DNA from: Ferrimonas balearica DSM 9799
Lineage (GTDB): Bacteria; Pseudomonadota; Gammaproteobacteria; Enterobacterales; Shewanellaceae
Length of the DNA stretch: 64,000 bases
Reading direction: 5' to 3'
NCBI RefSeq assembly: GCF_000148645.1
Contig: NC_014541.1
Location: forward strand, 4,053,139-4,117,138
The notes under the pieces were generated by a model that was given only the letters and a program-made list of their open reading frames with translations, was not told the origin of the DNA and searched no databases. Every line of letters begins with the position of its first letter. The first letter of the stretch is position 1. Both the position numbers and the translations under genes were made by a program. This document shows positions 1-64,000 of this stretch, one piece after another.

Positions 1-152
1 TCGATCTGGTGATGCCCCAGGGCGTCTACTTCCGCCAGCACCTGCAGCAGCTGTTCTCGGTGATGCAGAGTCCGGACACCCTGTCTCAGGCCCAGCGCCT
101 TGGCGGCTATGACCTGACCGACAGCGGCAAGTTGATCTGGAGTCCGGTCTGA
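1..152 (+). CDS. C-terminal fragment, probable substrate-binding (PBP-like) domain protein
   Basis: An open frame runs in from the left edge and stops at TGA 150-152, leaving about 49 residues. The tail ends with a GGYDLTDSGKLIW-type motif. It resembles the C-terminus of PBP-like domains fused to HTH regulators that often lie near molybdate/tungstate genes, where the last residues read roughly GYD-S-TGE-W. The downstream tup operon makes such a regulator plausible. The N-terminus and any DNA-binding domain lie outside the window, so the family call rests on this short tail only. A strong terminator follows 16 bases after the stop, so this is the last gene of its transcript. Confidence 0.4.
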   Translation, partial: DLVMPQGVYFRQHLQQLFSVMQSPDTLSQAQRLGGYDLTDSGKLIWSPV

Positions 153-167
153 CCGGCTCCCTCCCCG

Positions 168-194
168 ACGGGCTCAATTGAGCCCGTTTTTTTT
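168..194 (+). terminator. Intrinsic terminator after the first gene
   Basis: A perfect palindrome, ACGGGCTCAATTGAGCCCGT, is followed by a run of eight T. It is a standard rho-independent terminator for the plus-strand gene ending at 152. Confidence 0.9.
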
Positions 195-753
195 GTTTAT
201 CCCATATTTCCGTGGGAGTCTTGGCTCCAGGCCTGTTGCCACCTACCGAGCCGTTGCCGGGATGCCCCGGCGGGCACCAGAAGGGCGTTGCCCGGCTGCG
301 CGCCCCGCTCTTGACACCCCTGCCTCCGACGCGGCGACAGCCCCTCGCTCCCACTCCTTCACGTTCAGCACTGGCCAGACTCGCTTTATGAAAAGGCCTT
401 TCCATGTCCTTTTCAAAAGTCCGGCTTCGCCCTCCATGGCTCCGCGTTCACGCCTCTCGGCGTTCACCCCTGCTCGACTGGCACTCGGGCCTTCCCTGGC
501 CCTCGGCTTCACTCCCAGTCGCTCCCGCTCGGCGCCGCGAGTCGGCCTTTGGTGGACGGCTTCGCCGTGATAGTTGGGTGCTCATTCCAATTCGGAAACA
601 GCACAAAGTCCTCAAGAGGCATTTTCTTGGAGATGTCGCTCCTATCTTCTTGCCTCGCTAATCCGCGAAGAACCTATTTTTTGCCATGGATTTCATTCAA
701 ACGTCTGTTATGTCGACGTTTTAGCCTCTGTGCTGGCGTAAGCTGACGGCGAC
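195..753. other. Gene-free stretch, C-rich on the plus strand
   Basis: About 560 bases lie between the terminator at 194 and the RBS of the next gene. Several short frames cross it on both strands (for example 178-570 and 404-661 plus, 243-512 minus). None has a convincing ribosome binding site or a recognisable protein. Their translations are rich in R, P, S and A, as expected from chance frames in GC-rich DNA. Between about 240 and 560 the plus strand is unusually C-rich. It contains an imperfect palindrome around AAAAGGCCTTTCC (about 389-404). It may be a dispersed intergenic repeat or a decayed element. No known RNA family was recognised. Confidence 0.5.
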
Positions 754-768
754 ATGACAGGAGTTTGT

Positions 769-2280
769 ATGCAGTATCGAATTGAATCTGGCGTGACCGA
801 TCCCACCCCCACCGTGCTGGTGCTGGAGACCGGAGAGGACGGTCTGGAGCGGGTGATCTGGCACCTGACCTGGCGCCACAGTGCGCCGCTGGTCCTGCTG
901 GAGATGGTGGATAACGACCATATGGTGGTGGCGGACTGGGACGGCCGATTTGAGCTGTATCACCTGCCCACTCGCAACCGCATCGCCGAGCAGAAGCTGG
1001 CCGCCAGCATTCGCATTGGGGCCCGGGTGGCCGACGATGGCCGCACCATCCAGGTGGCTTACGCCGACGAAGACCATTACAACGTCGACGTACTGGAGAT
1101 CCTCGATGCCATGACCCTAACCCAGCTCAAGCGCTTCGAACTGCCCGACCGGGAGGTATTTACCCAGCTGGACCTGTCGCTCCGCCAGATTTTCGCGCCT
1201 TACCCCGACCAGCTCTGGTTCTACGACTGCGAAGCCAACTTCGGTTTCGATGCACCCGCAGAGCAGGCCTTTTTCCAGCTCAACCTGGCCACCGGCGAAG
1301 CGGAGTTCCGCGAGCTGCCTGGCCTGGGCAATGCCAATGATGATTACTGCCTGCCCGCGCTCAACCCCAAGCAAAATCTGGGGGTGATGCTGGACTGGGG
1401 TCGCCAACCCATTGTCAGCAACGAGGCCGGTGAGCCGGAACTGGTGCTGTGCCTGGCGCGGTTCCAGCTGGACGACCTCTCCGATCAGGGCCGGATAACA
1501 ACCCGCCGCTTTGACCGCGCCGCACTGGAGCAGTGCTATGCCGACGCCGACCTGCTGCTCGACCCCGAAGCGGAGCTCGACGACGACTACCGCAAAGCGC
1601 TGGGCGACCTGTTCGAACGGCTGACCGAGCTGTACTGGCAGGACGATACCCTCTGTCTGCACTTTGAGGACGGCCAGCACCTCCGAATCCTGCCCAACGG
1701 CGAAATGCAGACGTTCGGCGATGCGCCGGTACCGCAATATGAATGGACCCCGCTGGCCCGGTTTGATCGCGATCTCGAAGGCCGCATCCCGGTGTTTGTC
1801 GGCGATGACGACCTGCGCTCATTGCGCCAGATGGGTCAGGCCTGTGACGACATCGCCCGCCAGCGTCGCGGCCAGCGATTTGCCTTTGCCCTGATGAGCA
1901 GTGATGGCAGCCCCACCGATCAGGCCGCGTTTTTCCAGCGGGTGGCCGCCGAACACCACGCCAAACTGGCCGCGATGCTGGAACCCTTTATCGCTCTGGA
2001 TGAGATGCTGTACGACGATCTCAACGCCGGTCACGCCGCCCTGTGCCATGTGGCCGAGGCATTGGCGACGACCGCCCGAGCGGAGTACCTGCCGCTGCTG
2101 ACCCGCTACGTGGAAGCGCTGGACCTCGACCACGAACTCTTTGTTGATGAATCGCTGTTGCCGGCCATCGCCCGCCACTACGGCGCAGCGACGCCCGGCG
2201 TCAAAGCGCTGGAGCAGTATGTCCGCGATTGGCATGGCGGCGACGATGAGGATGACGAGTACGAAGACGAGGACGAGTGA
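769..2280 (+). CDS. Conserved-looking hypothetical protein with acidic tail
   Basis: A cytoplasmic-looking protein of 503 residues with no signal peptide or membrane segment. The N-terminal 350 residues alternate short beta-rich stretches (VLVLETGEDG, MVVADWDGRFELYHL), reminiscent of a beta-propeller. The C-terminal third is helical, and the protein ends in a strongly acidic run of D, E and G. I do not recognise the family. Start chosen at ATG 769 because ACAGGAG (757-763) sits 5 nt upstream. An in-frame ATG at 754 would add five residues but lacks a Shine-Dalgarno sequence. The gene stands alone, bounded downstream by a bidirectional terminator, and its codon use is like its neighbours, so it looks like a resident gene. 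Confidence 0.75.
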   Translation: MQYRIESGVTDPTPTVLVLETGEDGLERVIWHLTWRHSAPLVLLEMVDNDHMVVADWDGRFELYHLPTRNRIAEQKLAASIRIGARVADDGRTIQVAYADEDHYNVDVLEILDAMTLTQLKRFELPDREVFTQLDLSLRQIFAPYPDQLWFYDCEANFGFDAPAEQAFFQLNLATGEAEFRELPGLGNANDDYCLPALNPKQNLGVMLDWGRQPIVSNEAGEPELVLCLARFQLDDLSDQGRITTRRFDRAALEQCYADADLLLDPEAELDDDYRKALGDLFERLTELYWQDDTLCLHFEDGQHLRILPNGEMQTFGDAPVPQYEWTPLARFDRDLEGRIPVFVGDDDLRSLRQMGQACDDIARQRRGQRFAFALMSSDGSPTDQAAFFQRVAAEHHAKLAAMLEPFIALDEMLYDDLNAGHAALCHVAEALATTARAEYLPLLTRYVEALDLDHELFVDESLLPAIARHYGAATPGVKALEQYVRDWHGGDDEDDEYEDEDE

Positions 2281-2291
2281 ACCCACCATAG

Positions 2292-2321
2292 AAAAGGCCC
2301 CACCGATTGGTGGGGCCTTTT
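2292..2321. terminator. Bidirectional intrinsic terminator
   Basis: A 9-bp GC-rich core (GGCCCCACC/GGTGGGGCC) with loop GATT is flanked by AAAA on the left and TTTT on the right. It serves both the plus-strand gene ending at 2280 and the convergent kinase gene ending at 2325. Confidence 0.9.
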
Positions 2322-2324
2322 GTC

Positions 2325-4403
2325 TCAGGAGCGCACGCTCAACTGCACGCCCTGAGGTTCCGACATCGCCGGACACTGCATCGGCAGTTTGATGGTGAAC
2401 ACCGAGCCTTTGCCCAGCTCCGACTCCACCTCCAGCAAGCCCCCAAAGCGGCGGATGATGCCGTAGCTCAACGCCAGCCCCAGCCCGGTGCCCTGCTTAC
2501 GGGTGGTAAAGAACGGGTCGAAGATCCGAGACAGCACCTCAGGGGCGATGCCACAGCCATCATCGGCCACGGTGATCCACACCCCTTTGGGCTGGTCACC
2601 ATCCATCCAGTCACCACTGGCCACCCGAACCTGACCCGCGCCTTCCAGCGCGTGGGCGGCGTTTACTACCAGGTTGATCAGCACCTGCAGCAGCTGTTGG
2701 CGATTCACCTCAACCAGCGCACTGGCGCCCAGATCCAGCTCCACATCCACCATCTGCTTGCGCAGTGAGTGGCGCACCAGCACCAGCATCTCCTCCAGAA
2801 TCGGGTTGACCGGCTGACGCTCCAGCGGCATCGCCAGATCCCCGGGGCGGGAGTACTGCAACAGCGACTGAATGATGCTGTTGATGCGCTGCACCTGCTG
2901 GACGATCAGCTCAATCTCCTCGTTGAGGTCGTGGTCCTGATCGCTCAGCTCCATCTTAATCAGCTCAATGTTGCCCAGGATCACCGCCGTCGGGTTGTTG
3001 ATCTCGTGGGCGATGCCCGCGGTCAGTTCCCCCAGTGCCACCAGCTTTTCGTTGGTCACCATCTGCTGACGGGTCTCCTCCAGCAGGCGGATATTGCGCT
3101 TCAGCTCCCGAGTGCGCTGCTTCAGGCTGAAGGTTCGCTCCTCCACCTTCTGCTCAAGCTGGGACGCCGCGGCCTGGATCTGCTGGTTGCGCTCCTGCAG
3201 CTGGTCCAGCATCAGGTCAAACTGGCGACCGAGCTGGGCCAGCTCATTGGCAGGGTCAAGGCCGAGGTCGCCGATGCGGCGGTTGCGCCCCTCCTGCACC
3301 TCACGCACCACGGTGTGGATCCGATCAATGGGCTTGAGCAGGCCCGACGCCCCCCGGTACACCGCCAGACCCGAGCCCAGCATCACCAGCAGCAGGATGG
3401 TGCCCATCTCGATGATGTTGATCAGGTAGTTGAGGACAAAGGGCCCTTCGGTAAATCCGGTGTAGATCATGCCGATACGCTCGCCTTTGGTGTCCAGCAG
3501 CGGCGCGTAAGCGGAGATGTACCAGTCGTTAAACACAAACGCCCGGTCCACCCACAAATTGCCCTGTTCCAGCACCTTAAGGCGCACCTGCTCCGACACC
3601 AGGGTGCCCACGGCCCGGCCATTCTCACCGTCCGGCACGTTGGTACTGATGCGCACATTGTCGAGAAACAGCGTCACCGCCCCCCGGGCCCGGCTGGGCA
3701 GGGTGCCATCGGCGTAGGTCAGCGCCTTGATGTTATCCACCAGTTCGGTGTTGTGGTTCATCAGGGCGCCGCCATCGAGGTAGCCAATCCGCTCCCCATT
3801 GGGCCCCACCACCGGGATCAGGCTGCGGATCACCATGCCCCGCTGCTCAAACCCTTCGCGGGGTTGGGGGGCCATGGGGGTCGGCTTCAGTCGCATCGAG
3901 GCCAGCCGCGCCAGCGACGGACTGATGCGCAGCATCTGCTTACGGGACAACACCTGCAAACCGGAACGGGCGTCGTCATCCTCATCCGGGATAAGCTGGC
4001 GCAGCTTGGCGTCCGCCAGCGCGTCCTCCAGGCTGACCAGGCGCAGAAAATCCAAGCCAAGGCGGTCCCGATGGGCTTCCAGCAGGCGGTTCAGTGAGCG
4101 ATCGGAGTACTGCAGCGACTGGATAAGCTGGGTAAAGTCCCAGGCGTGCTGGGTCTGGCGCAGGGCGCGCTCCTGCGCCTCGGCCTGATTGGCCAGCACC
4201 CCCTGGGCCACAGCCAAATCGGCCCGCACCTTCATAAACAGCTGCTTGCCGGTGTAGGTGACGTTCCAGTAGATGGTGATGAAGACCAGGCTGGCCAGGG
4301 TGACCAGCACCGGCAACAGCATCAGCACCAGCAGGCGATAGCGCACCGTGCTGGTCATCACCTTGACGTCATTGGTGAACTGATGGCGCCAGCGTTTCAG
4401 CAT
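2325..4403 (-). CDS. Sensor histidine kinase with periplasmic Cache-like domain
   Basis: A membrane sensor kinase of 692 residues. An N-terminal transmembrane helix (about 22-45) is followed by a periplasmic sensing region of about 280 residues that resembles Cache domains. Then come a second membrane helix (about 325-350), a HAMP linker, a coiled coil (about 395-450), a HisKA box with GIAHEINNP (phosphoacceptor near H466) and an ATPase domain with N, DDGCGI and GTGLGL boxes. The start is ATG 4403, preceded by AGGAAGG, rather than the upstream GTG at 4421. The start overlaps the stop of the response regulator gene (ATGCTGA), so the pair is translationally coupled. By context it signals to the NtrC-type regulator. 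The ligand is unknown. The divergent tungstate/Mo-cofactor operon is the obvious candidate target. Confidence 0.88.
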   Translation of the reverse strand: MLKRWRHQFTNDVKVMTSTVRYRLLVLMLLPVLVTLASLVFITIYWNVTYTGKQLFMKVRADLAVAQGVLANQAEAQERALRQTQHAWDFTQLIQSLQYSDRSLNRLLEAHRDRLGLDFLRLVSLEDALADAKLRQLIPDEDDDARSGLQVLSRKQMLRISPSLARLASMRLKPTPMAPQPREGFEQRGMVIRSLIPVVGPNGERIGYLDGGALMNHNTELVDNIKALTYADGTLPSRARGAVTLFLDNVRISTNVPDGENGRAVGTLVSEQVRLKVLEQGNLWVDRAFVFNDWYISAYAPLLDTKGERIGMIYTGFTEGPFVLNYLINIIEMGTILLLVMLGSGLAVYRGASGLLKPIDRIHTVVREVQEGRNRRIGDLGLDPANELAQLGRQFDLMLDQLQERNQQIQAAASQLEQKVEERTFSLKQRTRELKRNIRLLEETRQQMVTNEKLVALGELTAGIAHEINNPTAVILGNIELIKMELSDQDHDLNEEIELIVQQVQRINSIIQSLLQYSRPGDLAMPLERQPVNPILEEMLVLVRHSLRKQMVDVELDLGASALVEVNRQQLLQVLINLVVNAAHALEGAGQVRVASGDWMDGDQPKGVWITVADDGCGIAPEVLSRIFDPFFTTRKQGTGLGLALSYGIIRRFGGLLEVESELGKGSVFTIKLPMQCPAMSEPQGVQLSVRS

Positions 4404-5764
4404 CCGCCTTCCTGACCCCACTCTTTAAACTTGCGATCCAGGGTCTTGCGCGACACCCCCAGCACCCGGGCGGCCGCGGACTTGTTGCCCTCCTGAGCCG
4501 CCACCACCTGAAGCACGTGCAGGCGTTCCACCTCTTTGAGCTCCATATCATCCGGGTAACCAGCACCGGCGGGCGCTTCAGCCACCGGCGTCTCCTGGCT
4601 GCGCCAGTACTCCGCCGGCGGTTTGCCCAGCAGCAGGCAACGCTCCACCAGGTTACGCAGTTCGCGGATGTTGCCGGGCCAGTCGTAGCGCTGCATCACC
4701 TGCAGATCTTCGTGGCTCCAGGCCACCTCGCGCAGGCCCAGTTCGGTGGCCAGCTGACGGGTAAAGAAGTGCACCAGGTCGACCACGTCTTCCGGTCGCT
4801 CTTTCAGGCTGGGGATGCGGATATTGAGCACGTTCAGGCGGTAGTACAGGTCGCGACGGAAACGCCCCTCCTCCACTTCCAGCTGCAGCTCACGGTTGGT
4901 GGCCGCCACCACCCGCACGTCCACCGGTGACTCCTTCTCTGAGCCCACCGGACGGATGGTGCGCTGCTCCAGCACCCGCAGCAGTGCCGTCTGCATCTGC
5001 AGCGGCATCTCGCCAATTTCATCCAGGAAGATGGTGCCGCCGGAGGCAAAACTGAACAGACCCTCACGGGCACCGCGGGCACCGGTAAAGGCCCCGGCGA
5101 CGTGGCCAAACAGTTCGCTCTCCAGCAGTTCCGGCGCGATGGCGCCACAGTTCACCGCCACAAAGGAGCCGCTGCGGCCCGACATCTGGTGCAGTGAACG
5201 CGCCACCAGCTCTTTGCCGGTACCGGATTCGCCCTCAATCAGCACCACCGCATTGGTGGCCGCCACCCGGCCAATCACCGACTTCACTTCCGCCATGGCG
5301 GCGCTGTTGCCAATGATGGTGTTGGGGTGGGTGTGAGCCACTTCCCGACGCAGCAGCAGATTTTCCCGCCGCAACAGGCGGCGCTCGATGCAGCGGTCCA
5401 CCGCCTGCATCATCTGCTCAAGCCGGAACGGCTTCAGGATAAAGTCGACGGCTCCGGCGCGCAGGGCTCGGATGGCAGTTTCCATATCGGCAAAACCGGT
5501 CATAAAGATCACGTCGGAACGACGGGTGTCCATGTCCAACGCTTCGTGCCATTCGATGCCATCCCGGCCGGGCAGACTGATGTCCACAATCAGCAGGTCA
5601 AAGTGGCAACGGCTGCGCAGTTGCTCCGCTTCCTCAACACTGCCGGCAACCTCAACCAGGGCAAAGCGTTTACTCAATGCTTTCTTAAGGAATGAACGCA
5701 TGCCGGACTCATCGTCCACCACCAGGACTGACATGGCTGTCGAGGCTGGAATCTTGTCGACCAT
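4397..5764 (-). CDS. NtrC-family sigma-54-dependent response regulator
   Basis: 455 residues with three domains. A receiver (about 12-130) carries an acidic pocket at DD and the phosphoacceptor near D61 in VDISLPG. An AAA+ domain (about 150-390) has Walker A GESGTGKE and the sigma-54-contacting GAFTGA loop. A Fis-type helix-turn-helix (about 420-450, NKSAAARVLGVSRKTLDRKF) ends the protein. The start is ATG 5764, with GGAGG 11 nt upstream. The longer frame from 5833 has no RBS and runs into the shared control region. An intact GAFTGA means it can activate sigma-54 RNA polymerase, and a good -24/-12 promoter lies in the divergent intergenic region. It probably activates tupA and may autoregulate. 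Confidence 0.9.
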   Translation of the reverse strand: MVDKIPASTAMSVLVVDDESGMRSFLKKALSKRFALVEVAGSVEEAEQLRSRCHFDLLIVDISLPGRDGIEWHEALDMDTRRSDVIFMTGFADMETAIRALRAGAVDFILKPFRLEQMMQAVDRCIERRLLRRENLLLRREVAHTHPNTIIGNSAAMAEVKSVIGRVAATNAVVLIEGESGTGKELVARSLHQMSGRSGSFVAVNCGAIAPELLESELFGHVAGAFTGARGAREGLFSFASGGTIFLDEIGEMPLQMQTALLRVLEQRTIRPVGSEKESPVDVRVVAATNRELQLEVEEGRFRRDLYYRLNVLNIRIPSLKERPEDVVDLVHFFTRQLATELGLREVAWSHEDLQVMQRYDWPGNIRELRNLVERCLLLGKPPAEYWRSQETPVAEAPAGAGYPDDMELKEVERLHVLQVVAAQEGNKSAAARVLGVSRKTLDRKFKEWGQEGGC

Positions 5765-5804
5765 ACCGCTGTGGGCCTCCGAATTCAGAAATTGTATTGG
5801 TACA

Positions 5805-5826
5805 AATTGTCCCCTAAGGGTCAATT
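5805..5826. promoter_or_regulatory. Imperfect 22-bp palindrome, candidate UAS for the NtrC-type regulator
   Basis: The arms AATTGTCCC and GGGTCAATT surround CTAA and match at 8 of 9 positions. The site lies about 95-115 bp upstream of the sigma-54 -24 element, the normal range for enhancer sites bound by NtrC-type activators. A further TTGACCC half-site sits at 5857-5863. Assignment to the adjacent regulator is inference. Confidence 0.55.
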
Positions 5827-5917
5827 TGCCCACCAGTATCGTTAAGGTGCGTCATTTTGACCCTATTAGCCAGCTGGAAAGTGTGATCACCGGCAAAAAT
5901 CCCCCTTATAAAAGTGA

Positions 5918-5934
5918 TTGGCATTATCCTTGCA
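5918..5934 (+). promoter_or_regulatory. Sigma-54 (-24/-12) promoter of the tup/Mo-cofactor operon
   Basis: The sequence TTGGCATTATCCTTGCA matches the sigma-54 consensus TGGCAC-N5-TTGCW with one mismatch. The essential GG (5920-5921) and GC (5932-5933) are separated by exactly 10 nt. The predicted transcription start is near 5945, leaving a leader of about 65 nt before tupA at 6010. The site also rules out the longer tupA frame that begins at 5914. Confidence 0.75.
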
Positions 5935-6009
5935 GCTTTTTGCCCCACCACAATGGCTTCAACAACGTGGCACTCACCCTCTGCGAAGGGGCTGTCAAAT
6001 GGAAAACGG

Positions 6010-6819
6010 ATGAAACGTACACTCTCAAAAGTGTTGCTGCTGCTGGCGCTGATGCCTGGCCTGGCCCTGGCGAATGAGCCGGTGCGACTGGCCACCACCA
6101 CCAGCACCGACAACTCCGGGCTGCTGGCCTACCTGCTGCCGGAATTTGAGAAAGCGAGCGGCTACTCCGTGCAGGTGATCGCCACCGGCACCGGCAAGGC
6201 CCTGCGCCATGGCCGCAATGGCGATGTGGACGTGGTGATGACCCACGCCCCCTCCGCCGAGGCGAAATTCGTCGAGGACGGTTTTGGCCGTCTGCCGCGA
6301 CAATTGATGGTCAATGATTTTATTCTGCTCGGCCCGGCCAGCGACCCGGCCGATGTGGCCTCCGCTCGCAGCGCCGCCGACGCCATGCGCAGGATTCACG
6401 ACGCCCAGGCCCCCTTTGTGTCCCGCGGCGACGAATCCGGTACCCACATCAAGGAGTTGGCACTGTGGCGGGCCGCCCGGGTCAACACCAACTTTACCGG
6501 CTACTCCGCCATCGGCCAGGGCATGGGTCCGGCCCTGCTGACCGCCAGCGAGATGCAGGGCTATCTGCTGGCAGACCGGGGCACCTATCTGGCCTTCAAG
6601 GACAAACTGAATCTGGCGGTGCTCTATCAGGGCGACGCCAACCTGATGAACCCTTACCAGGTCATCCTTATCAACACCACCACCTACCCTGACCTCAACC
6701 ACGCCGGCGCCGAAGCGCTCAGTGACTGGCTGGTCAGTGAGAAAGGCCAACAAATGATCAACGACTTCAAGGTCTCGGGCGAGCAACTGTTCCGGGCCAC
6801 TTACAAGGCCACTGAATGA
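6010..6819 (+). CDS. tupA: Tungstate ABC transporter substrate-binding protein
   Basis: A periplasmic binding protein of 269 residues that captures tungstate (possibly also molybdate) for TupBC. A Sec signal peptide (MKRTLSKVLLLLALMPGLALA) is followed by the family hallmark TTTSTDNSGLL at the oxyanion-binding loop, then ATGTGKAL and SRGDESGTH, also typical of TupA. The start at ATG 6010 gives a normal signal peptide and lies downstream of the sigma-54 promoter. The stop overlaps the tupB start (ATGA), so it is the first gene of a tightly packed Mo/W operon. Confidence 0.9.
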   Translation: MKRTLSKVLLLLALMPGLALANEPVRLATTTSTDNSGLLAYLLPEFEKASGYSVQVIATGTGKALRHGRNGDVDVVMTHAPSAEAKFVEDGFGRLPRQLMVNDFILLGPASDPADVASARSAADAMRRIHDAQAPFVSRGDESGTHIKELALWRAARVNTNFTGYSAIGQGMGPALLTASEMQGYLLADRGTYLAFKDKLNLAVLYQGDANLMNPYQVILINTTTYPDLNHAGAEALSDWLVSEKGQQMINDFKVSGEQLFRATYKATE

Positions 6820-7526
6820 ACGAAGGCATGTTTTCCGTTTTCCAGCAGGGGCTCTCGCTGCTGCTGAGTTTTGACCCGGATGTGTGGGCCATCATCGGTG
6901 TCTCTTTCAGCGTGTCTCTGCGCGCTCTGGCCTTTATTCTGCTGCCCAGCATCCTGCTCGGCTTTGCCCTTGCCGTGACCCGCTTCCCGGGCCGGGGCAC
7001 CGTGATCTCCCTGTTCCAGACCCTGCAGGCGATCCCCACTGTGGTGGTGGGCCTGATCACCTACCTGTTGCTGTTCCGCCAGGGGGTGATGGGCGACCTA
7101 CGCTGGCTGTTCACCCAGAACGCCATGGTGCTGGCTCAGGTGTTTCTGGCGATGCCGGTGTTGGTGTCGCTGAGCTACGGCGCCTTTGCCAGCGGCGACT
7201 GGCGGGCGTGGGAAACCGCGCGTACCCTCGGTGCGCCGCGCCATCGGGCTTTCTTTACCCTGTGCCACGAGCTGCGCGCACCGCTGCTGGTGGCGGTGAT
7301 CGCCGCGTTCAGCCGCATCATCACCGAGGTGGGCGCCTCCATGCTGGTGGGGGGAAACATCCACAATGTGACCCGTAATATCCCCACCGCCATTGCGCTG
7401 GAAACCAGTAAAGGCGAATTTGCCCAGGCCGCAGCTTTGGGCACGGTACTGCTGATCCTGGCCCTGATCATCAACTTCTCCCTTGGCACCCTGCGTAATC
7501 AGCAGGAAGGCCTGCGTCGAGGATAA
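6816..7526 (+). CDS. tupB: Tungstate ABC transporter permease
   Basis: An inner-membrane permease of 236 residues with about five or six hydrophobic helices. It has the binding-protein-dependent permease signature around EVGASMLVGGNIHNVTRNIPTAI, which contacts the ATPase. Length and sequence fit the TupB/YvfM type. It overlaps tupA by 4 nt and is followed by tupC after 2 nt, so the three are one transport unit. Confidence 0.9.
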   Translation: MNEGMFSVFQQGLSLLLSFDPDVWAIIGVSFSVSLRALAFILLPSILLGFALAVTRFPGRGTVISLFQTLQAIPTVVVGLITYLLLFRQGVMGDLRWLFTQNAMVLAQVFLAMPVLVSLSYGAFASGDWRAWETARTLGAPRHRAFFTLCHELRAPLLVAVIAAFSRIITEVGASMLVGGNIHNVTRNIPTAIALETSKGEFAQAAALGTVLLILALIINFSLGTLRNQQEGLRRG

Positions 7527-7528
7527 CC

Positions 7529-8206
7529 ATGCAACTGACCGCGACTGCGCTGGAGATGCGCTTCGACCAACGACTGCTGTTCCGGATCCCCGAACTGGTG
7601 CTGACCGGGCACCAGCGGATCTGGCTGAAGGGCCCCAATGGCGTTGGCAAAACCACGCTGATGAAGGTGCTGGCCGGCCTGGCCAGGCCGACCCGCGGCA
7701 AAGTGCGTCTGGATGGCGCACCGAGTCGCCGCTGGCGCCGTGATGGCTCGCCCCTTGGGCAGGTGGTGTACCTGCATCAAAGCCCCTACCTGTTTGACGG
7801 CAGTGTGTGGGACAATTTGGCCTATGGTCTCAATCACCTGGCTCTGTCGGTGAATGAGCGTGATGAGCGGATCCGTGAGGCCCTCAGTCTGGCTCGCCTC
7901 GACCACCTGACCGAACGTCCGGCTCAGGTGCTGTCCGGCGGTGAGCGCCAGCGTCTGGCGCTGGCCCGGGCCTGGGTGCTGAACCCGCGGTTCCTGCTGC
8001 TGGATGAACCCAGTGCTAACCTTGACCCGGACTCACTGCGACTGATCACCGAGATGGTGGACCAGCTCTACCAACAGGGTTGTGGCCTGATCATCACCAG
8101 CCACCAGCAAACCGAACTGACCGACCGGTGCGAAGAGCACTGGATTCTGGAAAACCAAGGCTTGGTCTGTCTCCGCGAAGCGGACCAAGAGGAAGCCCGC
8201 GCATGA
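7529..8206 (+). CDS. tupC: Tungstate ABC transporter ATP-binding protein
   Basis: A cytoplasmic ATPase of 225 residues. Walker A is GPNGVGKTTL, the signature is LSGGERQRLALARA, and Walker B with D-loop is FLLLDEPSANLD, followed by a switch histidine in ITSHQQ. It has no C-terminal Mop/TOBE domain, as usual for the Tup type. Its stop overlaps the mobA start (ATGA), linking metal uptake to cofactor maturation in one transcript. Confidence 0.9.
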   Translation: MQLTATALEMRFDQRLLFRIPELVLTGHQRIWLKGPNGVGKTTLMKVLAGLARPTRGKVRLDGAPSRRWRRDGSPLGQVVYLHQSPYLFDGSVWDNLAYGLNHLALSVNERDERIREALSLARLDHLTERPAQVLSGGERQRLALARAWVLNPRFLLLDEPSANLDPDSLRLITEMVDQLYQQGCGLIITSHQQTELTDRCEEHWILENQGLVCLREADQEEARA

Positions 8207-8796
8207 CACTGAACGACATCACTCTGGCCGTACTGGCCGGTGGCCAGGCGCGCCGCATGGGTGGCGACGACAAAGGGCTGATCCCGGTTGCCGGCCAGCC
8301 CATGATTCGACACGTACTTAACCGGGTTCAGCAACCCGGCATGACCACCATGATCATCGCCAACCGCAACCAGCAGCAGTACGCCGAGCTGGGCCTGCCG
8401 GTACACGCCGATGAGCTGCCGGGCTTTATGGGCCCGATGGCGGGCATGGCCGTTGCGATGAACCGCGCCACTACCCCGTTGGTGCTGATCTGCCCCTGCG
8501 ACACGCCGAAGCTGCCGGCCGACCTGGCACACCGCCTTCTGGCCGCCCTCGAAGCGGAAGAGGCAGACGCTGCCGTGGCCTGCGACGACGAGCGCGAGCA
8601 CCCGGTGGTGATTCTGCTGAAACGGGAGTTATTGGGATCCATCGAGCAGTTTCTGGCTGCCGGGGATCGTAAGATTGACCTCTGGTATGGCCAACATAAG
8701 GTCGCCCGCTGCGTGTTCCACGGCGCCGCCGACGCCTTTGCCAACATCAATACCCCTGAACAACGCCAGGAGCTGGAGCAACAGCTGCTGCCCTGA
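8203..8796 (+). CDS. mobA: Molybdenum cofactor guanylyltransferase
   Basis: MobA attaches GMP to molybdopterin to form the guanine dinucleotide cofactor used by Dms, Nap and Psr type enzymes. It has 197 residues. The N-terminal nucleotide-binding motif LAGGQARRMGGDDKGL is intact, as are the PCDTPKLP segment and the C-terminal NINTPE motif. The start at ATG 8203 overlaps the tupC stop by 4 nt. A longer frame from 8080 would run through tupC and is not credible. Confidence 0.92.
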   Translation: MTLNDITLAVLAGGQARRMGGDDKGLIPVAGQPMIRHVLNRVQQPGMTTMIIANRNQQQYAELGLPVHADELPGFMGPMAGMAVAMNRATTPLVLICPCDTPKLPADLAHRLLAALEAEEADAAVACDDEREHPVVILLKRELLGSIEQFLAAGDRKIDLWYGQHKVARCVFHGAADAFANINTPEQRQELEQQLLP

Positions 8797-8804
8797 AAGC
8801 ACAG

Positions 8805-10610
8805 ATGAGAGAGTCCATGAGCGCCGACACCCTTCTGTCCGATTGCCGGGTCCCCGTTCTGGGGATTTGTGCGTACAGCGGCACCGGGAAAACCACCCTG
8901 CTGCTGAAACTGCTGCCTGAACTGAACCGCCGTGGCCTCAAGGTGGCCGTGGTCAAACACGCCCACCACAACTTCGAGGTGGATAAGCCCGGCAAGGACA
9001 GCTTTGAGCTGCGTAAAGCCGGCGCCGACCAGATGCTGATCGGCTCCAGCAACCGCCGCGCCCTGATGATGGAGCGCCCGGTAGAGGGCGACCCGGACCT
9101 CAAAGAGCTGCTGGCGATGATCGACCAGAGCCGGGTCGACCTGATCCTGGTGGAAGGCTTCAAGAAGCTGGCCCTGCCCAAGCTGGAACTGCACCGGGCC
9201 GAAGTGGGCAAACCCTTTGTGTTCACCCACGACCCGCTGATCCAGGCCATCGCCTGCGACGACGCCACCCAACTGCCCGCCGACTGCACCCTGCCGCAAC
9301 TCTCCATCAACGATGTCGACGCCATTGCCGACTTTGTGCAGGGCTTTATCGCCAGCTGGACCCCTGTGGCTCCGGCACCGCTGGGCCCGAGCTGCGACAG
9401 CGTAGAGCGCAAACAGCTGTCGGTTAACCAGAGCGTGGCCCGCATTCTGGCCAAGGTGTCCCCGCTGCGTGACACCGAATCCCTGAGCCTCACCGAAGCC
9501 CGTGGCCGGGTCCTGGCCAGCGACGCCATCTCCCCCATCAACGTGCCCCAGCACACCAACTCGGCAATGGACGGCTACGCCGTTGCCCACGGCGACGCGG
9601 ACGAGTACACCGTGGTCGGCGAGGTGTTTGCCGGTCACGCCTTTGATGGCGTGGTGGGTGCCGGTGAAGCGGTCAAGATCATGACCGGCGCGCCGCTGCC
9701 GGCCGGAGTCGACAGTGTCGTGATGCGTGAACTGGCCCAGGAGCAGGACGGCAAGGTGCGCTTTGACGGCGCCATTGAGCCGGGCCAGAACGTCCGCCAG
9801 GCCGGTGAAGACATTCAGGTGGGCGCCACCGCGCTGACCGCCGGTGCCCGCATCGGTGCCGCCGAGATGGGCCTGCTGGCCTCTCTGGGGCTGGCCCAGC
9901 CCACCGTTTACCGTCGTCCCAAGGTGGCCATCTTCTCCACCGGTGACGAAGTCTGTGCCCCCGAACAGCCGCTCAAACCGAACTGCATCTTCGACGCCAA
10001 CCGCTTCAGCCTGCACGGCATGCTGGCACAGCTGGGCTGCGACGTGATCGACCTCGGCATCATCGAGGACAGCGAAGCGGCCATGATCGCCGCCCTGTCC
10101 GGCGCTGCCGAGCAGGCCGACGTGGTGATCAGCTCCGGCGGCGTGTCCGTGGGTGACGCTGACTTCATCAAAGATGCCCTGGCCAAGCTGGGCACCATCG
10201 ACTTCTGGAAGATCGCCATGCGTCCGGGTCGCCCGCTGGCGTTTGGCAGCATCGGCAACGCCCTGTTCTTCGGCTTGCCGGGCAACCCGGTGGCGGTGAT
10301 GGTCTCATTTATGCAGTTCGTTCAGCCCGCCCTGCGCAAGCTGGCCGGTGAAGCCAACTGGCAACCGCAGTTGATTCGCGCCATCGCCACCGAGCCGATG
10401 CGCAGCCGCAGCGGCCGCACCGAGTTCAGCCGTGGCGTCGCCAGCCTGGGGGCCGGCGGCCAGCTGGAGGTGCGCACCACCGGCAGCCAGGGCAGCGGCA
10501 TCCTGAGCTCCATGGTGCAGGCCAACTGCCTGATCGTTCTCGAAGAAGCGGTCGACCAAGTCCGCCCGGGCGAACCGGTCTGGGTACAACCTTTCGCCGA
10601 TCTGATGTAG
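8805..10610 (+). CDS. moeA: MobB-MoeA fusion (cofactor adaptor / molybdopterin molybdotransferase)
   Basis: A two-domain protein of 601 residues. Residues 1-185 are MobB: a P-loop GICAYSGTGKTTLLLKLL, then VVKHAHH and VEGFKK. After a linker, residues 205-600 are MoeA, with INVPQHTNSAMDGYAV, the molybdate-insertion segment IMTGAPLPAGVD, and SSGGVSVGDADF. MoeA inserts Mo (or W) into adenylylated molybdopterin. MobB binds GTP and assists MobA. Such fusions are known in Shewanella-type genomes. ATG 8817 is an alternative start with a GAGAG sequence nearby, and neither start has a strong RBS. It lies 8 nt after mobA and 9 nt before moaA. Confidence 0.9.
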   Translation: MRESMSADTLLSDCRVPVLGICAYSGTGKTTLLLKLLPELNRRGLKVAVVKHAHHNFEVDKPGKDSFELRKAGADQMLIGSSNRRALMMERPVEGDPDLKELLAMIDQSRVDLILVEGFKKLALPKLELHRAEVGKPFVFTHDPLIQAIACDDATQLPADCTLPQLSINDVDAIADFVQGFIASWTPVAPAPLGPSCDSVERKQLSVNQSVARILAKVSPLRDTESLSLTEARGRVLASDAISPINVPQHTNSAMDGYAVAHGDADEYTVVGEVFAGHAFDGVVGAGEAVKIMTGAPLPAGVDSVVMRELAQEQDGKVRFDGAIEPGQNVRQAGEDIQVGATALTAGARIGAAEMGLLASLGLAQPTVYRRPKVAIFSTGDEVCAPEQPLKPNCIFDANRFSLHGMLAQLGCDVIDLGIIEDSEAAMIAALSGAAEQADVVISSGGVSVGDADFIKDALAKLGTIDFWKIAMRPGRPLAFGSIGNALFFGLPGNPVAVMVSFMQFVQPALRKLAGEANWQPQLIRAIATEPMRSRSGRTEFSRGVASLGAGGQLEVRTTGSQGSGILSSMVQANCLIVLEEAVDQVRPGEPVWVQPFADLM

Positions 10611-10619
10611 GAGAAGCCA

Positions 10620-11606
10620 ATGGCTTTGATCGACGGTTTTGGACGCAAAATCAGCTACCTGCGCATGTCCGTTACGGACCATTGCGATTTTCGCTGTGTC
10701 TACTGCATGGACGAAGACCCCACCTTCCTGCCCCGTGATCAGGTGCTGACTCTGGAGGAGCTGCACCAGATCGCCCAGGCCTTTACCGAGCTGGGAGTGG
10801 AGAAGATCCGCCTGACCGGTGGCGAGCCGCTGGTGAAGAGCGACCTGACCTACCTGGTGGAACAGGTTGCCGCCCTGCCGGGCCTGAGAGACCTGTGCCT
10901 GACCACCAACGGTTCACGCCTCAAGAAGTTTGCCCAGCCGCTGCAGGCGGCGGGCCTGAAGCGCATCAATATCAGCCTCGACACGCTGGACCCGGAGCGT
11001 TTCACCGCAGTGACCCGCAACGGCAAGCTGGAGCGGGTGCTGGCCGGCATCGATGCCGCCATCGAAGCGGGCTTTGAGCGCATTAAGCTCAACACCGTGG
11101 CGATGAAGGGCAGCAACGATGATGAGATCCTCGACCTGGTGGCGTTCGCGCGCGACAAAGGCGTGGACATCAGCTTTATCGAAGAGATGCCGCTGGGCCA
11201 ACTGGACGCCAACCGCCGCCAGCAGAGCCTGCTGACCAGCGATGAGGTGCGCGCCATCCTGTCTGAGCGCTACGAGCTGGTGCCCACCACCGAAAACACC
11301 GGTGGCCCCGCCCGTTACTACCGCATGCCGGACAGCGACATCCGGGTCGGCTTTATCAGCCCCCACAGCCACAACTTCTGTGACGAGTGCAACCGGGTGC
11401 GGGTGACCACCACCGGCCAACTGCTGCTGTGCCTGGGCAACGAGAACGCGGTGGACCTCAAGGCCATCGTTCGCGCCCATCCTGGCGATACCGAGCGCCT
11501 GAAGCAGGCGATCCTCGACGCGATGATGAAGAAGCCGGAGAAGCACGAGTTCCGCACCGACGGCGAAACTCAGATCCTGCGCTTTATGAGCTTTACCGGC
11601 GGCTGA
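10620..11606 (+). CDS. moaA: GTP 3',8-cyclase, molybdenum cofactor step 1
   Basis: A radical-SAM enzyme of 328 residues that converts GTP to 3',8-cyclo-GTP, the first step of molybdopterin synthesis. The N-terminal cluster motif is CDFRCVYC (about residues 24-31) and LTGGEPL follows. The C-terminal second [4Fe-4S] cluster uses [18 protein letters not shown]. The last residues are TGG, although MoaA usually ends in GG needed for activity. AGGAG precedes ATG 10620. moaBCDE are not in the window. This is the last gene of the tup operon, closed by a strong terminator. Confidence 0.93.
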
Positions 11607-11621
11607 CGGTCCGCCCGGTAC

Positions 11622-11655
11622 AAAAAAAGGCCAGCCCCGAGGGGCTGGCCTTTTT
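11622..11655. terminator. Bidirectional intrinsic terminator
   Basis: A 10-bp stem GGCCAGCCCC/GGGGCTGGCC with loop GA lies between a run of seven A and a run of five T. It ends the moaA transcript and can also end the convergent DUF2076 gene. Confidence 0.93.
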
Positions 11656-11672
11656 GTTGGTGTGCACCGGTC

Positions 11673-12338
11673 TCAGGCGAAATCGTCGTCACCGCCGAAG
11701 TCATCCCCACCAAAATCACCACCAAAGTCGTCACCAGCGTACTCATCACCGAAGCCGCCACCACCCGCGTACTGGGTGAAGTCCTGTTCTCCCGGGGCCT
11801 CGCAGTATTCGGAGGCGAAATCGCTGCCGCCGAGGAAGCTGCCGCCTTCGCTGGCCATCTCACTGCCGCTGTCAGCCAGATCGGCCGGAGCGTCGGTGAC
11901 CTCATTGATGGTTTCGTTCACCACCTCGGTGGGGGCGTCATGGCTGAACAGCATGTCGCTGATCAGGTGGCCCGCCACCATACCTGCCGCCACACCAGCC
12001 GCGGTCTGCATAAAGCCGCCAAAGGCGCTGCCCTGGCTCACCGGCTTGGGCGGTTGTGGGGCCGGGCGCTGGGCACCAAACATCTTGCTCATGGCACCAC
12101 GCTCGCTTTCACTGCGGTAGTGCGCGGCGCTCTGTTCCAGGTAGTCGTTCTTCTGCTTCAGCTCTTTGAGGGCCAGTTCCTGAACCAGAACCGCCTGGGT
12201 CAGTTTGTAGATCGCGTCAGGCTGCTGACCAATACGCTCGGCAATCAGGGCCGCCGCCTCAGCATCCTGAGGTTGGGACGGGGCCTGGCTCAGCTTAGTG
12301 GCCACATTTTCAATCAGTTCGCGCTCTTGCGGGGTCAT
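11673..12338 (-). CDS. DUF2076 domain protein
   Basis: A protein of 221 residues. It starts MTPQERELIENV, the conserved opening of DUF2076 proteins, then has a helical segment (about 10-75), a Pro-rich linker, a Gly/Ala-rich hydrophobic stretch (FGGFMQTAAGVAAGMVAGHL) and a low-complexity tail of repeated GGDDFGGD units. The function of the family is unknown. I chose ATG 12338 because family members begin with MTP. An in-frame ATG at 12371 would add 11 residues. It is convergent with moaA and divergent from the DUF3313 gene. Confidence 0.75.
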   Translation of the reverse strand: MTPQERELIENVATKLSQAPSQPQDAEAAALIAERIGQQPDAIYKLTQAVLVQELALKELKQKNDYLEQSAAHYRSESERGAMSKMFGAQRPAPQPPKPVSQGSAFGGFMQTAAGVAAGMVAGHLISDMLFSHDAPTEVVNETINEVTDAPADLADSGSEMASEGGSFLGGSDFASEYCEAPGEQDFTQYAGGGGFGDEYAGDDFGGDFGGDDFGGDDDFA

Positions 12339-12545
12339 GCTCTTTCTCAACAGGAAGGACTGAAACTTCATTTAGCACCCCGAAAACCGGCCTGTCCAGC
12401 ATAAAGCTCCGCAATAACAGGGCGTTACAGAGCCGACAAACTTCCATCAACGGTTCCGCTGCCGGACCACAACAGAGCGGGCTCTGCGGGCATTTTTCCC
12501 CACCCTGTCTATACCTTAAGCGTGACTGTGCCAAAGGAGACCACC

Positions 12546-13214
12546 ATGCGACTGCCCCTGATTGCCCTGGCCCTGTTGAGTCTGTTGCTGCTGCCCGCTC
12601 AGGCCAAGGACGACTTTCCCGATGTGACAGACGACGGCCTTAAACGGGTGCCCTCCAAGCAGGTGGAGGTGCTGTACTGGCGCGATGGTGCGTCGTTGGC
12701 GCCCTATCGCCGGGTGGCGATCCTCGACTGCTTTGTCGCCTTCCGCAAAAACTGGGAGCGAGACTACAACAGTGGTCGACGGGAGCTGTCGCAGCGGATT
12801 GACGGCAAGGACATGGCACGGATCCAGGCGGACCTGGCCAAGGAGTTCAGGGTGATCTTCACCCGCGAGCTGGAGCAGCGGGGCGGCTACGAGATCGTCA
12901 GCACCGACGTGGTGGACGATGACGTCCTGCTGCTGCGTCCCGCCATCATCAATCTGGATGTGGCGGCGCCGGACATCCCAAGCTCAAGCCCACAGCGTAA
13001 CTATGTGGCGTCGGCCGGTTCCATGACGCTTTACCTGGAGCTTTATGATGCTGCCACCAAGGACCTGATTGGCCGCGTCGTGGACGCGCGCCAGGCTCGG
13101 GACAACGCCACATTTCAGTATGCTAACCGGGTGACGAACAAGGCAGAAGCGGATGCGATGTTGCGGCGCTGGGCTGACCTGCTGGTCAAAGCGCTGAATG
13201 AAGCGAAGAAGTGA
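12546..13214 (+). CDS. DUF3313-family exported protein
   Basis: 222 residues with a Sec signal peptide (MRLPLIALALLSLLLLPAQA). The mature part contains segments typical of DUF3313: YRRVAILDCFVAFRKNW, LLRPAIINLDVAAPD, VASAGSMTLYLELYDA and AMLRRWADLL. It has no lipobox, although some relatives are lipoproteins. Function is unknown and it is probably periplasmic. AAGGAG (12534-12539) supports ATG 12546 over the upstream frame start at 12522. A terminator follows directly, so it is monocistronic. Confidence 0.78.
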   Translation: MRLPLIALALLSLLLLPAQAKDDFPDVTDDGLKRVPSKQVEVLYWRDGASLAPYRRVAILDCFVAFRKNWERDYNSGRRELSQRIDGKDMARIQADLAKEFRVIFTRELEQRGGYEIVSTDVVDDDVLLLRPAIINLDVAAPDIPSSSPQRNYVASAGSMTLYLELYDAATKDLIGRVVDARQARDNATFQYANRVTNKAEADAMLRRWADLLVKALNEAKK

Positions 13215-13225
13215 AAGGCAGAAAC

Positions 13226-13253
13226 GAAAAACCCCCGCAGTGCGGGGGTTTTT
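13226..13253 (+). terminator. Intrinsic terminator
   Basis: The stem ACCCCCGC/GCGGGGGT is flanked by an A-run and a run of T. It closes the DUF3313 gene and, on the other strand, lies just past the end of tRNA-His, so it may serve both. Confidence 0.88.
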
Positions 13254-13261
13254 CTGAATAA

Positions 13262-13338
13262 TGGGGTGGCTGACGGGACTTGAACCCGCGACAACCGGAA
13301 TCACAATCCGGGACTCTACCAACTGAGCTACAGCCACC
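13262..13338 (-). tRNA. tRNA-His(GTG)
   Basis: 77 nt including an encoded CCA. Read on the minus strand it begins GGTGGCTGTAGCTCAG, has the anticodon loop TTGTGAT (anticodon GTG), a GGTTCAAGTCC T-arm, and ends GCCACCCCA. The extra 5' G (G-1) typical of tRNA-His is encoded. The sequence is very close to E. coli hisR. Confidence 0.96.
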
Positions 13339-13384
13339 ACTGTCGGGACTTCTGGCGTGCCAGAACTGTCAAAGAACCTCGGAA

Positions 13385-13461
<77 letters not shown>

Positions 13462-13480
13462 TCTCTCTTTGACGGCGGAC

Positions 13481-13486
13481 ATAATA
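13481..13486 (-). promoter_or_regulatory. Candidate -10 box of the tRNA-Arg/His transcript
   Basis: On the minus strand TATTAT lies 20 nt upstream of the tRNA-Arg 5' end. It is followed by a GC-rich discriminator (GTCCGCC), as expected for a stringently controlled tRNA promoter. The -35 region is poor, so the call is tentative. Confidence 0.4.
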
Positions 13487-13668
13487 CGTAAGCCCTATGG
13501 CGCCGTCCATGCTTTTTTGGCCCAATATCGGCCAAGTGGTGGAATTTTAACTAGCAATGGTAAAAAAGCATAGTAAAAACAACAAAAAACATTGAAGCCA
13601 GCTGCTTTTTTAGTCAATCTGTCTCGAATTACATTTTGAAACATCACATCGGCAAGGATCGCGGTGGC

Positions 13669-16272
13669 ATGCCCAACCGGAAGGCGCAAACGTCGCAATC
13701 GGAACTGACGTTTCTAAAGCGGCGTATCAATCGATTGAAAAAAATGGCCAGTCGTTACAAGACGGCGGCCTCCCTGCAATCGATCCTGTTTCGCGTCTCC
13801 GAACTGGCCAATCATTGCCCCACCATGGAGCGGTTTTATCAGGAACTGGCCCCGCTGGTGCAGCAGTTTCCCGGCACCGAGAACTGCTACGTCGCCCTCT
13901 ATAACCCGGCCGAAGAGCGCTTCGACTTCCCCTTCTTTCTGGATCAGCAGGACCCCCGTCCGCACATTGACGCAGAGCGTCTGATGGCGGGCTGCACCGG
14001 CTACGTCTATCGCCACGGTCAGCCCCTGTGTGTCGACAGCCAGGGGCTGGCCGCCCTGGTGGAGCAGGGCGAAGTGCAGCGCCTTGGGCACCCCGCTCAG
14101 GCCTGGCTGGGCGTGCCGCTGAAACAGCAGGACACCGTGGTGGGGGTGTTGGTGTTGCAGTCCTACCAAATCGGCTTCCGCTACAGCGATGCCCAGCGGG
14201 AGTTCCTCACCTTTATCGGCCAGCACCTGACCACCGCCATGGCCCGCCTGACCCAGCGCGAACAAACCGAACGTTTGATCGAACACCGCACCCAGGCCCT
14301 CAGTCGCGCCAACAAGGCACTGCAGGCTGAGGTGGCACAACGCCGCCGGGCGGAACGGCTGCAGGGCGCCCTGTTGGAGATCACCGAGATCACCGCCAGT
14401 GGCCGGGACATCAACAGCTTCTACCGGGCCATCCACTCGGTGCTGCGCCACCTGTTGTACGCCGACAACTGCTTCGTCGCCCTGCTCGCCCCTGACAATC
14501 AGTGGCTCACCTTTCCCTATTTCGAGGCCGGAGACGCCCTTGAAGCGCCCGTCACCCGCCCCCTCGGTGACGGCCTGACCGAACGGGTGATGGCCGCACA
14601 ACGGCCGGTTCGACTCAGTCGCGAAACCATTGAGGCGGCCTACCGGGACGGCTCCCTGGGCCAGAATGTGGATCGCTGCCTGATCGACCTTCAGGACTGG
14701 ATGGGTGCCCCGCTGCTGATCGAGGGTGAGATCCGCGGTGTGTTGGCGGTCTTCAGCCAGCACCCCCACTACGGCTACGACGACAAGGATCTGGAACTGC
14801 TGGGCTTTGTCTCCCAGCACATCAGCACCGCCATTGAGCGGCGCCAGGCGCTGGAGCAGCGGGTCCGCTACCGGGAAGAGCTGGAGCGCAAAGTGACGGA
14901 GCGCACCCGCGAGATGCACGCCATGAACGTCGACCTGCAGCGCCAGATCCAGCAACGGCGCAAAGCGGAGAACCGACTTCGCCACGATGCCCTGCACGAC
15001 GCCCTGACCGGCCTGCCCAACCGGGCGCTGCTGCTGAACCGGCTCGATCAGGCCCTCAAGCACATCAAGCGCCACGCCAATGAACGCTTTGCCCTGCTGT
15101 TTATCGACCTGGACCGCTTCAAGCTGGTGAACGACTCGCTGGGCCACCTGGCCGGCGACCTCCTGCTGGAAACCATCGCCCGGCGCCTTGGCGAGTGCAT
15201 CCGGGACAACGACACCCTGGCCCGGCTGGGCGGCGATGAGTTTGTGATCCTGCTGGACAGCATCCGCAACCGCCAGCATGTGGAGGAGGTGTCAGAGCGG
15301 ATTCTGGAGCGGGTTCGCCAGCCCCTGCAGCTGGAAGGCAAAGAGTTCTTCCCCGGCGCCAGCATCGGCATCGCCCTGGCTGACCCACACCACAACGCTT
15401 CGCCCCAAAGCCTGCTGCGGGACGCCGACGCGGCGCTTTACCACGCGAAGTCGGCGGGACGCGGTGGCCTGCAGTTCTTCGACCGCAAAATGCACGCCGA
15501 GGCGGTGGCTGACCTGACCCGGGAGGCGCAGTTCCGCCAGGCCCTGAGCCAACGCGAAATCACAGTGCACTACCAGCCGGTGATGGATCTGGACCAGCAG
15601 CAGGTGGTGGGAATGGAAGCGCTGGCGCGCTGGCACCACCCGCAACTGGGCGAGCTGACCCCGGACCAGTTTCTGCCCTGGGCCTGCCACAGTGGTGCGG
15701 TGGCCGAGCTGGACCGCTATGTGCTGGAGCAGGTGTGCCGCGATTACCCCCACCTGCGCAGCAAGATTGGGCGCCACGGCTGGGTGCACGTCAACCTCGA
15801 CCTCACCCACCTGCGCTCCAGCAGCAAGCTGGAACAGCTGGAGCAGTGCATCGAGTCACTGAGCATGCCCAAGGCACAGCTCGCTCTGGAGTTCTCCGAA
15901 CGGGATCTGCTGGTCGATCAGCGCACCCTGCACGAGGGGCTGAACCGCTTACAGCGGTTGGGGGTGAAACTGGGGCTGGATGATTTTGGTACCGGCTACA
16001 GTGCCCTCACCCTGCTGCCCCAGCTTCCGCTGGACTTCGTCAAGGTGGATAAGGGCTACAGCCACAAGAGCACTCACTGCGAACGCCATCGGGCGGTGCT
16101 GGAGTCGCTGGTGGCGCTCTCCGCCGAACTGGGCTTTGTGCTGAGTGCCGAGGGGATTGAGCAGCCGGGTCAGCACCAGCTGCTCAAGGGCCTGGGGTGT
16201 CGCTGGGGCCAGGGCTACCTGTTTAACAGCCCGCAAGCCCTGGCGAAAGAGACGGCCAGCGAGTCCGGCTGA
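13669..16272 (+). CDS. GAF-GAF-GGDEF-EAL cyclic-di-GMP enzyme
   Basis: A soluble protein of 867 residues. Two GAF-like sensory regions (about 25-200 and 230-400), separated by coiled coils, precede GGDEF (about 440-600) and EAL (about 615-860) domains. The diguanylate cyclase site is intact (LGGDEF) with an RDND inhibitory I-site five residues before it. The phosphodiesterase residues also look intact: MEALARW, VNLDL, LEFSE, DDFGTGYS, VDKGY and AEGIEQ. It may therefore have either or both activities. ATG 13669 has AAGGA 10 nt upstream. A TTG at 13636 in the same frame lacks support. It converges on rep, with only 4 nt between the stops. Confidence 0.88.
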   Translation: MPNRKAQTSQSELTFLKRRINRLKKMASRYKTAASLQSILFRVSELANHCPTMERFYQELAPLVQQFPGTENCYVALYNPAEERFDFPFFLDQQDPRPHIDAERLMAGCTGYVYRHGQPLCVDSQGLAALVEQGEVQRLGHPAQAWLGVPLKQQDTVVGVLVLQSYQIGFRYSDAQREFLTFIGQHLTTAMARLTQREQTERLIEHRTQALSRANKALQAEVAQRRRAERLQGALLEITEITASGRDINSFYRAIHSVLRHLLYADNCFVALLAPDNQWLTFPYFEAGDALEAPVTRPLGDGLTERVMAAQRPVRLSRETIEAAYRDGSLGQNVDRCLIDLQDWMGAPLLIEGEIRGVLAVFSQHPHYGYDDKDLELLGFVSQHISTAIERRQALEQRVRYREELERKVTERTREMHAMNVDLQRQIQQRRKAENRLRHDALHDALTGLPNRALLLNRLDQALKHIKRHANERFALLFIDLDRFKLVNDSLGHLAGDLLLETIARRLGECIRDNDTLARLGGDEFVILLDSIRNRQHVEEVSERILERVRQPLQLEGKEFFPGASIGIALADPHHNASPQSLLRDADAALYHAKSAGRGGLQFFDRKMHAEAVADLTREAQFRQALSQREITVHYQPVMDLDQQQVVGMEALARWHHPQLGELTPDQFLPWACHSGAVAELDRYVLEQVCRDYPHLRSKIGRHGWVHVNLDLTHLRSSSKLEQLEQCIESLSMPKAQLALEFSERDLLVDQRTLHEGLNRLQRLGVKLGLDDFGTGYSALTLLPQLPLDFVKVDKGYSHKSTHCERHRAVLESLVALSAELGFVLSAEGIEQPGQHQLLKGLGCRWGQGYLFNSPQALAKETASESG

Positions 16273-16276
16273 CCCG

Positions 16277-18292
16277 TTACTGCTTATTGAGCATCGCCCG
16301 CAGCATCGCCACGTTGGTGCGGCCGGTGTTCATCCGCTCCTGCTCTGACGGCTGCTTCTGACGGTTTTCCCACACCAGATCATCCTGTGGCAGCTCCAGC
16401 AGGAAGCGGCTGGGCTCACAGCGGATCTGCTCACCGAACTGGCGACGCTCCCGGCACAGGGTGAAGATAAGCTCGCGCTGGGCCCGGGTGATGCCCACAT
16501 AGGCCAGCCGGCGCTCCTCCTCCACATTGCCCTCATCAAGGCTGCTCTGGTGGGGCAGCAGGCCCTCTTCAGTCCCCACCATAAAGACGTAGGGGAACTC
16601 CAGGCCCTTGGAGGCGTGGAAGGTCATCATCTGCACCTGGTCCGCCTCCTCTTCTTCAGAGTTGCGCTCCATCATGTCCCGCAGGGTCAGACGGGTCACC
16701 ACCTGACTCAGGGTCATCGGCTCCTCCAGATCATCCCCTTCGATCATGTCGGTGATCCAGCGATACAGCTCGGACACGTTCTTCATCCGCATCTCCGCCG
16801 CCTTGGGGCTGGGGGAGGTGTCGTAGAGGTGATCCTCGTAGTTGATCTCGCGCACCAGGTCCTTCAGCGCCGCCAGAGTGTCACCCCGCTCGGCGCGGTC
16901 ACCCAGCTCCACCAGCCAGCGGGTAAACACCATCACGGTTTCCGCGGCCTGAGGCGGCAACACCTGCTCCAGCGCCGGGTCAAACGCCGCCGCAAACAGA
17001 CTGATCTGACGCTCGTTGGCCAGTCGCCCCAGCTTCTCCAGGGTGGCCGGGCCCATGCCCCGCTTGGGCACGTTGCAGACCCGCAGGAAGGCGTTGTCGT
17101 CGTCCGGGTTCACCAGCAGGCGCAGGTAACCCATGATGTCCTTGATCTCAGAGCGGCTGAAGAAACTGGTGCCGCCGGAGAGCTTGTAGGGGATGCGGTT
17201 GGTCATCAGCGCCTTTTCAAACAGGCGTGACTGGTGGTTACCGCGGTAGAGAATGGCGTAATCCTTGAACTTGGCGTGGTTCACAAACTTGTGGCGCACC
17301 AGCTCTGCCACCACCCGCTCCGCCTCATGGTCCTCGTTGTTGGCCATGATCACCTTGAGCTTTTCGCCGTAACCCAGCTCGGAACGCAGGGTCTTGTCGT
17401 ACACGTGCGGGTTGTTGGCGATCAGGATGTTGGCGGCATTCAGGATGCAGCCGGAGGAGCGGTAGTTCTGCTCCAGCTTGATCAGCTTCAGGGCCGGGAA
17501 ATCCTTGCCCAGCAACACCAGGTTCTGCGGCTTGGCACCGCGCCAGGAGTAGATGGACTGATCATCATCCCCCACCACGGTAAAGCGGGCACGCTCACCC
17601 ACCAGCAGCTTCACCAGCTCATACTGGCTGGTGTTGGTGTCCTGATACTCGTCCACCAACAGGTAGCGCAGCCGGTTCTGCCACTTCTCCCGCACCTCGG
17701 CATGGGAGGCCAGCAGCAGGGTCGGCAGCATGATCAGGTCATCGAAATCGAGGGCGTTATAGGCGGTCAGGTGGGCCCGGTAGCGCTCATACAGCTGGGC
17801 ATGCAGGATCGCCTGCGGGTCACGCGCCAGCGTCAGCGCCTTCTCCGGCAGCACCAGATCGTTCTTCCAGTTGCTGATCTGGGTGATCAGCATGCGCAGC
17901 TGGTCTTTGTCTTCGTTCAGCTCGTCGGCGGTCAGCTCCTTGAGCAGCGCCAGAGTGTCCTGATCGTCAAACAGCGAAAAGCCGGGCTTCAGCCCCAGCA
18001 CTTTATGTTCGCGACGGATGATGTCGAGGCCCAGGGTGTGGAAGGTGGAGATCCAGAGACCACGGGCCTCCGCTTTACCCAGGGTTTGGGCCACCCGCTC
18101 CTTCATCTCGCGGGCCGCCTTATTGGTGAAGGTCACCGCCGCGATGTTGCGCGCCTTATAGCCGCACTGCTGCACCAGGTAGGCGATCTTGTTGGTGATC
18201 ACCCGGGTTTTGCCACTGCCGGCACCCGCCAGTACCAGGCAAGGCCCGGAGACGTAGTTCACCGCTTCTTGTTGCGCCGGATTGAGTTTCAT
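16277..18292 (-). CDS. rep: ATP-dependent DNA helicase Rep
   Basis: A superfamily 1 3'-5' helicase of 671 residues (E. coli Rep has 673) that helps replication forks past protein blocks. Walker A is AGAGSGKT, and other helicase motifs are [54 protein letters not shown] and VGITRAQ. The start at MKLNPAQQ (ATG 18292) aligns with the E. coli N-terminus. The upstream frame extension to 18310 is not needed. It is divergent from ubiK across about 125 bp. Confidence 0.95.
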
Positions 18293-18417
18293 CGTCCTAC
18301 CTGTGAGCACACCGCATCGAGGGCGCGCATTCTATGCAAAATCGGGCCAGTTTGGCCACCTGTACTGCGCCGCTTTTCTGGTACCATGAAGCTATCAGTG
18401 ACCAATGGAAGTCTATT

Positions 18418-18681
18418 ATGATCACCCCGAACAAACTGGAGCAACTGGCACAACAACTGGGCGGCGCCCTGCCCCCGGGTCTGAAGAGTGCGGCGGACGA
18501 TTTTGAAGCCAAAGCCAAGACCATTCTGCAGAGCCAGCTGTCCAAGCTCGACATGGTGTCGCGCGAAGAGTTTGACCGTCAGGCCGCCGTGCTGGCCAAG
18601 ACCCGCATGATGGTGGAGCAGCTGGAAGCCCGCCTGGCCGCGCTGGAAGCCGAAAAAGGCGCCAACGACGATAACGCCTGA
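18418..18681 (+). CDS. ubiK: Ubiquinone biosynthesis accessory factor UbiK
   Basis: A small coiled-coil protein of 87 residues of the BMFP (YqiC) family, a UbiJ partner that supports ubiquinone assembly at the membrane. It matches in length and in MITPNKLEQLAQQL, an LQSQLSKLDMVSREEFD core and a C-terminal heptad coiled coil (VEQLEARLAALEAE). ATG 18418 was chosen over the longer frame from 18334, which overlaps the rep promoter region. Confidence 0.9.
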   Translation: MITPNKLEQLAQQLGGALPPGLKSAADDFEAKAKTILQSQLSKLDMVSREEFDRQAAVLAKTRMMVEQLEARLAALEAEKGANDDNA

Positions 18682-18818
18682 TACTGACGCGGGCGCCCGC
18701 CCGTGGACAGGGCGGTGGAACCACCCGGTATCCACCGCCGGTTGTTGGCAAAACTGGCCAGCAACGACAACCCGCCGTATTCTTTAAGTATCTTCATTCG
18801 CCACCTAGGGAGTACACC

Positions 18819-19334
18819 GTGGCCCTTGAACCCATTCTGATTTTCATCGCCCTGCTGACCCTGTTCCTGGCCTACAAGTCCCGTCAGTTCCAGAAAGAGC
18901 ACAAAGCCGCCAATGCCCTGGCCGAATCCCGCCTCAATGAGCTGGAAGCAGACGCCAAGGCACAATGTCAGAACTGGGACCCGGAGACGGAACCGGACCA
19001 CGACCAGAAAGCCGCCATGAAAGCGGGCCTGGTGGCCGCATTTGAATTTGGCAGTGGCCTTAAAGGCGAGCCGCTCAAGCCTGACTCCCGCGATGTTCGC
19101 ACGCTGTTGGCGGATTTTCTGGAGGGGGTCAGTAAGGCCCATGTCCGGGAAACCTGGCCGCTCTACCATCGTGCCCTGCACTGTGCCCTGCTGAAGGGCC
19201 AGCAAGCCGCTGAGCCGAAGATGGCGGAGCGGATTGGCGAGCAGGAGGGGCGTTTGCGCACCGCACTGAAAGCGGGCCAGGCACCTCTGTCGCCCAATAA
19301 TCCGGCCAGTCCGGACTACCAGGAAAAAACCTGA
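18819..19334 (+). CDS. Membrane-anchored hypothetical protein
   Basis: 171 residues. A single N-terminal hydrophobic helix (about 4-20, EPILIFIALLTLFLAY) is followed by a charged, helical, apparently cytoplasmic part with no motif I recognise. It starts at GTG 18819 after AGGGAG. The gene is separated from ubiK by about 137 bp that contain GC-rich inverted repeats but no other gene. It ends in a strong terminator. Confidence 0.7.
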   Translation: MALEPILIFIALLTLFLAYKSRQFQKEHKAANALAESRLNELEADAKAQCQNWDPETEPDHDQKAAMKAGLVAAFEFGSGLKGEPLKPDSRDVRTLLADFLEGVSKAHVRETWPLYHRALHCALLKGQQAAEPKMAERIGEQEGRLRTALKAGQAPLSPNNPASPDYQEKT

Positions 19335-19340
19335 CTCTGA

Positions 19341-19368
19341 AAAGGGCGGCCGATGGGCCGCCCTTTTT
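19341..19368. terminator. Bidirectional intrinsic terminator
   Basis: The stem AAAGGGCGGCC/GGCCGCCCTTT with loop GATG is followed by T's. It separates the convergent gene ending at 19334 from the transporter gene ending at 19375. Confidence 0.9.
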
Positions 19369-19374
19369 GTTGGG

Positions 19375-21351
19375 TTACTCCCGCACCACGTGCAGGAAGT
19401 GCAGGTGCTTCTCGTACTGGTCGAGCATATCGCCCAGTACCTGCTCCCGGCTCCAGCCCATCACGTCATAGTCCTGGCCACCCTCGCGCAGGTGAACCTC
19501 GGCACGGAAGTACTTACTCTCTTCGTCCGACTCGTCCTCTTCGGTCATCACGAAGGAGGGGCGCATATAGGCGCGGGGCAGCACTTCGTATTCGAAGTCC
19601 ATCTCATCGCCAAACAGCACCTCAAGCCGGGTCCGGTGGGTCTCTTCATCCTTATGCAGGTTTACCTCAACCCCCTGCTTGCGCAGCTCCAGCAGCATCT
19701 CCTCCATCGCCGGGTACACCACTTCATCAATAAAGCGGTTGACGTGGCTGCGTCGCGGAAACTGCATGGTGTTACGCAGGCGGCGCTGCCAGGGCACCGG
19801 ATTGCGGGTCACCCGTGGCGCCAGATTGGCGGCCTGCTGGCTGTTCTTCTTATGAAGGTCCACCCGCAGCGCTTCCAGCAAACCGTAGGCGGCCACCATC
19901 AACACCACTGAGAAGGGCAGCGCGCTGGCAATGGCGGCAGTTTGCAGGGCCGACAGACCACCGGCCATCAACAGTACGACGGCGACGATGCCCATGGTGC
20001 TGGCCCAGAAGATGCGCTGCCACAGCGGGGTTTTGTCGTTACCGCCGGAGGCCAGCATATCCACCACCATGGAGCCGGAGTCGGCGGAGGTGACGAAGAA
20101 CACCACCACCATCAGCATGGCGATGGCGGACAGCAGTGCCGACATCGGGAACTGCTCCAGGAACACAAACAGCGCCAGTGCGGAGTCCTGACTGATCACC
20201 TCGCCAAGCTGACTCATCCCATGGTGCAAGATCATATCGATGGCGCTGTTCCCAAACACGGTCATCCAGGCCAGGGTGAAGCCCGCCGGCACAAACAGCA
20301 CCCCCATCACAAACTGGCGAATGGTGCGGCCCCGGGAGATGCGGGCGATAAACATGCCGACAAAGGGTGACCAGGAGATCCACCAGCCCCAGTAGAACAG
20401 AGTCCAGCCGCCAAGCCAGTCGGTGGGGTCATAGGCGTACAGATTGAAGGTTTTGCTGACGATCTCGGACAGGTAGCTGCCGGTATTCTCAACAAAGGTC
20501 TGCAGCAGCAGCACGGTGGGGCCCAACACCAGGATCAGGCCCATCAGGCCGACGGCCAGCAGCAGGTTCAGCTCAGACAGGCGGCGGATCCCCTTCTCCA
20601 GGCCCGAGACCACCGAGAGGGTGGCCAGTGCGGTGATGGCGATGATCAGCACCACCTGCACATTCTCGCTGACCGGGATACCAAACAGGTGCTGCAGGCC
20701 GCTGTTGACCTGCAGGACGCCAAAGCCGAGTGAGGTCGCGACCCCAAACACCGTGCCGATGATGGCAAAGATGTCGACCGCGTGGCCGATGGGGCCATAG
20801 ATCTTGTCACCAATCAGCGGATAGAGGGCGGAACGCAGGGTCAGCGGCAGGCCGTGGCGGTAGGCAAAGAAGGCCAGGATCAACGCCACAATGGCGTAGA
20901 TGGCCCAGGCGTGCAGGCCCCAGTGGAAGAAGGTCAGCTTCATCGCTTCCTTCGCCGCTTCCACGGTACCGGGTTCACCCACCGGGGGCGCCATAAAGTG
21001 CATCACCGGTTCGGCAACGCCGAAAAACATCAGGCCGATGCCCATGCCTGCAGAGAACAGCATGGCAAACCAGGACTTGTTGTTGAAGGCGGGTTCGGCG
21101 TGGTCGGGGCCCAGTTTGATGTCACCAAAGCGGGACAGCCCCAGGAAGGCCACGTAGAGCAGGATCAGCGCCACAGTCAGGACGTAGAACCAGCCCGCGT
21201 TGGCGATGATGTTGCTTTGAATGACGCTAAAGCGTTGGGCGGCAGGCTCGGGGAACAGGGCGGCATACCCCACCAGAGCCAGGATAAGTGCGGTTGACCA
21301 CGCAAATACGGGTCGGTTCAGTGTTGAGCGCTTACTGGGCGCATCAGACAT
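19375..21351 (-). CDS. BCCT-family (choline/betaine) transporter, BetT-like
   Basis: 658 residues with about 12 membrane helices in the first 500. The BCCT signatures are clear: GMGIGLMFFGVAEP in TM3 and the aromatic segment WTLFYWGWWISWSPFVGMFIARISRGRTIR in TM8. A long C-terminal cytoplasmic domain (about 160 residues) resembles the osmosensing tail of BetT, which imports choline with protons. The GMGIG motif, rather than the GMGID found in E. coli BetT, leaves open glycine betaine or another quaternary amine as substrate. AGGAGG precedes ATG 21351. No betIBA genes are adjacent. Confidence 0.85.
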   Translation of the reverse strand: MSDAPSKRSTLNRPVFAWSTALILALVGYAALFPEPAAQRFSVIQSNIIANAGWFYVLTVALILLYVAFLGLSRFGDIKLGPDHAEPAFNNKSWFAMLFSAGMGIGLMFFGVAEPVMHFMAPPVGEPGTVEAAKEAMKLTFFHWGLHAWAIYAIVALILAFFAYRHGLPLTLRSALYPLIGDKIYGPIGHAVDIFAIIGTVFGVATSLGFGVLQVNSGLQHLFGIPVSENVQVVLIIAITALATLSVVSGLEKGIRRLSELNLLLAVGLMGLILVLGPTVLLLQTFVENTGSYLSEIVSKTFNLYAYDPTDWLGGWTLFYWGWWISWSPFVGMFIARISRGRTIRQFVMGVLFVPAGFTLAWMTVFGNSAIDMILHHGMSQLGEVISQDSALALFVFLEQFPMSALLSAIAMLMVVVFFVTSADSGSMVVDMLASGGNDKTPLWQRIFWASTMGIVAVVLLMAGGLSALQTAAIASALPFSVVLMVAAYGLLEALRVDLHKKNSQQAANLAPRVTRNPVPWQRRLRNTMQFPRRSHVNRFIDEVVYPAMEEMLLELRKQGVEVNLHKDEETHRTRLEVLFGDEMDFEYEVLPRAYMRPSFVMTEEDESDEESKYFRAEVHLREGGQDYDVMGWSREQVLGDMLDQYEKHLHFLHVVRE

Positions 21352-21814
21352 GATTCCTCCTTTGCCTCAGACACCGAGGCGATTGCCCCGGTACAACATG
21401 TCGGCGCCAGACGGGATCGACACTAAACCCAATAGATGACAAAGAGGGGGATGCAGAAAGGCACTGAATGACCCGGGCGGAAGCCCAGAGATCGCATCGC
21501 TCGAACCACGTCGGCGCATTGTAGGCGATCCGATCCGGGGTAAGAGCCCGCACCGCACCACAAGTAGCGGAAAGCCATAAAAAAGGGCTCTCCGGGGGGA
21601 AAAAACGGCATTGAGTATGTTCAATCGTTCAGTTTCGTGCAAATTGGCGACTCACAGAAACCAGAATTGGGTATCTGTCATTCTAGCTGGTGAGAGACGG
21701 CTCACACTTTTGTGCCAATTCTGGCCCGGTCCGGGTAACAATGATCGTGACAACAGTTGTGCCCGGTTGGGCCTGCTAGGCTTGCACTAATCTGGCTTCA
21801 TCAATGGCAATACC
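21352..21814. other. Long intergenic region with nested inverted repeats
   Basis: About 460 bases lie between divergent genes. I see no credible ORF. It contains ATTGA-N6-TCAAT at 21610-21625, a possible operator. It also has a 64-bp structured block with 10-bp perfect arms CCAGAATTGG (21661-21670) and CCAATTCTGG (21715-21724) enclosing a second hairpin GTGAG-N6-CTCAC (21690-21705). Two short GC hairpins follow around 21724-21776. A small RNA, a leader or a regulatory cruciform are all possible. Confidence 0.5.
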
Positions 21815-22264
21815 ATGACCCTAATCCGCACACTCGGCACCAAGTGGGCCGTTGCAGAACTGTCCGAATCCCTCAGCAAAGAGCTGGCCAAGGACATGCA
21901 GATCCACCGTTATTTCTCCGGCGCCACCACGCTGGATCAGGTGGCGGATAAGGTCATCACCCTGACCATGGCGGAAGCCCCGGAACTGCTGAAGGACGGC
22001 CCGGTGGATCAGTGGACCCTGCTGCCGGTGATGTCGATCGCCTTCCAGTCGATGATCGTGAAAAGCCTGCAGGGCGATGCCATGAGCCAGGCGGAGCACC
22101 TGATCATCCCGGTAACCCGCCATATCGCCCAGCAGCCGGACAGCGACGACCTGCCCGCCCCATACCGGGCGATGAAGTCCCGTATCCTGACCCTCTATCA
22201 GCAGTGGGACGCGGCCAAAACCGAACAGCGCAACGCCAGCCGCAATATGATGCGGCACCAATAA
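21815..22264 (+). CDS. Hypothetical soluble protein
   Basis: 149 residues, predicted helical and cytoplasmic, with no signal peptide, membrane helix or motif I recognise. It begins MTLIRTLGTKWAVAEL. Codon use is like the surrounding chromosome. It ends at a hairpin terminator shared with modC. No Shine-Dalgarno sequence is obvious before ATG 21815, so the start is less certain than the frame. Confidence 0.6.
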   Translation: MTLIRTLGTKWAVAELSESLSKELAKDMQIHRYFSGATTLDQVADKVITLTMAEAPELLKDGPVDQWTLLPVMSIAFQSMIVKSLQGDAMSQAEHLIIPVTRHIAQQPDSDDLPAPYRAMKSRILTLYQQWDAAKTEQRNASRNMMRHQ

Positions 22265-22289
22265 AAAAGGCGGGTTAATCCCGCCCTTT
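22263..22289. terminator. Bidirectional terminator overlapping the modC stop codon
   Basis: The stem GGCGGG/CCCGCC has loop TTAAT, with A's on the left and CTTT on the right. The loop contains the modC stop codon (TTA on the plus strand, 22275-22277), so the hairpin includes the last coding bases of modC. Confidence 0.75.
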
Positions 22290-23087
22290 CAGCCATGCCG
22301 GGTCGCTGACCAGGCCCACCGTCTGCTCCGCCTCGAAGTCCGGGGCAAAATCATCCAGTTGCAGCACCAGCTCGCCGGTTTCGGCGTTGTAGCTAACCAC
22401 CCGGCCGTGACCACGGCGACGGGGCAGGTGCTGGCCCATCTCATCCGGCCCACCGACCCGGTCAATCCGGCCATTACTCATGGTAATGATGGGATCGCAC
22501 AGGTGCAGGGTTTCCGACACCGAGTGGCTGATAAACAGCATCGGGATCTTTTCAGATACCTTGGCCAGAAACGCCATCAGGTGTTGGCGGCTGGCCAGGT
22601 CCAGCGCCGCCAACGGCTCATCCAGCAACAGCAGTCGGGGCGACGCTGCCAGCGCCCGGGCGATGGCCACCCGCTGGCGCTGGCCGGCGGAGAGGGAGGG
22701 CGCAGGCTGGTCCAGCAGTTCGCGGAAGCGGCAGGCGTCCGCCAACTCCTCAATGCCGAACAGGGGCTGCTTCGCCTGCTGCTGCGCCAGCCGCAGGTTT
22801 TGCCGGACGGTCAGGTGGGGGAACAGGCGGCTGTCCTGAAACACCACACCGATGCGGCGGTGCTCCGGCAACATAAAGCGCCGTTGTTCGGTATCCTGCA
22901 ACACCTCGCCATCAAGGGCGATGCGGCCATTCAGTCCCCGCTCCAGACCACAGATGGCGCGAAACAGGCTGGTTTTTCCCACCCCGGAGGGGCCAAACAC
23001 GCCGATGATGCCGTTCACCGGCACCGACAGTTGCAGGTCAAAGGCGAATTCACCCAGCTGCCCTTTCAAGTCGAGCTCGAGACTCAC
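22275..23087 (-). CDS. modC: Molybdate ABC transporter ATP-binding protein, without Mop domain
   Basis: 270 residues, against about 350 for E. coli ModC. The ATPase domain is complete: Walker A FGPSGVGKTSLF, signature LSAGQRQRVAIARAL (A for the usual second-position G), Walker B LLLLDEPLAALD and a switch histidine in FISHSVSE. The C-terminal Mop/TOBE molybdate-binding domain is missing, and only about 40 residues follow the ATPase core. It starts at GTG 23087 with AAGGAG upstream that overlaps the modB stop. It is the last gene of the regulator-modABC unit. Confidence 0.9.
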   Translation of the reverse strand: MSLELDLKGQLGEFAFDLQLSVPVNGIIGVFGPSGVGKTSLFRAICGLERGLNGRIALDGEVLQDTEQRRFMLPEHRRIGVVFQDSRLFPHLTVRQNLRLAQQQAKQPLFGIEELADACRFRELLDQPAPSLSAGQRQRVAIARALAASPRLLLLDEPLAALDLASRQHLMAFLAKVSEKIPMLFISHSVSETLHLCDPIITMSNGRIDRVGGPDEMGQHLPRRRGHGRVVSYNAETGELVLQLDDFAPDFEAEQTVGLVSDPAWLKGRD

Positions 23088-23099
23088 TGAGCGTTCTCC

Positions 23100-23789
23100 T
23101 TACCAATAGCCCCAGGCGCGCTTACGCCGGTCCATACCGACGTAGATAAACAGCAGCAGCGCCAGGGAGGTGGCCAACATCAGGCCAGCCAGCATATGGG
23201 CACTGGCATAATCCAGCGCTTCCACGTGTTCAAACAGGGCAATGGCGATCACCTGGGTTTCCCCTGGAATGTTGCCGCCAATCATCAGCACCACGCCAAA
23301 CTCCCCAAGGGTGTGGGCAAAGCCCAGCATCCCCGCCAGCACAAAGCTGTGTCGGGTCATCGGGAACACCACGTAGTGAAACCGTTTCCAGCGGCTCATG
23401 CCGAGGGTGGCGGCCGCTTCCAGCTCCCCTTTGCCCAGAGTGGCAAAGCTGGATTGCAGTGGCTGCACCACAAAGGGCAGCGAATAGATCATCGAGCCGA
23501 TGATAAGGCCGGTAAAGGAGAAGGCCAGGGTGGTGCCGGTCATCGCCTGCACCCACTGTCCGGGCAGGTACAGCGGGGAGAACAGCAGCAGCAGGTAAAA
23601 CCCCAGCACCGTGGGAGGCAGGATCAGCGGCAGCGCCACCAGCGCTTCCACCATGGGGCGCCAGCGCGCGCGACTGTGGGCCAGCCACCAGGCCAGTGGC
23701 GGCGTTACCAATAACAGCAGGCCGGTACTGATGGCCGCCAACTTCAGGGTGATCCAGAGGGCTTCCAGATCAGAAGGATTAATGGTCAT
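23100..23789 (-). CDS. modB: Molybdate ABC transporter permease
   Basis: An inner-membrane protein of 229 residues with five or six helices. It carries the permease EAA-like signature LEAAATLGMSRWKRFHYVVFP and a following GEFGVVLMIGGNIPGETQ, which is typical of ModB. The start overlaps the end of modA by 11 nt, so translation is coupled. Confidence 0.93.
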   Translation of the reverse strand: MTINPSDLEALWITLKLAAISTGLLLLVTPPLAWWLAHSRARWRPMVEALVALPLILPPTVLGFYLLLLFSPLYLPGQWVQAMTGTTLAFSFTGLIIGSMIYSLPFVVQPLQSSFATLGKGELEAAATLGMSRWKRFHYVVFPMTRHSFVLAGMLGFAHTLGEFGVVLMIGGNIPGETQVIAIALFEHVEALDYASAHMLAGLMLATSLALLLFIYVGMDRRKRAWGYW

Positions 23790-24522
23790 CCGGGATAGCG
23801 TATCCAGCGGCGGACAGAAGTTCGTCCTGGGCCATAAGATAGTTCAGTAGCGCTTTCGCCTCGTCAGGGTGCGCACTGCGCTTGAGCACCACCGCCTGCT
23901 GACGCAGGCTGTCGTGCCATTGCGGCGGTACCAGCCAGTATTGCTCCACCGGCACCTTGGCCTGGCGCAGCTGAGCCAGGGCCACCAGCCCCGCCGGCAC
24001 GTTACCGCTCTGCACGTATTGGAAGGTTTGCAGGATGTTGGTGCCCCGCACAACGTTGCCTTTCAATCGTTGCAGAATATCAAGATGTTCGGTGACTTGC
24101 TCGGCTGCTGCGCCATACGGTGCGATGCGGGGGTTGGCGATGGCCAAACGCCCCTGCCAGTCACGCAGGGTCTGCTCATCCGGGTGCTGGCCGGGAACCC
24201 AGAACGCGAGTAAGCCGATGGCGTAATCCTGCAGGGTCTCCTCCAGGCCAAGCCCCTGCTCTACCAACAGAGTGGGGCGCTCATCGTCTGCGGCCAGGAA
24301 CAGGTCATAGGGGGCACCGTGCAGGATCTGGGTGTAGAGCGCACCGGTGGCGCCGGAGGAGACCTGCACCTTAATGCCGGTCTCCTCAGTAAAATCAGCG
24401 GCCACCTGATCGAGGGTGGTTTTGAAGTTGGCTGCCACTGCCACCGTCAACGTGGTGGCCTGCGCCGGTAACGCCAATACACACATTATCGCGAGGATCA
24501 TCCCCCGCCACTGTTGCACCAT
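23779..24522 (-). CDS. modA: Molybdate-binding periplasmic protein
   Basis: 247 residues with a Sec signal peptide (about 1-22). Its mature start TLTVAVAANFKTTLDQVA, the VSSGATGALYTQI oxyanion loop and YAIGLLAFWVPG are ModA hallmarks. It binds molybdate (or tungstate) for ModBC. TAGGAGG lies upstream of ATG 24522. It starts only 8 bases after the regulator gene, which implies a common transcript. Confidence 0.93.
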   Translation of the reverse strand: MVQQWRGMILAIMCVLALPAQATTLTVAVAANFKTTLDQVAADFTEETGIKVQVSSGATGALYTQILHGAPYDLFLAADDERPTLLVEQGLGLEETLQDYAIGLLAFWVPGQHPDEQTLRDWQGRLAIANPRIAPYGAAAEQVTEHLDILQRLKGNVVRGTNILQTFQYVQSGNVPAGLVALAQLRQAKVPVEQYWLVPPQWHDSLRQQAVVLKRSAHPDEAKALLNYLMAQDELLSAAGYAIPDDH

Positions 24523-24530
24523 GTCACCTC

Positions 24531-25247
24531 CTAGACGGGCTTGGCCCGGAACAGCTCGTAGTGACGTCGTGCATCACTGCCCAGCTGGGCTTTCAGAGCG
24601 CTGTAGTCCAGCAACTCGAGAGAACCGTAGTGGTTGATCAATATGCCATTCTGGCACAGCTCGGTGATCACTTTACTGCAATACTGACGGGTACTCCCGG
24701 TCACGGTGCACAGTTCTTCAATGGTGATTTTTATGGCGTTTTCGTTGCGTCGCAGCTTGGCCGAAAAAATCATCGCTAAGGTAATCATGAGGTGTTCTTT
24801 TTTACTCAAAATGGTTCTGAGCAATAAATGGTCTTCAACCATTCTTGAGTAGCGATGTTTTTTCTCAAGATAGCGTTCGAGAAAGCCATTATTTTCCCGA
24901 CACAACTGATAAATGATATCCATTCCCAACCACTCTATTTCCGTGAACTCCAACGCACGAAAACAGACATTGTGATCAGCGCCACTGGTGGTGCCGCCGG
25001 AAAAGAGAAATTGATCGGAAAAAAGCAGTTCGGTACTGGAGACCGTGCCATCGTGGAAGCCCACCTGGCGGATCAGGGTGCCCTGACACACCAGTGCCAG
25101 TCCCATATTTTCGCAAGCCGGACAAAGTGTCTGCCCTTTGGCCAGTGTGATGTGATGCGTGTGCTGCGCCAGGGTGCGGATCACCCCAGCGTCCAGGCCC
25201 ACCGAGCGCAACCGCGCTGGCAGAATCCCGTTCCCCCGGTAACTCAT
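24531..25247 (-). CDS. Crp/Fnr-family transcriptional regulator
   Basis: 238 residues. A cNMP-binding-like beta domain (about 25-130) and a dimer helix lead to a C-terminal winged helix (about 170-225, TIEELCTVTGSTRQYCSKVI). It lacks the N-terminal four-Cys cluster motif of FNR. An isolated CPAC pair lies near residue 42. The ligand is unknown. ATG 25247 is preferred over GTG 25253 because GGGAG lies 5 nt upstream. It is co-directional with modABC and divergent from dmsE, so it probably controls one or both. Operator-like repeats lie in the shared intergenic region. Confidence 0.82.
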   Translation of the reverse strand: MSYRGNGILPARLRSVGLDAGVIRTLAQHTHHITLAKGQTLCPACENMGLALVCQGTLIRQVGFHDGTVSSTELLFSDQFLFSGGTTSGADHNVCFRALEFTEIEWLGMDIIYQLCRENNGFLERYLEKKHRYSRMVEDHLLLRTILSKKEHLMITLAMIFSAKLRRNENAIKITIEELCTVTGSTRQYCSKVITELCQNGILINHYGSLELLDYSALKAQLGSDARRHYELFRAKPV

Positions 25248-25597
25248 GACCACTCCCCCCTGTGTCGATGAAGCAGGGTAACGAGCCAGTCACTGTCATA
25301 AAGTGACTCAGGTTCAAATTGCAAAAGTGGCATTTCAAAGGCCGGAAATTCTGCCCCGAAGAATTTTTATTATCCGGATCACAGAACGGATTCGCCTCAC
25401 CCTCAAATGCAAACAGGATGACATTCTGCCAAACACGCTAAATCCATAATTTCCGCCGTTCCTTTCCCCGGGAACAATATAGGTCTGGTTGAAACTGGAA
25501 TCTCTGTGCCCCCGCACCTTGTCAGGACGACAAATACGGTTTTTGCCGTACCTAAAACTCAAATAAGAACGGTTTTCATTTATTAGGTGGTTAACCG
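25248..25597. promoter_or_regulatory. Divergent control region between the regulator-mod and dms operons
   Basis: About 350 bases without a gene, AT-richer than the flanks. Inverted repeats visible are AGTCACT-N7-AGTGACT (25288-25308), AAATTCT-N7-AGAATTT (25346-25366), TTGTC-N5-GACAA (25519-25533) and TACGG-N6-CCGTA (25535-25550). The last two lie 48-79 bp upstream of dmsE. The first lies 41 bp upstream of the regulator start. An AGGTGG ribosome binding site precedes dmsE. Confidence 0.5.
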
Positions 25598-26527
25598 ATG
25601 ATTCAATTATCCCGTCTTGTAAGCACCGGTTTGCTCGTCAGTGCGATGGCCTTCAGTGCCCACGCCAGTGACGACGTTCAGGCCCAGCTTATCGACAAGT
25701 TCCAGCAGGGACAGTACTCCGGCAAAGGCGCCGACGGTTGCCTGATGTGCCACGGCCGCGACGAGCAGGTCACCGCTCTGTTTGCCTCCCCCCACGGCAG
25801 TCTCGACACCAGCGCCAGCCCGATGGCCAAGCTGCAGTGTGAAACCTGCCACGGCCCGCAGGGTAAACACCGCGGCAAGAATGAGCCGATGATCAACTTC
25901 GGTGACGAGGCCAACGTCAGTGCCGAGCTGCAAAACTCCGTGTGTCTGAGCTGCCACGAAGACACCGAGCGCCGCGACTGGCACGGCAGCCGCCACGACT
26001 TCTCTGAAGTGGCCTGCACCGATTGTCACCAGATCCACACCGCCGACGACCCGGTGCTCTCCCCCGCGGGCGAAATCGCCACCTGCACCAGCTGCCACAG
26101 CAGCGAAGCGGCGGACATGATGAAGCGCTCCGCCCACCCGATGGCCGGCCAACACAGCGGCAGCGACATGAGCTGCACCAGCTGTCACAGCGCCCACGGC
26201 AGCCTGACCGAATCCGCCCTCAAGGAGGTCAGCCTCAATGACACCTGCTACAGCTGCCACGCCGAGAAGCGCGGCCCGGTGGTGTGGGAACACGCGCCGG
26301 TGACCGACAACTGCGCCAGCTGCCACAGCGTACACGGCAGCGTCAACGACGCCATGCTGACCCGCCGCGCTCCGCAGCTGTGTCAGAGCTGTCACGCCAG
26401 CGACGGTCACGCCAGCCGCGTCTACGACGGTCAGAGCAACGCCTTTGTCTCCGGCCAGAGCTGTCTCAACTGCCACAGCCAGGTGCACGGTTCCAACCAC
26501 CCCGCTGGCAGCCTGCTTGAGAAATAA
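25598..26527 (+). CDS. dmsE: Decaheme c-type cytochrome of the MtrA/DmsE family
   Basis: 309 residues with a Sec signal peptide (about 1-23). I count ten CXXCH heme motifs (CLMCH, CETCH, CLSCH, CTDCH, CTSCH twice, CYSCH, CASCH, CQSCH, CLNCH). Length and heme number fit MtrA/DmsE/PioA, periplasmic wires that insert into an outer-membrane porin and pass electrons to the cell surface. Followed by a MtrB-type porin and DMSO reductase genes, it is best called DmsE. Electrons would normally come from CymA, which is not in this window. Confidence 0.93.
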
Positions 26528-26538
26528 GGACGTCCGTG

Positions 26539-28536
26539 ATGAAAGCGCAACTCTCCATGACTGCCCTGGCCATCCTCTCCGTGATGGCCCCGGCCCAGGG
26601 CGCCAGCTTCGCCCTGTCGCAAGCCAACACCCAGAGCCTGGACACCAGCAGCTGGGCCTGCAAACGCTGTGACGCGCCGCAGGCCAGCGGCACCATCGGC
26701 CTCAGCGCCGGTGCGGTGCAGAGCAACGACGACCACGTCGCCAACCGCTTCGGCGCCCGCGACGGTGCCGTGGCCGGGGTCAACGCCAACGCCACCCTCA
26801 ACGGTGACGAAGAGGGCCGCCTCGACCTCAACGCCGACCAGCTCGGTATGAGCAGCGGCTACGGCCAGGCCCGCTACCGCGACAACCACCTCGACGCCCA
26901 GTTTGACTACGCCAAGCTGCGCACCGTCGACGCCACCGCGCAAACCCAGTACGGCTTTGACGGCCGCAACCTGGTGGCACTGGACCAGCCCATCGACGTG
27001 GACCTGGAACAGCGCCGTGAGCGCACCGGCCTGGGTCTGGCCTATCAGGACGTGATGGCGGGCCTGAACTGGCGCACCTACGCCCGTTACGACCACGAGT
27101 CCAAAACCGGCTTCAAATCCAGCAGCACCAGCTTCATCAAGAGCCCGGTCAACATCGCTGCGCCGGTGGACACCACCACCCAGACCTTCAACGCCGGCGC
27201 TGAGCTGGGCGGTGAGCAGTGGCACACCGCAGTCAGCTACCAGGGCTCGCTGTTCGAGAACAGCTACGACGGCCTCTACAACGGTGAGCGCGGTGCGGTT
27301 CAGGCCCTGGCGCCGAACAACGAAGCGCACCTGGTGGCCCTGTCCGGCCAATACCGGATGGGCAAAACCCGCCTGACCGGTCGCCTGACTCAGGGCTGGC
27401 TGTACCAGAACGACACCGACTTCGTTGACCCGCTGGGCGCACCCAACGGCATCACCAACGCCAACGGCGAAGTGCGTACCCAGGGCGCCAACCTGCGCCT
27501 GACCAGCGCCCTCTCCGGAGTGCGTCTGGCCGCCAAGTACGACTACTCCGACCGCGACAACCGCACCCCGGTGTTCGCCTACGACCAGAGCCTGTCCATC
27601 GACAGCCTCAGCGGCACCGCGCGGATGAACACCCCGCTGGACATCACCCGTCACCGTTACGGACTGGACGCCAGCACCCGCCTGTCCCAGCGCGTGGCGC
27701 TGGAAGCGGGCTACCAGGGTGAGCGCACCGAGCGCAGCCACAGCGTGCGGGAAACCACCGAGGACAACACCGTCTGGGCCCGCACCCGGGTCAGCGCCAT
27801 GGACAACCTCGAGCTGGGCCTGAAAGCCAGCTACGGCCAGCGTGACGGCTCCCGTTACCAGGCCAGCGAAGCCACTTCCAGCGAAGACAACACCCTGCTG
27901 CGCAAGTACTACCTGGCCGACCGTGACCGCACCGAACTGAGCTTCGACGCCAGCTACAGCCCGTTCGCGGCGCTGAGCCTGGACGCCACCGTGCGCTACG
28001 CCAAGGACGACTACAGCGAGTCCGAGATTGGCCTGCTGGACGCCGACGACCTGAGCTACGACCTGTCCGCCAACTACCGCGTGACCGAGGCCCTGAACCT
28101 GCATGCGTTTGCCGGTCAGCAGTGGATTGAGTCCAACCAGGCGGGCAGCCAGAGCTTCGCCAGCGCCGACTGGACCTACCGCATCGAAGACCAGTTCGAC
28201 TACGCCGGTGTGGGCGCCAGCTACGGCGGCCTGATGGACGACCGCCTGACCGTGGGCGCGGACTACCAGTACACCGAGTCCAGCTCCGACACCCAGGTGT
28301 CCGAGGGCCAGCCCTACGGTGACTACTTCCAGTGGGCCCACAGCGTGCGCGCCTACGCCGATTACGCGGTATCCACCCGCACCAGCGTGCGCCTGGATTA
28401 CCGCTACGAACGCTACTACGACACCGATTATGCCGATGTCGCCAGTGACAGCATCCCCGGGCTTATCACCCTGGGCGACCTGGGCCACAACTACAACGCC
28501 CACCTGCTGATGCTGACCCTGACCTATTCGCTTTAA
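26539..28536 (+). CDS. dmsF: MtrB/DmsF/PioB-family outer-membrane beta-barrel porin
   Basis: 665 residues with a signal peptide (about 1-22). An N-terminal CKRC pair (C41, C44) is the CXXC characteristic of MtrB-type porins. The rest alternates aromatic amphipathic strands and ends in a C-terminal TYSL with an aromatic-rich strand, as in a large beta-barrel. It sheathes the decaheme cytochrome across the outer membrane. ATG 26539 is preferred over the adjacent GTG 26536. It lies 11 bp after dmsE. Confidence 0.92.
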   Translation: MKAQLSMTALAILSVMAPAQGASFALSQANTQSLDTSSWACKRCDAPQASGTIGLSAGAVQSNDDHVANRFGARDGAVAGVNANATLNGDEEGRLDLNADQLGMSSGYGQARYRDNHLDAQFDYAKLRTVDATAQTQYGFDGRNLVALDQPIDVDLEQRRERTGLGLAYQDVMAGLNWRTYARYDHESKTGFKSSSTSFIKSPVNIAAPVDTTTQTFNAGAELGGEQWHTAVSYQGSLFENSYDGLYNGERGAVQALAPNNEAHLVALSGQYRMGKTRLTGRLTQGWLYQNDTDFVDPLGAPNGITNANGEVRTQGANLRLTSALSGVRLAAKYDYSDRDNRTPVFAYDQSLSIDSLSGTARMNTPLDITRHRYGLDASTRLSQRVALEAGYQGERTERSHSVRETTEDNTVWARTRVSAMDNLELGLKASYGQRDGSRYQASEATSSEDNTLLRKYYLADRDRTELSFDASYSPFAALSLDATVRYAKDDYSESEIGLLDADDLSYDLSANYRVTEALNLHAFAGQQWIESNQAGSQSFASADWTYRIEDQFDYAGVGASYGGLMDDRLTVGADYQYTESSSDTQVSEGQPYGDYFQWAHSVRAYADYAVSTRTSVRLDYRYERYYDTDYADVASDSIPGLITLGDLGHNYNAHLLMLTLTYSL

Positions 28537-28551
28537 CCATTGAGGTGACCT

Positions 28552-31005
28552 ATGCAACGTCGTGACTTTCTCAAACTGAGTGCCACCGCCGGGGCGGTGT
28601 CCTGCCTGTCCGCCTGTGGCGGCAAAGATACCGAAAACGTCATCCCCGAGGTGCCGGCGGATGAGAACGTAAACTTCTCTGCCTGTCTGGTGAACTGCGG
28701 CTCCAACTGCCCGCTCAAGATCTTCAGCCAGGACGGCCGCATCGTCCGTGTTGAGACCGACCACTCCGGCACCGACCAGTACGGTGACCACCAGGTTCGC
28801 GCCTGTCTGCGTGGCCGCTCCATCAAGCAGCGTACCTACGCCGCCGATCGCCTCAAGGCCCCGATGAAGCGTAAAGCCGGCACCAAGCGTGGTGCAGGCA
28901 TGTACGAAGAGATCACCTGGGAGCAGGCCTTCGCCGAGATCGGCCAGAAGGTGATGGATCTGCAGGGCACCTACGGCCCGCGCTCCATCTACCACCACTA
29001 CGGTTCCGGCGCCTACTACGGCTTCGCCAGCAGCTCCTGCGTGCAGCGTGCCCTGCGCCTGTCCGGTGGCCACCTGAACTACTACGGCAACTACTCCTGG
29101 GCCCAGCTCAACGTAGCCAGCCCGGCCACCTTCGGCACCGGCGGCACCAGCGGTACCCGCCTGTCCGAGATCCGCAACTCTGACCTGGTGGTGGGCTTCG
29201 GCTTCAACCCGTTTGAGATCCGGATGTCCGGCTCCGGCGAGCAGATCGACTTCCTGCACGCCATCGAAACCCGTCGTCAGACCGGCGATCTGGAAGTGAT
29301 CATCGTTGACCCGCGCTACACCGACACCACCCTGGGTAAAGAAGACCAGTGGCTGCCGATCCGTCCGGGCACCGACGGTGCGCTGGCCGAAGCGATCGCC
29401 TACCAGATGATCAGCACCGGCTGGGTTGACCAGAACTCCAAAGCGTTCCTCGACAAGCACGCCATCGGTTACGACAAGGCGTCCCTGGAGCAGGCCAAAG
29501 TCGACAACCCGGACTACGCGGACCTGATCAACTCCGACGAGAACTACCACGACTACATCATGGGTGTCGGCATCTACTCCATGCCCCACACCCCGGAATG
29601 GGCTGCGGCCAAGTGCGGTGTTCCGGTGCGTCAGATCGAGGCCCTGGCCGACAAGATCATGAACGCCAAGACCCCCTACATCACCATCGGTGCCGGCTGT
29701 AACCGTCACGCCTGTGGTGAGCAGACCATGCGCGCCCTGTACATGCTGCCGATCCTGACCGGTAAGCTGGGTGAGAGCGGTGTGAACAACGGCGAACTGC
29801 CGCGCAACTTTGGTCTTGGCCGCTCCGGCATGAGCGCAGGCAGCAACCCGGAATCCGCTTCCATCTGCTTCCACACCTGGGCCGAAGCGATTGAGCGCGG
29901 TGAAGAGATGGACGCCCTCTCCGACGGCGTTAAGGGACTGGCAGACGGCGAGAAGCTGGGCGTGAACATCAAGGCGGTGTTCTCCTCCTCCGGTAACGCG
30001 CTGATCAACCAGCACTCCGAGATCAACCACACCCGTCAGATCCTGGAAGACGAATCCAAGTGTGAGCTGATTGTGGTGACTGACTGCTGGATGACCGCCA
30101 GTGCCCGATTCGCAGACTACATCCTGCCGGACACCACCTGGGTGGAATCCAACGACCTGGCCAACGACAGCTACGCCTCCGGCGAAACCGGCTACCTGAC
30201 CTTTATGTCCAGCAGCCTGGACCCGCTGTACAACTGCCGCAACCTGTACCAGATCGGTCTGGGCCTGGCTAAAGTGTTTGGCAAGGAAGCGGAGTACACC
30301 GAAGGCCGCAGCGAGCAGGAGTGGCTTGATCACCTGTACCAGGGCACCGTCTCCAGCAACCCGGAGCTGAACCTGCCGGCCACCTACTCCGAAGCACAGA
30401 AAGTGGGCTTCTACCGTCGCCACGCGCCGGACACCCACGTAGCGCTGAAAGACTTCGTCAAAGACGGCAAGGCGCTGTCCACCCCGTCCGGCAAGATCGA
30501 GATCTACTCCCTCGACTGGGCCAAGAAGCGCGCTGAATGGATCCCGGCGTCTGACAAAGACTACGACCAGATCACTCCGCTGCCCCACTACACCGAGGCG
30601 TGGCAGGGCTTTGAGGACACCGAAACCCGCGACGAATACCCGTTGCAGGTGGTGGGCTATCACACCAAAGGCCGCACCCACTCCAGCTACCACAACGTGG
30701 AATGGCTGCGCGAAGCGGTGGAAGACGCCGCATGGTTTAACCCGGCCGACGCCGCCAAATTCGGCATCAGCAAAGGCCAGATGATCACTCTGACCAGCCC
30801 GCAGGGCGCCATCCGCGTACGCGCCAAGATCACCCCGCGCGTCATGATGGGTGTTGTCGCTATGGCACAGGGCGCCTGGTACCAGGGCACCCGCGCCGGT
30901 GAAGTGGACCAGGGCGGCTGCATCAATGCGCTGACCAAGTACCACCCGACCCCGGTTTCCAAGGGCAACCCGCAGCACACCATCCGGGTAAAAGTGACCG
31001 CTTAA
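28552..31005 (+). CDS. dmsA: Extracellular DMSO reductase catalytic subunit (molybdopterin)
   Basis: 817 residues. The N-terminus has a Tat motif (RRDFLK) followed by a lipobox LSAC (C22), so it is probably a Tat-exported surface lipoprotein. [4Fe-4S] ligands are C45, C49, C53 and C85. NPFEIRMSGSGEQ and later WVESNDLAN and SYHNVEWL segments match DmsA of Shewanella type. It reduces DMSO (perhaps other S- or N-oxides) using electrons from DmsB. It sits in the order dmsE-F-A-B followed by a TorD-type chaperone, the known arrangement of the extracellular DMSO respiration operon. Confidence 0.92.
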   Translation: MQRRDFLKLSATAGAVSCLSACGGKDTENVIPEVPADENVNFSACLVNCGSNCPLKIFSQDGRIVRVETDHSGTDQYGDHQVRACLRGRSIKQRTYAADRLKAPMKRKAGTKRGAGMYEEITWEQAFAEIGQKVMDLQGTYGPRSIYHHYGSGAYYGFASSSCVQRALRLSGGHLNYYGNYSWAQLNVASPATFGTGGTSGTRLSEIRNSDLVVGFGFNPFEIRMSGSGEQIDFLHAIETRRQTGDLEVIIVDPRYTDTTLGKEDQWLPIRPGTDGALAEAIAYQMISTGWVDQNSKAFLDKHAIGYDKASLEQAKVDNPDYADLINSDENYHDYIMGVGIYSMPHTPEWAAAKCGVPVRQIEALADKIMNAKTPYITIGAGCNRHACGEQTMRALYMLPILTGKLGESGVNNGELPRNFGLGRSGMSAGSNPESASICFHTWAEAIERGEEMDALSDGVKGLADGEKLGVNIKAVFSSSGNALINQHSEINHTRQILEDESKCELIVVTDCWMTASARFADYILPDTTWVESNDLANDSYASGETGYLTFMSSSLDPLYNCRNLYQIGLGLAKVFGKEAEYTEGRSEQEWLDHLYQGTVSSNPELNLPATYSEAQKVGFYRRHAPDTHVALKDFVKDGKALSTPSGKIEIYSLDWAKKRAEWIPASDKDYDQITPLPHYTEAWQGFEDTETRDEYPLQVVGYHTKGRTHSSYHNVEWLREAVEDAAWFNPADAAKFGISKGQMITLTSPQGAIRVRAKITPRVMMGVVAMAQGAWYQGTRAGEVDQGGCINALTKYHPTPVSKGNPQHTIRVKVTA

Positions 31006-31024
31006 GATTTTGGAGAGATTGACC

Positions 31025-31642
31025 ATGAACGAACCCAAGCAGTACGGCTTTTACGTCGATACCACCAAGTGCACCGGCTGCAAGACCTGTCACGTGTCCT
31101 GCAAAGACCGCAAGGATCTGCCCAAGGATGTGAAATGGCGTCGTGTGTACGAATACGGCGGCGGCAGCTGGCAGGAGAACGCGGACGGCTCCGTTGAGCA
31201 GAACGTGTTCAGCTACTACGTCTCCATCGGCTGCAACCACTGCAGCAACCCGGTGTGTGTGAAGGCCTGCCCCACCGGCGCCATGCACAAGCGTCGCAGC
31301 GACGGCCTGGTGCACGTTGACCAGGGCATCTGCGTTGGCTGTGAAGCCTGTGCCCGCGCCTGTCCTTATGACGCCCCGCAGATCGACAAAGATCGCGGCG
31401 TGATGACCAAGTGCGACGGCTGCTACGAGCGCATCGCGGAGAACCGCAAGCCGATCTGTGTGGAATCCTGCCCGCTGCGCGCGCTGGACTTCGGCCCCAT
31501 CGACGAGCTGCGCGCCAAGTACGGCAGCAACGCGGACATCAACCCGCTGCCCTCTTCCAGCATCACCGCGCCCAACCTGTGCATTAAGCAAAACCGCAAT
31601 GCCCAGGCCGGTGGCGAAGTGCTGAACTGGTTCGAAGTGTAA
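31025..31642 (+). CDS. dmsB: DMSO reductase iron-sulfur subunit
   Basis: 205 residues with four ferredoxin-type cysteine clusters: CTGCKTCHVSC, CNHCSNPVCVKACP, CVGCEACARACP and CDGCYERIAENRKPIC-VESCP. It relays electrons to DmsA. It has no signal peptide, so it is presumably carried through the Tat pathway with DmsA. ATG 31025 has GGAGA upstream. The frame could be extended to 31010 but without a ribosome binding site. Confidence 0.93.
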   Translation: MNEPKQYGFYVDTTKCTGCKTCHVSCKDRKDLPKDVKWRRVYEYGGGSWQENADGSVEQNVFSYYVSIGCNHCSNPVCVKACPTGAMHKRRSDGLVHVDQGICVGCEACARACPYDAPQIDKDRGVMTKCDGCYERIAENRKPICVESCPLRALDFGPIDELRAKYGSNADINPLPSSSITAPNLCIKQNRNAQAGGEVLNWFEV

Positions 31643-31649
31643 AAACCCC

Positions 31650-31679
31650 AACGGGGGTCGGCGCCCGCCGGCCCCCGTT
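31650..31679 (+). repeat. GC-rich hairpin between dmsB and the chaperone gene
   Basis: The outer stem AACGGGGG/CCCCCGTT has a further GC-rich inner pairing. No T-run follows, so it is more likely an mRNA-stabilising or attenuating element than a full terminator. It would let dmsB be expressed above the chaperone. Confidence 0.6.
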
Positions 31680-31714
31680 ACGCTATCCTGACTCCATCGT
31701 TCGTGGAGACGCTT

Positions 31715-32323
31715 ATGACTGAACAGTTCCCTTACGCCGCGGTTGCCTGTGGCGTGCTGCATAATGTGCTTTACCGTAAACCCACCAGCGCCTTTCTGGA
31801 CGAGCTGAAAAGCGCCGAACTGCCCCAGCAGTGGCCGCAGTTTGGCAGCGACGTCAGCGCCGCCCTGGCGATGATCCAAACCAGCCTGGAGCAGGACGAT
31901 TTCGATGCCATCGAGCGTGACTACTACCAGCTGTTTGTGGGTCCGGGTCCGATGCAGGCCTACCCCTGGGGTTCGGTCTACACCGACAAGGAAAACCTGG
32001 TCTGCGGCGCCACCACCGTGGCATTCAAGCAGTTCTGCCGTGACCACGGCATCGCCTTTGAGCTGGCTCATAACGAGCCGGAGGACCATATCGGTCTGGT
32101 TCTGGCGGTGCTGGGCCAGTTGTTTGAGCAAGGCAATCAGGACGCGATCAAGGCCCTGCTGGCCCACCATCTGCTGCCCTGGAGCCACCGCGTTACCGAC
32201 GCCATGGCGGAACAGGCGCAAACCGGCCTGTACCGTGGCTTCGGTCAGCTGACCGCAGCCCTGCTTAAGGACTGGCAGACGACCCTGCAGGTGACGCCGG
32301 ATTCGATTCGGTTGTACAAATAA
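31715..32323 (+). CDS. dmsG: TorD/DmsD-family molybdoenzyme maturation chaperone
   Basis: An all-helical cytoplasmic protein of 202 residues. The family motif region ERDYYQLFVGPGPMQAYPWGSVYTDKE (E-x-x-F-x-G-P) is present, as is NEPEDHIGLVLAVLGQL. It would bind the Tat signal of DmsA until the cofactor is inserted. ATG 31715 follows GGAG. GTG 31703 would be an alternative. It lies 72 bp after dmsB on the same strand and ends at a strong bidirectional terminator. The symbol follows the Shewanella dmsEFABGH nomenclature. Confidence 0.88.
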   Translation: MTEQFPYAAVACGVLHNVLYRKPTSAFLDELKSAELPQQWPQFGSDVSAALAMIQTSLEQDDFDAIERDYYQLFVGPGPMQAYPWGSVYTDKENLVCGATTVAFKQFCRDHGIAFELAHNEPEDHIGLVLAVLGQLFEQGNQDAIKALLAHHLLPWSHRVTDAMAEQAQTGLYRGFGQLTAALLKDWQTTLQVTPDSIRLYK

Positions 32324-32353
32324 AAAAACCGCCCCGAGGGGCGGTTTTTTTTG
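32322..32353. terminator. Bidirectional terminator between the dms and nap operons
   Basis: ACCGCCCC/GGGGCGGT with a GA loop sits between a run of A's and a run of eight T's. It serves dmsG (plus) and napB1 (minus). Confidence 0.93.
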
Positions 32354-32365
32354 GCCTTTTCACCG

Positions 32366-32731
32366 TCAGAAATTGACGGCCTGGGGCACGTGGCAAGCGC
32401 GGCACTGGTAGTACTGGCCCGCCACTTTGCGGCCCTCGAAGTGGGTCGCTGCCATCTTATGTTTGCCACCGCGGTGGCAGTTGATGCAGCTGTTCTTATC
32501 AAGGTTGATCGGGTAATCCGCCTTATGGGGGATCACCGGCGGCTGGGCGATCACCGAACGCTCAACCGAGGTGCCTTTGGCCGGGTATTGCGGCAGCGGC
32601 GCCACCGGGGACATCTCGGCCACCGGCACCGCACCGCGCATCGATTCCGGTGCGCTCTGGCTCGGTTCGCCACCGGACTGACAGCCCGCCAGGGCCAACA
32701 CCAGGGTGATCAGCGACAGGGTCTTTTTCAT
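32366..32731 (-). CDS. napB: Compact lipoprotein NapB-like diheme cytochrome, copy 1
   Basis: 121 residues. It carries a lipoprotein signal with lipobox LAGC (about residue 17), then PPVIPHKADYPI and two heme motifs CINCH and CRACH, ending CHVPQ as in NapB. The 28 residues from the first to the second heme Cys are fewer than in the third copy of this window (35). NapB passes electrons to NapA in the periplasm. Here it would be anchored to a membrane. GAGGAG precedes ATG 32731. It follows napA1 by 10 bp. Confidence 0.85.
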   Translation of the reverse strand: MKKTLSLITLVLALAGCQSGGEPSQSAPESMRGAVPVAEMSPVAPLPQYPAKGTSVERSVIAQPPVIPHKADYPINLDKNSCINCHRGGKHKMAATHFEGRKVAGQYYQCRACHVPQAVNF

Positions 32732-32741
32732 GGTGTGCTCC

Positions 32742-35222
32742 TCAGGCCTTGGTCACTTTGACAGGGGTCTTCTTGAAATCGGTCTCTTTCGAGATCGGGT
32801 CGGTGGCATCCAGAATCAGCTTGTTAACCAGCTGGCTGGAGTCAAAGAAGGCCATAAACACCACACCACGGGGCATGGTATTGCGGTTTTTGGTGCTCAC
32901 CCGGGTGCGCACTTCGCCACGGCGGTTGGAGACGATCACCTCATCGCCGTCCACCAGGCCACGGTCCGCCGCATCATCGGCGTTCATCACCACCTGGGCA
33001 TGGGGCACCGCTTTGCGCAGCTCCGGAATGCGGGTGGTCATGGTGCCGGTGTGCCAGTGCTCCAGCACGCGGCCGGTGCACATCCACAGGTCGTGTTCGG
33101 CGTCCGGGCTCTCTGCCGGCGGCTCGTAGTCGTTGGCGATGATCACCGCCTTGCCATCCGGTTTGCCGTAGAACTGGAAGCCGGTACCGGCTTCGACGTA
33201 CGGGTCCAGCCCTTCACGGAAGCGCCACAGGGTCTCTTTGCCCTTCACCACCGGCCACACCAGGCCTTCACCGAAGTAGGCGTCGAAGTCGCCCAGATCG
33301 TGACCATGGCCACGGCCAAAGCTGGCGTACTCTTCAAACAGACCCTTCTGCACGTAGTAACCGAACACCTGGTTCTCGTCGTTGAAGCGGCCCTTGCACT
33401 CGCGGGTGTGGTACTTGTCGATCTCGCCGTTGGCGAAGATCACCTCGTACAGGCTCTTGCCCCGGTACTGCGGCGCCAGCGCCAGCAGCTCTTCCGGCCA
33501 CACATCTTCCATCACAAAGCGCTGGGAGAACTCCATCACCTGGCGCAGGTCAGAGCGGGCACCAGCCACCGGTTTCACCATCTGGTGCCAGTACTGGCCA
33601 CGACGCTCACCGTTGCCGTAGGCGCCCTCTTTCTCCACCCACATGGCAGTGGGCAGCACCAGATCCGCCATGGAAGCGGTGACGGTCATGTAGGCGTCAG
33701 AGACGGTGATGAAGTTGTCCGGGTTGGTAAAGCCCGGCAGCGCTTCTTCGTTGATGTTCGGACCCGCCTGCAGGTTGTTGGTGCACTGGGTCCAGTAGCA
33801 GTTCATCACCCCATCCTTCAGCATGCGGCTGTGCTGGACGGCGTGGAAACCTGGCTTAGCCGGGATGGTGCCAGCAGGCACTTTCCAGCGGGCTTCGGTC
33901 AGGGCGCGGTGCTTGTCGTTCATCACCACCATGTCGGCGGGCAGACGGTGGGCAAAGGTGCCCACTTCCCGGGCAGTACCGCAGGCGGAGGGCTGGCCGG
34001 TCAGGGAGAAGGGGCTGTTGCCCGGCTCGGAGATTTTGCCGGTCAGCAGGTGCAGGTTGTAGATGGAGTTGTTGGCCCAGACACCACGCACATGCTGGTT
34101 GGCCCCCATGCACCACAGACTCATCACTTTGCGTTTCGGGTCGGCGTAGACCTTGGCCAGTTTCACCAGCGCATCAGCGGGCACACCGGTGTGCTCGACG
34201 GTGTACTCCAGCGAGAACTTCTCCAGGAACGCGGCGTACTCTTTGAAGCTGATGCCGGTGGTTTTGCCGGAGCCCGGGTTCTTGGCCGCTTTCTCACGGG
34301 GATCTTCCGGGCGCAGGCCGTAGCCGATGTCACCCTGAGCCATGGCGAACTTGGTGTGTTTGTTGACAAAGTCCCAGTTCACCGCGTCGTTCTGGATGAT
34401 GTAGTTGGCGATGTAGTTGAGCAGGATCAGGTCGGACTGCGGGTGGAACACCATGCCGTTGTCGGCGATGTCGAAGCTGCGGTTCTGGAAGGTGGACAGT
34501 ACATGCACTTCGCAGCCCTTATGGGACAGGCGGCGGTCGGTGATGCGGTTCCACAGCACCGGGTGGGCTTCGGCGGCGTTGGAGCCCCACAGCACGAAGG
34601 CATCAGCGTGGTCGATGTCGTCGTAGCAGCCCATTGGCTCATCAATGCCGAAGGCGCGGAGGAAGGCCACTACGGCAGAGGCCATGCAGTGACGGGCATT
34701 GGGGTCGATGTTGTTGGAGCGGAAACCGGCCTTCATCAGTTTGGCGGCGGCGTAGCCTTCCCACACGGTCCACTGGCCGGAACCGAACATGCCCACGGAG
34801 GTGGGGCCTTTGGCTTTGAGGCTGGCTTTCCAGCGCTTGGCCATCTCGTCGTAGGCGCGGTCCCAACTGACCGGGGTCAACTCGCCGTCTTTGGCGTACT
34901 CGCCATTTTTCATCCGCAGCAGCGGGGTGCTGAGGCGGCCTTCACCGTACAGTACTTTGGACAGCATGGAGCCTTTTACACAGGCCATGCCCTTGTTGAC
35001 CGGGCTGTCCGGGTTGCCCTTGGTGGCAACAACGCGGTTGTCGCGGGTGCCCACCAGGATGTTACAGCCCACGCCACAGAAGCGGCATGGCGCCTTGTCC
35101 CAGTGCAGGTTGTCGTCGCCTTCGGCGGCTTGCACCATGCGGGTGGGCAGTACAGCCCCGGCAGCCGTGGCGGCCGCCAGTGCCGCGTTGGCCTTGATAA
35201 AGTGTCGGCGATCCAATTTCAT
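32742..35222 (-). CDS. napA: Periplasmic nitrate reductase catalytic subunit, copy 1
   Basis: 826 residues. A Tat signal (RRHFIK) is followed by [4Fe-4S] ligands C46, C49, C53 and C81 ([12 protein letters not shown]) and the molybdenum ligand C179 in [39 protein letters not shown] and NVLEHWHTG-type segments are those of NapA. It reduces nitrate to nitrite. The ATG overlaps the napD1 stop (ATGA). It is nearly identical to napA2 (36096-38576) over most of its length, at protein and DNA level, which indicates recent duplication or gene conversion. Confidence 0.93.
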
Positions 35223-35488
35223 CCGTTGTTTTCCCCCAGCTCGTCCAGGTTTTCTACCCGGTGGTAGGTCAATGAGGCAGACAGCACACCGGGCAGCGCA
35301 GACAGCGCATGCATGCCGGTTTGCAGGTCAACTCGGTTGTTTCGCTCCAGGGTCACCACCAGCTTGCCCTCTTCCGTCGCAGCATGGATCTCGGCGCCTT
35401 CCATCGCAGTGATGGCCTCACACACCGAAGCGCGCGACTCAGCGCGGCAATGCACCACCAAAGCGGCAATGTGATATTCGTTTGACAC
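35219..35488 (-). CDS. napD: NapD chaperone, copy 1
   Basis: 89 residues, a small cytoplasmic chaperone that binds the NapA Tat signal. Conserved features are an opening [27 protein letters not shown] and an [15 protein letters not shown] ending. It starts at GTG 35488 with GGGAGAG upstream. It is the first gene of napDAB1, about 60 bp downstream of a NarP-like palindrome. Confidence 0.9.
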
Positions 35489-35547
35489 AGGGCTCTCCCA
35501 TCACGAAACAGACGGCACATGATGGGTTTCGGGGCGGGACAGAGGTA

Positions 35548-35563
35548 TACCCCAAGGGGGATA
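35548..35563 (-). promoter_or_regulatory. NarL/NarP-like 7-2-7 palindrome upstream of napD1
   Basis: TACCCCAAGGGGGATA is two facing heptamers close to TACYYMT with a 2-nt gap. It lies 60-75 bp upstream of the napD1 GTG, the same distance as the better site before napD2. No narP is in the window. Confidence 0.5.
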
Positions 35564-35577
35564 AATGAGGGAAAAGA

Positions 35578-35604
35578 GGGTGCCAAATCAAACTATTGGC
35601 ACCC
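35578..35604 (-). terminator. Hairpin terminator after napDAB2
   Basis: The stem GGGTGCCAA/TTGGCACCC is 9 bp with a 9-nt loop. On the minus strand it is followed by CTCTTTTC. It lies between napB2 and the napD1 control region. The roughly 110 bp between it and napB2 carry no gene. Confidence 0.65.
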
Positions 35605-35716
35605 TTTAAGTAAAGGCTTTCACGCCACGCAGGGCGGGGTGGGATCCACCTCAACCCGCACAGCAAAGTGATGGCGGGATCACGCCCCACTGGCACGGCC
35701 TGCGGGGCGCTGTGGC

Positions 35717-36085
35717 TCAGAAGTTACGGGCCTGGGGCACGTGGCAGACCTGGCACTGGTAGTACTTTCCGGCCACCTTGCTGCCCTCAAAGTGGCTGGC
35801 CGCCATCTTCTGTTTGCCACCACGGTGACAGCTGATGCAGCCGTTTTTATCCAGGGTAATCGCATAGTCGGCGGAGTGCGGAATCACCGGCGGCTGGCCG
35901 ATGGACACCACCTCAACGGCGCTGCCTTTGGCCGGGTAATCCGGTATGGCCGCCACCGGCGCAGTGCTGGCGACCGGCACCTCACCGCGCAGCGACTGCG
36001 GCACCGGCTGGCCATTGTCCGAGTTGCTCTGGCATCCGCTCAATCCCACCAGAACGGCCATCAGGGTCAGTGTTTTTTTCATCAT
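35717..36085 (-). CDS. napB: Compact lipoprotein NapB-like diheme cytochrome, copy 2
   Basis: 122 residues. The lipobox is LSGC (about residue 18). PPVIPHSADYAI and heme motifs CISCH and CQVCH follow, then CHVPQARNF. It shares the short inter-heme spacing of copy 1 and is clearly its paralogue, but is more diverged than the two napA genes are from each other. GAGGAGG precedes the double ATG at 36085/36082. Confidence 0.85.
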   Translation of the reverse strand: MMKKTLTLMAVLVGLSGCQSNSDNGQPVPQSLRGEVPVASTAPVAAIPDYPAKGSAVEVVSIGQPPVIPHSADYAITLDKNGCISCHRGGKQKMAASHFEGSKVAGKYYQCQVCHVPQARNF

Positions 36086-36095
36086 CCTTTCCTCC

Positions 36096-38576
36096 TCAGG
36101 CCTTGGTCACTTTGACTGGCGTCTTCTTAAAGTCGGTCTCTTTCGAGATCGGGTCAGTGGCGTCCAGCACCAGCTTGTTGATCAACTGGCTGGAGTCGAA
36201 GAAGGCCATAAAGATCACCCCCGGGGGCATGGTGTAACGGCTGTCGGTGGTAACCCGGCTGCGGACCTCACCCCGGCGGTTGGAGACAATGACCTCATCC
36301 CCTTCAGCCAGACCGCGGGCGGCCGCATCATCGGCGTTCATAAACACCTGGCCGTGGGGTACCGCCTTGTGCAGTTCCGGTACCCGTCGGGTCATGGAAC
36401 CGGTGTGCCAGTGCTCGAGAATTCGGCCGGTGCACATCCACAGGTCGTGCTCAGCATCCGGGCTCTCCGCCGGTGGCTCGTAGTCGTTGGCGATGATCAC
36501 CGCCTTGCCATCCGGTTTGCCGTAGAACTGGAAACCCGCGCCGGCTTCGACGTACGGGTCATGCCCTTCGCGGAAGCGCCACAGGGTCTCTTTGCCGTCG
36601 ACCACTGGCCAACGCAGCCCCTCACCAAAGTAAGCGTCAAAGTCGCCCAGATCGTGCTGATGGCCACGGGTAAACCCGGCGTACTCCTCGAACAACCCCT
36701 TCTGCACGTAGTAACCAAACGCCTGGTTCTCGTCGTTGAAGCGGCCCTTGCACTCGCGGGTCGGGAACTTGTTGATCTCGCCGTTGGCGAACATCACCTC
36801 ATACAGGCTCTTGCCCCGGTACTCCGGTGCCAGTGCCAGCAGCTCTTCCGGCCACACGTCTTCCATCACAAAGCGCTGGGAGAACTCCATCACCTGGCGC
36901 AGGTCAGAGCGGGCTCCCGGCACCGGTTTCACCATCTGGTGCCAATACTGGCCACGACGCTCAGCGTTGCCGTAGGCGCCCTCTTTCTCCACCCACATGG
37001 CGGTGGGCAGCACCAGGTCGGCCACCGAGGCGGTGACGGTCATGTAGGCGTCGGAGACGGTGATGAAGTTGTCGGGATTGAGGTAGCCCGGCAGGGCTTC
37101 TTCGTTGAGGTTCGGGCCCGCCTGCAGGTTGTTGGTGCACTGGGTCCAGTAACAGTTCATCACCCCGTCTTTGAGCATGCGGTTGTGCAGTACGGCGTGG
37201 AAGCCCGGCTTACCCGGGATGGTGCCGGCGGGCACTTTCCAGCGCTGCTCGGTGATCTGGCGGTGCTTCTCCTTCATCACCACCATATCGGCGGGCAGAC
37301 GGTGGGCAAAGGTGCCCACTTCCCGGGCGGTGCCACAGGCGGAGGGCTGGCCGGTCAGGGAGAAGGGGCTGTTGCCCGGCTCGGAGATCTTGCCGGTCAG
37401 CAGGTGCAGGTTGTAGATGGAGTTGTTGGCCCACACCCCACGCACGTGCTGGTTGGTGCCCATGCACCACAGGCTCATCACTTTGCGTTTCGGGTCGGCG
37501 TAGACCTTGGCCAGTTTCAGCAGGGCATCGGCGGGCACGCCGGTCTGCTCAACGGTGTACTCCAGAGTGAACTTCTCCAGGAACGCGGCGTACTCTTTGA
37601 AGCTGATGCCGGTGGTTTTGCCGGAGCCCGGGTTCTTGGCCGATTTTTCGCGGGGATCGGTGGGACGCAGGCCATAACCGATGTCCGGCGTGGCCATGGC
37701 GAACTTGGTGTGCTTGTTGACGAAGTCCCAGTTCACCGCATCGTTCTGGATGATGTAGTTGGCGATGTAGTTGAGCAGGATCAGGTCGGTCTGGGGATGG
37801 AAGATCATCCCGTTATCGGCCATCTCGAAGCAGCGCTGACGGTAGGTCGACAGGGCGTGGATCTCGCAGCCCTTGTGGGACAGGCGGCGGTCAGTAATGC
37901 GGTTCCACAGCACCGGGTGGGCTTCAGCGGCGTTGGAGCCCCACAGCACAAAGGTGTCGGTGTGCTCGATGTCGTCGTAACAGCCCATCGGCTCATCAAT
38001 GCCGAAGGCACGAAGGAATCCGACCACGGCGGAGGCCATGCAGTGACGGGCGTTGGGGTCGATGTTGTTGGAGCGGAAACCCGCTTTCATCAGCTTGGCG
38101 GCGGCGTAGCCTTCCCACACGGTCCACTGGCCGGAGCCAAACATCCCCACGGAGGTGGGGCCTTTGGCTTTGAGGCTGGCTTTCCAGCGCTTGGCCATCT
38201 CGTCGTAGGCGCGGTCCCAGCTGACCGGGGTCAACTCGCCATCTTTGGCGTATTCGCCGTCTTTCATCCGCAGCAGCGGCGTGGTCAACCGGCCTTCGCC
38301 GTACATCACCTTGGACAGGAAGTAGCCCTTGACGCAGGCCATGCCCTTGTTGACCGGGCTGTCCGGATTGCCGCGGGTGCCCACAATGCGGTTATCACGG
38401 GTGCCCACCATAATGGAGCAACCCACCCCACAGAAACGGCATGGGGCTTTGTCCCAATGCACGTCATCCGGTCCTTCCGCGGCATTGACCATGCTGGCGG
38501 GGAGACTGGCTCCCGCTGCCGTGGCGGCCGCCAGCGCGGCATTGGCTTTAATAAAGTGTCGACGATCCAATTTCAT
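36096..38576 (-). CDS. napA: Periplasmic nitrate reductase catalytic subunit, copy 2
   Basis: 826 residues with the same architecture as copy 1: Tat signal RRHFIK, cluster ligands C46, C49, C53 and C81, and Mo ligand C179. Differences from copy 1 are scattered substitutions, for example in the region just after the signal peptide and around residues 230-290. The start overlaps the napD2 stop by one base (TAATG). All cofactor residues are intact, so both copies should be functional. Confidence 0.93.
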
Positions 38577-38842
38577 TATTGATTCTCCCTCGGCTCATCT
38601 GGGGCTTCTACCCGGTGGTAGGTCAGGGATGCCGACAGGACGCCGGACAGGGTGGCAAGTGCTTCCATGGCCACCTGCATATCGGTGCGGTTGTCCCGCT
38701 CCAAAGTGACCACCATCTTGCCGTCATCGGTGCAGGCATGGACCTCACTGCCCTCCATTGCACCAATGGCACGACGTACTCCCCGAATGTCATCGGGCAG
38801 GCAATGCACGACAAAACTGCTGATGTGATATTCGTTGCTCAC
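38576..38842 (-). CDS. napD: NapD chaperone, copy 2
   Basis: 88 residues starting at GTG 38842 ([14 protein letters not shown]), with AGGAG 7 nt upstream. The frame is open to 38980, but the upstream part runs through the NarP-like site and is not coding. It shares the YHRVE ending with copy 1. Paralogous to napD1 yet visibly more divergent than napA1/napA2. Confidence 0.88.
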
Positions 38843-38903
38843 CCGGCCTCTCCTATGGCTGACCTCACAAACCCATAATGAAAATAGGGCTATTAAGTCG
38901 ATA

Positions 38904-38919
38904 TACCCCCTTGGGGGTA
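38904..38919 (-). promoter_or_regulatory. Perfect NarL/NarP-like 7-2-7 palindrome upstream of napD2
   Basis: TACCCCCTTGGGGGTA is a perfect inverted repeat of two heptamers separated by 2 nt. It matches the TACYYMT-N2-AKRRGTA type bound by NarL/NarP at all but the innermost heptamer base. It lies 62-77 bp upstream of the napD2 GTG. Confidence 0.6.
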
Positions 38920-38959
38920 ACCGAACAAAAAAGCGTCTGAGATCAAAAAAAACGGATTG

Positions 38960-38993
38960 TTGCCGAAATGTTGTTTCCACTTTTCTTCGGCAA
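38960..38993 (-). terminator. Possible terminator of the napDAB3-modA transcript
   Basis: The stem TTGCCGAA/TTCGGCAA is 8 bp with an 18-nt loop. On the minus strand a run of eight T's follows about 7 nt later. The long loop and offset T-run make it a weak candidate. Confidence 0.45.
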
Positions 38994-39020
38994 GAGTGGG
39001 AGCCGGAGGGCAGATGTGAA

Positions 39021-39770
39021 TCAGAGCTGGGCGAGAGAGGGGGCCAGGGAGTAGCCGGAACGGGTCAGCAAAGCATGTTGTTGCAGCAGGTAGTCCAGCA
39101 GCGCGCGGGCCGCTTGCGGGTGCGCGGTGCGCTTGAGGATCACCGCCTGTTGCTCCAGCGAACCGTGCCATTGGGGCGGCACCGGCCAATACTGGCTGGC
39201 GTCCACACCGCGGGCTTTCAGCAGGGAGAGCGCCACCAGACCGCCATTCACATTGCCGCTGTCGACGTACTGGAACGCCTGCACCACGCTGTTGCCACGC
39301 AACAGTTTGCCCTGCAGCGCCGGCCCCAAAGCCAGCCGCTCAATCACCGCCTCCGCGGCCGCGCCGTAGGGGGCAGTACGGGCATTGGCGATGGCCAGTC
39401 GACTGTGCCACTGGCGCAGCTCCAGCTCCGTTGCCGGGGCATTGCGGCACCAAAAGGCCAACACCCCCACCGCGTAGGTCACCCGCGAGTCGGGCAGGAT
39501 CAGGTCCAGCTGCTCAAGCCGTTGCGGCCGGTCACGGTCGGCGGAGAGGAAAAGGTCGAAGGGGGCACCATGAACGATCTGGGTAAACAGGGCACCGCTG
39601 GCGCCACTGGAGACCCGGACACGGATGCCGCTGTCACGCTCAAAACCCTCGGCAATCTGCTCAAACAACGGGTGGAAATTGGCCGCCACCGCCACTTTCA
39701 GCTCGGTTGCCATTGCCGGTCCACCGGCCAAGCCACAGATCACCAGGCAGATTTGCCACAGCCGTTTCAC
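39021..39770 (-). CDS. modA: Second ModA-like oxyanion-binding protein
   Basis: 249 residues with a Sec signal peptide (about 1-22). ELKVAVAANFHPLFEQIA, VSSGASGALFTQIVHGAPFDLFLSAD and YAVGVLAFWC are ModA motifs. It aligns along its length with the ModA at 23779-24522 but is clearly divergent. The start is GTG 39770 (GAGGAG six nt upstream). It follows napB3 by 67 bp in the same direction, with no permease or ATPase beside it. It could share ModBC, or bind another oxyanion as an accessory sensor. Confidence 0.82.
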   Translation of the reverse strand: MKRLWQICLVICGLAGGPAMATELKVAVAANFHPLFEQIAEGFERDSGIRVRVSSGASGALFTQIVHGAPFDLFLSADRDRPQRLEQLDLILPDSRVTYAVGVLAFWCRNAPATELELRQWHSRLAIANARTAPYGAAAEAVIERLALGPALQGKLLRGNSVVQAFQYVDSGNVNGGLVALSLLKARGVDASQYWPVPPQWHGSLEQQAVILKRTAHPQAARALLDYLLQQHALLTRSGYSLAPSLAQL

Positions 39771-39837
39771 CACGCTCTCCTCAACATAACAACGCGGCGC
39801 CATCATAGCAGGCGCCGCGCCGGACAGGTGAACGACA

Positions 39838-40224
39838 TTACTTGGCCTCGCTGGTCAGCGTTTGCTGTGGCACGTGGCACTGTTTACAGAAGTAGTAAGC
39901 GTCGTTCAGCTCCCCTGCCGAGTCGTAGTGTGAGGCGTGGGTCGGCGTAGCCTTCATCTTGGCGGCCCGTGCAGGGTCATGGCAGCCCTTACAGCTGTTG
40001 CGCTCCCGGGTGATGGGGTAGCTGGCCTTATGGGGGATCAGCGGTGGCTGATGCACAAAGGTGCGGGGCAGCGCTTTACCCTTGGCCGGGTACTGCGCCA
40101 TGGGGGGCGGGGACGCGCTGTCCGATACCGGGGTCGTCCCCCGCAGGGACTGCGGTGCCTCAGCCGCCCAGGTTAGTCCGGACAGGCCCAGAGTGGCCAC
40201 CACGATCAGTTTCCAATGGGTCAT
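39838..40224 (-). CDS. napB: NapB diheme cytochrome subunit, copy 3
   Basis: 128 residues with an ordinary Sec signal peptide (cleavage near TWAAEA) and no lipobox, so soluble in the periplasm. Heme motifs are CKGCH and CKQCH, separated by 35 residues between first Cys positions, with YYFCKQCHVPQQ as in classical NapB. It differs from the two compact lipoprotein versions and pairs with the more divergent napA3. GAGGAGG precedes ATG 40224. Confidence 0.9.
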   Translation of the reverse strand: MTHWKLIVVATLGLSGLTWAAEAPQSLRGTTPVSDSASPPPMAQYPAKGKALPRTFVHQPPLIPHKASYPITRERNSCKGCHDPARAAKMKATPTHASHYDSAGELNDAYYFCKQCHVPQQTLTSEAK

Positions 40225-40234
40225 GATGGCCTCC

Positions 40235-42715
40235 TCAGGCTTTGCTCACCTTAACCGCACACTTCTTAAAGTCGGTCTCTTTGGAGATCGGGTCCGTGGC
40301 ATCCAGCATCAGCTTATTGACCAGCTGGCTGGCGTCGAAGAACGGCATAAAGGTCATGCCCTGGGGCGGCTTGTTGCGCCCTTCGGTTTCCACCCGAGTC
40401 TGCACCGTGCCCCGTCGACTGGTGACGGCCACCGCGTCCCCGCGCTTCAGGCCCCGCGCTTTGGCGTCCTCCGGATGCATGTAGAGCTTGGCGTTGGGGT
40501 AGGCGTTGTGCAGCTCCGGTACCCGGTTGGTCATGGTGCCGGTGTGCCAATGCTCCAGCACCCGTCCGGTGCAGAACCACAGGTCGTACTCTTTGTCCGG
40601 TTCCTCAACCGGCGGCTCATAGGGACTGGCGATCGCCACCGCTTTGCCGTCGGCATGGCCGTAGAAGTTAACGCCATCGCCCTTGGCGTAGGGGTCCTCG
40701 CCAACTTTGAAGCGCCACGGCGTTTCCTTGCCATCCACCACCGGCCAACGCAGCCCGCGGGTCTCGTGGTAAACCTCGAAGGGAGCCAGATCGTGGCCAT
40801 GGCCTCGGCCGAAACCGGCGTACTCCTCAAACAACCCCTTTTGAACGTAGAAGTCGAAATCATCCGATTCGTCATTGAGCGGAGATTTGCATTCCGAACG
40901 GGGGAAGCGGTTGGTGGTGCCATTGGCAAAGAGCACCTGATAGAGGGTTTTGCCTTTCAGCTCCGGCGCACTCTCCAGCAGCTCTGCCGGCCACACCTCA
41001 TCGGTTTTAAAGCGCTTGGAAAACTCCATCAGCTGCCACAGGTCAGAACGCGACTCCCCGGGTGCCTTCACCATCTGGTGCCAGAAGTGGGTGCGGCGCT
41101 CGGAGTTGCCGAAGCCCCCCTCCTTCTCCACCCACATGGCACTGGGCAACACCAGATCCGCCACCGAGGCGGTCACCGTCATGTAGGGGTCGGACACCAC
41201 CAGGAAGTTGTCGGGGTTGAGATACCCCGGCAGCACTTCGTTGTTGGTGTTGGCGCCGGCCTGAAGATTGTTGGTGGTTTGGGTCCAGTAGCAGTTCATC
41301 ACCCCGTCTTTCAGTTTGCGGCAGTGTTCAACGGCGTGGAAGCCGGGTTTCGGGGGAATGGTGCCGGCGGGCACCTGCCACACTTTCTCCACCTTGGCCC
41401 GATGATCCGGGTTCATCACCACCATATCGGCAGGCAGTCGATGGCAGAAGGTGCCCACTTCCCGGGCGGTGCCACAGGCGGCGGGCTGGCCGGTCAGGGA
41501 GAAGGGGCTGTTGCCCGGCTCTGAGATCTTGCCGGTCAGCAGGTGCAGGTTGTACACCGAGTTGTTGGCCCAGACGCCCCGCACATGCTGGTTAAAGCCC
41601 ATGCACCACATGCTCATCACTTTGGTTTTGGGGTCGGCGTAGGCTTTGGCCAGCGCTTCCAGCTTGTCCTTGGGCACGCCGGACATCTCGGCCGCTTTCT
41701 CGAGGGTGTAGTCGGCGAGGTACTTTTTGTATTGTTCAAAACTGATCTCGGTGGTTTTGCCGGAGCCGGGATTTTTGGCTTGCTGCTCTCTGGGATCGTC
41801 CGGTCGCAGGCCGTAACCGATGTCCGGTGTGGCCTCGGCAAACCTGACGTGTTTCTTCACAAACGCCTCATTCACCGCACCACTCTGAATGATGTGGTTG
41901 GCGATGTAGTTCAGGATCACCAGGTCGGACTGGGGCTTCATGATCATGACGTTGTCCGCCAGATCCGCCGACCGGTTTTCCATGGTGGTCAGCAGGTGTA
42001 CGCGGCAGTCGGGGTGGCTTAATCGCCGGGCTGTCACCCGATCCCACAGGATCGGATGCATCTCTGCCATGTTATGGCCCCAGGAGACAAACACGTCGGC
42101 GTGCTCGATGTCATCGAAATTGCCCATCGGCTCATCGATGCCGAAGGCCCGCATAAAGGCCACTACCGCAGACGCCATGCAGTGGCGGGCATTGGGCTCG
42201 ATGTTGTTGGAGCGGAACCCGGCCTTCATCAGCTTAACCGCGGCGTACCCCTCCCAGATGGTCCACTGGCCGGAGCCAAACAGCCCGACGGAGGTCGGTC
42301 CCTTGGCCTTCAGGCTGGCTTTCCATTTCTCCTCCATCACATCAAAGGCCTGCTCCCAACTGACCGGAGTCAACTCACCACCCTTGTGGTATTTGCCCTC
42401 CTTCATTCTCAGCAGGGGCTGGGTCACCCGGCCATCGCCGTACATGATTTTCGACAGGTAGTAGCCCTTAACGCAGTTCTTGCCGTGGTTGACCGGACTC
42501 TCCGGGTCCCCCTGCGTAGCCTTGACCTGGCCATCCTGAGTGCCCACCAGCACCGAGCACCCGACTCCGCAGAAGCGACAGGGGGCTTTCTGCCATTTCA
42601 GGTCTTTGCCGGCCTCAGCTGCGCGCACCAGCGCCGCAGGCAACGTAGCACCAGCAACGGAAGCGGCAGCCAGAGCGGCCTTGGCTTTCAGAAAGCTGCG
42701 ACGTGACACCTTCAT
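40235..42715 (-). CDS. napA: Periplasmic nitrate reductase catalytic subunit, copy 3
   Basis: 826 residues. Tat signal RRSFLK, cluster ligands C46, C49, C53 and C81, and Mo ligand C179 ([10 protein letters not shown]) are all present. It is recognisably NapA but far more divergent from copies 1 and 2 than they are from each other (for example [10 protein letters not shown] where they have [10 protein letters not shown], and CAVKVSKA at the end). Short blocks of nearly identical DNA (around 41450-41550) suggest local gene conversion. ATG 42715 overlaps the napD3 stop (ATGA). Confidence 0.92.
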
Positions 42716-42975
42716 ATCCACTCTTCCTCTGTCAGGGGTTCGACCTGTTGGTAAACCAGCACGGTACTGAGCACGCCCGGGATGCCACGGATGTCATCCA
42801 CCTTCGCCTGAATGGCGGGGCCATTGGTGCTTTCCAGGGTCACCACCAGTTTGTGTAAGGGGGTTTGCGCATGAACCTCTGCACCTTCGATGGCGGACAG
42901 GGCCGCCAGCACAGACTGCTGCGTGTCCGGGCGGTATTGCACCACCAGGCTGCTGATATGGTATTGAGACGCCAT
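42712..42975 (-). CDS. napD: NapD chaperone, copy 3
   Basis: 87 residues ([17 protein letters not shown]). It keeps the NapD outline ([32 protein letters not shown]) but lacks the cysteine in the first strand. It follows the ThsR/TtrR-like regulator by 90 bp on the same strand, with a hairpin between. No NarP-like palindrome lies upstream, unlike copies 1 and 2. Confidence 0.85.
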
Positions 42976-43024
42976 GACTCTCCCGAACGGCGGCTGGACG
43001 TCTTTACAAGATAGTTGAAATGGT

Positions 43025-43048
43025 TGAGCCCGCCGGATGGCGGGCTCA
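43025..43048 (-). terminator. Hairpin between the response regulator gene and napD3
   Basis: TGAGCCCGCC/GGCGGGCTCA, a 10-bp stem with loop GGAT. On the minus strand only ACCATTTCAAC follows, a poor T-run. It is a partial terminator or attenuator, so read-through from the regulator into napDAB3 is possible. Confidence 0.6.
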
Positions 43049-43065
43049 GAGGAAGAAAGTGAGGA

Positions 43066-43659
43066 TCAGGTGTCGAGGTTGGCAAACTGCATCAGTGCGG
43101 CCAGCGAGTCGACTTCGAGCTTTTTCATCAGGTTGGCGCGGTGCACTTCGATGGTTCGCACCGCGACACAGAGGCTGTCTGCCATCTGCTTATTGGTGTG
43201 CCCCTTGATCACCAGTTTGAACACCTCGCGCTCACGCTCACTGAGGGAGTCGAGGCGGGCCCGCTGTTGCTGCTGGTCATAGCGGGACTGGCTGTGCTCC
43301 AGCCCCTTGCGCAGGGCCGCCGCCAGATCCTGCCCCTTCACCGGCTTCTGGAAGAAATCGAAGGCGCCGGACTTAAAGGCATCCACCGCCATCGGCACAT
43401 CACCGTGGCCAGTCAGGAAGATCACCGCCAGCGGACTGTTGGCCGCCACCAGTCGACGCTGCAGGTCCTGACCACTGAGGCCCGGCATACGACTGTCGAG
43501 AATCACGCAACCGGGCTGGGACAGATCGACCTCCTGCAGGAACCGCTCACCGTCGTTGTAAGGCGTCAACGGCAAGCCGTAGCTCTCCATCAGAAAGCCG
43601 AGTGAATCGAGAATGGCGCTGTCGTCGTCAACCAAGTAGATGGCTGGAGCGATGGTCAT
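43066..43659 (-). CDS. FixJ/TtrR/ThsR-like response regulator
   Basis: 197 residues. A receiver domain (about 1-120) has LVDDDSAILDSL and the phosphoacceptor in CVILDSRMPGLSG. A LuxR-type helix-turn-helix follows (about 135-195, LSEREREVFKLVIKGHTNKQMADSLCVAVRTIEVHRANLM). ATG 43659 with AGAGGAT upstream is preferred over the longer frame to 43758. Divergent from its probable kinase and next to psrABC, it most resembles TtrR/ThsR, which respond to tetrathionate or thiosulfate. Which of the two is not decidable from sequence alone. Confidence 0.85.
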   Translation of the reverse strand: MTIAPAIYLVDDDSAILDSLGFLMESYGLPLTPYNDGERFLQEVDLSQPGCVILDSRMPGLSGQDLQRRLVAANSPLAVIFLTGHGDVPMAVDAFKSGAFDFFQKPVKGQDLAAALRKGLEHSQSRYDQQQQRARLDSLSEREREVFKLVIKGHTNKQMADSLCVAVRTIEVHRANLMKKLEVDSLAALMQFANLDT

Positions 43660-43733
43660 GTGGAGATCCTCTGTGAGTGAACCTACGATAGGTATCTCAT
43701 TTTGTGCAGCGGTGCGAATTGTGGATCGGTAAC

Positions 43734-43749
43734 AGTGAGGCAGTTCACA
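43734..43749. promoter_or_regulatory. CRP-like site in the divergent regulator/kinase promoter
   Basis: AGTGAGGCAGTTCACA matches the CRP consensus TGTGA-N6-TCACA at 9 of 10 positions. It lies about 50 bp upstream of the kinase start and 75 bp upstream of the regulator start. CRP is known to control anaerobic respiration genes in Shewanella. Confidence 0.5.
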
Positions 43750-43797
43750 TCTGCGCAACAGTTAAGCCGATAAGCTGAGCCGATTCACCGCCCTGGA

Positions 43798-45564
43798 GTG
43801 CCCCCTTTGCCGTCGCTGCCCAAATACCTTCTGCCACTGCTGATGAGCCTGTTGGTTTTTCCGGTCAACAGTGCCGAACTCACTGTTGGGGTGCTGGCCA
43901 ACTGGGGCTATCAGGCCGCCCAGGAGCGCTGGCAGCCGCTGATGCGACACCTGGAATCGGAGCTGCCCGGCACCACCTTCTCGGTGTTCCCGGGCACCTT
44001 TGAGCAGCTGAACCAGGCGCTGGAGTCAGGTCAGATCCAGTTTATCGTCACCAACCCGGGGCAGTACCTGTACCTGTCCAACCAGTACCCGCTGTCCTGG
44101 CTGGCCACCATGCGCTCGCGCCAGCACCAGGGCACCACCTACGCCATTGGCTCCGCCATTCTGGTGCGCGCCGACAGCCCCTATCGCACTCTGTATGACC
44201 TGAAAAACCGCACCGTGGCCGCCTCCGGCCCCCACGCCCTTGGCGGCTATCAGGCGGCGGTGGGCCTGATGCGCCAGCTGGGGATGCGACCGGAAACCTA
44301 CTTTAAGCAGGTGAACTTCCTCGGCTTCCCGCTTGACCCGCTGGTGTATCAGGTGCGTGACCGTCAGGTGGACGCCGCCATCACCCCGTTCTGCACGCTG
44401 GAGGAGATGGTGAAGCGCGGCCTGGTCAACCCGGACGATTACCGCATCCTCAATCCCAGCCACCCGCCGGGTTACGACTGCGAGGTGAGCACCGCGCTCT
44501 ACCCGAACTGGTCATTTGCCGCCAGTGAGAGTGTCGACACCCGCACCACCAAAGCGATCACCCAGGCGCTGCTGGATATCCAGCCGGACCACCCGGCCGC
44601 CATCGCGGGCCAGTTCTGGGGCTGGACCTCGCCCATCAGCCAGCTCAAGGTGATCCAGCTGTTTTCCGAGCTGCGTGGCCCCACCGAGCGGCTGACTTAC
44701 TGGCAGCATTTCCAAAACTGGCTGAAGGACAACCGCCACTGGGGCCTGCTGGCGCTGGTGATCTTCCTGGCGGCCACTTTCTACCACTTCTGGCTGGAGT
44801 ATAAATTCCGCCAGAAAAGCGAAACCCTGGTGCGCACCGAGCGTGCCCTGAAACAGAAAGCACTGCAGATGGAGCGGCTGCAGAGCGCCGCCATTATTGG
44901 CGAGATTGGTGCTGGCCTGGCCCATGAGATCAACCAGCCCATTGCTGCCATCACCAACTACAGCGAGGGCGGTATGGTGCGCCTGCAGAGCCAGACCAAG
45001 CCCGACACCGAGCTGTTGGCCCTGCTGGATAAGATCCACCAGCAGTCCTCCCGGGCCGGCGCCATCGTGCACCGCATCCGCGGCCTGCTGAAGCGCCGTG
45101 AAGCGGTGTTTGGCAAAACCAACCTGCTGACCCTGGTGGACGAAAGCCTGGCCCTGCTGCGCTCCGAGAGCGAACGCCACGGCATCCCAATCCGCTCCCG
45201 GGTTACCGGCGAACCCTACGTGGTGGAAGCGGATGCGGTGGGGATGCAGCAGGTGATGGTGAACCTGCTGAAAAACAGTCTGGATGCCCTGAAGGAGCAT
45301 CCGCCGGAGCAACCGCTGATCTGGATTACCCTGCACTTCGACCCCGACCAGGTCACCCTGCAGGTGACCGATAATGGCCCGGGCCTGAGCCTGCCAGCGG
45401 AGCAGCTGATGGCCACCTTCTCCACCACCAAGGCCGATGGCCTGGGGCTGGGGCTTGCCATCTGTGCCGATATTGCCGCCGCCCACGACGGTCAGTTCAG
45501 CATCGACAATGGCCCGGAAGGGGGCTGTCAGGCCACCCTGCTGCTGCCCCATCAGCGCCGCTGA
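43798..45564 (+). CDS. TtrS/ThsS-like sensor histidine kinase with periplasmic binding-protein domain
   Basis: 588 residues. A short signal/anchor leads into a PhnD-like periplasmic binding domain (about 20-300). A membrane helix (about 315-333, WGLLALVIFLAATFYHFWL) and a linker follow. Next come a HisKA box with GAGLAHEINQPIAAITNY (phosphoacceptor H near 380) and an ATPase with VTDNGPGL and GLGLGLAICADIAAAH. This is the domain order of tetrathionate/thiosulfate sensors. Start uncertain: GTG 43798 as given, or TTG 43807 with GGAG 8 nt upstream. Confidence 0.86.
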   Translation: MPPLPSLPKYLLPLLMSLLVFPVNSAELTVGVLANWGYQAAQERWQPLMRHLESELPGTTFSVFPGTFEQLNQALESGQIQFIVTNPGQYLYLSNQYPLSWLATMRSRQHQGTTYAIGSAILVRADSPYRTLYDLKNRTVAASGPHALGGYQAAVGLMRQLGMRPETYFKQVNFLGFPLDPLVYQVRDRQVDAAITPFCTLEEMVKRGLVNPDDYRILNPSHPPGYDCEVSTALYPNWSFAASESVDTRTTKAITQALLDIQPDHPAAIAGQFWGWTSPISQLKVIQLFSELRGPTERLTYWQHFQNWLKDNRHWGLLALVIFLAATFYHFWLEYKFRQKSETLVRTERALKQKALQMERLQSAAIIGEIGAGLAHEINQPIAAITNYSEGGMVRLQSQTKPDTELLALLDKIHQQSSRAGAIVHRIRGLLKRREAVFGKTNLLTLVDESLALLRSESERHGIPIRSRVTGEPYVVEADAVGMQQVMVNLLKNSLDALKEHPPEQPLIWITLHFDPDQVTLQVTDNGPGLSLPAEQLMATFSTTKADGLGLGLAICADIAAAHDGQFSIDNGPEGGCQATLLLPHQRR

Positions 45565-45571
45565 TCCCCCC

Positions 45572-45587
45572 TTGTGGTTTACCACAA
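45572..45587. promoter_or_regulatory. Palindrome copy 1, candidate regulator-binding site
   Basis: TTGTGGTTTACCACAA is a 7-2-7 perfect inverted repeat immediately after the kinase stop codon. Its 14-bp core recurs at 45668-45681, 95 bp away centre to centre, in front of psrA. Confidence 0.6.
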
Positions 45588-45599
45588 TTGACGCCAACA

Positions 45600-45623
45600 A
45601 ACGGCCCCGCTAGGGGCCGTTTT
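45600..45623 (+). terminator. Intrinsic terminator after the sensor kinase gene
   Basis: AACGGCCCC/GGGGCCGTT with loop GCTA, followed by TTTTG. It separates the kinase transcript from psrABC and lies between the two palindromes. Confidence 0.88.
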
Positions 45624-45667
45624 GCTGTCGATCCGGTTCACATTTTCACCACAACCCCCATTCGATA

Positions 45668-45681
45668 TGTGGTTTACCACA
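45668..45681. promoter_or_regulatory. Palindrome copy 2, candidate activator site of psrA
   Basis: TGTGGTTTACCACA is identical to the core of copy 1. A possible -10 (TATCTC, 45707-45712) would put its centre near -44, close to the usual class II activator position. The response regulator next door is the natural candidate protein. Confidence 0.6.
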
Positions 45682-45792
45682 ATGTCCGCCTCCCACCCCC
45701 TTTGGGTATCTCTAGTGACGAATCCGGTGGCAGCGCCACCATCGCAATCGTCAGCGCCCGGCACGGAGCCGGGCTGAACAAGGGGAATCACG

Positions 45793-48072
45793 ATGAAACT
45801 CGATCGGCGAACGTTCATCAAAGGGGCCGGTGCCAGTACCGCCGGCTGCGCCCTGGCCACCATCCTGCCGGGCAGCGTCGGGGCGATGGAGCCCGGTGCA
45901 CTGAATGCCAAGGGCGAGGAGATCGCCAGCATCTGTGAAATGTGCTCCACCCGTTGCCCCATCTCCGCCCGGGTGGTGGGAGAGAAAGCGGTGTCCATTC
46001 TCGGCAACGCCAAGGCCAAGTCCTTTGGTGGCGCCGTGTGTGCCCGCGGTGGCGCCGGTCACAGCCTGCTGTACGACAAGCAGCGCATCGTGAAGCCCCT
46101 CAAGCGCACCGGCGCCCGGGGCGAAGGCAAGTGGCAGGAGATCGAGTGGAGTGAGGCCTACCAGCTGATCAGCGACAACCTCAACCGCATCAAGGCTGAG
46201 CACGGCCCGGAAGCGGTGGCGTTCTCCTCCAAGTCCGGTTCCCTGTCCGGCCACCTGTTCCATCTGGCCAAAGCGTTTGGCAGCCCGAACACCTTTACCC
46301 ACGCCACCACCTGCCCGGGGGGTTACGTGATCGCCGCCAAGGCGATGTTCGGTGGCAAGATCAAGCGTGACCTCGGCAACTCCAAGTACATCATCAACTT
46401 CGGCCACAACCTGTACGAAGGGATCAACATGTCGGAAACCCGCGGCATGATGAAAGCCCAGATGGACAAGGGTGCCAAGCTGGTGGTGTTTGAGCCGCGC
46501 TTCTCCATCGTTGCCGACAAGGCAGACGAGTGGTTCGCCATCAAGCCCGGTACCGACGTCACCGTGGCACTGGCACTCTGTAACGTCCTGATCGAAGACA
46601 ACCTGTACGACAAGGCGTTCGTGGCTCAGTACGTGGAAGGGTTCGAAGAGTTTGCCGCCGAGGTGAAAGCCTACACCCCGGAATGGGCTGAACGGATCAG
46701 CGACGTACCCGCCGCCGACATCCGTCGTATCGCGCACGAATACGCCGCTGCGGCGCCGCACGCCGTGGTGGATTTCGGCCACCGCGCCTCCTTCACTACC
46801 GAAGAGTTCGAACTGCGCCGCGCCCTGTACGCTGCCAACGTCCTGATCGGCAACATCGAGAAGAAGGGTGGCCTCTACTTTGGCAAGAAAGCCAAAACCT
46901 ACAACAAGCTGGCCGGCGCTGATGTCACCCCCAGCCTGGGTAAACCGGGTGTGGAAGGGATGCCGAAAGCGACCGCCAAGCGCATCGACCAGGTGGATGA
47001 GCAGTTCGCCATGTGCTGGTCCTCCGGCGGCATCTACCAAACCGTGCTGGACGCCACCCTGCAGGGCGTGCCCTACCACCTCAAAGGTTGGGTGATCAGC
47101 CGCTCCAACCCGATGCAGACCATGACCGACCGCAAGCGCGTGGTAGAAGCCCTCAACAAGCTCGACTTCGTGGTGGCCTGTGACGTCTACATCAGTGAAA
47201 CCGCCGCCTACGCCGACGTGATCCTGCCGGAGTGCACCTACCTGGAGCGCGACGAAGAGATCAGCGATAAGTCCGGCAAGAGCCCGGCCTACTACGTGCG
47301 CCAACAAGTGGTGGATGTGCTGGGCGACGCCAAACCGTCCTGGCAGATCTGGAAGGAGCTGGGCGATGCCCTGGGTCTGGGCCAGTTCTTCCCCTGGGAC
47401 AACATGGACGCGCTGCAGATGGTGCAGGTGAAGGGCGATGCCCAGTGGCTGAACACCATCAAGACCGAAGGCTTTGTCAGCTACGGCGTACCGCTGATGC
47501 TGCGGGAAGCGAAGATGGTCAGCAAATTTGTGGAGAGCTACCCGGATGCCCGCACCCCGGACGCCGATGGCACCTACGCCAGCGCCCTGACCTTCAAAAC
47601 CCCCAGCGGCAAGATCGAGCTGACCTCCGCCAAGGTGGAAGCGATGGCCCCGGGCCGTGGCGTGATTCGTTACCGTGAAGTGCGGATGAAGAAAGCCGAC
47701 GAGCTGTTCTTTATCCAGGGCAAAGTGGCCATCCACACCAACGGCGCCACCCACAACATCCCGATGCTGGCCAACCTGATGTCCGACAACGCGGTGTGGA
47801 TCCACCCGCTGACCGCATCGCAGCTGGGCATCGAAAATGGCGATCCCATCCGCCTCCACAACGACACCGGCAGCGAAGAGGGCCACGCCCTGCTGACCCC
47901 GGGCATCCGCCCTGACACCGTGTTTGCCTACATGGGCTTTGGTTCCAAGAACAAGGAGCTGGCACGGGCCACCGGACGCGGCGTGCACTGCGGCAACCTG
48001 CTGCCCCACGTCACCTCACCGGTGACCGGGATGAACCTGCACACCACCGGCGTCAAGATCAGCAAGCGTTAA
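45793..48072 (+). CDS. psrA: Thiosulfate/polysulfide reductase molybdopterin subunit
   Basis: 759 residues with Tat signal RRTFIK. [4Fe-4S] ligands are C48, C51, C55 and C83, and the Mo ligand is probably C174 in HATTCPGG. Length and motifs fit PsrA/PhsA, shorter than ArrA or TtrA. The partner is an NrfD-type anchor, as in Wolinella and Shewanella psrABC. The Shewanella enzyme is reported to serve both thiosulfate and polysulfide, so the substrate is left open. AGGGGAA precedes ATG 45793. Confidence 0.88.
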   Translation: MKLDRRTFIKGAGASTAGCALATILPGSVGAMEPGALNAKGEEIASICEMCSTRCPISARVVGEKAVSILGNAKAKSFGGAVCARGGAGHSLLYDKQRIVKPLKRTGARGEGKWQEIEWSEAYQLISDNLNRIKAEHGPEAVAFSSKSGSLSGHLFHLAKAFGSPNTFTHATTCPGGYVIAAKAMFGGKIKRDLGNSKYIINFGHNLYEGINMSETRGMMKAQMDKGAKLVVFEPRFSIVADKADEWFAIKPGTDVTVALALCNVLIEDNLYDKAFVAQYVEGFEEFAAEVKAYTPEWAERISDVPAADIRRIAHEYAAAAPHAVVDFGHRASFTTEEFELRRALYAANVLIGNIEKKGGLYFGKKAKTYNKLAGADVTPSLGKPGVEGMPKATAKRIDQVDEQFAMCWSSGGIYQTVLDATLQGVPYHLKGWVISRSNPMQTMTDRKRVVEALNKLDFVVACDVYISETAAYADVILPECTYLERDEEISDKSGKSPAYYVRQQVVDVLGDAKPSWQIWKELGDALGLGQFFPWDNMDALQMVQVKGDAQWLNTIKTEGFVSYGVPLMLREAKMVSKFVESYPDARTPDADGTYASALTFKTPSGKIELTSAKVEAMAPGRGVIRYREVRMKKADELFFIQGKVAIHTNGATHNIPMLANLMSDNAVWIHPLTASQLGIENGDPIRLHNDTGSEEGHALLTPGIRPDTVFAYMGFGSKNKELARATGRGVHCGNLLPHVTSPVTGMNLHTTGVKISKR

Positions 48073-48084
48073 TCGGAGATGGCT

Positions 48085-48657
48085 ATGAACAAGCGTTATG
48101 TAATGGTGCACGACGAGAATAAGTGCATCGGCTGTCAGGCCTGCAACGTGGCCTGCCGCAGCGAAAACCAGGTGCCGGAAGGGGTGACCCGCATTCAGGT
48201 CCGCATCGAAGGGCCCCACGGCAACTTCCCGCACCTGCACTTTAAGTACAACCGGGTCTCCTGCGAACAGTGTGAAAACGCGCCCTGTGTGCATGTCTGC
48301 CCGACCGGCGCCGCCTACGTGGGCGAAGACGGCATCGTCTCCATCAAGGAAGACAAGTGTGTGGGCTGTCTCTACTGCGTCGCCGCCTGCCCCTACAAAG
48401 TGCGCTTTATCAACCCGGAAACCCGGGTACCGGACAAGTGCAACTTCTGTAAGGACACCCGTCTGGCCCGTGGCGAACAACCGGCGTGCGTCAGCGTCTG
48501 CCCGACCCAGGCCCTGACCTTTGGCGACGCCAACGACCCCAACAGCCCGGTACGCGAGCTGCTGGACACCACCATCAACTTCCAGAACAAGGCTCACCTG
48601 GGCACGCAGCCTCGGGTCTACCGCATTCCTGGCCGTAAAGGAGGGATCTCCGCATGA
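48085..48657 (+). CDS. psrB: Sulfur reductase iron-sulfur subunit
   Basis: 190 residues with four ferredoxin-like cysteine groups ([59 protein letters not shown]). It passes electrons from the membrane subunit to PsrA. ATG 48085 is preferred because GGAG ends 6 nt upstream. ATG 48079 touches the GGAG. Its end overlaps psrC (ATGA). Confidence 0.92.
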
Positions 48658-49601
48658 ACAATATCTGGGGCGACATGGCGCAATACGATCCCGTCGTTTG
48701 GAACTGGATCATCGCTGTATACCTGTTTATGGCGGGCCTCTCTGCCGGCAGCCTGCTGGTGGCCATCGGTCTGCGTTGGTACAAGGAGAAGCGCGGTTTG
48801 CCGGTGGAAGGTCTGCCGGTGATCAAAGCGTCGGCACTGATTGGCCCACTGGCGATCTGTGCCGGTATGGGACTGCTGGTGCTGGACCTGACCAAACCGT
48901 TCCACTTCTACCTCATCCTGATCAACTACAACCTCACCTCGGTGATGGCCTGGGGTGTGATCGCCCTGCTGGTCTACATCCCGCTGGTGTTCGTTTACGC
49001 CGCCCTGGTGTTTGAACGTCCGCTGGTGGAGAAGGTGCCGGCCCTGGCCGGGATGCTGAAGGTGGCCCGCACCCTCGAAGGCACCCTGCTGAAGGTGATC
49101 TTCGCACTGGCCCTGGCGGTTGGGGTGTACACCGGCTTCCTGCTGTCGGCGATGATCAGCTACCCGATCCTCAACACCGCAGTGCTGCCCGCCCTGTTCC
49201 TGGCCTCGGCCCTGAGCGTGGGTTCGGCCGGTAACATCCTGGTGGCCACCCTGTTCTTCAACAAGAAGGCCTCCGACTGTATCGAACAGGTGCACCGCAT
49301 CGAGTACCCGGTGGCCTTTAACGAAGCGCTCTGCCTGGTGCTGCTGTTTGTTGGCCTGAACTTCTCCGGTCCGGCTGCGCAAGCCGCCACCGCCGCCATC
49401 ACCACCGGCACCTGGGCCAGCGTGTTCTGGATTGGCGTGGTGGGTCTGGGCCTGGCGGTACCGGTACTGGCGAGTGTCTTTACCCCGGCCAAGCTGAAGC
49501 ACAGCCGCGGCTTCCTGATTGCGGTGTCCTGCTGCACCATCATCGGTGTGCTGTCACTGCGTCACTTCGTGGTGTACGCCGGACAGAGCTACATCAGCTG
49601 A
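48654..49601 (+). CDS. psrC: NrfD/PsrC-type quinol-oxidising membrane subunit
   Basis: 315 residues with about eight membrane helices and no heme-binding pattern, as in NrfD/PsrC. It oxidises quinol and delivers electrons to PsrB. The N-terminus ([21 protein letters not shown]) and [20 protein letters not shown] are typical. It overlaps psrB by 4 nt. No gene for a PsrD/TorD-type chaperone follows before the terminator. Confidence 0.92.
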
Positions 49602-49626
49602 ATCCGCCCCTCCCCTGAGGCAACCC

Positions 49627-49654
49627 AAAGCCCCCGCTTAAGCGGGGGTTTTTT
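49627..49654 (+). terminator. Intrinsic terminator after psrABC
   Basis: The stem CCCCCGCTT/AAGCGGGGG is preceded by AAAG and followed by TTTTTT. It isolates the AT-rich module downstream from the psr transcript. Confidence 0.93.
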
Positions 49655-49865
49655 CGTTGATGCAAACACCGAGATCCTGATTGTAAGAACCGCTGAATAA
49701 TTACACTGCCAATACAAATTTCCTAAGTGCTCACCTATTCCTCGTCATGCTCACCATGATAGAAAAGAGTTCCGAAACCACTTCGCGTTTTATAAAAGGA
49801 AGCTGTCGCGAGTAGTCGGATAACTAAGACTAACCTTAAGTAATATTTGATAAGGAACATTGATT
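49655..49865 (+). promoter_or_regulatory. AT-rich upstream region of the peptide gene
   Basis: About 210 bases with abruptly lower G+C than psrC. Possible -10 elements are TATAAA (about 49794) and TAATAT (about 49841), neither with a clear -35. AAGGA at 49852-49856 is the ribosome binding site of the peptide gene, with 9 nt spacing. A 22-codon frame at 49747-49815 has no ribosome binding site and is not called. Confidence 0.4.
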
Positions 49866-49967
49866 ATGAAAGAGCTCAATCAACAAGAACTGCTGGAAGT
49901 TAATGGCGGAGTGATCCCACTGCTTATCGGCTTGGCAGCACTGCTTTATTCTGCTGAGGCACATTAA
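49866..49967 (+). CDS. Double-glycine-leader peptide (bacteriocin/pheromone-like precursor)
   Basis: A 33-residue precursor missed by ordinary ORF length cut-offs. The leader MKELNQQELLEVNGG matches the double-glycine consensus LSxxELxxIxGG at the key places: L-12, E-8, L-7, V-4, G-2, G-1. The predicted core VIPLLIGLAALLYSAEAH is 18 residues, strongly hydrophobic with a polar SAEAH tail, and has no Cys, so no disulfide or lanthionine ring is possible. A good ribosome binding site (AAGGA) supports translation. It is followed by a hairpin terminator and an ABC transporter. Known double-glycine leaders are removed by C39 peptidase transporters, and none is in this window. Function is unknown: toxin, signal or transporter-linked peptide. 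Confidence 0.72.
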   Translation: MKELNQQELLEVNGGVIPLLIGLAALLYSAEAH

Positions 49968-49976
49968 CTTGACAGT

Positions 49977-50005
49977 GGCAGGAAGGAGTTTTCTTCCTGC
50001 CTTTT
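49977..50005 (+). terminator. Terminator/attenuator between peptide and ABC genes
   Basis: GGCAGGAAG/CTTCCTGCC, a 9-bp perfect stem with loop GAGTTTT, followed by TTTT. It ends only 5 nt before the ATPase ATG, so transcripts would mostly stop after the peptide gene and only read-through would express the transporter. The AAGGAG inside the stem is too far (about 22 nt) to serve the ATPase start. Confidence 0.8.
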
Positions 50006-50010
50006 AGAAA

Positions 50011-50583
50011 ATGATAAAAGTTGAAAACCTCCTCTACTCAATCGGCTCCAACACCATAATTAAAAATCTAAGCCTTGAATTTGGTCATGGGGATACACTC
50101 GTTACTGGCCCCAATGGATGTGGGAAAACCACATTACTTATGATCATTTGTGGCCTGATTAATCCAACACGCGGCTCTGTAACCGTTGATAAGGCGTTCC
50201 AGTCGGGAACACAAACATTTTCCCTATCTACTGAAGCCATCACTCCACCGCAGAACTTTACGGCCTCACAACTTCTATCGCTATTCAATCGGTATAATCA
50301 TGTTGACGCAGAAAGGCAATGTGAGCTCATTGATAAAACAGAGATGTGCCAATTTCTCAATTTCAATATTGGAGAGTTATCCACTGGCTCAAAAAAGAAG
50401 CTATCGTTGATTACCGCAATATCTAAACGATCAAAAATACTGCTGCTTGATGAACCTTTTAATGGGCTGGATAATGAAAGTCTCTTAGTATTTGAGTCAA
50501 CCCTTTCGGATGACACCCGAGGAAAAATCATTGTTGATCATAACAATAAATTGAAGATTAACAACACCTTCCATCTTGGCTGA
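50011..50583 (+). CDS. Compact ABC transporter ATP-binding protein
   Basis: 190 residues, short for an ABC ATPase. Walker A is GPNGCGKT (33-40), the signature is LSTGS (123-127) in place of LSGGQ, Walker B is KILLLDEPF (142-150) with GLD after it, and the switch histidine is H177 in IVDHN. The pattern resembles ATPases of ABC-2-type exporters and immunity transporters rather than C39 exporters. No strong ribosome binding site precedes ATG 50011. AT-rich, unlike the flanking genome. It overlaps the permease by 8 nt. Confidence 0.85.
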   Translation: MIKVENLLYSIGSNTIIKNLSLEFGHGDTLVTGPNGCGKTTLLMIICGLINPTRGSVTVDKAFQSGTQTFSLSTEAITPPQNFTASQLLSLFNRYNHVDAERQCELIDKTEMCQFLNFNIGELSTGSKKKLSLITAISKRSKILLLDEPFNGLDNESLLVFESTLSDDTRGKIIVDHNNKLKINNTFHLG

Positions 50584-51394
50584 GCATTCATCAGTGGTAA
50601 ACTACATATCTAAATCGAGAAGGAAACCAAATATAAAACCAGACTCTGGTTCCTTAGCTATATTTTTGACCATTATCCTTATTTCCCCATTGGTAATGTT
50701 CTTTATCCCTGTACCTGGTTATATAATTCTGTCCGAAAACCAAATCCATACAAAAATAATATGCATTGCCGTCTATATAGCATTCGGGTTTGGAGAGTCG
50801 GTTTATTATCTATCGAGCTGGAACAGAGAAGAGATAATCTACTTCGTATACAGCTACGGAAAGCGTAGAACCGCAATCAAATTTGCCATAACGTTTTTTA
50901 GCCAAGGTTTAATATATCATTTCATCGTTCTCTCACCATTTTTTGTCGATTCAAGCATAGAAATGAATCCAGTATACATTTCACTGGCCTACCTCGGACT
51001 TCTAGTGATTTTGCTAATCAACTTAAACTTAAAAATACGCGGATTTAATATATCATTTAAGATTGATTATTTATCAATAAAACTACTTCTGATAGGTTTA
51101 TCATCGGATATGATTCCCAGTGCAGTCGCTTTGGTTACTGCGTCCATAATATACCTATGGATAAAATCAGCGATTCCCATCAATGAGATGTATGCTTTTT
51201 ATGCCCTGTTTATTTCAATAGTCAACCTTTTACTCGTGATATCGATAATAAGAAAAATGAAAAGTAATCTTAACGCTCACCGCCATTTCATCAATGTAAC
51301 AAATCCTTTTCTGTTCAAGAAAATCATGCTTTGTCATAAAGTATTGAGTTTCTCGCTATTTTCTATCTTTATCCTAGTCATCCAGATTATTTGA
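50576..51394 (+). CDS. ABC transporter permease-like membrane protein
   Basis: 272 residues if it starts at TTG 50576. A GTG within the first eight codons is an alternative. About seven hydrophobic segments are visible (near 27-52, 61-82, 102-124, 134-152, 169-195, 203-225 and 256-272), with basic loops between. I recognise no family motif. It is inferred to be the ABC-2-like permease of the preceding ATPase because the genes overlap. Strong AT bias and many ATA and AAA codons mark it as foreign to this genome. No terminator is obvious after it. Confidence 0.75.
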   Translation: MAEHSSVVNYISKSRRKPNIKPDSGSLAIFLTIILISPLVMFFIPVPGYIILSENQIHTKIICIAVYIAFGFGESVYYLSSWNREEIIYFVYSYGKRRTAIKFAITFFSQGLIYHFIVLSPFFVDSSIEMNPVYISLAYLGLLVILLINLNLKIRGFNISFKIDYLSIKLLLIGLSSDMIPSAVALVTASIIYLWIKSAIPINEMYAFYALFISIVNLLLVISIIRKMKSNLNAHRHFINVTNPFLFKKIMLCHKVLSFSLFSIFILVIQII

Positions 51395-52023
51395 CGTTTT
51401 GCGTAGTAACACCATCCCCTTGCATTGGCTCTGGCCCCTCGCCGGCAGCCCCATGAACGGCACCGGATGACTGCGGCGCTTCGTGATGTACGCCCTACAA
51501 TCCGACACTCTCTGGTCCTCCCCCTCTCCTTGCGATCGCCACTTCCCCGCGGAGGCCGTTCTTATATTCCTACTCAAGAATAAAACGCGAATATTCAGAC
51601 AAATAGAGAATAAAGCGATTGATTATTCCAATTATTTACCTTAATTATTATCAATGTGTCATTAACCCGTCATACAAATCATAAGCTTACGATTTTCCCA
51701 CAGTAACATTAACGTGACTTAAATTAGGATTGGTTAAACAAGATCATTCTGTTGAATAAATTCAAAAAAACTGACAAAAAGCCTCATGCCAAGGGCTACA
51801 GCGCGGCGCAATGCCACTTCATCAAGTCAGTAAAAGCATCAGATTCAAAAATAATATTGTCAAATAATATCAGCAGATTAACCGCGAGAAGATTATTCTC
51901 ATTTTTCACCTTCCCAACGTTAAATAAGGCGTCATATATTGATCATAATCAATAGCGAAAAATCATCGTCTTAGTCGCTCTGCTTTACTTGTTTTTGGAG
52001 GCATCCAAGCCAAGGAGAGCATT
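51395..52023. other. Intergenic region, mosaic base composition
   Basis: About 630 bases. The first 170 (51400-51570) are GC-rich again. The rest is AT-rich with short inverted repeats such as GAATAA-N9-TTATTC (about 51609-51629). A 67-codon frame at 51752-51955 begins with TTG and has no ribosome binding site. A minus-strand frame at 51374-51577 looks like chance coding. I call no gene. The promoter of the next gene presumably lies here, and AAGGAG precedes ATG 52024. Confidence 0.5.
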
Positions 52024-54273
52024 ATGAAAAAAAGCACGCTTTTTCCATCACTGATATGGGCCTCGCTGTTCCTCCCAACTCTGGCTCTGTCGCAACCGGT
52101 GCTCAGTCCAACCGGAGCCCCCATCCTGCTATCCGGTGGGGAGGGTGAACAAACCCCCGATCTGGACGCCACCTCAAAGACCAAGCTGGTCCGGCTGACC
52201 AACGGCGGCGCCTCAGATGGGCGCCTGATCACCGTCTTTGCCGATGGTTGGGGCAGCAGTGCATTCCCTGCCGGACATCGGGTGTATGACGTAAAAGCCG
52301 ACATCGAGCGACCGGCCCGCGACATCTTTGCCCGTTATTCGGATGACGATGGCCAAACCTGGTCAGACACCGTCAACCTGTCGCAAACCGCTGCGCTGAG
52401 CTCCATCGCCACGCTCTGGCAGGGTGAAGACAGCGCGATCGCGCCGTTCTACGGCGACTCCGACAAACCCAACATCTTCAACTCCGGCACCATGGTGGTG
52501 GTCAGTTGGGTCGATAAGTATTGCGATCCGGACCAGCAAGGCAGTGTCAGCTACATCGAGCGGGACTTTCGCGAGATCCCCTTCAGCTGTGTCTACAGCG
52601 TCCGCTCCATCGATGGCGGCGCCACATGGCAACCTGCCCAGCGCCTCACCTCCGGCATCCGGGATGCCAAACAGGACGTCAATCGTGGCAGCAGCAAAGC
52701 CTGGGTCATCACCTGGCAAGAGGACCCGGCCGGATTGCTGCTCGGTGAAGCCGAAGGGCCCGGTCACGGTGCCTCAGGCGCCATCGTCTCCCACGGCACA
52801 GACATCTGGTACAGCTCGATCAGCACCGCATTCCCGGAAGGGGGCAAGCTGTCAGATAGTCCCTTTGGCAAAGGGATGCCGTTCTCGCCGCCAAGCCGAA
52901 TCACCAACAACTGGACCAAGATGGAAGACAAGCGCAACGACGGCGACCCTATTCAGTCGGGGACCGAGGGCGCTTCCCGGGCCAATCTGGCTCTGGTCGG
53001 CGGTACCGTCGTCGTCGCCTATGAGGAGACCAAGGGCACCGAGGGGATCGACGAGGGGAAATACATCCGCTATCACAGCTTCCCCTTCAATCAGCCCCCC
53101 GCCAGCGTTGCCAATGCCTGCCTGAGTGAACTCAATGGCACCCCGCAGGATTGCCAGGATGACAACCTGCCCCCCAACGCCCAACTGCCTCAACGCATGG
53201 GCTGTATCCTCAGCGCACCGGAGCAGAACGGACGCCGGGTTCGCTTCCTGCCTCAAGCCAAACCGGGCCCTTCCGGCACCAAGTTGTTTATCTTCTGGAA
53301 GCAGGGTGAGTATGACCAGGGCGGCCCCTCCGACATCGTTGGACGACTGGCCACCGATTTTGCCGACCTGTCCAGCTTCCATCCGGCGCTGAACGTTGCT
53401 CCCGCCGATATCGTGGGCGGCTGCCTGATACGGGGTGAAGACGACGCCACCGAGCCGCTGCTGCAGGGCGCTTTTGCCAATGCACCCGCCATGAACCTGA
53501 GCCACGAGACCCCCCTTGGCGGTGATCTGGCCGCGCACAGCGACGACAATCCGATCGAGGATGCCCGCGCCCACCGGGGCTACATCCGCGGCGATACCCT
53601 GATCCTGGGCTACAGCTATACCCCCGATCTGGTGTTGGCACGCGCCACGGATCTGGAGCACTACAACTTCTGGATCCGGCGCTCGCTGGATGGTGGCCAC
53701 AGCTGGGAGGCCGCCAGGGACATCACTTCCGAGTTGATCCTGGCGTACGTCAATCAGCACCCGGACTACACCGCAATGGCCCAGATCGACGTCAAAGAGC
53801 CTCGCATCGTCAAAGCCCCCGGCAGCAGCCCGGTGGCCTGCCCGACCGGCGATCCTGACGACCCCAGCACCACCGACCCGTCATTGTGCAGCAACCCGGA
53901 AGGCTTCATCGTTGCCGGTGGTCTGGTGGAGAACACCTATGAACACCTCGGCGCAGGCCGGGAGTTGGAGCTGTTCGTGACTCGCTCTCTGGACGCGGGA
54001 GCCACTTACGAGACGCCGCTCATCTTCACGGCCGCCAACAGTGAGGATTATGAGTCGCAACTGCGGGTCAGCCCCGACCTGAGCCAGACTTACGTGGTCT
54101 GGAACAGCGCCACAGAGGCACAGGGCGTTAACGGTTACTTCGTCACCCTGGCACCCCAGGAACCGGCACCGCAACCGCGCCGCATCACCTCCTCGGGGAC
54201 TCTCGGCATGCTGGCACTGCTGATGTTGGGCCTGGTGCTGGCCATTATCCGTTTCAACTCAACGAAGCGGTGA
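52024..54273 (+). CDS. Asp-box (sialidase-like) secreted protein with C-terminal anchor segment
   Basis: 749 residues with a signal peptide (about 1-23). Four Asp-box-like repeats are visible (SDDDGQTW, SIDGGATW, SLDGGHSW, SLDAGATY), spaced through the protein as in sialidase-type beta-propellers. The C-terminus is SSGTLGMLALLMLGLVLAII then RFNSTKR: a Gly-containing start, a membrane helix and a basic tail, resembling GlyGly-CTERM or other C-terminal sorting signals (the type annotated as choice-of-anchor proteins). Probably displayed on or released from the cell surface. Substrate unknown. High G+C again, so it lies outside the AT-rich island. Confidence 0.75.
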   Translation: MKKSTLFPSLIWASLFLPTLALSQPVLSPTGAPILLSGGEGEQTPDLDATSKTKLVRLTNGGASDGRLITVFADGWGSSAFPAGHRVYDVKADIERPARDIFARYSDDDGQTWSDTVNLSQTAALSSIATLWQGEDSAIAPFYGDSDKPNIFNSGTMVVVSWVDKYCDPDQQGSVSYIERDFREIPFSCVYSVRSIDGGATWQPAQRLTSGIRDAKQDVNRGSSKAWVITWQEDPAGLLLGEAEGPGHGASGAIVSHGTDIWYSSISTAFPEGGKLSDSPFGKGMPFSPPSRITNNWTKMEDKRNDGDPIQSGTEGASRANLALVGGTVVVAYEETKGTEGIDEGKYIRYHSFPFNQPPASVANACLSELNGTPQDCQDDNLPPNAQLPQRMGCILSAPEQNGRRVRFLPQAKPGPSGTKLFIFWKQGEYDQGGPSDIVGRLATDFADLSSFHPALNVAPADIVGGCLIRGEDDATEPLLQGAFANAPAMNLSHETPLGGDLAAHSDDNPIEDARAHRGYIRGDTLILGYSYTPDLVLARATDLEHYNFWIRRSLDGGHSWEAARDITSELILAYVNQHPDYTAMAQIDVKEPRIVKAPGSSPVACPTGDPDDPSTTDPSLCSNPEGFIVAGGLVENTYEHLGAGRELELFVTRSLDAGATYETPLIFTAANSEDYESQLRVSPDLSQTYVVWNSATEAQGVNGYFVTLAPQEPAPQPRRITSSGTLGMLALLMLGLVLAIIRFNSTKR

Positions 54274-54282
54274 CAATCCACA

Positions 54283-54303
54283 GGGGGAGGCACCGCCTCC
54301 CCC
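54283..54303 (+). terminator. GC-rich hairpin after the Asp-box gene
   Basis: GGGGGAGGC/GCCTCCCCC with loop ACC, 10 nt after the stop. No T-run follows, so termination efficiency is uncertain. Confidence 0.55.
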
Positions 54304-54492
54304 CTTACGCCTGGCCATGCCAGCCATCCGGTTGATTATCTTCAGGCTCTGACTCCCCCCCAAAAAACGACAGCACGCCAGTTTACGGACACCCGGTTTC
54401 GACGCGCTTTGGCAGCGAAGTAATTGCTTGCCTTAATGGCCAAAATCCCTACAATCCGCCGCCTTCTCTTTGTCGTACTACTGAACGTTTTC

Positions 54493-54843
54493 ATGACCAA
54501 AATGATTCAAGCCATGCTGATTCTGTCGGTACTGGCGCTCTCCGGCTGTGTGACCTTCCCGACTCCGGAGTCGGAGCAGGTCACCGTGATTTGGGATCAT
54601 TCCGAGGCCATCACCCAATGCCAGCACAAAGGCACGGTGATTGGCTCTGAAGGCCACTTCTACGATTACTGGCTGCACGCCGATAAGGACATGGTGTGGG
54701 GTGCCCTGAACCAGATGCGGATCAAAACCGCAGCAATGGGCGGCGACACCCTCTACCTGTATCAGCCACTGGGGTTTCGAACCTCGGTGACGATGTTTGG
54801 TAATGCCTATGACTGCCGCCAGCAGCCCCAGGCAGCAGAGTAA
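54493..54843 (+). CDS. DUF4156-family lipoprotein
   Basis: 116 residues with a lipoprotein signal (MTKMIQAMLILSVLALSGC). The mature part has the DUF4156 outline seen in E. coli YjeI: an early Cys in ITQCQHKGTVIG, then ALNQMRIKTAAMGGDTLYL, and a late YDC. Function unknown, and it is probably anchored to a membrane facing the periplasm. Start ambiguous: ATG 54493 gives the best lipoprotein signal, ATG 54502 and 54436 are in frame, and none has a clear ribosome binding site. Confidence 0.75.
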   Translation: MTKMIQAMLILSVLALSGCVTFPTPESEQVTVIWDHSEAITQCQHKGTVIGSEGHFYDYWLHADKDMVWGALNQMRIKTAAMGGDTLYLYQPLGFRTSVTMFGNAYDCRQQPQAAE

Positions 54844-54852
54844 AAGCGCCAT

Positions 54853-54883
54853 AAAAAACGGCCCCGATATGGGGCCGTTTTTT
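54853..54883. terminator. Bidirectional intrinsic terminator
   Basis: AAAAAACGGCCCC/GGGGCCGTTTTTT with loop GATAT. It serves the lipoprotein gene and the convergent aminotransferase gene. Confidence 0.93.
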
Positions 54884-54900
54884 GTTGGAGTCTGCCGCGC

Positions 54901-56031
54901 TTACTGGCGGGCTTCGTTCATCACCTGTTCCAGTGCCGCCAGGCACAGGGTGACGTTCTCTTCCCGGGCGGCGTAGCCCATCAGGCCGATGCGCCAGGCC
55001 TTACCGGCCAGGTCGCCAAGACCGGCACCGATCTCCAGATTAAAGCGGTTGAGCAGGGCGCTGCGAACGGCGCCATCGTCGATCCCTTCGGGGATGTAGA
55101 CCGCGTTCAGCTGCGGCAGGCGATAAGCCTCCTCCACCACAAAGCCCAGGCCCAGCTTATCCAGACCCGCTTTCAGCTTGTCGTGCATGGCACGATGGCG
55201 GGCCCAGGCGTTCTCCAGGCCTTCCAGCTGCAGCAGGCGCAGGGACTCGTGCAGGGCGTACAGGCTGTTGACCGGCGCGGTGTGGTGGTAGCTGCGCTTG
55301 CCGTCACCGGACCAGTATCCCATCACCAGAGACTGGTCGAGGAACCAGCTGGAGATGGGCGCCTGACGGGCTTTCAGCTTCTCCACCGCGCGGGGGGAGA
55401 AGGAGACCGGCGCCAGGCCCGGCACGCAGGAGAGACACTTCTGGCTGCCGGAGTAGATGGCATCAATGCCCCACTCGTCGACGCGCAGCTCCACCCCACC
55501 CAGGGAGGTCACCGCGTCCACGATGCTCAAGACATCGTGCTCACGGGCCAGGGCACACAGGGCCTTGGCGTCAGACAGGGCGCCGGTGGAGGTTTCGGCG
55601 TGAACAAAGGCGAGGAACTTGGCGTCCGGATGCCGGTTCAGCGCATCCGCCACCTTATCCACTGACACCGGGGTGCCCCAGGCGTCGTCCACCACCACCG
55701 CTTCACCGCCGAGGCGTTCAACGTTCTGACGCATCCGTTCACCGAACACGCCATTGCGGCAGACGATCACCTTGTCGCCGGGCTCCATCAGGTTGACGAA
55801 GCAGGTTTCCATGCCGGCACTGCCCGGGGCGGAAACCGCGATGGTAAAGGCGTTTTCAGTCTGGAACGCATACTGCAGCAGCGCTTTGACCTCATCCATC
55901 ATGGCGATGAAGGTGGGGTCGAGGTGGCCCACGGTGGGCTTGCCCAGGGCCTGCAGCACCTGCGGGTGAACGTCGGAGGGACCGGGGCCCATCAGGGTCC
56001 GGCGTGGCGGGTTGAAAGGTTGGATTGTCAT
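54901..56031 (-). CDS. Class V aminotransferase (alanine/serine-glyoxylate type)
   Basis: A PLP enzyme of 376 residues. The opening LMGPGPSDVHPQVL, SAPGSAGMET, HAETSTG, VDAVTSLGG and the PLP lysine in GSQKCLSCVPGL match the alanine-glyoxylate/serine-glyoxylate aminotransferase group. It would transfer the amino group of alanine or serine to glyoxylate, giving glycine. The exact donor cannot be read from sequence. ATG 56031 with AGGA upstream is preferred over GTG 56034. Single gene between two terminators. Confidence 0.88.
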   Translation of the reverse strand: MTIQPFNPPRRTLMGPGPSDVHPQVLQALGKPTVGHLDPTFIAMMDEVKALLQYAFQTENAFTIAVSAPGSAGMETCFVNLMEPGDKVIVCRNGVFGERMRQNVERLGGEAVVVDDAWGTPVSVDKVADALNRHPDAKFLAFVHAETSTGALSDAKALCALAREHDVLSIVDAVTSLGGVELRVDEWGIDAIYSGSQKCLSCVPGLAPVSFSPRAVEKLKARQAPISSWFLDQSLVMGYWSGDGKRSYHHTAPVNSLYALHESLRLLQLEGLENAWARHRAMHDKLKAGLDKLGLGFVVEEAYRLPQLNAVYIPEGIDDGAVRSALLNRFNLEIGAGLGDLAGKAWRIGLMGYAAREENVTLCLAALEQVMNEARQ

Positions 56032-56121
56032 CACTGGCGATTCCTGCTCGTTGACGCAAAGTTCCGGGTCAGATTGACCAAGTTATCATAGTTTTCTCAC
56101 CCGTTTCGTTGATGGGACCAT

Positions 56122-56150
56122 AAAAAAACCGGCGCCTGAGCGCCGGTTTT
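56122..56150. terminator. Intrinsic terminator after the RND permease gene
   Basis: CCGGCGC/GCGCCGG with loop CTGA is flanked by a run of A's and a run of T's. It lies beyond the end of the minus-strand efflux operon and upstream of the aminotransferase gene. Confidence 0.9.
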
Positions 56151-56170
56151 GTATCGGGATTTGTCGACCC

Positions 56171-59100
56171 TTATTCGGTGGTCTCTTTGGCCAAAGCCGC
56201 CTCGGCATCGTTATCGATGGTCTTGGCGAACAGGGTGTACATCACCGGCACCACGAACAGGGTAAAGAAGGTCCCCACGGACAGGCCCACGGTGATCACC
56301 AGGCCGATGTTGAAGCGGGATACCGCACCGGCGCCGTCAGCCAGTACCAGCGGCATCACACCCAGTACCATCGCAGCGGTGGTCATCAGGATCGGACGCA
56401 GACGCAGGGAGGCAGAGGCAATCACCGCCGCCGCTTTGTCCAATCCGGTCCGCTGCAGCTGGTTGGCGAACTCCACGATAAGAATACCGTGCTTGGAGAT
56501 CAGGCCCACCAGGGTGATCAGGCCCACCTGGGTGTAGATGTTCAGGGTGGCCACACCCAGGAACAGCGGGATCATCGCACCGAAGATGGAGAGCGGTACG
56601 GTCACCAGTACCACCACCGGGTCGCGCCAGCTTTCAAACTGGGCAGCCAGTACCAGGAAGATCACCACCAGCGCCAGGGCGAAGGTGACGTACAGGGCAG
56701 AGCCCTCCTGCTCGTACTGACGGCTCTGACCGCCAAAGTCGTAGGCGTAGCCGGACGGGGCGATCTCCAGCAGCTTGCTGGACAGGAACTGGTGCGCGTC
56801 ACCAATGGTGGCGGAGCCGGGCATCGGCATCGCTTCAATGGTGGCGGAGTTCAGCTGCTGGAACTGGGTCAGCGCGTTGGGGATCACCTCTTCGGTGATC
56901 TTCACCACGGTGGACAGCGGCACCTGCTGGCCGGATTCGGTCAGCACGTACAGGTCAGCAATGGACTCCGGGGTCATCCGGAACGGGCCATCGGCCTGCG
57001 GAATCACCTCGTAGCTGCGGCCCTGCATGTCGAAGTAGTTGGTGCGGAAGTCACCCAACTGGGCTGCCAGCACGGCACCGATGGACTGCATGGAGATGCC
57101 GAGCTGGCCGGCTTTCTCGCGGTCGATCATCACGTGCACCTGCGGCTTGTTCAGCTTCAGGGTGTTGTTCACCACCATAAACATGCCGGACTTGAGGGCT
57201 TCCTCTTTCAGCTGTTCCGCCACTTCATACAGTTGGGCGTGGTCCATGGTGGAGGTGATCACAAACTCCACCGGCAGGCCCATGGCGGTACCCGGCAGGG
57301 CGGGCGGGTTCACGGAGAACACGTCCATACCCGGGATCGACTTCACCATGTTCTGCAGGATCGGCTGAACCTCCATCTGGGTGCGCTCACGCTCACTCCA
57401 GGGCTTCAGCACCATACCGGACATAAACTGGTTTTCCGTCGGGTAGCCAGCAAACATAAAGGTTTGCTCGTACTCCGGCAGGCTTTCCGCCATCTTCTGG
57501 AACTGCTTGGCGTACTCGAAGCTGTAGTTCACGTTGGCGTTATCGGGGCCGGTGGCGATGTTGAAGATAAAGCCACGGTCCTCGGTGGGCGCCAGTTCAG
57601 AACGGGTCAGCATAAACATGGCGCCAATGGCGAACAGCAGCAGAACCGCCGCGCCCAGGATGGGGCCTTTGTAGTCGCGGACAATGTGCTCCAGCAGGCT
57701 GTGATAGCCGTCCTTCAGGCGACCGAAGTTCACGTCCAGCCAGTGAACGAACTTGCCTTCCAGCGCCTGCTTGTTCAGCAGCTTGGCACACATCACCGGG
57801 GAGAGGGTCAGCGCGATAAAGCCGGAGATCAGTACCGAACCCGCCAGGGTAAAGGCGAACTCAGAGAACAGAGAGCCGGTCAGGCCGCCCATAAAGCCGA
57901 TGGGGGCGTACACCGCCGCCAGGGTGATGGTCATCGCGATAACCGGCATGGCGATCTCGCGGGCACCAATCACCGCAGCACGCACCGGAGAGAGACCCTC
58001 CTCCAGGTGTCGGTGCACGTTCTCCACCACCACGATGGCGTCATCCACCACCAGCGAGATGGCCATCACCATCGCCAGCAGGGTCAGCAGGTTGAGCGAG
58101 AAGCCCATGCCCATCATAAACAGACACACGCCCACCAGGGAGAGCGGTACGGTCACGATGGGGATCAATACCGAGCGCAGTGAACCCAGGAACAGGAACA
58201 CCACCATGATCACGATGACCACGGCTTCGCCCAGGGTTTTCACTACTTCGTAGATGGACTCTTCGATGTACTCGGTGGAGTCGTGGGACAGGTGCTGCTC
58301 CATGCCCGGCGGCAGATCGCGGGCGATGTTCGGCAGGATCTCACGAACGTCCTTGGCCACATCCAGCGGGTTGGCATCCGGGGTGGTGTTGATGCCGATG
58401 TAAACCGCCGGCTTACCGGTGTACACCACGATCACCTTGTCGGACTTGGACGCCAGCTCAACGCGGGCCACGTCCTGCAGCTTCACCACCTGCTGACCAT
58501 CGGTCTTCACGGTGATGTTGCGGAAGGACTCCACGTCCTGCAGTGAGGTGGAGGCACGCACCGGGGTCACGGTCAGGGAGTCACGGATCTCACCGGCCGC
58601 AGACTGGAAGTTGTTGCTGGCCAGAGCACGGTTGATGTCATCGGCAGATACGCCGTTGGCACGCATCCGCACCGGGTCCAGCCAGATCCGCATGGCGAAC
58701 TGCTGCTCACCAATGATCTCCGCTTCCGCCACGCCATCCGCTTCGGTCAGCTTGGGCTGAACCACACGGCGCAGGTAGTCGGTCACCTGCACGCCACTCA
58801 TGTTTTCACTGGTGTAAGCCAGGTACATGATGGCGCCACCACCGGCGGTCTCCTTAGCGATGATCGGCTCATCGATGTCGGTCGGCAGGCGGCCTTTCAC
58901 CTCGTTCAGTTTGGTCAGCATCTCCGCCATCGCGGTGTTGGCGTCGTAACCCAGCTGCAGGTACACCTCAAGCTGGGAGAAGCTGGCCCGGGAGGTGGCC
59001 TTGATGTAGTCGATCCCTTCGGTGGAGGCGATCGCCTCCTGGATCGGGGTGGTCACAAAGCCCTGCACCAACTCCGCGTTGGCACCGGGGTACGTGGTGG

Positions 59101-59239
59101 TCACGTTGATCTGACCGATCTCCATGTCCGGGTATTCCCGGACCTGGAGATCCATCAGCGCTCGCACACCAAACACCAGCAGCAGTACGTTCAGTACCAC
59201 TGCCAGCACCGGGCGGCGAATGAAAATATCAGTAAACAT
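56171..59239 (-). CDS. RND-family efflux permease (HAE1 type)
   Basis: A proton-driven inner-membrane pump of 1022 residues of the AcrB/MexF class. It opens FIRRPVLAVVLNVLLLVFG, then has YPGANAELVQGFVTTPIQEA, the TM4 relay LLAMVMAISLVVDDAIVVVENVHRH with the paired Asp residues, and a duplicated second half (TLVGLISKHGILIVEFANQL). It would export drugs or other hydrophobic compounds with the adaptor gene 15 bp upstream. No outer-membrane TolC-type gene is adjacent, so it probably uses a shared one. Confidence 0.92.
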   Translation of the reverse strand: MFTDIFIRRPVLAVVLNVLLLVFGVRALMDLQVREYPDMEIGQINVTTTYPGANAELVQGFVTTPIQEAIASTEGIDYIKATSRASFSQLEVYLQLGYDANTAMAEMLTKLNEVKGRLPTDIDEPIIAKETAGGGAIMYLAYTSENMSGVQVTDYLRRVVQPKLTEADGVAEAEIIGEQQFAMRIWLDPVRMRANGVSADDINRALASNNFQSAAGEIRDSLTVTPVRASTSLQDVESFRNITVKTDGQQVVKLQDVARVELASKSDKVIVVYTGKPAVYIGINTTPDANPLDVAKDVREILPNIARDLPPGMEQHLSHDSTEYIEESIYEVVKTLGEAVVIVIMVVFLFLGSLRSVLIPIVTVPLSLVGVCLFMMGMGFSLNLLTLLAMVMAISLVVDDAIVVVENVHRHLEEGLSPVRAAVIGAREIAMPVIAMTITLAAVYAPIGFMGGLTGSLFSEFAFTLAGSVLISGFIALTLSPVMCAKLLNKQALEGKFVHWLDVNFGRLKDGYHSLLEHIVRDYKGPILGAAVLLLFAIGAMFMLTRSELAPTEDRGFIFNIATGPDNANVNYSFEYAKQFQKMAESLPEYEQTFMFAGYPTENQFMSGMVLKPWSERERTQMEVQPILQNMVKSIPGMDVFSVNPPALPGTAMGLPVEFVITSTMDHAQLYEVAEQLKEEALKSGMFMVVNNTLKLNKPQVHVMIDREKAGQLGISMQSIGAVLAAQLGDFRTNYFDMQGRSYEVIPQADGPFRMTPESIADLYVLTESGQQVPLSTVVKITEEVIPNALTQFQQLNSATIEAMPMPGSATIGDAHQFLSSKLLEIAPSGYAYDFGGQSRQYEQEGSALYVTFALALVVIFLVLAAQFESWRDPVVVLVTVPLSIFGAMIPLFLGVATLNIYTQVGLITLVGLISKHGILIVEFANQLQRTGLDKAAAVIASASLRLRPILMTTAAMVLGVMPLVLADGAGAVSRFNIGLVITVGLSVGTFFTLFVVPVMYTLFAKTIDNDAEAALAKETTE

Positions 59240-59254
59240 CCAGGATGCTTCCTC

Positions 59255-60328
59255 TTACTGCTTGGCCAGCTGAACCAGCGCTTCGTTGGCCAGCTTCATG
59301 GTGCCGGCGGTAACGACCTGCTCACCGGCAGTCAGACCGGACATCACCGCAACGGTATCACCGCGACGCTCACCCACCTTGACGTACTGGCGGTAAGCAC
59401 GCAGCTGGCCTTCGTTGTCCTTGCGGACCACGAATACGGCGTCACCAAACGGGCTGTAAGTGATGGCGGTGGAGGGCACGGTAACCGGGTTGATCGGGTC
59501 GCGCTTGAGCAGACGGATGTCAGCGTACATACCCGGGGTCAGGCGACCGTCGCTGTTCGGCACTTCGGCACGAATGGCGATGTTACGGGTGTTCTCATCC
59601 ACCTTGGCGTCCAGTGCAATCACCTTGCCCTGGAAGTCCACGTCGGAGTAAGCACTGGTACGGAACAGCACGGTCTGGCCTACGTACAGGGAGGGCAGGT
59701 ATTGCTCCGGCACGGAGAAGTCAGCGTACAGGCTGGACACATCCTGCAGGGTCACCAGGGACTCACCGGCCTGAACGTACTGGCCCAGATCCACTTTACG
59801 GATACCCAGCACACCGGAGAACGGCGCAGTCACCGCTTTCTTATCGATGGTGGCTTCGGTTTGCGCCACGGCAGCCAGGGCCACTTTCAGGTTGGCGCTG
59901 GACTCATCGAACTCGGTCTCAGAGATGTTGCGGCGCTCAAACATGGTCTGGTTACGCTCAAACTTCACCTTGGCCAGCTCCGCCTGGGCGCGGTAGCTCT
60001 GCAGGTTGGCCTGCTCAACGCCGTCGTCCAGTTGCAGCAGCAGATCGCCTTTGTTGACCTTCTGGCCACTGCGGAAGTACAGGCCTTCCACCAGTCCGCT
60101 CACTTCGGCAGACATCTCGATGCCCGCTTTGGCAGTCAGGGTACCCACTGACGCAATTTCAGGGCGCCACTGTTCAGATTTGGCTTCCACCACGGAGATG
60201 GTGGCTGGCGGCGGCGCAAAACTGGCCAGCTGGGCCATGCCCTGCTGGATCTGCTGATATTTGATGCCACCCAGCACCAAAAGGAGGATCAGAAGGCCTC
60301 CAATGACCAACGCACTGCGTTTAAACAT
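59255..60328 (-). CDS. RND efflux periplasmic adaptor (membrane fusion protein)
   Basis: 357 residues. An N-terminal membrane anchor (about 5-24) leads into a lipoyl-type half (GLVEGLYFRSGQKVNKGDLLLQLDD), a coiled-coil hairpin (about 105-165), the second lipoyl half (VTAPFSGVLGIRKVDLGQYV) and beta-barrel and membrane-proximal domains. It bridges the RND pump and an outer-membrane channel. It is the first gene of the pair, with an operator-like inverted repeat about 70 bp upstream. Confidence 0.92.
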   Translation of the reverse strand: MFKRSALVIGGLLILLLVLGGIKYQQIQQGMAQLASFAPPPATISVVEAKSEQWRPEIASVGTLTAKAGIEMSAEVSGLVEGLYFRSGQKVNKGDLLLQLDDGVEQANLQSYRAQAELAKVKFERNQTMFERRNISETEFDESSANLKVALAAVAQTEATIDKKAVTAPFSGVLGIRKVDLGQYVQAGESLVTLQDVSSLYADFSVPEQYLPSLYVGQTVLFRTSAYSDVDFQGKVIALDAKVDENTRNIAIRAEVPNSDGRLTPGMYADIRLLKRDPINPVTVPSTAITYSPFGDAVFVVRKDNEGQLRAYRQYVKVGERRGDTVAVMSGLTAGEQVVTAGTMKLANEALVQLAKQ

Positions 60329-60397
60329 CCACTGCTTTCCTTTCTAAAGAACCGGCCTGCCGCCGTTGCGGCAACAATGCATAACCGAGAATTGATG

Positions 60398-60416
60398 GGA
60401 ACGAGAATTCCGTTCC
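60398..60416. promoter_or_regulatory. Operator-like inverted repeat upstream of the efflux operon
   Basis: GGAACG-N7-CGTTCC, 70-88 bp upstream of the adaptor ATG. The size and symmetry fit a dimeric repressor such as TetR or MarR types. No such gene is adjacent. Confidence 0.4.
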
Positions 60417-60544
60417 GGGGAACAAGTTAATCCGACCGTAAATGAAACCACAGGGATGCTGAAATTAAGCTGAACTGTCTCACTGTTTTGTTAATGAGCA
60501 GAACATTTTTTCGACCCAATCTCAGTAGGTTGCTAAGAAGATTA

Positions 60545-60567
60545 CGAAAAAGGGGGCGAACGCCCCC
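60545..60567 (-). terminator. Intrinsic terminator after ilvA
   Basis: On the minus strand GGGGGCG/CGCCCCC (loop TT) is followed by TTTTTCG, 19 nt past the ilvA stop. Confidence 0.88.
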
Positions 60568-60585
60568 AGATGTGATGATTTTGCT

Positions 60586-62112
60586 TTAGCCTCGCAAGAA
60601 AAAGCGGTATGCAGGACTGTTGCTGACCTCTTCGCAATCCATATCAAGGGCACACAGCTGCGCCCACAACTCGGCAAAGTCGGCGTCGCTCACCTCCATG
60701 CCCAGCAATACGCGGCCCGCCGCGGCACCGTGGTTGCGGTAATGGAACAGCGAGATGTTCCAGCGACTGCCCAGATCGGTGAGAAAACGCTCCAGGGCCC
60801 CCGGCGCTTCCGGGAAGCGGATCTGGAACAGTCGCTCATCCAGCGGTTCCGGTGGCAAGCCGCCCACCATATAGCGCACATGCAGTTTGGCGGTTTCGTC
60901 CGCCGACAGATCTTCGTGGGGATAGCCCGCCTCGCTCAGGGCATGGAGGATCTGCGCTTTCTCCTCGCTGTGCTTGAGACGGATGCCGACAAAGACGTTA
61001 GCGCGGTCGCGGCCGGAGAGTCGATAATTGAATTCGGTGATTAACCGCCTGTCCAGTAATCGACAAAACTGCAAGAACGCCCCTTGCCGTTCAGGAATGG
61101 TCACCGCCAGCACCGCCTCCTTGCCCTCGCCCAGTTCACAGCGCTCCGACACGTAACGCAGGCTGTGGAAATTGACGTTGGCGCCGGAGAGGATGGCGGC
61201 CAGATTCATCCCCGCGCCGCCCTCAGCGCAGTAGCGTTTCAGTCCGGCCAGGGCCAGTGCTCCGGCGGGTTCGGCAATGGCGCGGCGATCTTCATAGATG
61301 TCCTGTACGGCCGCGCAGATCTCGTCACTGTTGACGGTGATCACCCCATCCACACAGTGGCGGGCCAGCTCAAAGGGCGCGTCACCAATGCGTTTTACCG
61401 CCACACCGTCGGCGAACAGGCCCACCCTCGGCAGAGTCACCGGGGCATCGGCATCCAGCGCAGCCTTGAGGCAGGCCGCGTCTTCCGGTTCCACCCCATA
61501 CACCTTGATGTGTGGCGCCAGCGCCTTGAGATAAGCGGCGATGCCGGCGATCAGCCCGCCGCCCCCCACCGGCACAAACACCGCGTCGAGGTCCCGCTTC
61601 TGTTGCAGCAACTCCTGCCCCACCGTGCCCTGCCCGGCAATCACCGCCGCATCATCAAAGGGCGCCACCATGGTCAGCCCCTCGGACTCACTCAGTTGGC
61701 GGGCATGCTGGTAGGCCGCATCAAAGTTATCGCCGTGCAGCACCACTTCGCCGCCATGGCGGCGTACCGCATCCACCTTAATGTCCGGGGTGGTTTGCGG
61801 CATTACGATCACCGCCCGTATCCCCTTGGCACTGGCCGCCAGCGCCACCCCCTGGGCATGGTTGCCCGCCGAGGCCGCAACCACCCCGGCCCTGGCCTGT
61901 TGCACGCTCAGACTGTGGATCTTGTTGTAGGCACCCCGCAGCTTAAAGGAGTGCACCGGCTGCTGATCTTCCCGCTTCAGCCAGACCGAACGGCCCAACC
62001 GACCGGACAGGCGATTCAGTGGGTCGAGCGAGGTTTGCACCGCCACATCGTAAACCGGCGCCAGCAGGATCTGACGCAGGGTCTGTTGCACCAGGCCTTC
62101 ACCACCATTCAT
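60586..62112 (-). CDS. ilvA: Threonine ammonia-lyase, biosynthetic
   Basis: 508 residues. The catalytic half (about 1-325) has the PLP lysine in [21 protein letters not shown] and VPVGGGGL. The C-terminal half carries two ACT-like regulatory regions, marking the isoleucine-inhibited biosynthetic form rather than the short catabolic TdcB. It makes 2-oxobutanoate for isoleucine synthesis. ATG 62112 overlaps the ilvD stop (ATGA), so the two are coupled. Confidence 0.95.
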
Positions 62113-63944
62113 GCCCCATCCTCCAGCTTGCTGAGATCCCGCACGGCCCCCTTGTCTGCGCTGGTGGCCAGGTGGGCATAGGCTTTCAGCGCCGGCGACA
62201 CCAGGCGCTCACGGTTGGGGCGATAACGGCAGTGTTCGGCGCGTTGGGCCAGCACTTCGGCGCTCACCTGCAGCTCAATCCGCCGGTTGGGGATATCGAT
62301 GGCGATGACATCGCCCTCCTCCACCAGCGCAATGGTGCCGCCGCTGGCCGCTTCCGGTGATACGTGGCCGATGGAGAGGCCGGAGGTGCCGCCGGAGAAG
62401 CGGCCATCGGTGATCAGGGCGCAGGCCTGACCCAATCCCATCGACTTGAGATAGCTGGTGGGGTAAAGCATCTCCTGCATGCCGGGACCGCCTTTCGGCC
62501 CCTCGTAGCGGATCACCACCACGTCACCGGCCTGCACCTGACCGCCCAGAATGGCGCTGACTGCCGCATCCTGGCTGTCGAACACCCGCGCGGGGCCGGT
62601 AAAGGTGAGGCAGGATTCCGCCACCCCCGCGGTTTTCACCACGCAGCCATCGGCAGCCAGATTGCCGGACAGCACCGCCAGTCCGCCGTCCTGACTATAG
62701 GCGTGGTCAATATCGCGGATGCAGCCGTTTTGCCGGTCCACATCCAGGGTGGGCCAGCGGCAATCCTGGGAGAACGCCTGGGTGGTGCGGATCCCCGCCG
62801 GGCCCGCCCGGTAGAACTCCGCGACGCTGGCACAGGGGGCGTTGGCCACATCCCGCTCGGCCAGCACGGCCGCCAGCGACTGCCCCGCCACGTGGGGCAC
62901 CTGAGTGTGGATCAGGCCGCCCCGGGCCAGCTCGGACAGCAGGGCCATCACGCCCCCGGCCCGATGCACATCTTCCATATGGTATTGCGGGGTGGCGGGA
63001 GCCACCTTGCAGAGATTGGGCACTTTGCGCGACAGCACGTCGATGTCGCTCATGGTAAAGGGCACCTGGCCCTCCTGAGCGGCCGCCAGCAGGTGCAGAA
63101 TGGTGTTGGTGGAGCCGCCCATGGCGATGTCCAGCGCCATGGCGTTTTCAAACGCCTGGCGGTTGGCGATACCGCGCGGCAGGGCGGTGTCATCCTCCTG
63201 TTTATACCAGCGGTGGCACAGTTCAACGATGCGTCGACCCGCTTCCAGAAACAGCCCTTTGCGGTCGGCGTGGGTGGCCAGCATCGAGCCGTTGCCCGGC
63301 AACGCCAGGCCCAGCGCTTCGGTCAGGCAGTTCATGGAGTTGGCGGTAAACATGCCGGAGCAGGAACCGCAGGTGGGGCAGGCGCTGCGCTCAACTTGTT
63401 CGCTCTGTTCGTCAGAGACATTGGGATCCGCCGCCTGCACCATGGCGTCCACCAGATCGAGCTTGATGATCTGATCCGACAGCTTGGTTTTGCCCGCTTC
63501 CATCGGCCCGCCGGAGACAAAGATGGTGGGGATGTTGAGGCGCATCGCCGCCATCAGCATACCGGGGGTGATCTTGTCGCAATTGGAGATGCACACCAGC
63601 GCGTCGGCGCAGTGGGCATTCACCATGTACTCAACCGAGTCGGCAATCAATTCCCGGCTGGGCAGGGAGTAGAGCATCCCCCCATGACCCATGGCGATGC
63701 CGTCGTCCACGGCGATGGTGTTGAACTCCTTGGCCACCCCACCCGCTTCCTCAATGGCGCCCGCCACCAGTTCCCCCATGTTCTTCAGGTGCACATGGCC
63801 GGGCACAAACTGGGTAAAGGAGTTGGCGATGGCGATAATGGGTTTGCCAAAGTCGTCGTCGGTCATGCCGGTGGCGCGCCAGAGGGCACGGGCCCCCGCC
63901 ATATTACGGCCGGCGGTGGTGGTGGCGGATCGAAGCTTCGGCAT
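62109..63944 (-). CDS. ilvD: Dihydroxy-acid dehydratase
   Basis: An iron-sulfur dehydratase of 611 residues that forms the 2-oxo acids of valine and isoleucine. Cluster-related cysteines occur in [10 protein letters not shown] and [18 protein letters not shown], and GRFSGGTSG lies near the C-terminus. AAGGA precedes ATG 63944. It belongs to an ilv operon that presumably begins beyond the right edge. The remaining 56 bases to the edge hold no complete feature. Confidence 0.96.
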
Positions 63945-64000
63945 AACGGTGTCCTTGGTCGGGGTTGGCCCCGCACAGATGGTGAAAAAAAGGGGGCCGC

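Follow-up and report, generated by a model that had tools for sequence, protein, structure and literature searches.

We found a 33-codon gene for a double-glycine (GG) leader peptide directly ahead of a two-gene ABC transporter in a 64,000-nucleotide stretch of the Ferrimonas balearica DSM 9799 genome (here called the window; C1:4053139-4117138 of a single contig of 4,279,159 bases). We give a probability of about one half (0.48) to the reading that this is an acquired, single-peptide mini-cassette of the class II microcin type whose product is exported in trans and whose ABC pair serves the producer for its own protection. A remote C39 transporter would recognize the 33-aa precursor by its leader and cut after the GG, the product would leave through a fusion protein and a TolC-type channel, and the hydrophobic 18-mer would act at competitors' membranes. 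The ATPase-permease pair would have been recruited from a stand-alone transporter family and would clear the peptide from the producer's inner membrane in the manner of LanFEG, with a hairpin that may hold the pump level below the peptide level. We infer self-protection by the ABC pair, which is plausible. Adjacency, common acquisition and analogy with other orphan patches suggest that peptide and pump are coupled.

Results

The peptide gene lies on the plus strand at 49866-49967. A likely ribosome-binding site (AAGGA, 49852-49856) is placed 9 nt 5' of its ATG, so the earlier description of a 33-codon gene with a ribosome-binding site was correct. The gene encodes a 15-aa leader (MKELNQQELLEVNGG, 49866-49910) and, from the position after the GG, a predicted mature core of 18 aa (VIPLLIGLAALLYSAEAH, 49911-49964), which is Cys-free and hydrophobic as had been claimed (mean Kyte-Doolittle 1.59) and has a mass of about 1.9 kDa (calculated by hand). 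The leader had also been said to match LSxxELxxIxGG at all key positions. In LNQQELLEVNGG the spacing of this motif is kept, but the letters are not, with N replacing S and V replacing I.

The peptide scored 33.3 bits against NCBIfam model TIGR03949 (cut-off, 21.5; E 3e-8), and a whole-genome search with this model recovered the locus at C1:4103007 (E 1.3e-6). Since the score exceeds the curated cut-off, the leader is of a known kind, and the proposal of a bacteriocin-type precursor gains support. The match to Pfam Bacteriocin_IIc was suggestive at most (13.1 bits, below the cut-off of 27.1; E 0.097). The window contains a single short ORF with the strict leader motif, compared to 0.025 per first-order resampled window, and a looser form likewise matches once compared to 0.325 expected (40 resamplings each). 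The TIGR03949 scores and these resamplings rule out a chance ORF.

Class IIb bacteriocins consist of two-peptide partners with GxxxG helices. A motif scan of the surrounding block found no second GG-leader ORF that could serve as a class IIb partner. The window core contains a single Gly and no GxxxG, and it is the shortest among the 15 GG peptides of our alignment A4, in which 13 of the other 14 cores have at least 29 residues and the remaining one has 21. Its shortness and lack of GxxxG thus raise the possibility that the gene is a nonfunctional remnant, by decay or truncation, of a class IIb bacteriocin gene. We consider this improbable. The gene has a clean start, the Shine-Dalgarno-like AAGGA and a hairpin 3' of its stop, its in-frame continuation holds no bacteriocin-like sequence by eye, and similarly short GG peptides were found elsewhere, with 35 aa (L186), 36 aa (L142) and 40 aa (L190).

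We compared the genomic site with those of three close relatives (G003, G004 and G007), in each of which the content differs. The variable block spans 49655-54411, from a molybdopterin-oxidoreductase operon to an aminotransferase-like gene, with the right edge at 54411 by comparison with G007, 54849 with G004 and 54896 with G003. The large subunit of the preceding operon is a molybdopterin oxidoreductase, and its last gene is 96-98% identical in all three relatives; we read this last gene as NrfD-type and the far-side gene as an aminotransferase. In G004, 12 bp separate the aligned blocks and the window match resumes from 54850, while the same site holds other genes in G003 (approximately 1.35 kb) and G007 (2.36 kb). 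A profile search found no permease in G003, G004 or G007, and the whole peptide-ABC module is absent from these relatives. The module is AT-rich, as noted before, with GC contents of 0.46 (peptide), 0.40 (ATPase) and 0.34 (permease) versus 0.62 for the preceding gene. These data are most simply read as a gain of the module in its own lineage at a variable site. Farther along, a perfect TTGATCATAATCAA at 51939-51952, which we take to be an FNR-type box, stands 5' of a gene for a BNR-repeat protein (52024-54273) and is the sole exact match in the window (0.04 expected).

The block also bears on whether the peptide could be a pheromone, exported by the remote C39 transporter, to which the ABC pair responds or which it imports. 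Known short GG pheromones are similar in length to the 18-residue core, and the peptide gave a subthreshold match to an EntF-inducer model (11.6 versus 35 bits; E 0.26). However, the five searched genes of the block include no kinase or regulator, and the sensor kinase gene at 43798-45564 sits before the molybdopterin gene. We regard a signalling role as very unlikely.

The ATPase gene (50011-50583, plus strand) follows the peptide gene on the same strand after a gap of 43 nt and encodes 190 aa (PF00005; E 4.1e-22) with intact Walker A, LSTGS, LLLDEP and switch His motifs; LSTG, LLLDEP and the switch His are invariant in a three-row alignment. The permease gene (50576-51394, plus strand) overlaps it, starts with TTG at 50576 (alternative GTG at 50594) and encodes 272 aa with a PxPGY motif and approximately seven hydrophobic segments by crude hydropathy. 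The picture of a compact LSTGS ATPase with an overlapping seven-helix permease therefore stands. Pfam places no C39 domain in either protein, again as first described. The permease had no matches in Pfam or NCBIfam at E 1 or in PHROGs or PADLOC at E 0.01, and a sequence profile of its family had none among solved structures at E 1. Thus, the word "undescribed" in the earlier note fits the permease, for which no family model matched, but not the leader, which is of the curated TIGR03949 kind. We discarded a defence system, as the ATPase matched PADLOC ATPase models (best mad3, 65 bits) while peptide and permease matched none. Mobile spread of the pair was likewise set aside, as the permease had no match in a plasmid collection; the ATPase matched at least 5000 records there, and among the matches listed all were below 60% identity.

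Permease-profile matches were found in 3 of 14 genus genomes, 3 of 152 genomes of the family, and, in sampled sets, in 6 of 394 genomes of the order (among them G348, a partial copy with stops), 1 of 369 of the class (the genome studied here) and 10 of 295 of a second family (including G889, interrupted by stops, and G1070, a weak partial match). Without G348, G889 and G1070, 11 other intact pairs remain (G009, G012, G096, G235, G395, G989, G1017, G953, G1049, G899 and G929). With the window included, each of the 12 intact loci has a homologous ATPase gene followed by a homologous permease gene. In a tree of seven of the twelve intact members and 24 other ATPases, the window ATPase and six family ATPases grouped together (97/98 support), and among 2,923 ORFs of the collected loci, L101-L104 included, the permease profile A3 found the family only (next best, E 0.005). 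The ATPase and permease therefore form a genuine two-gene family. Separately, we observed a broken permease copy at L168 6564-7187 (G889) with no family ATPase found beside it; thus, the pair has also been lost there. At L163, L166 and L167, which represent one genus and three genomes, the pair is directly 3' of a gene that is presumably methylglyoxal synthase-like.

A loose leader scan found no GG-leader gene beside any of the 11 other intact pairs. It covered 1.5 kb on each side of the pair in the first set and, in the second, the interval from 2.3 kb below the permease to 1.5 kb above it, with opposite-strand loose matches not shown. A stricter pattern matched three kinds of frame near the pairs, all of which overlap longer genes. 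In L013/L100 and L101 the frame is a 126-aa ORF antisense to the next gene, in L104 it is the C-terminal portion of the next gene and in L163 it belongs to a 215-aa ORF. The pair thus exists elsewhere without such a peptide, and the window member is the sole one of 12 beside a GG-leader gene. The earlier note had named a lack of conservation of the peptide beside homologous transporters as an outcome that would refute its module, and a conserved peptide-transporter cassette is indeed ruled out as far as the sampling reaches. These counts weigh against our mini-cassette reading, since the family needs no GG peptide and the pairing has been seen once only.

The main rival is that the peptide is an orphan exported in trans and that the ABC pair is an unrelated, stand-alone efflux transporter. 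By eye, from translations, the other 11 pairs sit among seemingly unrelated housekeeping genes, and a hairpin separates the peptide gene from the ATPase gene here, both as this reading expects. Against it stand the shared strand, the 43-nt gap and the common AT-rich acquired block, together with parallel patches elsewhere in which a membrane-protein gene holds the same position. We rate it as doubtful, though a serious contender.

The hairpin itself (49977-50001, plus strand; 11 bp, followed by UUUU; −17.7 kcal/mol, z −3.45) is, by its sequence, a candidate terminator or attenuator. It lies outside the 4 sites of a terminator scan that requires at least 5 T in 8. A promoter scan of the region gave 7 sites (7.4 expected) and none from 49580 to the peptide, which counts against the mini-cassette. 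An RNA element was dropped as a reading, as Rfam at gathering thresholds had no match over 49500-52100. Strong hairpins (z ≤ −3.0) occur 3' of the window peptide and of those in L186, L188 and L190 and were not seen at this threshold in L187 and L192. Using plain shuffles and 45 nt 3' of the stop, z ≤ −3 was reached at 3 of 6 peptide ends and at 16 of 98 control ends (long open frames), and −13 kcal/mol or lower at 4 of 6 and 44 of 98. Folded stretches 3' of PCAT-linked peptides hold further peptide genes and were therefore unusable as a control. As a cassette hallmark the hairpin is weak; gene-end hairpins are common here, and this one may just end the peptide transcript, a further point against the mini-cassette.

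We searched the host genome for the C39 peptidase called for by the earlier note and found a single candidate at C1:654761. It lies 3.45 Mb from the peptide on the linear contig; on a circular chromosome the opposite route would be 0.83 Mb. It belongs to a 731-aa transporter whose Cys, His and Asp motifs match those of a C39 domain of known structure in an alignment. The transporter is part of an operon-like run (L002 7427-11864; G000:C1 approximately 652-657 kb) that also holds a fusion protein assigned by HlyD-type similarity (140.5 bits, below the model cut-off of 208.65), three GG peptides (48, 44 and 48 aa) and a 101-aa ORF with four hydrophobic segments. The window leader shares 9 of 15 residues, motif positions included, with each of two leaders of this operon. 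This single remote match, with conserved catalytic motifs and its own GG-peptide operon, strengthens the idea of leader cleavage by the product of a distant gene. A matching three-peptide run occurs in G302, of the same family (L151 367-4756). Cores of these runs, e.g., MPVAIAWAVLEGAAGLAGLFSGGWALGHYLYSE, carry GxxxG-type motifs, and the run looks like a multi-peptide class IIb-type microcin of Gram-negatives.

Adjacency is the one point in favour of export of the peptide by the ABC pair itself, with another protease removing the leader. Neither ABC protein has a C39 domain, the peptide's block contains no fusion-protein gene, the family occurs without GG peptides and the genome already has a C39 exporter with a fusion protein. 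We judge this the least probable of the readings.

Orphan GG peptides were then sought with A4 as a profile (15 GG peptides, three from this genome) in 14 genus genomes at E 0.1. Of the 11 genomes with a C39 gene, 8 had A4 matches, compared to 0 of the 3 without C39. This association is weak (one-sided 0.055, by hand). The main matches adjoin C39 in 4 of the 8 genomes (G002, G008, G012 and G013, within approximately 3 kb); G002 has one weak match away from C39 as well (E 0.087). A motif scan revealed GG peptides beside the G007 C39 gene that A4 had missed, so absence of an A4 match is no proof of absence. Beside a C39 gene of G007, at L145 9380-9713, two GG peptides are near-identical and acidic (LTPEELAEIQGGQG... 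FPPGGIIRI) and unlike the other GG peptides that we observed.

Two further loci in the genome studied here matched A4; the scores are weak, but at both of them a complete leader begins a short ORF. The peptide at C1:1345645 (E 0.0055; 35 aa, MRDLTSQEVETVSGG/CGVCAVVDAVAALIKALVHK; 19.0 bits with TIGR03949, below the cut-off) is followed by a hairpin and then by a 259-aa ORF with two N-terminal hydrophobic segments. Its flanks are 67 bp apart in G004 versus 1,201 bp here; G003 matched one side and G007 has the sides on separate contigs, so neither is informative. At C1:1941942-1942189, two peptides (E 0.026 and 0.0998; 46 and 49 aa) precede an ORF of 53 aa that has a single hydrophobic segment. 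This locus is flanked by 179-bp direct repeats that are 92.7% identical (L187 5984-6162 and 7741-7919). Beyond the window, orphan GG peptides lie on AT-rich patches, one of which is missing from G004.

Matches far from any C39 were found in G010 (E 6.3e-7), G011 (1.2e-4) and G006 (0.0197). In each, the next gene is AT-rich, on the same strand and encodes a protein with four hydrophobic segments (127 aa in G010, 198 aa in G011 and 134 aa in G006). The G011 neighbour matched PF02517 (Rce1/CAAX-type; 42.5 bits versus 22.4). A paper on CAAX proteases cites immunity roles for such proteins but found none for SilX (PMC9298176); a CAAX neighbour is therefore no proof of immunity. These patches with membrane-protein neighbours lend weight to the proposal of a mini-cassette of a Gram-negative. 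Elsewhere, a GG pair in G333 (L150) has no export genes in the 14 kb around it. For two other pairs, in G021 (L139) and G017 (L140), the 8 kb covered likewise holds none, but a contig end is 1-2 kb away. We also observed a cluster in G027 (L142 363-9952) with several GG peptides, a C39 transporter, a rhomboid-family protein (PF01694) and MacAB-like-looking genes; the leader and short core of its 36-aa peptide are similar to those of the window peptide.

A broader version of our reading, which we offer tentatively, is that one chromosomal C39 exporter serves in trans a set of scattered, exchanged GG-peptide mini-cassettes whose protection genes differ in kind (small multi-spanning proteins, a CAAX-type protease or a two-gene ABC pump). 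A cell would in this way gather cargo modules without export genes, and the window would hold a single-peptide class II microcin-type cassette of a Gram-negative with ABC-efflux immunity.

Discussion

Several published observations bear on the mini-cassette reading. The MccV machinery is described as exporting peptides of widely differing sequence when their genes are carried on a different plasmid from the export genes (PMC10231218), which makes export in trans credible. The shortest cargo tested in that study was 26 aa including a tag, and its authors expected better export of longer cargo. The 18-residue core is shorter than this, which counts against our reading. In a survey of E. coli genomes, 81.9% of microcin hits came from an assembly in which a PCAT was also found (PMC9746304). 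LanFEG pumps are described as expelling lantibiotics from the membrane (PMC5786555), and efflux is given as immunity for some class I microcins (PMC10233263). GG peptides are also credited with other roles, such as biofilm development in Synechococcus (PMC4997328).

If the mini-cassette reading is true, one exporter could be loaded with exchangeable peptide-protection modules. Orphan cassettes would then be a testable source of very short antibacterial peptides. Microcin searches confined to export-gene neighbourhoods would miss orphan cassettes of this kind. The permease of the narrow two-gene ABC family falls outside all family libraries searched (Pfam, NCBIfam, PHROGs and PADLOC).

We found no direct report of a peptide-plus-ABC module of this kind in the open-licence PMC literature, and the module was compared with the nearest known systems. 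With TIGR03949 (class IIb, lactobin A/cerein 7B family) it shares the GG leader and the start of the core. However, that name refers to two-peptide bacteriocins, while the block here has one GG peptide, with an 18-residue core that lacks GxxxG. The microcin V type (precursor, immunity, PCAT, MFP and TolC) is similar in its GG precursor. A PCAT and a fusion protein are present in this genome as in those of class II microcins, but remotely (C1:654761 versus C1:4103007) rather than near the precursor, and the neighbouring ABC genes, lacking C39, are not a PCAT. Class II microcins have a small immunity protein adjacent, whereas the window has a two-gene ABC transporter, and the mature mass of about 1.9 kDa compares to approximately 5-10 kDa for class II microcins as tabulated (Table 1, PMC10233263).

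The likeness to LanFEG is a compact ATPase and a small membrane subunit of six to seven helices beside a gene for a membrane-active peptide (PMC5786555). LanFEG has two permeases, of 214-252 aa in the examples given there, in contrast to the one of 272 aa here. The window ATPase scores far under the TIGR03740 cut-off (69.7 versus 309.75 bits), no lanthionine enzymes were seen in the window block and the family elsewhere occurs without a GG peptide. The closest relatives of the pair are those of the family that we label "PxPGY permease," with which it shares the ATPase group and the position of the permease 3' of the ATPase.
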